Below are positions 1 through 33,641 of a DNA stretch of 33,641 nucleotides, in pieces (within the stretch, counting starts at the first letter, position 1; the number at the start of each line of letters is the position of its first letter). This stretch comes from Candidatus Portnoyibacteriota bacterium (GTDB taxonomy: Bacteria; Patescibacteriota; Minisyncoccia; Portnoybacterales; GWB1-42-6), in assembly GCA_016208745.1 (NCBI GenBank), contig JACQXN010000024.1, positions 1-33,641 on the forward strand, in the 5' to 3' direction. Made by a program: the position numbers and the translations under genes. Under the pieces are notes generated by a model. That model was not told where the DNA came from. It saw only the letters and a list, made by a program, of their open reading frames with translations, and made no database searches.

Positions 1-1
1 C

Positions 2-250
2 TCGGTGTTAAAAGGATTAAAATTAACCGTTCGGAGCTTAATCGGTTTTAGCCAGGCAATAGTGACAAGCGGAGGAGTGGATTTAAAAGAAATTAGTTCC
101 AAAGCCATGCAGTCAAAAATAATTAAAAATCTATTTTTTGCCGGAGAAATAATTGATTTAGATGGCCCAACGGGCGGCTATAATCTTCAAATTTGCTGGA
201 GCACCGGTTTTATCGCCGGAACGAATGCGGGCGGAAAGATGAATTATTAA
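2..250 (+). CDS. C-terminal fragment of HI0933/YhiN-like flavoprotein (NAD(P)/FAD-dependent oxidoreductase), truncated at the window edge
   Basis: Motifs AIVTSGGVDLKEI and LFFAGEIIDLDGPTGGYNLQICWSTGFIAG are typical of the HI0933-like C-terminus; the ORF enters from the window start. Confidence 0.85.
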   Translation, partial: SVLKGLKLTVRSLIGFSQAIVTSGGVDLKEISSKAMQSKIIKNLFFAGEIIDLDGPTGGYNLQICWSTGFIAGTNAGGKMNY

Positions 251-260
251 TATATTAAGT

Positions 261-1226
261 ATGTTTATTGATGATATAACAATTAAATTAAAAGCTGGCC
301 GAGGCGGCGACGGCAAGGTAGCGTTCAATAATGGAAAGATGGCTCTGGGCCCGACCGGCGCAAGCGGCGGCAACGGCGGGAGCATCTATCTTGAAGGAGT
401 GCTTGATTTTGGCGCGCTTATTCAGTTCCGCCATAAAAAAGAATTGGCGGCGGAAGACGGGAGAATAGGCAAAAACCAATTTAATGATGGGCGGGATGGC
501 GACGATTTGATTTTAAATGTGCCGATTGGCACTGTTGTACATAATCTTTCAGATGGAAAGGAATTTGAAATTATTTCTATCGGGCAGCGCCTGCTAGTCG
601 CCAAGGGCGGTCGAGGCGGAAAGGGCAATTTTAAATTTCGTTCCCCGATTAATACCAGTCCGATGGAATTTCAGGAAGGTTTGCCCGGGGAAAAATGCGA
701 AATAAGACTGGAACTTAAATTAATCGCAGACGTTGGTTTTATCGGATTGCCAAATGTCGGCAAATCGAGCCTGCTCAATAGATTGACTAACGCCAAAAGC
801 AAAGTTGCCAATTATTCTTTTACAACTCTTGATCCGAATCTTGGCGTTTATTACGAATTGATTTTAGCCGATATCCCGGGATTAATTGAAGGATCTTGGC
901 ATGGCAAGGGGCTTGGCATTAAATTTTTGCGCCATATTGAGCGCACAAAAACACTTTTTCATTTTATTTCCGCAGAATCGCCCGACCCGGCAAACGATTA
1001 TCAGATTATTAGAAATGAGCTAGGTTTATATAATAAAGAATTGTTAGACAAACCAGAGTATGTTTTTTTAAGCAAGGCAGACATGTTAGATAAAAACGAA
1101 ATCAATAAAAAGCTGGACAGATTAAAAACAATTAATAAAGAGGTGATTCCGATTTCCGTAATAGACGACGAAAGCATCGCGAGCGTGGAAAAAATATTAC
1201 GTAAAATTATTAAGTTAAAATATTAG
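261..1226 (+). CDS. obg: GTPase Obg/CgtA
   Basis: Gly-rich Obg N-domain (GRGGDGKVAF, GGNGGSIYL, KGGRGGKGN), G1 GLPNVGKSS, G3 DIPGLIEG, G4-like SKAD. Confidence 0.95.
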   Translation: MFIDDITIKLKAGRGGDGKVAFNNGKMALGPTGASGGNGGSIYLEGVLDFGALIQFRHKKELAAEDGRIGKNQFNDGRDGDDLILNVPIGTVVHNLSDGKEFEIISIGQRLLVAKGGRGGKGNFKFRSPINTSPMEFQEGLPGEKCEIRLELKLIADVGFIGLPNVGKSSLLNRLTNAKSKVANYSFTTLDPNLGVYYELILADIPGLIEGSWHGKGLGIKFLRHIERTKTLFHFISAESPDPANDYQIIRNELGLYNKELLDKPEYVFLSKADMLDKNEINKKLDRLKTINKEVIPISVIDDESIASVEKILRKIIKLKY

Positions 1227-1322
1227 TTTTGGGTTTTTTATGAAATAAGTTTTAATTCTCGTCTACCTGCAGAGCTAATCTTAGCTTTTCAGGCAGGCGT
1301 GCGAATAGGTAAATTAGAAAAA

Positions 1323-1928
1323 ATGAAAAAAATATTTGAAAGAATCTATTTAGATAAAGTTTGGTATAAAGGATCAGGATCTGGCTCTTTGCCTTCAAAT
1401 ACTAAAAAATACCGGAGTTTTCTACGGGACTACATAAAAAAGAACAATATTGAAAAAGTTATTGACATTGGATGCGGGGATTGGGGATTTTCAAGATTAA
1501 TGGACTGGTCGGGCATGCAATATCTTGGAATTGATGTTGTTGGTTTTATTATTGATGAAAACAAAAAGCGCTGGGAATCAGACAATGTAAAATTTAGATG
1601 CGCTGATGTTAGAAAAATTAAATTGCCCAAGGCAGATCTCATTATTATCAAAGACGTACTTCAGCATTGGACCAGTAAGGAAATACTACGTTTCGTTAAA
1701 AAAATAAAAAGATTTCCGCACATTTTGATAACAAATAGTTTCAAGGGAGCTTCTCAGGCCATGATTAATCAAGACATAAAAAATGGGGAGGCTCGGCCGC
1801 TTGATTTAAGCGCTCCTCCGTTTAACCTAAAAATTAAAGAGCTTTTAAAATACCGATCGTGGCGGCCGGCGAGAAAAATCTGGGAGACGAAAAAGATTGT
1901 AAGATTAGACATTATTCGACAAGCTTAA
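1323..1928 (+). CDS. class I SAM-dependent methyltransferase
   Basis: VIDIGCGDWGFSRLM (motif I), YLGIDVV, DLIIIKDVLQHW. ATG at 1323 preferred over the upstream GTG at 1299. Confidence 0.75.
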   Translation: MKKIFERIYLDKVWYKGSGSGSLPSNTKKYRSFLRDYIKKNNIEKVIDIGCGDWGFSRLMDWSGMQYLGIDVVGFIIDENKKRWESDNVKFRCADVRKIKLPKADLIIIKDVLQHWTSKEILRFVKKIKRFPHILITNSFKGASQAMINQDIKNGEARPLDLSAPPFNLKIKELLKYRSWRPARKIWETKKIVRLDIIRQA

Positions 1929-2024
1929 TTTTCTCAATTTGACACAAATCGCAATTAGCATTATTATTTAAGTAATTAGAGTCGCTCCAATTGCGGCAAA
2001 ATATAAGGGCGGCTTTTTATTTTT

Positions 2025-3830
2025 ATGGAGATTCGAAACATTGCTATTATTGCCCACGTTGATCACGGCAAAACGCGGCTGACTGATGCGCTTATGCAGC
2101 AGACAGGAGTAGCCGAGGAAGGCGTCAGCATGGATTCAAATCAGCTTGAGCAGGAGCGGGGAATTACGATTTATTCCAAAAATACCGCCGTGCTTTACAA
2201 AGGCACAAAAATAAATATCGTGGATACGCCGGGCCACGCTGATTTTGGTTCTGAAGTTGAGCGCGTTTTGCGCTCGGTTGATTCGGTTCTTTTGCTGGTT
2301 GACGCGCAGGAAGGCCCGATGCCCCAGACCAAATTTGTTTTGAAAAAATCTCTGGAGCTGGGACTGAAACCCATTGTCGTCATTAATAAAATTGACAAGC
2401 CGGCTGCCCGGCCCGAATGGACGCACGAAATGGTGCTTGAATTATTTATGGATCTTGGCGCTTCAAGCGAGCAGCTGGATTTTACAACTGTTTATGCGAT
2501 TGCCAAACAGGGAATTGCCAAAATGAATCTGGCGGATGAATCTAATAATTTAGTTCCTTTGTTGGACGTTATTTTAAAAGAAGTCCCTGTGGCGTCAAAT
2601 CAGGAAAAAATAAACAGGCCCTTAGCTGTTCAGCCGTTTAATCTTGCTTACGATAACTTTTTAGGGAGACTAGCTATTTGCCGGATTTATGAAGGCGAGA
2701 TTAAAACCGGCCAGAATGTTTTTATAAAAACTCCTGATAACCAAACTAAAAATGGCCGCGTAACAAAACTTTTTACTTTTCGTGGATTAAAACGCGAGGA
2801 AGTGGATCGGGCTTCTGCCGGCGACATTGTTATGATTGCCGGTTTGCCAGATATCTATATTGGTCAAACTATTTGTGTCAATGCCGACCAAAAAGCTTTG
2901 CCGGCGATTAATATTGATGAGCCGACAATTTCTTTAAATTTTTTGGTTAATAATTCGCCGTTTGCAGGCAAAGAAGGAAAATTCGTAACCAGCCGTCAGA
3001 TAAGGGAGAGGCTCCAAAGAGAGCTGGAAGTTAATGTCGGTTTGAAAATAGATTTTTCTTCGGGCGATTATTTTAAGGTTTATGGCCGCGGCGAGCTGCA
3101 TATTGCGATTCTTTTGGAAAATATGAGACGCGAAGGATACGAACTTCAAGTTTCTCAGCCGCGCGTTATCATAAAGGAAGTCCCTTCGACAAGCTCAGGA
3201 CAAGCTGGACAGAAGCTTGAGCCATTTGAGGAGGCGACGGTTGATGTTTCAGATAATTTGGCCGGCGCTGTTATTTCTAAGCTTTCCAGGCGGCGCGGCG
3301 TTATTTTAAAAATGGGGCCGGAACACGGACACACAAGAATTATTTTTGAAATTCCAACGCGAGGCCTGCTTGGTTATCGGGGCGAGTTTGTGATTGACAC
3401 GCGGGGGGAGGGAATTCTTTGCAGCCGCGTTATTGGTTTCAAGCCCTATGTCGGTGAAGTTGAAAGGCATAATTTGGGTTCTATGGCATCAATGGTGACC
3501 GGAAAAGCCTTGGGCTATTCGTTATATAATCTTCAGGAAAGAGGCGCGCTTTATATTGGTGCGAGCACCGAAGTTTATGAGGGCATGGTAATTGGTAATG
3601 TCTCCAAGGGAGATGATATTGATGTGAATCCGACTAAGGGTAAGCAATTAACCAATATGCGTTCAAAGAGTTCCGATGAGGCGATTATGCTGACGCCGCC
3701 GCTGGAGTTGACCTTGGAAAGAGGGCTTGAGATAATGCAGGATGACGAATATCTGGAAGTGACGCCAAAAAGCATCCGTCTGCGAAAGCAATTTTTAACC
3801 AAGCTTGACCGGACAAGAGCGAAGAGATAA
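2025..3830 (+). CDS. typA: translational GTPase TypA/BipA
   Basis: NIAIIAHVDHGKTRLTDALMQQTG, DTPGHADFGSEVERVL, NKIDKPAARP; C-terminal GTRGLLGYRGEF-like motif; full length. Confidence 0.96.
   Translation: MEIRNIAIIAHVDHGKTRLTDALMQQTGVAEEGVSMDSNQLEQERGITIYSKNTAVLYKGTKINIVDTPGHADFGSEVERVLRSVDSVLLLVDAQEGPMPQTKFVLKKSLELGLKPIVVINKIDKPAARPEWTHEMVLELFMDLGASSEQLDFTTVYAIAKQGIAKMNLADESNNLVPLLDVILKEVPVASNQEKINRPLAVQPFNLAYDNFLGRLAICRIYEGEIKTGQNVFIKTPDNQTKNGRVTKLFTFRGLKREEVDRASAGDIVMIAGLPDIYIGQTICVNADQKALPAINIDEPTISLNFLVNNSPFAGKEGKFVTSRQIRERLQRELEVNVGLKIDFSSGDYFKVYGRGELHIAILLENMRREGYELQVSQPRVIIKEVPSTSSGQAGQKLEPFEEATVDVSDNLAGAVISKLSRRRGVILKMGPEHGHTRIIFEIPTRGLLGYRGEFVIDTRGEGILCSRVIGFKPYVGEVERHNLGSMASMVTGKALGYSLYNLQERGALYIGASTEVYEGMVIGNVSKGDDIDVNPTKGKQLTNMRSKSSDEAIMLTPPLELTLERGLEIMQDDEYLEVTPKSIRLRKQFLTKLDRTRAKR
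3182..3212 (+). repeat. short dispersed-type repeat (CCTTCGACAAGCTCAGGACAAGC) in frame inside typA
   Basis: Encodes PSTSSGQAGQ between conserved BipA blocks RVIIKEV and KLEPFEEATVDV. The related CCTGAGC...GTCGAAGG motif recurs at 32563-32650. Confidence 0.6.
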
Positions 3831-3868
3831 TCTATTCGGATCACGAAAACCAGTTAAAAAATCCCTTT

Positions 3869-3897
3869 TGTCATCCCGTTGAAAAACGGGATCCAGA
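3869..3897. repeat. REP-like palindrome, TCATCCCG...CGGGATCCAG family
   Basis: tcatcccgttgaaaaacgggatccag; the same motif recurs at 27024-27118 and a related one at 16247-16276. Confidence 0.55.
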
Positions 3898-3981
3898 CGT
3901 CCCCTATGCGAAATTGACAGAATAATCCAAACAAGTTATTCTATTTCCAGTTCTTAAAAAATAAAAAGGAGGATTAACAGA

Positions 3982-4260
3982 ATGTCTGTTGAGTTAAGAA
4001 TCACAAAACACGCAATAACTGGCGTAAATATCGTTGAAGTTTTGGTTGATGGTAATGTGGCCGGCATCATTTATCCGAACGGACAAAAAGCCATAAAAAT
4101 TATAAGTGCTCATATTAAAGATACGGAGGTAGAAGACAAATTTTTTGGAACACTGATCGAAGATAAAGGTGAGAAGGAATGGCCGCCAATTCCAGCCGTC
4201 CGGATTAGCTTTGAGCCCAGCCCGTATACGATTATAGGGCGGAAGATTATAAAACTCTAA
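3982..4260 (+). CDS. small hypothetical protein (92 aa)
   Basis: ORF with strong SD (aaaggagg) upstream; no family recognised. Confidence 0.65.
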   Translation: MSVELRITKHAITGVNIVEVLVDGNVAGIIYPNGQKAIKIISAHIKDTEVEDKFFGTLIEDKGEKEWPPIPAVRISFEPSPYTIIGRKIIKL

Positions 4261-4299
4261 AAAAGAGTCTTTATCAAAAACAAAAGGGGAGGAGGTCGT

Positions 4300-5217
4300 A
4301 TGACGATAGCATTGGATATAGCGACTATCATGTATGCTCTTGCTCAACTCGATGATGAGTTGGGAGCGGTTACCTGGAATTCTAGTAATCCACAGCAAGA
4401 AGAATTTTTCAAATGGCTTTCGCAATATCGCGATTGCCTAAAAGACATCAAGGGACTGGAGGCATTAGCTTCTCATTTTTATAAGAAGCTTAACGAATTT
4501 TTGTCAGAACGCAAATTCAACCCTTCGGTCAAGCCATTTGATCCAACCTTGGGCATAGGAGTCGTGTCTGTTTTGGATAAACTGGTTAAATGGTTAAACG
4601 GACCAGGCCTGATTGTTGAGATTCCCACTGTTCTTGGAAAAAAGCCGGGCTTTGAATTGCCGCCAAGCGGCGTGAAGATTTACAAAGTTGATGCCTATTC
4701 CGATATGCATCTTCTTGAGTTGCTGACGAAGTCAGAGGATACCTTATGGATTTTTGCGCATGATACAACCAGTTCGTCCGAAGATGGTTTTATAAGATCT
4801 GATCTCGATTTGGCAAGGTTGTCAATGGTTGTGATGGATTCTCCTCGTCGGAATTTGACGCGTCAATTTGCCGGCGCCAAAGTGCCAATGATTGACTTTG
4901 ATGTTGAGGCGGACTTGAGTTGGATAATTGGTGCGGATACGGTAGCTAAGAAGGAAGCTGGTATGGCAGATGAGTACTGGTTTATATCTCAAGCCAAGCA
5001 ACAGTTCAAGATGAGAATGGACGAGAAGGGTGCGCGTGTGAAGGTTGCCACTGCGCTTGTGGGCCTGAGGAGTTTTAGTAGGGACCCCAAACCATTCGTC
5101 GTTGACCGGCCGTTCTATGGCTGGTGGACGCAAAAGGGAATCCCGCTTCCAATGGCCGCTTTTTATGCTGATTGGGATGCGATGAAAAAGCCGGCAGGGA
5201 GCTTGGAAGATCTATAA
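4300..5217 (+). CDS. divergent serpin-like protein (tentative)
   Basis: ORF with ggggaggagg SD. C-terminal half reads like the serpin hinge/breach: KMRMDEKGARVKVATALVGLRSFSRDPKPFVVDRPFYGWW vs serpin-type EVNEEGTEAAAATAVV...F.ADRPFLF. Upstream VPMIDFDVEADL resembles LPKF.IE...DL. Confidence 0.5.
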   Translation: MTIALDIATIMYALAQLDDELGAVTWNSSNPQQEEFFKWLSQYRDCLKDIKGLEALASHFYKKLNEFLSERKFNPSVKPFDPTLGIGVVSVLDKLVKWLNGPGLIVEIPTVLGKKPGFELPPSGVKIYKVDAYSDMHLLELLTKSEDTLWIFAHDTTSSSEDGFIRSDLDLARLSMVVMDSPRRNLTRQFAGAKVPMIDFDVEADLSWIIGADTVAKKEAGMADEYWFISQAKQQFKMRMDEKGARVKVATALVGLRSFSRDPKPFVVDRPFYGWWTQKGIPLPMAAFYADWDAMKKPAGSLEDL

Positions 5218-5229
5218 TTATTGTACTTT

Positions 5230-5262
5230 TAAGCCGCGTGGCGAAGCTACGCGGTTTTTATA
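5230..5262 (+). terminator. Rho-independent terminator
   Basis: aagCCGCGTgGCgaaGCtACGCGGttttta. Confidence 0.75.
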
Positions 5263-5265
5263 TTT

Positions 5266-5413
5266 TACTTTGAATTACGAAACGCCGCCCTGCCTCTCCC
5301 CCTCAGTTGAGGGGGAGATTAAGAGGGGGTGGTGTTAAAGATAAAATCAGCACCCCTCCCTTCCCTCCCCTCATCTGAGGGGAGGAGGAAAATTAGTTTC
5401 GTAATTCAAAGTA
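5266..5413. mobile_element. MITE-like element with perfect 18-bp terminal inverted repeats
   Basis: TACTTTGAATTACGAAAC (5266-5283) and its exact reverse complement GTTTCGTAATTCAAAGTA (5396-5413) flank nested CCTCCCC...GGGGAGG hairpins. Confidence 0.75.
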
Positions 5414-5439
5414 TTTTAACCAGAATTTCAACTGTGCTA

Positions 5440-5469
5440 TTGACAAATTATTGCTTATTGTGTTATACT
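5440..5469 (+). promoter_or_regulatory. sigma70-type promoter for the RlpA-like gene
   Basis: TTGACA (5440-5445), 18-nt spacer, TATACT (5464-5469). Confidence 0.7.
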
Positions 5470-5516
5470 TTTATATTCTTTAAAAACCAAATAAAACCTT
5501 AAGAAAGGAAATAAAA

Positions 5517-6149
5517 ATGAAAGGAAAGATATTCTGGTCGGTTATTTTTGTATTTTCGGTTCTTTTTCTTCTCTACGAGGAGAGAGGAAAGAGCGGGCCT
5601 GCGGTTTCTCCGCAGATAACTCAGGCTACCGACGAGGAGGATGCTCCAGTAGAAAAGCCACCGCCGAAAAAGAAATTTTTTCCGAGGCTTGAAGGGAAAG
5701 TTTTAAAAAGATTTATCTATCAAGTTCGCGAGGAGGACTGTATATATTCCATCGCTCGGAAATATAAAGTCCGGCCGGATCACATTGTGATATGGAATAA
5801 TTTAGAATCCGACATCATTCAACCCGGCCAGAAATTGGTTATTAAAAAAATCAAATGGCCAACACAGAGAGGCGTGGCCAGTTGGTATGGTCCGGGTTTC
5901 CATGGCAAAGCCATGGCCAACAACAAGATTTATAATCAAAATAAAATCTTGGTGGCGCACAGAGATTTGCCGCTTGGCACCTGGGTTGAGGTGAAAAACG
6001 CCCTTACTGGCAATTATATCTGGGCCCCTGTTTTGGACCGCGGGCCTTATGTGGAAGGCCGGATCGTTGATCTCTCAAAAGGCGCGGCTAAACTTCTTGG
6101 CGTGATTGAGCCGGGATTAGTTCCGGTTGAGATCAGGCCGCTATCATAA
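5517..6149 (+). CDS. LysM domain plus RlpA-like double-psi beta-barrel protein
   Basis: N-terminal signal/TM segment, LysM (YQVREEDCIYSIARKYKVRPDHIVIWNNL...IQPGQKLVI), RlpA/3D-type GVASWYGPGFHGKAMANN...DRGPYVEGRIVDLSKGAAKLLG. Confidence 0.88.
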   Translation: MKGKIFWSVIFVFSVLFLLYEERGKSGPAVSPQITQATDEEDAPVEKPPPKKKFFPRLEGKVLKRFIYQVREEDCIYSIARKYKVRPDHIVIWNNLESDIIQPGQKLVIKKIKWPTQRGVASWYGPGFHGKAMANNKIYNQNKILVAHRDLPLGTWVEVKNALTGNYIWAPVLDRGPYVEGRIVDLSKGAAKLLGVIEPGLVPVEIRPLS

Positions 6150-6159
6150 TTTAAAAAAT

Positions 6160-6198
6160 AACCCCTCTGCTGCAATAATAGCGGCAGAGGTTTTTAAT
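6160..6198 (+). terminator. Rho-independent terminator
   Basis: CCTCTGCtgcaataataGCGGCAGAGGtttttaattt. Confidence 0.65.
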
Positions 6199-6234
6199 TT
6201 GCGGCAGTTATTTATATTTGCTATAATTATTTTC

Positions 6235-6948
6235 ATGGAAAAGCTCCCAAAACATATCGCGATAATTCCTGATGGCAATCGGCGTTGGGCAAAAAAGAAA
6301 GGATTTTTGCCTTGGGTTGGCCATCGCTTTGGCGTAAAATCGCTTGAGCAGATACTCAAAGCGGCTGACGATTTAAATATTTCCTGCCTAACTATTTGGG
6401 GTGGCTCTTATGATAATTTAACCAAACGGCCGGAAAAAGAAACTAAATTTTTAAAAGAGATTTATCGTCTTCATTTTAAGCGACTTTTAAAAAATAAGAA
6501 TATTTATAAAAAGAAAGTTAGGGTTGATGTTTTCGGCCGATGGCAAGAGGTCTTGTCTGAAAGAGTCAAAAAACCTATAATAGAAGCAATTGAGAAAACA
6601 AAATCTCACGACCAGCATTTTTTGAATTTTTTAATCGGATATAATGGGACAGACGAGATGATGGATAGTATAAAAAAAATTGCCAAAAGCGCGCGAAAAG
6701 AAGCTAATTTAGAAATAACGCCGGAATTAGTCAAGGCCAATTTATGGACAAAGAATTTGCCGCCGGTTGATTTGGTTATTCGCACCGGCGTTGAGGGCGA
6801 TCCCCACAACTCAAATGGTTTTATGATGTGGGATACATCTGATTCTCAATTTTATTTTACTGAAACCTTATGGCCTGATTTCTCTCAAGAAGAATTTCAA
6901 GAGGCGATTGAGAGTTATGCAAAAAGAGAGCGGAGGTTGGGAGCATAG
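6235..6948 (+). CDS. uppS: isoprenyl (undecaprenyl) diphosphate synthase
   Basis: HIAIIPDGNRRWAKKKG, LTIWGGSYDNLTKRPEKE, DLVIRTG, C-terminal WPDFS. ATG at 6235 preferred over GTG at 6127, which overlaps the terminator. Confidence 0.92.
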   Translation: MEKLPKHIAIIPDGNRRWAKKKGFLPWVGHRFGVKSLEQILKAADDLNISCLTIWGGSYDNLTKRPEKETKFLKEIYRLHFKRLLKNKNIYKKKVRVDVFGRWQEVLSERVKKPIIEAIEKTKSHDQHFLNFLIGYNGTDEMMDSIKKIAKSARKEANLEITPELVKANLWTKNLPPVDLVIRTGVEGDPHNSNGFMMWDTSDSQFYFTETLWPDFSQEEFQEAIESYAKRERRLGA

Positions 6949-7010
6949 AAAATTTCTAATTTCTAATTGATCTAATTAACCTAATCAAGCCCAGGTCCTA
7001 ATTTGTAAAT

Positions 7011-7089
7011 TCCAAAATCCTCCCCAGCCCTCCTTTAAAAAGGAGGGGGGGTTCTCCCTTTATAAAGGGAGACTAGGAGGAATTTGGAC
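7011..7089. repeat. double-hairpin palindromic element
   Basis: TCCAAAATCCTCC...GGAGGAATTTGGA outer arms; inner CCCTCCTTTaaAAAGGAGGG and CTCCCTTTataAAGGGAG. Confidence 0.7.
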
Positions 7090-7136
7090 ATTAAATTAAA
7101 ATCGGGTCTTTATTAGAATAATTAATTTTAAAAATT

Positions 7137-7286
7137 ATGCCCGAAGAGACAGGTGAGCAAAAATGCGAATGCGGTATGCCTCTAAATAACGACACAAGAT
7201 GTAGCTGTAATCCTGCTTTGTGTATTCACTGCTGTTCTTGCGATTCTGATTGCCAATGCGGTTGTCAGAAAAAGAGCAAGGAATAA
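7137..7286 (+). CDS. 49-aa metallothionein-like Cys-rich protein
   Basis: Own translation: MPEETGEQKCECGMPLNNDTRCSCNPALCIHCCSCDSDCQCGCQKKSKE*, 11 Cys in 49 aa, multiple CxC motifs. Below the ORF-track length cutoff. Confidence 0.65.
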   Translation: MPEETGEQKCECGMPLNNDTRCSCNPALCIHCCSCDSDCQCGCQKKSKE

Positions 7287-7296
7287 GACGATCGTT

Positions 7297-7365
7297 GCCC
7301 CCTTTTTAAAGGGGGATTTGAATCTTCCTAAAATCCACCCTAACCCTTCTTTAAAAAGAAGGGGA
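7297..7365. repeat. double-hairpin palindromic element, same family as 7011-7089
   Basis: gcccCCTTTTTAAAGGgggattt and aaatccaccctaacCCTTCTTTaaAAAGAAGG. Confidence 0.65.
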
Positions 7366-7372
7366 TACTTCT

Positions 7373-8053
7373 ATGACAAACAGAGAATTAGTTGAAAGTT
7401 TGATTCGAGGCGGGTATCTTAAGTCGCCCCAGATTATTAAGGCTTTCAAAAAAATAGACCGGGCGGATTTTGTGCCAGAAGATTCAAGGCACGAGGCTTA
7501 TATCAACGCGCCTTTGCCGATTGGCCAAGGCCAGACAATTTCCCAGCCCTTAACCGTTGCTTTTATGATGGAGCTTTTGGAGCCAGAAGCAGGAAATATA
7601 ATTTTGGATATTGGTTCTGGCTCTGGCTGGCAGACAGCGATTTTAGCCGAAATTGTTGGCAAAAAAGGAAAAGTCTTTGGGATTGAGAGAATTCCAAAAT
7701 TAACGGAAATTGGAAAAAATAATATAGAGAGATATAAATTTATTAGTTCTGGCCGGGTAGAAATTTTTGAAGGTGATGGAACGCTCGGCTTGCCGGACAA
7801 AGCGCCTTTTGATAGAATTATTGCGGCGGCTTCAGGCGAGAAAATTATTGAAGCCTGGAAAAAGCAATTAAAAATCAACGGGAGAGTTGTGGCGCCGATT
7901 GAAAATAGCATCTTTCTTTTGGTTAAAAAAGCGGAGAATGAGTTTGAAGAAAAGGAATATCCGGGCTTTGCTTTTGTTCCATTGATTTCTGACAAAGATA
8001 AAGAAATTCCTGAATGGCGGAAGCATTTTATGAAACCCAATGAATCCCGTTAG
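7373..8053 (+). CDS. pcm: protein-L-isoaspartate O-methyltransferase
   Basis: RADFVPEDSRHEAYINAPLPIGQGQTISQPLTVAFMMELLEP, ILDIGSGSGWQTAILA, VFGIERI. Confidence 0.93.
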   Translation: MTNRELVESLIRGGYLKSPQIIKAFKKIDRADFVPEDSRHEAYINAPLPIGQGQTISQPLTVAFMMELLEPEAGNIILDIGSGSGWQTAILAEIVGKKGKVFGIERIPKLTEIGKNNIERYKFISSGRVEIFEGDGTLGLPDKAPFDRIIAAASGEKIIEAWKKQLKINGRVVAPIENSIFLLVKKAENEFEEKEYPGFAFVPLISDKDKEIPEWRKHFMKPNESR

Positions 8054-8162
8054 AAATCGCGGACGCCCAATCTCAATATAAAGCACATGAAAGGTCAAAA
8101 GATTATCAACAGCACAACAGAGCGCAGAATATTTCTTAATTCCGCGCCATATTTCTAGCGGG

Positions 8163-9188
8163 ATGAAAACATTTAAAATTATTATTTTTATCGTTATTTT
8201 TTTTGTTCTAATTTCCGCCGCTATTGCCGGCTTTATTTTTTATGGATTATTTGAGTTTTATATGCCCGTTGCGGCGGGCGAGGGAGAGGCAAAAATGATT
8301 GAGGCTCAAAAAGGGCAGGGTGTTAAAGAAATCGCGGCCGAGCTTGAAGAACAAAAATTAATCAGAAGCGCCTTTTGGTTTGAAACATATGTTTGGCTTT
8401 CGGGAAAACAAAATAAGCTTCAGGCAGGCAAATATTCTATCAGCTCATCTATGAACATGGCGCAGATTATAGATTTAATATCCGGCGGCAAAGTTGCAGA
8501 GAATGATATCTGGGTGACGATTCCTGAGGGTTTTACTTTAAAGCAAATAAAAACGCGGCTAAGCGAGAGCGGCTTAAGCGTGGCTCAGGATATTGACAAT
8601 AAGAATGCCGTTGATTTAAAATCCCAGTATCAATTTTTAGCTGACGCGCCTTCTGGGGCTAATCTGGAAGGCTTTCTTTTCCCCGATACTTATAAATTTG
8701 ATAAGGACTCAAGCCAGAATGAAATTATTTTAAAGATGCTTGATAATTTTGATAGAAAGCTGACCGATAAAATGCGGGTTGATATTGCCTCGCAAGAAAA
8801 AAGCGTTTTTGAGATTATAATAATGGCTAGCATTTTAGAAAAAGAAGTCAGAGGCGAGGATAGAAAAATAGCTTCGGGAATTTTTTGGAAAAGAATCAGC
8901 GATAATTATTCGCTTGAATCTGACGCGACATTAAGCTATATTTTTGATGATAAGATTGATCGTCATACAATAGAGCAAACAAAAGTTGATTCGCCATATA
9001 ATACCTATAAATACAAGGGTTTGCCAGCCGGGCCGATTAATAATCCCGGCATTGAAGCGATTGAAGCGGCAATTTATCCGCAGGAATCTGATTATTATTT
9101 CTTTTTGACCAAATCAGATACAGGCGAGGCGGTGTTTAGCAAGACTTTACAGGAACATAATCAGAATAAGGTGAAGTATCTAAAATAA
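8163..9188 (+). CDS. mltG: endolytic transglycosylase MltG (YceG-like)
   Basis: N-terminal TM, IPEGFTLKQI, EGFLFPDTYKF, IIMASILEKEVRG, SPYNTYKYKGLPAGPINNPG. Confidence 0.93.
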   Translation: MKTFKIIIFIVIFFVLISAAIAGFIFYGLFEFYMPVAAGEGEAKMIEAQKGQGVKEIAAELEEQKLIRSAFWFETYVWLSGKQNKLQAGKYSISSSMNMAQIIDLISGGKVAENDIWVTIPEGFTLKQIKTRLSESGLSVAQDIDNKNAVDLKSQYQFLADAPSGANLEGFLFPDTYKFDKDSSQNEIILKMLDNFDRKLTDKMRVDIASQEKSVFEIIIMASILEKEVRGEDRKIASGIFWKRISDNYSLESDATLSYIFDDKIDRHTIEQTKVDSPYNTYKYKGLPAGPINNPGIEAIEAAIYPQESDYYFFLTKSDTGEAVFSKTLQEHNQNKVKYLK

Positions 9189-9194
9189 TTTTTT

Positions 9195-9378
9195 CTTAAC
9201 CTACTTTTTGTGCCGACAAAAAGTAGGCAAAAAACTCTCGCCAAGCGTCAAAAATAAAGAAAATCAGGCTCGGCTCACGTAAAAGTTGCTATGCCCAACG
9301 CTTCGCGTTGACGACCACATCACGCATACTTTTACCTTCGCCTCGCCTCGATTTTCTAGTTATTTTTGCGCTATGGCG
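9195..9378. repeat. long structured palindromic element, copy 1
   Basis: Head hairpin CTACTTTTTGTgccgACAAAAAGTAG, then long imperfect arms aaaaataaagaaaatcaggc...gtaaaagt / acttttac...gattttctagttattttt. The head is shared with 29876-30103. Confidence 0.7.
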
Positions 9379-9455
9379 AAGCGAAAAATTAGAATACGTA
9401 CTCCGATGTTCTTTAAGCCGAGGGAAGTTATTATACCAAAGTAAAGGGAGGATCT

Positions 9456-9638
9456 ATGAAAAAAGGAAGTTTTACTAGTCGAGTTGTTAATGGGAAAGAA
9501 AAGAGAGTTAGGCCAGTGAATGTTACTATAAGGAAGCAAAAAAGATTTGGCCGAGAAGAAAAGGGTATTCCGCCAATATTGGCAGCTCGTCAAACGATCG
9601 TTGGCGCCGAACTTGATTTTCAGGAAACCATTAGGTAG
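9456..9638 (+). CDS. small basic hypothetical protein (60 aa)
   Basis: ORF with aaagggagg SD; followed by a terminator at 9671-9697. Confidence 0.55.
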   Translation: MKKGSFTSRVVNGKEKRVRPVNVTIRKQKRFGREEKGIPPILAARQTIVGAELDFQETIR

Positions 9639-9670
9639 TCGCCTCTGCATCTAGAAAATAGAATTTTCCA

Positions 9671-9697
9671 AGCGGGACTAAAATCCCGCTTTTTTAT
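9671..9697 (+). terminator. Rho-independent terminator
   Basis: AGCGGGActaaaaTCCCGCTttttt. Confidence 0.8.
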
Positions 9698-9726
9698 TTG
9701 ACTGGATTTTTTATGGGGTATAGAAT
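9698..9726 (+). promoter_or_regulatory. sigma70-type promoter upstream of the Gam-like gene
   Basis: TTGACT (9698-9703), 17-nt spacer, TAGAAT (9721-9726). Confidence 0.65.
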
Positions 9727-9776
9727 AGCCTATCAGGTCAAAATAACAAAAAAGCTCTTTTTATAGGGGGTAAAAT

Positions 9777-10393
9777 ATGGCAAAAAGTGAGAAGAAGAAA
9801 GAAAAGAAAGTATTGGTGCCTGTGCCAAAGGATTTAAACGAGGCAGGCGAGTTTATGCGGCGTATTTACAGCGCGCAAGCTCATATAGATTGGCTTAAAA
9901 CTGATATGGGCGCCGAAAGATTAAAAATTGGGGCAGAAAAACTGAAAATGCGGCAGAATTTGATGAAAAACTTATTGAGCTAGAAGCTAAAGAAGCGGAG
10001 GCGACTGAGCCTTTTGAGAGAGAAATTGAGATAAACGTGGAAGGACTTTTCGTTTTTGCCGAAGCAAATAAGATGGAATTAACCAGAGAGGGAAAGACAA
10101 AGACCGTTAAACTTCCAAATGGAACATTGAGCTGGTATTCTCCGTCGCCATCAGTCTCCGTTGAAAATCCAGAAAAAGTCATTGCCGCTCTAGAGGCGCT
10201 GGGACTGGACAGGTTTGTTAGGATAAAAAAGGAAGTTGACAAAGAGGCGGTTAAGAAGGAGCCAGAGATTGCTGAGCAGATTCAAGGGCTAAGCATAAAG
10301 CCGAAAAAAGATGAATTTATTATTAGCCCGGCTAATCTTGGAATATCGTTTTCTGCCTCCGGCCGGAAAAAATTCAAGAGGGTCGCGGCATAA
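9777..10393 (+). pseudogene. Mu Gam-like host-nuclease inhibitor, split by a -1 frameshift (9777-9983 / about 9960-10393)
   Basis: Second frame VEGLFVFAEANKMELTREGKTKTVKLPNGTLSWYSPSPSVSVENPEKVIAALEALGLDRFVRIKKEVDKEAVKKEPEIAEQIQGLSI follows the Mu Gam pattern (EANRDELT.GGK.KT..L.TG..SWR..PPSVSI...GL.RFIR.K.E.NKEA). First frame supplies the N-terminus. Confidence 0.7.
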
Positions 10394-10425
10394 AAAATTG
10401 CCGTAAGATCTATTTGCCAAAAACA

Positions 10426-10450
10426 AATCCGCTCATTTGGGCGGATTTTT
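10426..10450 (+). terminator. Rho-independent terminator after the Gam-like gene
   Basis: AATCCGCtcatttggGCGGATTttttt. Confidence 0.8.
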
Positions 10451-10586
10451 TGTATTCTGGACACGCCGGCTTTTGTATAGTAAAATATTATATTCGTGTC
10501 TATCGGCGCGATCCGTCCTTTAAAAATAAAAGATAGGCAAAAAGATTTTTATCATTATCGATAACACAGATAAAGCGAGGTGAAAA

Positions 10587-11681
10587 ATGGTCGGGAAAAT
10601 TTGGAGCAGAGAGAAAATAATTCAGATGATTCGGGATCTTTATAAAAAGGGTGAATTTCTTGATATGACCTCAGCCTCTCGCAAATATTCAACATTGTAT
10701 TTGGCATCCAATAAATATTTCCGTATGGGATGGCAAAAAGTCGTGGAATTAGCGGGGATTGATATTCGGGATATTCGCAAACAGAAAGGATGGAGCAGGC
10801 CGAATATAATTGAGCAGCTTCGCATTCTATATCAACAAGGAAAATCTTTGCGATCTTATCATAATGTGCGTTTGGCTGATGCGGCAAGAAAATATTTCGG
10901 TAGTTATGCCAAGGCTCTAGATGCGGCGGGGCTGCCTTATGAAAAAATTGGTTTGCGCCGTCCGAGTCCAAGGGAGAGCTGGGGAAGGGAAAAAGTTATT
11001 CAGACTATTCAGGAATTACATAAAAAGGGCGAACCTCTCAATCAGGCGTATGTAACACGCAAATACCCGAAATTGCGCGGTGTTGCGCATTTCTATTTTG
11101 AGAGAAGCTGGAGAAAAGCAATAGAAGCGGCCGGGTTTGATTATGACAAAGATATAAAGAAAGAATATTTGCTTGCAACAGTGAGAATTGAGAAATGGAC
11201 CAAGGATGAAATCGTAAATCAATTAAAGCTTTTGTATTCAGAAGGAAAGTCGCTGAGACCGAGTTTGAACAAGCGATTATTTGCTGCTGCTAAAAGACAT
11301 TTTGGTAGCTATGAAGACGCCATATCAGCGACGGGCTTATCTTATCAGGAACTAGGCATTCGTTGCAGTAAGCCGTTAGAGAAATGGAATAAAAAAGAGA
11401 TAGCAAGGGAACTTCAGAGGCGTTTCAGCGAAGGCATGCCTTTAAATGCCGGCGAGATGCGTAGTCACGCTAAAAATTTTTACGACGCGGCTCGTTTCTA
11501 TTTTGGCGATTATGCCGCTGCTCTAAAGGCAGCGGGGATAGATCCAAAAAGTCTGCGTAAGGCGCGAGGTCTAAGGGAATGGATTTTGAGCCTGACACCA
11601 AAAGATATGGAAAGAATAGAAGAGCAAATCTCATCACTAGGGAAAAGAAAGGAGAATAAGCATGAGAAAGCTAGCAACTAG
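10587..11681 (+). CDS. protein of five tandem ~65-aa repeats resembling homing-endonuclease-associated repeats (HNH_repeat/HEAR type), no nuclease domain seen
   Basis: Five units starting W-S/G/T/N-x-x-x-I/V with internal G.S/P and (F)GSY..A(L)..AGL: WSREKIIQMIRDLYKKGE..., WSRPNIIEQLRILYQQGK...KYFGSYAKALDAAGL, WGREKVIQTIQELHKKGE..., WTKDEIVNQLKLLYSEGK...RHFGSYEDAISATGL, WNKKEIARELQRRFSEGM...FYFGDYAAALKAAGI. Confidence 0.65.
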   Translation: MVGKIWSREKIIQMIRDLYKKGEFLDMTSASRKYSTLYLASNKYFRMGWQKVVELAGIDIRDIRKQKGWSRPNIIEQLRILYQQGKSLRSYHNVRLADAARKYFGSYAKALDAAGLPYEKIGLRRPSPRESWGREKVIQTIQELHKKGEPLNQAYVTRKYPKLRGVAHFYFERSWRKAIEAAGFDYDKDIKKEYLLATVRIEKWTKDEIVNQLKLLYSEGKSLRPSLNKRLFAAAKRHFGSYEDAISATGLSYQELGIRCSKPLEKWNKKEIARELQRRFSEGMPLNAGEMRSHAKNFYDAARFYFGDYAAALKAAGIDPKSLRKARGLREWILSLTPKDMERIEEQISSLGKRKENKHEKASN

Positions 11682-12489
11682 TCAGCTTAAAGAATTGCCG
11701 ATTGCGGCGATTGAGATCGGCGATATGCAGCCCCGTAAATTTTTTGAAGAGCAATCCTTGATTGAACTTGCCTCTTCCTTGAAAGAGAAGGGGGCATTAC
11801 AACCGGTTGTAGTCAGGCCAAAAAACGGCGGGTATGAAGTAATTATGGGCGCCAGAAGATTAAAAGCCGCTCAGATTGCCCAGCTTAAAAAATATCCCGC
11901 CTTTGTTGTCCAGACATTAAACGATTCTGAGGCGCTGGAAATCGCGCTGACAGAAAATATGCAGCGTGAAGATTTGACTCCTTTTGAGGAGGCATGGGGC
12001 ATTCTTCGGCTGATGAAAGATTTTAATTATTCAGCGAAGGATGTCTGTAGCAAGCTCAATAAAAGCGATACATTCGTGCGCTCAAGAATTCAGCTTTTGC
12101 AGTTGCCAAAGGAGGTTCAGCAGAGTGTTTCCGAGGGCAAATTGTCAATGGCCGCGGCCACAAATTTAACTAAGCTGGATACTGCCGAAGAACAAGTCAA
12201 AGTGGCGGGCGATATTATTAGAACTTTACTTTCCAGGCAGCAAGCCAAAGAAAAGATTATTGAGCAAATTCAGCAGCCAAAGAAGAAAACTATTTCGCGG
12301 ACTGGTAGATCCATGGACGCTCTAAAGTACAACAAGACCATCTTTCAGATAAAAAGGTTGCAGGTATCTATGGGGGATATCAATCTTGAGGTATTGTCCT
12401 TGCCTGCTCGCGACGGGCTAAAAATCGAGCTCAATCAGTTGAAAGGGCGGATAACAGAGGTCATAAAAGAGATAGACGGAATGACCTAG
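11662..12489 (+). CDS. ParB/Spo0J-like partition protein
   Basis: [68 protein letters not shown]-like [29 protein letters not shown] aaaggag upstream. Confidence 0.88.
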
Positions 12490-12502
12490 AAACGGAGGGG
12501 CT

Positions 12503-14647
12503 ATGAACGCAGCTGTAAGATTTGGACCAGAGGAAGTAGGCGATTCAAGTCAGGGGCCCATAGTTGGTTTAGGCCTCTCGTTTGTTAAACTTTTCTCAGA
12601 CGGCATTGCCAAAGGTTTTGTCTCGCAAAAACAGATTATTGGCGCCTTGCCGTCTCAGGTCATAAAAAAGAGGAAAGCAATGGGAGAAATTTTGGATTGG
12701 CTTCTTGTCTGTTTTGAGCAGCTTGGCATACGAGTAGTTATAATAGAGGAAGCCGCAATATTAGCGGAGGGGAATAGTGAAACCGCCGAAGACAAAGGGA
12801 GCAGTTTATCATATTTGGAATTCATAACCGACCAGACGCATCGCGAGGTTCTGGATAAAGAGGATGGCATAGACCTTCTGCAATTATATCTGCAAGAAAT
12901 CAAAAAATTCCCTCTGCTAAGAGGAAAGAATGAGGAACGGGAACTATGCAGGCAAATTCAGGTTGGCAGCAAGGAGGCAAGAGAAAAATTCATCAATGCC
13001 AATCTTCGTTTCCCGGTCAATATTGCTCGTCGATACAGAGGCAGGGGGTTGGAGTACCTTGATTTGATTCAAGAGGGCAGTATCGGAGTTATTAATGCGC
13101 TGGATAAATTTGAATATCAGCGAGGCTTCAAATTTAGTACGTATGCTATCTGGTGGATAAAGCAGGCGATTATTCGGGCCATCTATGACTATAGCGAGAC
13201 AATCCGGGTGCCCGTGCATACGCGCGCATTGTGGAATAAAATTATGGCGGTATCAGAGAAAATTGTCCGTCAGACAGGCAAAGAACCCGGCGCTGGAGAG
13301 ATAGCGGAAAGGCTTTCGCTTCCTGAAGATGAAATTGGCAAGGCATTAAAGCAGATGCGTATGAGTACTGTCTACCTCGAAGATCTTATAACGCTCAACG
13401 ACGAGGGAGATGGAATCCAGGACAAGTCATGGGAAGAGGTGGTCTCTAACCCCAATTACGATGATCCAGAGATTTATCTTAGGGCCAAAGAGGAGTTAGA
13501 AGAGACGGAAAAGGATTTATCCAAAGTGGAGCGTGCCTTATCTGTCTTGCCGCCAAAATATTGGCGATACAGAATGATTTTCCGCGAAAGATTCGGATTA
13601 GACGGCACATACGCTATCAGGACATTGCAAGAAATTGGGAACCATTGCAATCTTACAAGAGAGCGGGTTCGGCAGCTTTTGGAAGGAACCTTCAAATTGC
13701 TTCAAGACCGCGGCATTTCTGTAACTTCGGATTTTTTTGAGGAGTCGATAGAAAAGTTTAATCGCTTGCGGGAATTTATTTCGGTTACAGGATGGGAAAG
13801 CGGCGGCTTAATCAAAGAAGGGGTTGTGGAAGGTAGAGAAAGCCGGCCCGAAGAAGATCTCACTGGCCAATCAGAACAGGAGGAGACGTCAGAGATGCTT
13901 GGTAATGGGCAGGAGTTGATTGCTAGTAATTATTTGGATATTGCAAGCATCGAGGCAAGAATCGGAGTAAAATTCAAGAATGCTAACCTGCTTGTTCAGG
14001 CGTTTGTTCATCGTTCTTTTCTCAATGAAGATCAAAATTTCCCATTTGATAACAATGAACGTTTAGAATTTCTAGGCGATGCGGCTTTGGAAATCGCAGT
14101 TAGCGACTATCTCTATAATAATTTTCCTCACGCAGAAGGCGTGATGACTACTTGGCGCTCCGCTTTGGTCAATACAAAAATGCTTGCGAAGGTGGCTTCG
14201 GAACTCGAGCTAGAAAAATACTTATTGATAGGCCGCGGTGATGTGATAGAGCGGGGAAGAAAAAGTCCGCAAAATAGCAAAGAGAGAATTTCAGCTTCTC
14301 TTTTGGAGGCCCTGATCGGCGCGATTCATTGCGATCTAGGCCTGGAAGCAGTATCGGATTTTATTCAAAGAAATATACTAGTGCACTTGCCGTCGATCTT
14401 GAAGGATGGTCGACAGAAAGATGCAAAAAGTGACTTTCAAGACAAGGCGCAGACTATGCTAGGCCTGACTCCTTATTACAAAATTCTGTCAGCATATGGC
14501 CCGGAGCATAACAGGCGTTTCAGGGTGGCTGCAATGCTCGGGGGCAAGATCATTGCAAGAGGGTTTGGCTTCTCAAGAAAAGAGGCCGAGATGGATGCGG
14601 CAGAAAAAGCGCTCAGCAAAAAGGAAATGTTCGTTAGCAAAAAATAA
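12503..14647 (+). CDS. fusion protein: primary-type sigma70 factor (regions 1.1-4) + RNase III + dsRBD
   Basis: Single 714-aa ORF. Region 1.1-like [18 protein letters not shown]...[10 protein letters not shown]; 1.2 [16 protein letters not shown]; 2 [61 protein letters not shown]; 3 [15 protein letters not shown]; 4 [19 protein letters not shown]. RNase [24 protein letters not shown]...[16 protein letters not shown]; ds[63 protein letters not shown]. Confidence 0.93.
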
Positions 14648-14659
14648 TAAAATTTCAAC

Positions 14660-14693
14660 AAGCTGGTTTTTTATAAAGAAGCCAGCTTTTTTA
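14660..14693 (+). terminator. Rho-independent terminator
   Basis: aAGCTGGttttttataaagaagCCAGCTtttttt. Confidence 0.75.
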
Positions 14694-14804
14694 ATTGCGT
14701 ATTTTACTTTTTATACTGGTTTGTTGTTATCGCGCGCGATTGGTGCATTGTATCATTATTGATACGATCGTGCGGGAATGATACAATCATAATTTCAAAA
14801 AAAC

Positions 14805-14834
14805 TTGACAGAATTTAATCCTACGCGCTATAAT
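14805..14834 (+). promoter_or_regulatory. sigma70 promoter of the rplJL operon
   Basis: TTGACA (14805-14810), 18-nt spacer, TATAAT (14829-14834): consensus hexamers. Confidence 0.85.
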
Positions 14835-14857
14835 CGGAGTAACAAAATAGCCAAAGA

Positions 14858-15037
14858 AAGCAGGCCCTTGTTAGCTTATAGCAAATAGCGTATAGCCTAT
14901 AGCATAAAAGTCTTGTGCCATAAGCCATATGCTATTGGCCATTTGCTTGAAAGAGGTAAGCCCTGCAGAGGCAGAAAATAGCTTATAGCCAATGGCTTTT
15001 AGCTTATAATTGTGCCTCGAGAAAGGCGCTTTTTTTG
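14858..15037 (+). promoter_or_regulatory. L10-type ribosomal leader with attenuator
   Basis: GCAGG (14860) / CCTGC (14962) closing stem, downstream GAGGCA (14968-14973), terminator hairpin GTGCCTcgagaaAGGCGCtttttttt (15012-15037), and alternative pairing GAGGCA/TGCCTC; precedes rplJ. Confidence 0.7.
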
Positions 15038-15044
15038 TATACGA

Positions 15045-15112
15045 ATGGCGTAAAATTCTATGCCCGCTTCGCCATAGCTTCAGCGAGGCGAGCGAATTAC
15101 GCTCATACGAAT
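15045..15112. repeat. palindromic element between the L10 leader and rplJ
   Basis: GCGTAAAATTCtatgcccgcttcgcc.../GAATTACGC arms; resembles the loop/arm region of 9195-9378. Confidence 0.4.
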
Positions 15113-15118
15113 AACACC

Positions 15119-15631
15119 ATGCTAACCAGAGAACAAAAAAAACAATTAATCAGCGATTTAAGCGATAAGTTAAAAAAAATAAAGTCAGCGGTTTTTGTTG
15201 ATTATCAAGGTTTAAAAGTTTCTCAATTAAAAGAGCTTCGCGGAAAGCTAAGAACAGCAGAAGCGGAATTAAAAGTAGCCAAAAAGACTTTGATAGATTT
15301 GGCTTTGAAAGAAGCCGGAATGCCTGGAATGACATCGAAAAATTTGGCAGGCCAAATCGCTTTAGCTTTTGATTTTAAAGACGAGGTTTCGGCGGCCAAG
15401 GTTCTAAATGATTTTTCCAAGAAGAACGAAAGCCTAAAAATTTTAGGAGCGATTTTGGAAGGGAAGTTTTTAGAAAAAGAAGAAGCTTTAGCTTTGGCAA
15501 GGATTCCTTCAAGAGAGCAGTCGCTCGCAAATTTAGTTGGCTCAATCAATGCGCCTTTGCAGGGAATAGCCTCGGTGCTGCAGGCAAATTTAAGAAATTT
15601 TGTTTTTGCTTTATCACAAATAAAACACTAG
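15119..15631 (+). CDS. rplJ: 50S ribosomal protein L10
   Basis: MLTREQKKQLISDLSDKLKKIKSAVFVDYQGLKVSQLKELRGKLRTAEAELKVAKKTLIDLAL. Start at 15119, not 15035. Confidence 0.94.
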   Translation: MLTREQKKQLISDLSDKLKKIKSAVFVDYQGLKVSQLKELRGKLRTAEAELKVAKKTLIDLALKEAGMPGMTSKNLAGQIALAFDFKDEVSAAKVLNDFSKKNESLKILGAILEGKFLEKEEALALARIPSREQSLANLVGSINAPLQGIASVLQANLRNFVFALSQIKH

Positions 15632-15690
15632 CCTAAGGTATCGGCCGAGAAAAAATATTTTTCTCGACGGCACCCTCGCTATAAAAACGT

Positions 15691-16104
15691 ATGTCTGAAG
15701 AAAAAAATAACGAGACTGTAGAAGTCCCGGAAAAATTCAAAAGTTTAGTTGAGCAGATAGAAAAATTATCTGTTCTTGATTTAGCCGAATTGGTCAAAGT
15801 TTTAGAAAAGAAATTTGGTGTTTCAGCCGCGCCAGTCGCTGTTGCGGCAGCTGGAGTTGCGACCTCGGGAGAGGCGCAAGTAGCGGAAGAAAAAACCAGT
15901 TTTAATGTTGAATTAAAATCTGCTGGCGAACAAAAAATCAATGTAATAAAAGTTGTTCGTGAAATAACCGGTCTTGGACTAAAAGAAGCCAAGGATCTGG
16001 TTGACGCCGCGCCAAAGATGGTAAAAGAGGGCGCGAAGAAAGAAGAGGCAGAGGAGATGAAACAAAAATTAGAAGCGGCTGGTGCAGTAGTTGAACTAAA
16101 ATAA
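15691..16104 (+). CDS. rplL: 50S ribosomal protein L7/L12
   Basis: [26 protein letters not shown] and [58 protein letters not shown]. Confidence 0.97.
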
Positions 16105-16117
16105 TTTTTTTCAAAAA

Positions 16118-16152
16118 ATATAAAAATCCCATTTCTGGGATTTTTATATTGG
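16118..16152 (+). terminator. terminator hairpin after rplL
   Basis: ATATAAAAATCCCAtttcTGGGATTTTTATAT. Confidence 0.75.
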
Positions 16153-16246
16153 AGTCTTTCTGATTCTTTTCAGTTTAGTATGAACAATTAAATGGCACGC
16201 CTGATTTAATCCAGCATCTAGACAAAATTTGCTTAGGATGCCGAAT

Positions 16247-16276
16247 CTGGATTCCCGCTTTCGCGGGAATGACAGG
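16247..16276. repeat. REP-like palindrome TGGATTCCCGCtttcGCGGGAATGACA
   Basis: Same family as 27024-27118. Confidence 0.65.
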
Positions 16277-16418
16277 ATGCGTTTCGTAGCCAAGGGTTAT
16301 TAGATTATTCGTCGGTTGGGTCTAGTAGCATATATTTGGAAAGTCTTATTATCTAGTTTAATAATAACATATAACAGCAACCACGCAATACTGAAGACTT
16401 TATTAAATAAGGGAAATC

Positions 16419-17207
16419 TTATCTTAAAATCTCACTCAAATCAATCGGTGGGGTGATGGCTTTGGGAGTTTCGGGGGACTGACAAGGATGCTGCTCAAAA
16501 ATTTCATCGGCTTCTGCCTGGAGTAAAAGTATAGCAATTTGCAGGCGTTTATTTTGTTCTCGCAAGGTTTTATTTATCTGATCGGAAATGCTCGATAAAG
16601 TCGGCTGGCTGATTAAAACTTGTCTTAATCCTGCTGGCGAAAAAAGTTCATCAACAACGGGCGTGGCTAAAATGATTTTGTCTGCTGGCTCAACTTTCCC
16701 AGAGACAATGCTTGAGAAAATTTTTGAAGGATGCGGTTTTTCTGATTCGGGAATAATTTTTCGGCTGAGATTTGCCAAATGATTCTGGCGGCATAAAAAA
16801 GCCTTTGAGTTGCCGGCTTGAGTTAAAAAAAGCCCATCTTCATTTATGGCCGCGCAGATAAAATGAAATTTCCCAAGCCACTCTAAGTTTCCTTGATTGG
16901 CCGAATCTTTTAAATGCAAATTAGCTTTTGAGAGCGCAGATTGCAGGCTCGGAAAAGCGCCTTTTGAAGGATGCAGATAATATTCTCGTTTAATAAGCGA
17001 AGCCAATAAATTATTTAGATGGCCGCAATCTTTTATATCACTTAATTCCGCCACAATATAAAGATTGCCAAGCGGCATTTGTTCTATGTTGTCTGGTTGA
17101 TAAGAAAAAATATCACAAACAGTTTGCGACTTGCCATCTGGGCAGCGGACTTTGGCGCTTCTTAAAATAACTTCCTCGGTTTTTATGTTCATATATACGC
17201 GTTTCAT
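16419..17207 (-). CDS. PP2C-like (PPM-type phosphatase fold) protein, divergent
   Basis: GNLYIVAELSD, LGKFHFICAAINEDGLFLTQAGNSKAFLCRQNHLANLS, DKIILATPVVDELFS resemble a degenerate PPM domain. Only clear minus-strand gene. Confidence 0.5.
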   Translation of the reverse strand: MKRVYMNIKTEEVILRSAKVRCPDGKSQTVCDIFSYQPDNIEQMPLGNLYIVAELSDIKDCGHLNNLLASLIKREYYLHPSKGAFPSLQSALSKANLHLKDSANQGNLEWLGKFHFICAAINEDGLFLTQAGNSKAFLCRQNHLANLSRKIIPESEKPHPSKIFSSIVSGKVEPADKIILATPVVDELFSPAGLRQVLISQPTLSSISDQINKTLREQNKRLQIAILLLQAEADEIFEQHPCQSPETPKAITPPIDLSEILR

Positions 17208-17346
17208 TATAACATAAAATTACTCATAAGATAATATCTGTCTCTGTTTAAAATCTAGATTTACAAAAACACAGAAAAGAGGTATCTTGATATTAGTAAA
17301 TTCAACAAGTGGTCAGAGGAGGAGGAGCTCTAGCTGGCCATTTTTT

Positions 17347-17949
17347 ATGTTTATGCATCAGCAAATTTTAGAAAGTATTTTTGATTCTTTGGCGCGGGTT
17401 AGGCTATTTAAGCTTTTTTTAAGGAATCCCGATAAATATTTTCATCAAAAAGAGATCGCTAAAAAAGTTCAGGTGAATTCGCGAGTGGTGGCCAAAGAGT
17501 TAAAAAGTCTTCTGGCGATAGATTTTCTTAAAGAAAAAAGAGTTAGAGGCAGAAAAAAGGGGATCAAATCAGGCATTTATTTTTCTGTAAATCCTGACTT
17601 TGATTTTTATCATGAATTGCGGAGCCTTGTTTTAAAATCAAGCCCGGCTTCTAAAGAAAAAATATTACATAGAGTTCAAAGATTAGGCCAAATAAAACTT
17701 TTGCTTTTGGCGGGAATTTTTCTTAGTTCAGACAACAGCCGTGTGGATTTATTTATTGTCGGCGATCATATCAGCCAAAAAAGCCTAACTTCTTTTTTAA
17801 AAGATCTGGAATCGGAAGTTGGCCGAGAAATTCAATTTGCGGTTATGAGCGGCAAGGAATTTTATTATCGTTATCATATGTTTGATAGATTCGTGCATGA
17901 TATTTTGGAAAAGCCAAATGAGAAGTTGATTAATAAATTGAAGATTTAA
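17347..17949 (+). CDS. winged-helix transcriptional regulator, possibly with a degenerate nucleotidyltransferase-like domain
   Basis: SLARVRLFKLFLRNPDKYFHQKEIAKKVQVNSRVVAKELKSLLAIDFL wHTH; C-terminal RVDLFIVGDHI. Confidence 0.6.
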   Translation: MFMHQQILESIFDSLARVRLFKLFLRNPDKYFHQKEIAKKVQVNSRVVAKELKSLLAIDFLKEKRVRGRKKGIKSGIYFSVNPDFDFYHELRSLVLKSSPASKEKILHRVQRLGQIKLLLLAGIFLSSDNSRVDLFIVGDHISQKSLTSFLKDLESEVGREIQFAVMSGKEFYYRYHMFDRFVHDILEKPNEKLINKLKI

Positions 17950-18018
17950 CTCGCTAATTTACGCGAATTCAGGTACAAATTTTCGCGAAAGGGGCGGGCG
18001 GTTAGCTCAGTGGTGGAG

Positions 18019-18102
18019 TCCCGAGAATTAAAAATTTTAAATTTTATAATTTTCGAGGATCCTCGATTTTTCTATCTCGCTTTGCGGGATGAAAAATCGG
18101 GA
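18019..18102. mobile_element. 84-bp two-hairpin MITE-like insertion in the D-arm of tRNA A
   Basis: TCCCGA...TCGGGA ends; internal hairpin CGATTTTTCtATCTCGCtttGCGGGATGAAAAATCG. Removing it restores GCTC-AGTGGTG-GAGC and G-TTCCG. Confidence 0.6.
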
Positions 18103-18130
18103 CGTTCCGTTCTCACCCCGTTAGATATCT

Positions 18131-18316
18131 GGACGGTTAGTTCAATGGTAGAACGCTCCGTTCATTCATCTCGCTAAATTTCCGGGTGCATAGCTCAGTG
18201 GTAGAGCGTTCCGTTCACATCGGAAAGGTCTCTGGTCCGAATCCAGATGCACCCACAGAAAAAAAATTTGACGGGGCAGGTCGGAGAGGTCGCAAGTTTA
18301 ATCCTCGCGCCGTCCA
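18131..18316 (+). tRNA. middle interrupted tRNA (B): halves 18131-18167 and about 18282-18316
   Basis: GGACGGT/GCCGTCC acceptor, GTTC AATGGTA GAAC D-arm, CTCCG/CGGAG anticodon stem, AGGTC variable loop, T-arm GCAAG TTTAATC CTCGC with one mismatch. Confidence 0.5.
18184..18255 (+). tRNA. tRNA-Val (CAC), intact, innermost
   Basis: GGGTGCA TA GCTC AGTGGTA GAGC G TTCCG TTCACAT CGGAA AGGTC TCTGG TCCGAAT CCAGA TGCACCC A; T-loop has C at position 55. Confidence 0.85.
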
Positions 18317-18539
18317 CTAAAATCTAACGGGGCAAGTTGCGGGGGCCATAGGTTCAAATCCTGTACCGCCCACCAATATCCTTGTTTCAGTTTTACCTTT
18401 GTGGACAAAAAGTGGATAGCAGTAAATTAAAAATAGCGGATCGTCAATAGTAAATCGTTAAAAAATGGCTTTATAGAGCCATTTTTTATTTTAACGGTAA
18501 TTTTAACTTTGCAGTCAGGAAATTAAGAGATTTTTGTGG

Positions 18540-18592
18540 TTGACGGGAATAGGCGAGTGGAATAAAATGTAAGGGAAGTGGATAATTGTGGA
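18540..18592 (+). promoter_or_regulatory. mraZ promoter with GTGGA direct repeats (putative MraZ boxes)
   Basis: TTGACG (18540-18545), 17-nt spacer, TAAAAT (18563-18568); GTGGA at 18557, 18578, 18588, spaced 21 and 10 bp. Confidence 0.65.
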
Positions 18593-18635
18593 TAAGTATG
18601 TTAGTAAGTACCCATTTCTGGGGATAACTCAAGTT

Positions 18636-19067
18636 ATGTTCATAGGGGAATACCGCCACACAATTGATGAAAAAAAACGTTTGGCCATTCCGGCCAAATT
18701 CAGAAAAGATCTTGGCCGGGGTGCTGTTATCACTCGGGGTATTGATAATTGTTTGGTTGTTTATCCTCAAAAAGAATGGGAAAACATGGCAGACAAATTA
18801 GGGCGTTTGCCTGGCAGTCAATTGGAAGCAAGGGGATTTGCGCGCATTATGTTGGCTGGCGCAATGAATGTTGGGTTTGATCAACTGGGGAGAATTTTGG
18901 TGCCGGACTATTTAAAAGAATACGCTTTTTTAAAAAAAGAAGTGGTTATTACAGGTCTTTATAATCGCTTGGAAATTTGGGAGGCAGCCAGATGGAATGA
19001 TTATAAAAAGAAAGCCGAAAAAGAAGTTGGGGACTTAGCGTCAAAATTGGGAGAATTGGGAATCTAG
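18636..19067 (+). CDS. mraZ: transcriptional regulator MraZ
   Basis: MFIGEYRHTIDEKKRLAIPAKFRKDLG...RGIDNCLVVYPQKEWE...DQLGRILVPDYLKEYA. Start at 18636, since 18588 lies in the putative operator. Confidence 0.95.
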   Translation: MFIGEYRHTIDEKKRLAIPAKFRKDLGRGAVITRGIDNCLVVYPQKEWENMADKLGRLPGSQLEARGFARIMLAGAMNVGFDQLGRILVPDYLKEYAFLKKEVVITGLYNRLEIWEAARWNDYKKKAEKEVGDLASKLGELGI

Positions 19068-19197
19068 GGGTCAGTTTTTCAGTTTTTCAGTTTATCGGTT
19101 AACTAATAAGGGTTTAGGTCAGAGGGCAGAGGGCCAGCAAAAAAATTTTTTTGCCCTGAGCCCTCTGATTTCAACCTTTATCAAAAGGAGGGGCATT

Positions 19198-20154
19198 ATG
19201 AATCATATTCCGGTTCTTCAAAAAGAAGTCGTTCAATATCTTGACCCCAAGCCAGATGAAAATTTTATTGATGCGACAATTGGCGGAGGAGGACATGCTT
19301 TGATAATTTTAGAAAAAAATGCACCCCAAGGAAAATTACTGGGAATTGATTTGGATAAAAAAGCAATTGATGATTTAGAAGCAAAGCCCGAAATTAGCCC
19401 GTTTAAAAAAAGATTAATTCTTGTTTGTGATAATTTTTCAAATCTTGGAGAAATTGTCAAAGAAAATAATTTTATCAACGTCAAAGGAATTTTGGCGGAT
19501 CTGGGACTGTCTTCTATGGAATTGGAAGAAAGAGGCAGGGGATTCAGTTTTTTGAGAGACGAACCGCTTATTATGCGCTACGCGCAAGACAAATTAGAAA
19601 GTAAAAATGAAGAAGTAAAAAGTACAGGTAAAAATTTAAAACTATCAGAACCAGAAAATAATTTAACGGCCGCGGAAATATTAAATAGTTGGAGCGAGGA
19701 AGAATTAAATAAAATATTCTGGGATTATGGCGGGGAAAGATTTTCAAGACAAATAGCCAGAAAAATTATTGAAGAAAGAAAAATAAAGCCGATTATAACC
19801 ACGTTTCAATTGGTAGAAATTATAAAAAAAGCAACGCCTGCTTGGTATCATCATCGCCGAATCCATCCCGCAACAAAAACATTTCAAGCCCTAAGAATAG
19901 CAGTTAATGATGAGCTTAATAATTTAAATAAGTTTTTATCCGTCGCGATTGACGCTTTGGATAGCGGCGGGAGGCTGGCGATCATCTCCTTTCACTCCTT
20001 GGAGGACAGAATTGTTAAAAATTTTTTTAAAGAAAAAAAACAAGAAGGCGGAATAACTATTTTAACCAAAAAAGTTGTTACGCCAAGTCAAGAAGAAATA
20101 TTAAATAATCCTCGTTCCCGAAGCGCAAAATTGCGCGCCGCGATTAAAAATTAA
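19198..20154 (+). CDS. rsmH: 16S rRNA (cytosine(1402)-N(4))-methyltransferase RsmH/MraW
   Basis: HIPVLQKEVVQYLDPKPDENFIDATIGGGGHA, GILADLGLSSMELEERGRGFSF, HPATKTFQALRIAVNDELNNL, ISFHSLEDRIVKNFFK. Confidence 0.96.
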   Translation: MNHIPVLQKEVVQYLDPKPDENFIDATIGGGGHALIILEKNAPQGKLLGIDLDKKAIDDLEAKPEISPFKKRLILVCDNFSNLGEIVKENNFINVKGILADLGLSSMELEERGRGFSFLRDEPLIMRYAQDKLESKNEEVKSTGKNLKLSEPENNLTAAEILNSWSEEELNKIFWDYGGERFSRQIARKIIEERKIKPIITTFQLVEIIKKATPAWYHHRRIHPATKTFQALRIAVNDELNNLNKFLSVAIDALDSGGRLAIISFHSLEDRIVKNFFKEKKQEGGITILTKKVVTPSQEEILNNPRSRSAKLRAAIKN

Positions 20155-20162
20155 CAATTCGC

Positions 20163-20561
20163 ATGTGCGCAATTTGTATGAATTTGCGCCATTGGCATAC
20201 TATGACCTACCTTTGCAAGCTAAAAAAACAAAACTGCGATAAAGGAAGAAGGGGAATCGCTACCCTAAATTTGACTATAATTTTGGGTTTTGTTTTGCTT
20301 CTGGCGGTTTTTTTGGCGCAAAGCAATAAATTGGTAAAGAAGAATTACGAAATAAGGACTTATCAGGATAATCTTAAAGAACAGCAAGCCTTGGCTAAAA
20401 AAATGGAAATTAAATTAACTGAGGCAAGTTCTGTTGAGAATTTAGAGCAAGCTTCAAAGAATCTAAATCTTATCGCTGTTGATAAAATCAAATATTTAAA
20501 ATCCCTGCAAGCATCAGTGGCTTTATCTTCATATCAACAAACGAGCAGCGTCAATCCATAA
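20163..20561 (+). CDS. FtsL-like cell division protein
   Basis: Single TM then coiled coil, positioned between rsmH and ftsI. Confidence 0.6.
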   Translation: MCAICMNLRHWHTMTYLCKLKKQNCDKGRRGIATLNLTIILGFVLLLAVFLAQSNKLVKKNYEIRTYQDNLKEQQALAKKMEIKLTEASSVENLEQASKNLNLIAVDKIKYLKSLQASVALSSYQQTSSVNP

Positions 20562-20606
20562 AATGACCGAAACGTTATAGCGCGATTTGCGTAAAATTAT
20601 AAAGCC

Positions 20607-22313
20607 ATGAAAAGCCAAAAAGAAAGGCGAATTTATTTTTTATTGCTTTTGATATTTTTAATCTATGGAGCGGTTATCTACCGCTTATTTTTGATTCAGG
20701 TTTTAAAACACAGCACTTATTCCGCTTTAGCGCAGGATCAGAATCAGATATTTAAAAAACTAATTCCTAATCGCGGCGAAATTTTCGCGCAGGATAAAAA
20801 TTTAACTTTTTTCCCTTTGGCCATAAATCGAGAATATCCGGCAGTTTATCTTGTGCCAAGAGAAATAAGCGACAAAGAAAATTTAGCCCAAAAATTATCA
20901 GAAATTTTAGGCATTGATAAAGAGACAATTTTAAACAAAGCCGGCAAAATAGACGATCCATACGAGCCTTTAAAATCAAAAATAGATGATGCGTCTGCTC
21001 AAAAAATTCAGGAGCTGGATTTAGAAGGCGTCTATTTAACCAGTGAAAATTCAAGATGGTATCCTGAGAAAAATTTAACCAGTCATCTAGTCGGTTTTTT
21101 AGGATACAAAGATGATGAAAGAGTCGGCCAGTATGGGCTTGAAGGATATTATAATCAAGATTTATCAGGGCAGGCTGGTATTTTAAAGACAACCAAAGAC
21201 GCCCAAGGCACTTCTATTTTAATGGGCGATTATGATTTAGAGCCGGCCAAAGACGGCGGCAGTCTCTATCTAACCATTGACCCCAATATCCAATTTGTAG
21301 CGGCGCAAAAATTAAAAGCGGTTTTGGAAAAATGGCAGTCAAGTTCTGGTAGCGTGATTGTAATGGATCCAAAAACCGGCGCGATTTTAGCTATGGCCAG
21401 CTTTCCTGATTTTGATTCCAACGAATATTCTAAAGTTGAAAACATAGACGATTTTTTAAATCCCATCACCCAAAAATTATATGAGCCCGGGTCGGTTTTC
21501 AAACCAATTACCATGGCCGCTGGGCTAGATAGCGGGAAAGTCAGCCCGGAAACAACCTATGTCGATACCGGCTCTCTGGAAATTGGCGGATATTTAATTA
21601 CTAATGCGGCCGACAGAAGCTATGGTTTAAGCAATATGACAAAGGTTTTGGAAAAATCTATTAACACGGGCGTTGTTTTTGCGCAAAGAAAGACGGGTAA
21701 TGAAATATTTAAAAATTATGTTGAGGCTTTTGGATTCAATGGGCCAACAGGCGTAGATTTGGCTGGAGAGGTGGCGGGCAATATTAATAATTTGAAAGAA
21801 AATAAAGAAATAAATTTTGCTACTGCGGCCTTTGGGCAGGGGATTGCTGTTACGCCTCTTGAGATGGCAGCTGCTATTTGCGCCATTGCCAATGAGGGCA
21901 AAATGATGAGGCCGTATCTGGTTGAAAAAATAGTTTATCCTGACGGCAGAGAAGAAAAAACAGAGCCTCAGGCTATCAGGCAGGTCGTTTCGGAGCAGAC
22001 AGCCAATAAATTGACGGCAATGCTGGTTAGTACAGTTCGTAATGGTTATGATAAAATAAAGATAAAGGGATATTTTATTGCCGGCAAAACCGGCACAGCG
22101 CAGGTGCCAAGCGAAGATCAACGCGGATATTCTGACGAAACCATTCATACTTTTATCGGTTACGCCCCAGCTTATAATCCTAAATTTTTAGTTTTTATAA
22201 AAATGGATAAGCCTAAGGGAATTAATTTTGCTTCTGATTCTTTGGGCCCGGTTTTTGCCGAAATTGCCAAATACCTTTTTAATTATTACGAAATTCCGCC
22301 AGACGAGCAGTAA
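20607..22313 (+). CDS. ftsI: peptidoglycan transpeptidase FtsI/PBP
   Basis: RGEIFAQD, YEPGSVFKPITMAAGLD (SxxK), EKSINTGVV (SxN), FIAGKTGTAQVP (KTG). Confidence 0.94.
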   Translation: MKSQKERRIYFLLLLIFLIYGAVIYRLFLIQVLKHSTYSALAQDQNQIFKKLIPNRGEIFAQDKNLTFFPLAINREYPAVYLVPREISDKENLAQKLSEILGIDKETILNKAGKIDDPYEPLKSKIDDASAQKIQELDLEGVYLTSENSRWYPEKNLTSHLVGFLGYKDDERVGQYGLEGYYNQDLSGQAGILKTTKDAQGTSILMGDYDLEPAKDGGSLYLTIDPNIQFVAAQKLKAVLEKWQSSSGSVIVMDPKTGAILAMASFPDFDSNEYSKVENIDDFLNPITQKLYEPGSVFKPITMAAGLDSGKVSPETTYVDTGSLEIGGYLITNAADRSYGLSNMTKVLEKSINTGVVFAQRKTGNEIFKNYVEAFGFNGPTGVDLAGEVAGNINNLKENKEINFATAAFGQGIAVTPLEMAAAICAIANEGKMMRPYLVEKIVYPDGREEKTEPQAIRQVVSEQTANKLTAMLVSTVRNGYDKIKIKGYFIAGKTGTAQVPSEDQRGYSDETIHTFIGYAPAYNPKFLVFIKMDKPKGINFASDSLGPVFAEIAKYLFNYYEIPPDEQ

Positions 22314-22344
22314 ATTTTTTCTTGTTACTTTTCTGCTAACCATA

Positions 22345-22417
22345 GCATCAGAGCAAGCTTGGTATGGGGGAAGCAGAAAAGCATATCCCGTACCAATCGC
22401 TGCAGGCGATTTGATGC
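22345..22417. repeat. long intergenic inverted repeat
   Basis: GCATCA...TTGGTAtGGG...CCCGTACCAA...TGATGC nested arms. Confidence 0.5.
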
Positions 22418-22468
22418 AGGATAACCAAAAGACTGCGCGCAGGGCGAAAATTACCCAACATTAAGATT

Positions 22469-23749
22469 ATGTTTAAAGGTCTAACTCAATTTATTTTAAG
22501 AAAGCTTGCCTCCGCCGCATTAAGAAAGTATAGGCCCATCATTATCGGCGTGACGGGCAATATGGGAAAAACTTCTGCCAAAGAAGCGATTTTTGCGGTG
22601 CTTAATGAAAAATATAAAACCAGACGCAATATTAAAAATTACAACAATGAAATCGGAGTTCCTTTAACGATTCTAGGGCTTGAGAGCGGCGGCCGCTCGC
22701 CGTTTAAGTGGCTGGCAAATATTTTTAGGGCGCTGAATCTCATTTATTCTGAAAATGAGTATCCAGAAGTTTTGGTTTTGGAAATGGGGGCTGACAAACC
22801 CGGCGACATAAAATATTTAATGAGCTTTATTGATTGCAAGATCGGCGTGATAACCGGCATTGGCGATATTCCAGTCCACATTGAATTTTTTAAATCGCCA
22901 GAGCAGGTGGCCAGAGAAAAATCTAAATTAATAGGATTTTTAAAAGAAGACGATTTTGCTGTTTTAAATTTTGACGACGAGCGCGTTAGAAATTTAACCG
23001 ATAAAACTAAGGCAAAAATTTTAAGCTACGGTTTTTCTGATACCGCAAAAGTGCGGGCGACAAATTATGCGCTGGATATTGTTTTGGATCCCGAATCAGC
23101 CGGCGCCAGTTTTAAAGTTGAATATAATGGAAAAACAATCCCGTTTAAAAAAGAGGGGATTTTAGGGCAGCATCAAATTTACGCTTTGCTAGCCGGAATT
23201 TCTGTGGGACTAGCAATGGGAATGAATTTAATTGAGGTTCTTGAGGGTTTTAAAAAATATCAGCCGCCCAAAGGCCGAATGAAGCTTTTGGAAGGAATAA
23301 AAAACACCTGGATAATAGACGACACCTATAATGCTTCGCCTTCAGCTACCAGCGCGGCGCTTGAAACTTTGTTTAAATTTGAAGGCCGAAGGAAAATCGC
23401 GGTTTTGGGCGATATGCTTGAGCTTGGCGAATTTATGGAAAAAGCTCACCGTTTAGTTGGCGAAAAATCAGCGCAAAATAGCGATTTATTTTTTGCAGTT
23501 GGCGAGCGAATGAAATTTGCCGCAGACGAAGCGCACCTCAAAGGAATGTCTAGCCAGAAAATCTTTACGTTTGATACAGCCCAAGCCGCCAAAATGGCTT
23601 TGCAAATGACGATTCAAAAAGGCGATATAATTTTAGTTAAGGGTTCGCAAGGCATGCGGATGGAAAAAATCGTTGAGGAAATTATGGCGCATCCAGAAAA
23701 TGCAAAAGAGCTTTTGGTTAGGCAGGAAGAGGGATGGAGGGGAAGGTAG
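22469..23749 (+). CDS. murF: MurF-like UDP-MurNAc-tripeptide D-Ala-D-Ala ligase
   Basis: GVTGNMGKTSAKEAIFAVL, NNEIGVPLTIL, LEMGADKPGDIKYL, IDDTYNASPSATSAALE, GDMLELGE. Confidence 0.92.
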   Translation: MFKGLTQFILRKLASAALRKYRPIIIGVTGNMGKTSAKEAIFAVLNEKYKTRRNIKNYNNEIGVPLTILGLESGGRSPFKWLANIFRALNLIYSENEYPEVLVLEMGADKPGDIKYLMSFIDCKIGVITGIGDIPVHIEFFKSPEQVAREKSKLIGFLKEDDFAVLNFDDERVRNLTDKTKAKILSYGFSDTAKVRATNYALDIVLDPESAGASFKVEYNGKTIPFKKEGILGQHQIYALLAGISVGLAMGMNLIEVLEGFKKYQPPKGRMKLLEGIKNTWIIDDTYNASPSATSAALETLFKFEGRRKIAVLGDMLELGEFMEKAHRLVGEKSAQNSDLFFAVGERMKFAADEAHLKGMSSQKIFTFDTAQAAKMALQMTIQKGDIILVKGSQGMRMEKIVEEIMAHPENAKELLVRQEEGWRGR

Positions 23750-23835
23750 ATATGTTTTGTGGATAAGCTTTTTGATTAGATGCGTCCTACGTTTTACAAT
23801 ATGACTAACAGGTAATTCTTGTCAGGAGGTGCGCT

Positions 23836-24060
23836 ATGCTTAAAAGCACATTAGCTCCTTTGCCAGAGCGTTGTCAGGAATGCCAGAAGCCAGAATGTTT
23901 CTGCCGTCCTGAAATTGCAGATGAGATTGAGACTTTTAATGAAAGTCCAATAACAAAACTGCCGGGAAGCAGTTTGCTGGAATTCCTAAACTACAGAAAT
24001 CTTTTAACCGATAATTTTGGCGTTCCAATATGCCAAAGCCGCTCCCTGGCTCAAGCTTAA
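23836..24060 (+). CDS. small Cys-cluster hypothetical protein
   Basis: Strong SD (caggaggt); CQECQKPECFC cluster; followed by a terminator. Confidence 0.6.
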   Translation: MLKSTLAPLPERCQECQKPECFCRPEIADEIETFNESPITKLPGSSLLEFLNYRNLLTDNFGVPICQSRSLAQA

Positions 24061-24095
24061 TCCGGGCTGATCTCTCAAAGCCCGGATTTTCTTTT
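24059..24095 (+). terminator. Rho-independent terminator
   Basis: AATCCGGGCTgatctctcaaAGCCCGGATTttctttt. Confidence 0.8.
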
Positions 24096-24275
24096 GGGAA
24101 CTAATCTTACACTAAATTACGCGATCGCGTGAAAATGCGCGAAAAATTAAAAAAATATAAAAATGCGTAAGCTATTGAAAAAACCGCGATAATAAGATAA
24201 GCTCTAATATAAAAAGCAGACATAAAAATAGCTGTATTTTAACAATTTAATATTTTATCAAGAGGAGGATTCAAA

Positions 24276-25556
24276 ATGAAAGTTTTGGTTATTGGCGGAG
24301 GAGGAAGGGAGCATGCGCTGGTTTGGAAAATCGCGCAAAGTCCTATGGTCTCTGAAATTTATTGCGCGCCGGGAAATGCCGGCATTGCAGAATATGCAGA
24401 GCTTGTTTCTATTCAGTCGGATGACTTGAAGGGGCTGCTCAATTTTGCCCTAGCAAAAAAGATTGACCTAACAATTGTCGGGCCAGAGAAGCCGCTAGCA
24501 ATGGGGATTGTAAATCTATTTCAGGAGAACGGCTTAGCTATATTTGGTCCGGATGAATGGGCAGCCTGGCTTGAAAAAGACAAAATTTGGGCTAAGAAGT
24601 TTTTAATAGCGCATAAGATACCGACAGTGGAAAAATTTGCCATTTTTAATCAACGCAGAGATAGTTTGGAAAAATGCCATAGGTATGCCTCAGAAAACCT
24701 GCCTTGCGCTATAAAAGTTCAGGGTCTAGCTGGCGGCAAAGGTGTAGAAGTATGTTATGACGAGGATAAAGCCGCGCAAATGCTGATGAGGATATTTAAC
24801 GGGGAATTTGGCGAAGCCGGTCAAAGATTTATAATAGAGCGGGCGATAGAGGGGCAAGAAGTTTCTATTCAAGTCATCACAGACGGTCAGTTAGTCGTTC
24901 CCTTGCTTCCTGCCCAAGACCACAAGCGTTTGGAGGTAGGAGATCAGGGCTTAAATACAGGTGGTATGGGCGCCTACGCGCCAGTTCCTTTTATCGGCAC
25001 TCGCCTAAAACAGAGAATAATGCGGGAGATTATTTTCCCGACGATCAATGGGTTAAGGAGAGCAGGGATAATATACAGAGGTTGTCTTTATGCGGGTCTA
25101 ATGATTACGCCTGATGGCCCGAAAGTCTTGGAATTTAATTGTCGTTTCGGTGACCCGGAGCTTCAGCCGCTGGTCATGCTTATGAAAAGCGATCTTTTGC
25201 CGATTTTAGAAACTTGCGCCAGAGGTCGCTCTTTGGTAAACACAGAAATTGAATGGAAAAAAGGCGCGGCTGTTTGCGTAGTTATGGTTTCAGATGGCTA
25301 CCCGGTTTTTTACGAACGGGGTGAAGAAATCAAGGGCTTAAAAAAAGTTGCTCTAATGAAAAACGTTTCCGTTTTCCATGCCGGCACAAAAGAAAATAAA
25401 AGAGGGAAAATCGTGACTAATGGCGGCAGGGTGCTTGGCGTTACTGGTTATGGAACAAATATCCGGCGGGCGATAAAAAAAGCCTGTCAGGCGACGAAAA
25501 AGATTTATTGGCCCGGAGTTTTTTATCGGGATGATGTTGGCAGGAAAGCGTTATAA
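24276..25556 (+). CDS. purD: phosphoribosylamine-glycine ligase
   Basis: MKVLVIGGGGREHALVWKIAQSP, GPEKPLAMGI, KVQGLAGGKGVEVC, GGMGAYAPVPF, LEFNCRFGDPELQPLV. Confidence 0.95.
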   Translation: MKVLVIGGGGREHALVWKIAQSPMVSEIYCAPGNAGIAEYAELVSIQSDDLKGLLNFALAKKIDLTIVGPEKPLAMGIVNLFQENGLAIFGPDEWAAWLEKDKIWAKKFLIAHKIPTVEKFAIFNQRRDSLEKCHRYASENLPCAIKVQGLAGGKGVEVCYDEDKAAQMLMRIFNGEFGEAGQRFIIERAIEGQEVSIQVITDGQLVVPLLPAQDHKRLEVGDQGLNTGGMGAYAPVPFIGTRLKQRIMREIIFPTINGLRRAGIIYRGCLYAGLMITPDGPKVLEFNCRFGDPELQPLVMLMKSDLLPILETCARGRSLVNTEIEWKKGAAVCVVMVSDGYPVFYERGEEIKGLKKVALMKNVSVFHAGTKENKRGKIVTNGGRVLGVTGYGTNIRRAIKKACQATKKIYWPGVFYRDDVGRKAL

Positions 25557-25565
25557 TTTTTTATA

Positions 25566-25602
25566 ATCTAGGGGCTTCAATTCCATGAGGCCTCTTTTTT
25601 GT
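25566..25602 (+). terminator. Rho-independent terminator after purD
   Basis: AGGGGCTTCaattccatGAGGCCTCTtttttt. Confidence 0.65.
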
Positions 25603-25663
25603 TAGAGTTAAATGTATAAGATTGAAAATAAAGAAAATGTGGGTTAAGATAGAAATTAAATAC

Positions 25664-25738
25664 GCCGCTATCGTCTAGCCTGGTCTAGGACGTCTGGTTC
25701 TCAGCCAGATAACACCGGTTCGAATCCGGTTAGCGGTA
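25664..25738 (+). tRNA. tRNA-Glu (CTC)
   Basis: GCCGCTA...TAGCGGT acceptor; TCTGG TTCTCAG CCAGA anticodon arm; CCGGT TCGAATC CGG T-arm. Confidence 0.88.
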
Positions 25739-25828
25739 CTATTGACAAAAATCTAAATAAGTTCTATTCTTAATTTAAGCTATTCTTTGTAACTTTCAAA
25801 TTTAATAAGCCGAAGAAGGAGAATTAAA

Positions 25829-26092
25829 ATGGGATGGACCGCAAAAGATGAATGTCATTGTTTTTTACAACAAGCCATTCCGATCTGGGATGACTTAAAT
25901 GGCAACGGGTCCAAGCCAGGGGAGAAAAACTCGTTCGGTCTTTTTATAAGTTTTCCTTTCTATCTTTTTCTATTAATCGTGGTTTTTCTAAGCTCTGTGC
26001 TTGGTCTTTTCCTTACCATCACGAGATATTACAAATGTCTCGAGTGGCTAAAGGGGAGACGCCTTTGCAAAAGAATGAGAAAGGTTATTTAA
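25829..26092 (+). CDS. small single-TM hypothetical protein
   Basis: agaaggag SD; hydrophobic FGLFISFPFYLFLLIVVFLSSVLGLFLTI; followed by a terminator at 26095-26129. Confidence 0.5.
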   Translation: MGWTAKDECHCFLQQAIPIWDDLNGNGSKPGEKNSFGLFISFPFYLFLLIVVFLSSVLGLFLTITRYYKCLEWLKGRRLCKRMRKVI

Positions 26093-26094
26093 CC

Positions 26095-26129
26095 CGAGGC
26101 AGCGTTTTTATAAGCTGCCTCTTTTTTAT
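26095..26129 (+). terminator. Rho-independent terminator
   Basis: GAGGCAGCgtttttataaGCTGCCTCttttttat. Confidence 0.8.
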
Positions 26130-26145
26130 GCATCCGGAAAGCGCT

Positions 26146-26219
26146 GATTTTGCCCGCCGCGGCGGGCAAAATCTTACCCGAACGCGCCCACCCGGATTTT
26201 TATCCGAGTCATCCGGGTG
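26146..26219. repeat. perfect 28-bp palindrome plus second inverted repeat
   Basis: GATTTTGCCCGCCGCGGCGGGCAAAATC (26146-26173), then CACCCGGAT (26189) / ATCCGGGTG (26211). Confidence 0.8.
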
Positions 26220-26306
26220 CAATCCGAATAATCAGGGTCGCTTTTAAAGTTTGCTTTAAGGCCAGAATTTGCTATAATTATTTATAACTTTTAATATAAA
26301 AATAAC

Positions 26307-27005
26307 ATGAATCAAAAAGGCATTTCAAAAATCGGTATTGGAGTTGCCGTAGCTGTTATTGCAATTGGCGCGGTGCTTTATTTTGCTTTTGATAGAAAAT
26401 CGGAAGATTTAAAGAGCGCGTCTATTCTTGAGACTCAATCTGTCCCTCAAGGGCAATCAAGCGAGGCAGCTAAAATTTCAGAGCCGCAAAATATAAATAA
26501 TAACGAATCGCAGCCAGCAAAAAACAATATGCACACTATCACCATTGAAACAAATCTAGGAGAAATTAAAATTCAAACTTATGACGCTGACGCGCCAAAG
26601 ACCGTGCAAAATTTCATCTCTTTGGCGGGAAAAGGATTTTATGATAATTTAACTTTTCATCGGGTTATAGACGGATTTATGATCCAGGGCGGCGATCCCA
26701 ATGGCAATGGTTCGGGCGGGCCGGGCTATCAATTTGAGGATGAGCTCAATCCTGAAACCGAGTCATATAAAGCTGGTTATAAAAAGGGAGTGGTCGCAAT
26801 GGCTAATGCCGGACCCGACACAAATGGCAGCCAGTTTTTTATTATGGTGGCCGATTATCCGTTGCAAAAAAACTATAGCATTTTTGGTAAAGTTATTAGC
26901 GGTCAGGAAGTGGCTGACAAAATCGCTAAGGTCGCCAAAGATTCAAATGACAGGCCGCTTGAACCGGTGGTTATGAAAAAAGTGACAGTTCAAGAAAATA
27001 AATAG
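26307..27005 (+). CDS. membrane-anchored cyclophilin-type peptidyl-prolyl isomerase
   Basis: N-terminal TM; ITIETNLGEIKIQTYDADAPKTVQNFISLAGKGFYDNLTFHRVIDGFMIQGGDPNGNGSGGPGY; NGSQFFIM. Confidence 0.94.
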   Translation: MNQKGISKIGIGVAVAVIAIGAVLYFAFDRKSEDLKSASILETQSVPQGQSSEAAKISEPQNINNNESQPAKNNMHTITIETNLGEIKIQTYDADAPKTVQNFISLAGKGFYDNLTFHRVIDGFMIQGGDPNGNGSGGPGYQFEDELNPETESYKAGYKKGVVAMANAGPDTNGSQFFIMVADYPLQKNYSIFGKVISGQEVADKIAKVAKDSNDRPLEPVVMKKVTVQENK

Positions 27006-27023
27006 TTTAAAGCATTAACTGAA

Positions 27024-27118
27024 CTGTCATCCCGAACTTGATTCGGGATCCAGAGATAAAAAACCTGGATTCCCGCTGGAGTTTATCCCGTACCACAATA
27101 CGGGGCGGGAATGACAGA
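27024..27118. repeat. REP-like palindromes (TGTCATCCCGAACTTGATTCGGGATCCAG and CTGGATTCCCGC...GCGGGAATGACAG)
   Basis: Same families as 3869-3897 and 16247-16276. Confidence 0.75.
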
Positions 27119-27123
27119 GTGTC

Positions 27124-28284
27124 ATGGACTACAACAAACAATCTCTATCTCTTCATAAAAAACTAAAAGGCAAACTGGAGGTTTGTTCTAAAACTCCGCT
27201 GGAAACAAAAGACGATTTGTCTATTGCTTATACTCCCGGTGTAGCTGAAGTCTGCAAACTAATTGCCAAAAATAAAAAGAATGTTTTTTCGTATACTATG
27301 AAAGCCAATACCGTTGCAGTTGTTACTGACGGTTCGGCTGTTTTGGGGCTTGGCAATATCGGGCCCGAAGCCGCTCTGCCGGTTATGGAGGGCAAGGCGG
27401 TTTTATTTAAGGAATTTGGCGGAGTTGATGCTGTTCCAATTTGTCTTAACACGCAGGAAACAGATAAAATAGTTGAAGCGGTAAAATTAATCGCGCCGGT
27501 TTTTGGCGGGATAAATTTAGAAGATATTTCTGCGCCGCGCTGTTTTGAAGTCGAGGAGCGGTTAAAAAAAGAATTGGATATTCCGGTTTTTCATGATGAT
27601 CAGCACGGCACAGCGATTGTTACTTTAGCCGCGCTTCTTAATGCTCTAAAAGTAGTCAGAAAAAGTATTGCGGACATAAAGGTGGTGATAAACGGCGCGG
27701 GCTCGGCGGCCTTGGCGATTGCCGCTATATTATTGAGAGCAGGGGTTTTGGGAAAAAATATGTTTGTGATTGACAGCAAAGGAATGCTTTGTGAAGGCAG
27801 GGAAGGGATGAATATTTATAAACAAAGGATAGCCAAGCAGACAAATCTTAAAAAAATCTGCGGCAGGATTGAGGATGCGATTGCGGGCGCCGATGTTTTT
27901 ATCGGTGTTTCGGTGGCTGATGTTTTGCGGCCTGAATGGATTGAGATGATGGCGGAAAACCCGATTGTTTTTGCGATGGCTAATCCCAACCCCGAAATTA
28001 GTTTTGAGGCGGCCAAAAAAACAAAAATCGCTATTTTTGGCACTGGCCGTTCCGATTACCCAAATCAAATAAATAATGTTCTGGCTTTTCCGGGAATTTT
28101 CAGAGGCGTCTTTGATATTAAAGCTCGAGCCATAACCGAAGAAATGAAACTGGCCGCGGCCAAAGCGATTGCCAATTTAGTTTCCAAAAAAGAACTCTCA
28201 AAAGATTTCATTATTCCAAGCCCGTTTGATAAACGCGTTTGTCCGGCGGTGGCCGGGGCGGTTAAGAAGGCGTATAGGAAGTAG
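27124..28284 (+). CDS. NAD(P)-dependent malic enzyme
   Basis: LSIAYTPGVAEVCKLI, TDGSAVLGLGNIGPEAALPVMEGKAVLFKEFGGVDAVPICL, FHDDQHGTAIVTLAALLNAL, INGAGSAALAIA. Confidence 0.95.
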   Translation: MDYNKQSLSLHKKLKGKLEVCSKTPLETKDDLSIAYTPGVAEVCKLIAKNKKNVFSYTMKANTVAVVTDGSAVLGLGNIGPEAALPVMEGKAVLFKEFGGVDAVPICLNTQETDKIVEAVKLIAPVFGGINLEDISAPRCFEVEERLKKELDIPVFHDDQHGTAIVTLAALLNALKVVRKSIADIKVVINGAGSAALAIAAILLRAGVLGKNMFVIDSKGMLCEGREGMNIYKQRIAKQTNLKKICGRIEDAIAGADVFIGVSVADVLRPEWIEMMAENPIVFAMANPNPEISFEAAKKTKIAIFGTGRSDYPNQINNVLAFPGIFRGVFDIKARAITEEMKLAAAKAIANLVSKKELSKDFIIPSPFDKRVCPAVAGAVKKAYRK

Positions 28285-28290
28285 TACAAT

Positions 28291-28997
28291 ATGAGTCCCG
28301 ATTTAGAACTTAAAATAGATATCAAATCGGATATTGAAAATGCCAAAAGTTTTGTCAGAGGCGGTAGTTTTATTGATTGGTTTTTGCCTTCGGATTTGAG
28401 ATATATAAAAGATAAAAAACTCACGCCTTCTAAAAGAGATAAAATTATTACAGAATACACAAAAGAAGTTTATAAAACAAAGGAAAAAGAAATAATAAAA
28501 GACGTTGAGGATACAAAAAGACGATGGGCAATGGTCAAGGATAGATTTTATAGAATCACGGACGATATTTTTTATGGGTACGATTGGCCAAAAGGAAAAT
28601 ATACTGGTTCCGCTTCTATCTATTTAATGTTTCCCAGAGATATAAAAGAGAAATTTTTTTCTTTCCGTATTCAAAAACCAGGCAGGATCCAATTAGGGTA
28701 ATCGCTCATGAAATGCTGCACTTTATCTTTTTTGATTTTATTAAAAAGAGATACGGGATTGAAGAAAATACCAAATTCAAGGGTAAAGATGCAAAATATG
28801 TTTGGCGAGTTTCTGAGACTTTCAACACAACAATAGAAAACTGGAAGCCATATAAAGACATACTTAATATCAAAATCAGTCACAAGTCTTATCCCGGATG
28901 CGGGAGAATGTATGCATCTATGAAGAAACAATGGTTCTCAAAGCAAGACATTAATGAATTTTTGGATAAATGGTTATTAAGGGGAAAATTTAGATGA
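28291..28997 (+). pseudogene. putative HExxH metallopeptidase-like protein split by a -1 frameshift at a T7 run
   Basis: Frame 1 (28291-28701) ends shortly after AAATTTTTTTC; frame 0 continues FFFPYSKTRQDPIRVIAHEMLHFIFFDFIKKRYG with HEMLH. Confidence 0.5.
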
Positions 28998-29965
28998 TCC
29001 CATATTTTATTTTTGATTCTTTCCAAATCGGCCCTTTGAAATTTTACAGCTGGGGCGTTTTTATCGCCCTGGCTTTTTTAGTCGGATTGATTTTGAGCTT
29101 GAAGCAAGGGAAAAAAGTTGGCGTTGGAGCACAGAAGACTTTTAATTTAATAATTTTTGTTTATCTTGGCGCGATAATCGGGGCGAGATTATTTTATGTT
29201 CTGCAATGGCCATCGGAATTTTTAAAGAATCCTTTGGAGTTTTTTAAGTTTGGCGATGGGGGGCTGATGTTTTATGGCGGGCTTTTTGGGGGAGCTATGG
29301 CGGGGTGGCTATATTTGAGGAGGATTAAGGTTCAGGCAAAATCTCCCCTAGCCCCTCCCCGTATCAAGTACGAGGCAGGCTCTAAAGGAGGGGAATTGCT
29401 CCCTCCCTCTAGGGAGGGCTGGGGAGGATTTTTTTTGTTAGATGCTCTTGCGCCGATAGTTCCTCTTTGTATGGCTATTGGCCGTATCGGTTGTCTTTTA
29501 ATTAATGATCATCTGGGTGCAATAACTTCTTTGCCTTGGGCGATTCAATGGCCCGATGGTTATTTGCGTCATCCTGTCGCGCTTTATCTAATTTTATTTG
29601 ATTTGGCACTGGCAGGGTTTTTGTGGTGGCGGAGGAAGAGGACATTGTGCCTCCCCTCCTCAGCTGAGGAGGGGGTAGGGGGAGGTGTTGAAAAAAATCA
29701 ACACCCCACCTTAATCCTCCCCTCATCTGAGGGGAGGAGGGGTATATTTTATATTTCCCAGTTTTTTCTTTTTCTAATTCTCTATCCCCTCGGCCGATTT
29801 TTATTAGATTTCACGCGGGATATAGATGCTGACCCGCATTATTGGGGATTGGCGGTGAGTCAGTGGATATCATTGTTTTTCTTAACCTACTTTTTGTGCC
29901 GACAAAAAGTTTGCCGCTTTTTTAGCAGTAAAAAAGCGGCGGAAAAAACTGCGCCCAGAGCGTAA
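28994..29965 (+). CDS. lgt: prolipoprotein diacylglyceryl transferase with repeat-derived insertions
   Basis: GPLKFYSWGVFIALAFLVG, GARLFYVLQWP, GGLMFYGGLFGG, IGRIGCLLINDHLG, HPVALYLILFDLALAGFLW, GRFLLDFTRD. Confidence 0.92.
   Translation: MIPYFIFDSFQIGPLKFYSWGVFIALAFLVGLILSLKQGKKVGVGAQKTFNLIIFVYLGAIIGARLFYVLQWPSEFLKNPLEFFKFGDGGLMFYGGLFGGAMAGWLYLRRIKVQAKSPLAPPRIKYEAGSKGGELLPPSREGWGGFFLLDALAPIVPLCMAIGRIGCLLINDHLGAITSLPWAIQWPDGYLRHPVALYLILFDLALAGFLWWRRKRTLCLPSSAEEGVGGGVEKNQHPTLILPSSEGRRGIFYISQFFLFLILYPLGRFLLDFTRDIDADPHYWGLAVSQWISLFFLTYFLCRQKVCRFFSSKKAAEKTAPRA
29338..29436. repeat. double-hairpin repeat element within lgt
   Basis: aaatctcccctagcccctcccc...ggggaattgctCCCTCCCTctAGGGAGGGctggggaggattttt; encodes AKSPLAPPRIKYEAGSKGGELLPPSREGWGGFF. 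Confidence 0.75.
29649..29743. repeat. second repeat element within lgt, related to the interior of the 5266-5413 element
   Basis: CCTCCCCTCCTCAGCTGAGGAGGGGG...tcaacaccccaccttaatCCTCCCCTCAtcTGAGGGGAGGAGG. Confidence 0.75.
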
Positions 29966-30103
29966 AAATTTAATAAAATCGGATTCGCCTCGCTAAATTT
30001 GCTATGCACAACGCCCCAACCTTACGGTCGGGGCCCCACCACAGCACGCAAATTTTACGCTCGGCTTATCGCGATTTTATTAATAAATTTTTCGCTATAG
30101 GCG
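29876..30103. repeat. long structured palindromic element, copy 2, overlapping the lgt 3' end
   Basis: tttttcttaacctactttttgtgccgacaaaaagt matches copy 1; arms aaaatttaataaaatcgg...taaatttgc / gcaaattttacgc...cgattttattaataaattttt. Confidence 0.7.
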
Positions 30104-30132
30104 GATAAATTATTAAAAGGACGTTTATTGCC

Positions 30133-30160
30133 TTGACTTTATTTTCAGAGCTAATATATT
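30133..30160 (+). promoter_or_regulatory. putative promoter of a candidate ncRNA
   Basis: TTGACT (30133-30138), 16-nt spacer, TATATT (30155-30160). Confidence 0.5.
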
Positions 30161-30315
30161 GAATGTAGCGCTGGCTTCTGGTAGCCGCCGAGCTTAATGA
30201 GTGGCCAAAAATAGGCTTCCTATAAAAATTAAAGTTTATTAAGGAAGGCTTTATAGACGACACAGTCGCAGAAGTCGGCTTCATTGCCGGGCTCCTATCA
30301 AAGGGAGCCCTTTTT
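30161..30315 (+). ncRNA. candidate structured small RNA, family not identified
   Basis: Promoter upstream, closing stem AATG.AGC...CTTCTG / CAGAAG...GCTTCATT, internal stem CTTCCT/AGGAAG, terminator GGGCTCCtatcaaagGGAGCCCttttt. Confidence 0.45.
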
Positions 30316-30357
30316 CTTTTCTAGACCTCGTTTGGTTTAAATGATAGAATATTATTA

Positions 30358-31431
30358 ATGAGCCAAACTATCTTAATTTTTCTTTTAATTTTTGCTGGCG
30401 CGGCGATTGGCGTTCCGGTTTATTTTTTATTGCGTAAACAAAAGCCCGAAAAGGACGAAACTCCAAATCAGGCGATTTTAATGATGCAGGAGCAATTAAA
30501 AGAAATAAGGCAGACATTGGATTCAAAAATGGGCGAGACAACAAGGGTTTTAAGCAACACGGCTGAGCTTTCGCAGAGGCAGCATTCGGAACGCATTCAG
30601 ACCGAAAGGGCTTTAACAGAAAAAATAACAAGACTGGAAGAGACAAGCAAGCAGGTGGTTGGTTTTGCCGACCAGCTGCAGGATTTGCAGGATATTTTAC
30701 AGAATCCAAAACACAGAGGGGTGCTTGGCGAATATTATCTGGAAACGGTTTTAAAAAATGTTTTGCCGCCAAAAAATTATCAGATGCAATACGGATTTAA
30801 AAACGGCGATATTGTTGACGCCGTTGTTTTTGTTAAAGAAAAGATAATTCCCATTGATTCAAAATTTTCCTTGGAAAACTATAATCGCATTTTGCAGGAA
30901 AGAGACGAGAGCCGCAAGGAGGACTTGGAGAAGCAGTTTAAATCCGATTTAAAAATAAGGATTGATGAAACAGCAAAATATATCAGGCCCCAAGAGGGAA
31001 CAATGGATTTTGCGTTTATGTTCATTCCGGCCGAAGGAATTTATTATGATTTATTAATAAATCAGGTCGGCGCAGTCAAAGTTAACACGCGCGATTTAAT
31101 AGAATACGCTTTTAAAGAAAAACACGTGATTATTGTTTCGCCAACTTCATTCTTTGCTTATCTCCAAACGGTTATGCAAGGCCTGCGCGCTTTGCAGATT
31201 GAAGAGTCAGCCAAAGAAATCAGAAAATACGTTGAAATGCTTCAGAAACATCTTTTGAGCTACGAAGATTATTTAAAAAGACTGGGCAATAATTTGGGCA
31301 CGACGGTTAATATGTATAACAAAGCCTACAAGGAATTTAGCAAGGTTGATAAAGATGTGGTGAAAATAACGGGCAAGGCGCAAGACATAGAGCCAATGCA
31401 AATTGAAGGACCGAGCGAGGAGGAGGAATAA
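30358..31431 (+). CDS. rmuC: DNA recombination protein RmuC
   Basis: N-terminal TM, coiled coil, RGVLGEYYLETVLKNVLPPKNYQMQYGFKNGDIVDAVV, IPIDSKFSLENY, AFMFIPAEGIYYDLL. Confidence 0.93.
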   Translation: MSQTILIFLLIFAGAAIGVPVYFLLRKQKPEKDETPNQAILMMQEQLKEIRQTLDSKMGETTRVLSNTAELSQRQHSERIQTERALTEKITRLEETSKQVVGFADQLQDLQDILQNPKHRGVLGEYYLETVLKNVLPPKNYQMQYGFKNGDIVDAVVFVKEKIIPIDSKFSLENYNRILQERDESRKEDLEKQFKSDLKIRIDETAKYIRPQEGTMDFAFMFIPAEGIYYDLLINQVGAVKVNTRDLIEYAFKEKHVIIVSPTSFFAYLQTVMQGLRALQIEESAKEIRKYVEMLQKHLLSYEDYLKRLGNNLGTTVNMYNKAYKEFSKVDKDVVKITGKAQDIEPMQIEGPSEEEE

Positions 31432-31432
31432 T

Positions 31433-31522
31433 TTTAAAATCCAAATCCCTCCCAACCTCCCCTTAAAAAGGGAGGAGCCGTTCCCTCCTTTTTAAAGGAG
31501 GGTCAGGGTGGATTTTTTGATT
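31433..31522. repeat. double-hairpin palindromic element
   Basis: aaaatccaaatccctcccaacCTCCCCTTaaaAAGGGAGGag...CCCTCCTTTttAAAGGAGGGtcagggtggatttttt. Confidence 0.75.
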
Positions 31523-31530
31523 TCGTTCTC

Positions 31531-32568
31531 ATGCTTTATCTTAGGCCTCTAATTTTTTCTTTCATTCTTACCTGCGCTTTTGTGCCGCTCATTTATTGGG
31601 CGGCTATTAAATTTTTAAAATGGCCGAATAGGCCGCGCGATATTCACAAAGGCGCTGTGCCCAGAATTGGCGGAGTGGCCTTAATAATTGTTTTTTGGTT
31701 GGCAGTTTTTTTAGATAAAAACTTAATAATTGATAAGCCGCTTTGGGGATTATTTATTGGCTCAATAGTTATTTTGATTTTTGGCATCTGGGATGATTTA
31801 AAAGATTTAAAGCCAAAAATTCAGCTGGCTGTTCAGGCGTTGCTAGCCTTAATTATTATTGGCGCTGGCGTTTCAATTAGTTACATAAGAAATCCTTTCG
31901 GCGGGGAGATTAGACTAGACCAGTGGCAACTAACAATAGGCGATAGCCATTTTTCAATAATCGGAGCAGTATTTATTATCGCCTGGATTATTTTGATAAT
32001 TAATATAATTAATTGGCTTGACGGCTTAGATGGTTTAGCGGGCGGAGTTTCTCTGATTGGATTTGTGGCGATATTTTTATTGAGCATTTCATCAATTATT
32101 AATCAGCCGCCGATCGGAATTTTAAGTATTGTTTTGGTTGGCGCGCTTTTGGGATTTTTAATTTTTAATTTCCCGCGAAAGCGCGGAAGTATAATTTTTC
32201 TTGGCACTTCAGGCAGTGTATTTCTAGGTTTTATGCTCGGTTCATTAAGCATACTTTCTGGCAGTAAGGTTGCTACCGCTCTTTTGGTTTTGGGGCTCGC
32301 GGTTTTGGATGCTTTTTGGGTTATCTGGCAGAGGATAAAAAATAAAGCTCCGATTTGGAAAGGCGATAATCGTCATCTCCACCACCAGTTATTAAGGGCT
32401 GGCTTATCGCAAAAGCAGGTTGTTATTCTATTTTGGCTAGTAAGCGCCGCTTTTGGGGCCATTGCCTTAATTTCAGGGACTCAAGGCAAACTCCTTGCAT
32501 TTTTAGGGCTTTGTGCTATAATGGGTTCAATTGTTTTTACTGTAAAAAAACTAAAAAATATTCCCTGA
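31531..32568 (+). CDS. WecA/TagO/MraY-family polyprenyl-phosphate glycosyl-1-phosphate transferase
   Basis: IPRIGG-like AVPRIGGVALI, GIWDDLKDL, NIINWLDGLDGLAGGVSLI, FLGTSGSVFLGFMLG, DNRHLHHQLLRAGLSQKQ; multi-TM. Confidence 0.92.
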   Translation: MLYLRPLIFSFILTCAFVPLIYWAAIKFLKWPNRPRDIHKGAVPRIGGVALIIVFWLAVFLDKNLIIDKPLWGLFIGSIVILIFGIWDDLKDLKPKIQLAVQALLALIIIGAGVSISYIRNPFGGEIRLDQWQLTIGDSHFSIIGAVFIIAWIILIINIINWLDGLDGLAGGVSLIGFVAIFLLSISSIINQPPIGILSIVLVGALLGFLIFNFPRKRGSIIFLGTSGSVFLGFMLGSLSILSGSKVATALLVLGLAVLDAFWVIWQRIKNKAPIWKGDNRHLHHQLLRAGLSQKQVVILFWLVSAAFGAIALISGTQGKLLAFLGLCAIMGSIVFTVKKLKNIP

Positions 32569-32650
32569 GCAAGCGAACGAAGAGAGCGCGTCGAAGGGTT
32601 CGTGGAGCCTTCGACTGTGCGTCCCGCAAAGGCGTGACGCTTCGCTCAGG
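32563..32650. repeat. nested palindromic repeat (CCCTGAGC...GTCGAAGG...CCTTCGAC...CGCTCAGG)
   Basis: Outer CCTGAGCAAGCG / CGCTTCGCTCAGG, inner GTCGAAGG / CCTTCGAC. The upstream gene's TGA stop lies in CCCTGAGC. Confidence 0.75.
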
Positions 32651-32655
32651 CGATA

Positions 32656-32976
32656 ATGAATATGCAATTTGCCGTAATTAAGACTGGCGGAAAGCAATAT
32701 AAGGTTTCTCCCGGCCAAAAAATTAAAATAGAAAAATTAGACGCTCCTGAAAAAGGGGGCGTGGTTTTTGATGAGGTTTTATTGGTTGGTGATGATAAAG
32801 AAACCAAAATCGGCCAACCATTTATTAAGGGCGCCAAAGTTGAAGGGAAAATTCTGGAGCAGGGGAGAAATAAAAAGATTATTGTTTATAAGTATAAGTC
32901 TAAAAAAAGATATCAGGTTAAACGCGGTCATAGGCAGCCGTTTACGATGGTGGAGATTAAAAAAATTGTTGTATAA
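32656..32976 (+). CDS. rplU: 50S ribosomal protein L21
   Basis: MQFAVIKTGGKQYKVSPGQKIKIEKLD...KKRYQVKRGHRQPFTMVEIKKI. Confidence 0.96.
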   Translation: MNMQFAVIKTGGKQYKVSPGQKIKIEKLDAPEKGGVVFDEVLLVGDDKETKIGQPFIKGAKVEGKILEQGRNKKIIVYKYKSKKRYQVKRGHRQPFTMVEIKKIVV

Positions 32977-33016
32977 TTTTTCAGTTCCTAAAATAAAAAA
33001 TAGGAGGTAAGGGATT

Positions 33017-33457
33017 ATGAAGGTAGAATGTGATTGCCGTTTCACAAAAAAATTGCTAGCTGGCCAGGAAGTGCGATTGAAACCTGGCATTCCAGGAAAG
33101 CTAGAAATCTGTGCTCTTTGCGGCAGTTATTCTGCGAGGATAAGTAGGCGCGGTTTTAAGAGGGGGGCTATTGGAAGAATTCGTCTCAATCAATACCAGG
33201 TAGAGCCAACCTCGGAGGATTATCAAAAAAGAAAAGCAATGTTAGAAAGCTATGGCTGGGAGGAAATCTGCGTTGAGCGGGGATGGGCGCCGAGCTACGA
33301 GTCCCCATATCGTTGGTATTTGGGTTGGTGGCATCATTTATTGACTGCCAGAGACTTTAAGTATGTCCAGACAATTGAAGAGGCTCAGCGTTTGGACGAC
33401 GAATATCGGCAGGCGATGTTTGAAAAAAACTTTTTTCAGTCAAGGAATACTTTGTGA
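33017..33457 (+). CDS. hypothetical protein with N-terminal Cys pairs
   Basis: taggaggt SD; CDC and CALCG motifs; no family recognised. Confidence 0.6.
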   Translation: MKVECDCRFTKKLLAGQEVRLKPGIPGKLEICALCGSYSARISRRGFKRGAIGRIRLNQYQVEPTSEDYQKRKAMLESYGWEEICVERGWAPSYESPYRWYLGWWHHLLTARDFKYVQTIEEAQRLDDEYRQAMFEKNFFQSRNTL

Positions 33458-33473
33458 TTAAGCATAAAAAACA

Positions 33474-33500
33474 CCCCCGACCACTCGGTCGCGGGGTTTC
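33474..33500 (+). terminator. terminator-like hairpin
   Basis: aCCCCCGACCactcGGTCGCGGGGttt. Confidence 0.65.
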
Positions 33501-33599
33501 TAATTACTTGATAAACCGCCGGCTTTAGCCGGCGTGTGCGTTTAAAGCGTAGCTCGCGGATATATAATAAAATCACCGCCCAAGGAAGGAGGTGATTTT

Positions 33600-33641
33600 A
33601 TGTTTTCCAATCGAAGATTATATCAATTGGACCACTGCACA
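33600..33641 (+). CDS. 5' end of a CDS truncated by the window edge (MFSNRRLYQLDHCT...)
   Basis: Near-perfect SD aaggaggtgat just upstream of the ATG. Confidence 0.55.
   Translation, partial: MFSNRRLYQLDHCT

Follow-up and report, generated by a model that had tools for sequence, protein, structure and literature searches.

Domain matches, a coding-like linker and syntenic flanks support an in-frame fusion of a sigma factor with an RNase III in the window, the 33,641-nt stretch of DNA analysed here, as the initial annotation had claimed. From the sequence we conclude that this fusion is a real, coding joining of an extra sigma factor with an extra RNase III, known from a single assembly.

Reading frame, domains and linker of the fusion gene

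The fusion gene forms one uninterrupted reading frame of 714 aa at 12503-14647, exactly as first annotated. It begins with an ATG behind a strong Shine-Dalgarno (SD) site and continues for 2.1 kb without a stop or frameshift. Its parts and its surroundings are the following.

9189..14700, no strand assigned: genome-specific insertion between mltG and rplJ (synteny in family relatives, GC)
10458..10486, plus strand: promoter-like site TGGACA-17-TAAAAT upstream of a three-gene operon (consensus match; near chance here)
10587..11681, plus strand: HNH-repeat (homing-endonuclease-associated repeat) protein, 364 aa, operon gene 1 (PF18780, 3.5e-13)
11662..12489, plus strand: ParB-like protein, 275 aa, operon gene 2 (ParB_N, 5.4e-26; HTH_ParB, 1.2e-19)
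12503..14647, plus strand: sigma-70/RNase III fusion gene, 714 aa (reading frame, Pfam and NCBIfam domain matches)
12587..12772, plus strand: region 1.1-like, aa 29-90 (PF03979, 0.0013; under the cut-off, 19.1 vs 22.5 bits)
12872..12970, plus strand: sigma region 1.2, aa 124-156 (PF00140, Sigma70_r1_2, 3.9e-6)
12992..13183, plus strand: sigma region 2, aa 164-227 (PF04542, Sigma70_r2, 7.4e-19)
13229..13360, plus strand: sigma region 3, aa 243-286 (PF04539, Sigma70_r3, 2.5e-8)
13538..13702, plus strand: sigma region 4, aa 346-400 (PF04545, Sigma70_r4, 8.8e-8)
13796..13933, plus strand: linker, ~aa 432-477, hydrophilic, acidic, coding-like in frame (coding score; unfused sigmas end here)
13878..13897, plus strand: possible internal start, AGGAGG and in-frame ATG (M465) (strongest SD among in-frame starts)
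13943..14383, plus strand: RNase III catalytic domain, aa 481-627 (Ribonucleas_3_3, 4.9e-33; Ribonuclease_3, 6.7e-22)
14423..14620, plus strand: dsRNA-binding domain (dsRBD), aa 641-706 (PF00035, dsrm, 1.7e-11; 44.9 vs 23 bits)
14660..14688, plus strand: terminator-like hairpin 3' of the fusion gene (sequence)

The sigma half belongs to the sigma-70 family, with regions 2, 3 and 4 in order and above the Pfam cut-offs. Of the annotated sigma regions, 1.2, 2, 3 and 4 all exceed their cut-offs; region 1.1 lies at the right position and falls below its own, and phylum sigmas align with the fusion from aa 29-30 onward. Alignment with the genome's own SigA locates the -10 melting motif [11 protein letters not shown] in region 2 and the -35 recognition helix TRERVRQL in region 4. 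In the C-terminal half, the described succession of an RNase III catalytic domain and a dsRBD holds in Pfam and NCBIfam; the catalytic domain, the dsRBD and the RNaseIII equivalog TIGR02191 (199.1 vs 166.25 bits, aa 484-706) place this half in the RNase III (Rnc) family by its domains. Solved-structure matches led from the first half to RpoD/SigA and from the second to RNase III/Drosha. The predicted structure of the RNase III half (pLDDT 83.4, pTM 0.65) has as its best PDB match the RNase III 1o0w (E 3.1e-16); a single-sequence AlphaFold model of the full-length fusion was of no use (pLDDT 38.7).

The linker comprises about 45 aa and is shorter than the ~60 aa first estimated, with sigma-like sequence extending to ~aa 430 as in unfused relatives. 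Residues ~403-430 correspond to a C-terminal stretch also found in the sigmas of G095 and G117, two genomes of another family in the same class, and since those sigmas end after this stretch, the fusion point lies at ~aa 432. Within the linker, 90 nt (13805-13894, GC 0.52) have an in-frame coding score of 16.1 bits (reference: coding mean 7.9, sd 4.3; noncoding mean -16.5, sd 9.4), a value reached by 0 of 1090 noncoding windows. This makes it unlikely that the linker arose from a lost stop with a former spacer behind it, or from a sequencing error. The assembly is a single draft of 29 contigs, and an assembly or binning artefact that joined two genes must be weighed. We regard it as very improbable, given that the join is in frame through coding-like sequence, that the mltG and rplJ flanks fit the gene order of family relatives, that the upstream genes form an operon also present in G095 and G117, and that the RNase III half shares only 51% identity with the rnc found elsewhere in the genome.

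Directly at the edge of the RNase III module, an AGGAGG precedes an in-frame ATG (13895, M465) at a spacing of 10 and is the strongest SD among the in-frame starts. This favours a two-product gene, partly a co-expression device and close to the polyprotein suggested in the initial annotation, which would yield the full-length fusion together with a free RNase III of ~250 aa, either from M465 or by proteolysis of the linker, which is hydrophilic and likely protease-accessible. We consider such an arrangement improbable: an equally strong SD arose in 258 of 1000 synonymous shuffles (~26%) because of the Gln-Glu-Glu codons, and the linker scores as coding, which would not be expected of a leftover intergenic spacer. 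The SD at M465 is strong, yet within chance, and the internal start serves as a lead only.

An alternative sigma factor in an island operon

In the genome (859 kb, 29 contigs, 97.8% complete), a canonical sigA lies on contig C13, immediately following a DnaG-like primase gene, and contig C4 has a standard rnc beside a NusB-like gene (both neighbours named by eye from sequence). The check for separate rpoD/sigA and rnc genes suggested in the initial annotation thus found both, the sigA being intact, and the fusion is therefore an extra copy of each. Identity of the fused halves to these genes is 51% for RNase III against rnc and 40% for sigma against sigA. A recent duplication of the genome's own rnc was set aside: in the tree the fused RNase III stands on a long branch, and its grouping in a clade with the family rncs was neither rejected (p-AU 0.279) nor shown. 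The label of primary sigma given at first is wrong: a separate dnaG-linked sigA is present, no RpoD equivalog model was passed (170-223 bits against NCBIfam cut-offs of 354-572), and the fusion lies in an island operon. The fused sigma is an alternative, island-borne sigma-70-type factor and not the organism's primary sigma.

In this genome ~5.4 kb lie between mltG (8163-9188) and rplJ (from ~15119), two genes that adjoin each other in the family relatives G004, G005, G007 and G008 and are separated by two unrelated genes in G001. The GC content of the island is 0.41-0.457 vs 0.38-0.40 in the flanks. It holds, in order, a 60-aa ORF (9456-9638), a Gam-like gene, the HNH-repeat protein, the ParB-like protein and the fusion; the last three form an operon whose genes overlap or stand within 14 nt, the fusion gene being the last. 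The Mu Gam-like (host nuclease inhibitor) gene, at ~9777-10393, is frameshifted near 9950, and the island may consequently be decaying.

A search of 384 genomes across the class, with the HNH-repeat protein as query, found G095 and G117, in which HNH-repeat, ParB and sigma genes follow one another in the same tight order as in the window (loci L250 and L251), overlapping or a few bases apart at all three loci. Identity to the window proteins is 33% (G095) and 30% (G117) for the HNH-repeat homologues, which occupy the same operon place, 35-36% for ParB and 28-29% for sigma. The two sigmas have 423 and 419 aa and end without RNase III; they group with the fused sigma in the tree with a support of 83/43, which is not decisive. 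As the operon is unfused in these genomes, an island-borne alternative sigma appears to have gained RNase III at its C-terminus.

The ParB of the operon is an extra copy, the chromosomal ParB being encoded next to ParA on contig C11. The canonical ParB motif is GERRxRA; at this site the operon ParB-like proteins (window 11662-12489, L250:7981-8799, L251:3856-4692) have GARRLKA, GSRRVKA or GSRRVYA, and no ParA gene stands beside their genes at these three loci.

In this phylum, sigma factors are repeatedly associated with HNH repeats, and no paper combining the two was found in the open literature. A 1033-aa frame in G418 (L274:6787-9885, contig C18) comprises sigma-70 regions 1.2-4, an SF2 (ResIII/DEAD) helicase and four HNH repeats. 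The two-gene form of this protein occurs in G453 (L268:5237-7642, 7790-9316, contig C2), where a helicase and HNH-repeat gene directly precedes a separate sigma gene. A 510-aa frame in G547 (L267:7374-8903, contig C39) has HNH repeats and, in its second half, a match to sigma region 3.

Rarity of the fusion and conservation of its RNase III

Searches with either the whole protein or its RNase III half covered 9 genomes of the family, 23 of the order, 384 of the class and 380 of the phylum. No second fusion occurred among the best ~165 matches listed per search (732 different genomes of the phylum), where a close relative would rank top and a distant fusion might be missed. A GTDB-wide pattern scan gave matches to the sigma half only and no second fusion, and no record of a viral contig, phage or plasmid had both halves. 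Scans of viral contigs by ParB or sigma alignment gave none, and the HNH-repeat scan gave only stand-alone HNH-repeat proteins. A phage or plasmid origin was rejected, as no record covers both halves and the viral RNase IIIs found are unfused. The initial remark that no such fusion had been described agrees with the open literature, in which no paper on a sigma-RNase III fusion was found. The combination was found nowhere else and is a private addition in one genome. Two separate genes in all relatives had been named beforehand as a point against the fusion; this arrangement was largely seen, and we read it as marking a private addition, which does not make the fusion an error. Matches from G688, G546, G488, G452, G422, G519 and G433 extended into the linker with a single internal stop. 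In the regions examined, no sigma adjoins rnc; these extensions are therefore attributed to chance, and adjacency of sigma and rnc was rejected as the source of the fusion.

The fused RNase III keeps E519, E522, D526, E545 and E602, and has S599 at the site of E. coli D114. In E. coli numbering, the equivalents of E38, E41, D45, E65, E117, D126 and Q165 are kept, E100 is replaced by Asp and D114 by Ser, so that three of the four catalytic carboxylates (E41, D45, D114, E117) are retained. The D114 site is one of the catalytic positions and has been described as highly conserved among bacteria. Among phylum RNase IIIs (standalone enzymes) it is Asn in 66/69 and Asp in 3/69, and losing that acid is thus normal in the phylum. 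Of the catalytic acids, D114 alone makes no direct contact with Mg in the post-cleavage structure of the E. coli enzyme (PMC9291653). The Mg-ligating acids E41, D45 and E117 are all kept in the fused enzyme. Compared with 69 phylum RNase IIIs, it retains 51 of the 60 columns conserved at >=95%, most losses being conservative, and shows the majority residue at only 9 of 54 variable columns. This pattern of kept conserved columns and differing variable ones points to long divergence under purifying selection on the RNase III half. The fused RNase III is likely active; its activity may be lowered, considering the Ser at the D114 site and the Asp at the E100 site.

These observations bear on whether the gene could be a chimera of the island without a selected joint function, in which one half works and the other is a passenger, perhaps decaying. 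Both halves lie on long branches in their trees, which makes relaxed constraint in parts possible; the fusion is a singleton among the matches listed for the ~730 phylum genomes searched, the D114-equivalent residue is Ser, and the neighbouring Gam-like gene is frameshifted. The RNase III half, however, retains conserved positions far more than variable ones, the -10 and -35 recognition motifs of the sigma half are intact, and 2.1 kb have remained free of stops and frameshifts. We therefore judge a passenger chimera to be unlikely.

Proposed function and relation to known systems

Our preferred reading, to which we give about an even chance, is that an alternative, island-borne sigma factor carries a second, diverged RNase III after region 4 via a flexible linker of ~45 residues and acts at its own promoters. 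We propose a sequence of steps in which (i) the fusion would bind core RNA polymerase like other sigmas, at DNA probably marked or selected for its holoenzyme by the HNH-repeat and ParB-like proteins; (ii) region 4 at the beta-flap would, as the most likely mechanism, tether the RNase III beside the RNA exit channel; (iii) an RNase III dimer would form from two fusions, or as a heterodimer of a fusion and free RNase III; and (iv) this dimer would cut hairpins or sense-antisense duplexes arising from the sigma's own promoters, either before sigma is released or shortly afterwards. The beta-flap contacted by sigma region 4 helps to form the RNA exit channel, and RNA passes it on the way out (PMC2988021), so that a nuclease on a ~45-residue linker would hover beside the emerging RNA. 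That the nuclease is tethered to RNA polymerase, as the initial annotation suggested, is a plausible proposal and our leading mechanism. The need of RNase III for dimers counts against it, since a sigma-bound monomer must find a partner and two fusions, or a fusion and free RNase III, must meet; such an encounter would be favoured at divergent or convergent promoters, where duplex RNA is made. Sigma is also usually released early, which limits the time at the exit channel. Only tentatively do we go further and envisage a working enzyme, that is, an alternative holoenzyme with its own RNase III at the exit channel that would process or silence its own transcripts and possibly link two polymerases through the dimer.

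RNase III is known to cut transcripts during their synthesis. To our knowledge, there is no bacterial system in which this nuclease is covalently built into the polymerase that initiates transcription, and the fusion could bring an RNA-cutting enzyme to the point at which nascent RNA exits RNA polymerase. If it works, one protein would set both the transcription start site and RNA cutting, and whether tethering at initiation sets RNase III specificity becomes directly testable. The island operon of sigma, ParB-like and HNH-repeat proteins recurs, with differing additions, in small-genome bacteria.

Among NCBIfam sigma models, the best-scoring one for the fusion was MzaA of the MZA anti-phage system (aa 157-402, 228 bits, cut-off 800). 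The two have only the generic sigma core in common, no Mza-type neighbours were recognised at the fusion locus, and the three upstream island genes tested gave no match to Mza models; membership in the MZA system was rejected on score and neighbours. The sigma half resembles primary, group 1-2 sigma-70 factors (RpoD/SigA) in its ordered regions 1.2, 2, 3 and 4, its region 1.1-like N-terminus and its WWIKQ and TRERVRQ motifs. Unlike these, it is extra to a dnaG-linked sigA of ~40% identity, island-borne and extended by a C-terminal nuclease. The RNase III half shares with bacterial class I RNase III (Rnc) the single catalytic domain, the single dsRBD and the signature [10 protein letters not shown], scores above the cut-off of the NCBIfam equivalog and is 51% identical to the genome's own Rnc; in contrast to Rnc, it is placed behind a sigma factor, has Ser at the D114 site and contains a five-residue insertion ahead of the second metal motif. 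The operon of G095 and G117 matches that of the window in its three genes, their order and their tight spacing, whereas the sigma there stops after its C-terminal helix, without RNase III. Like the fusion, the G418 protein is a sigma factor with added C-terminal domains in one protein of the same phylum and with a link to HNH repeats, but it carries a helicase and DNA-binding repeats instead of an RNase.
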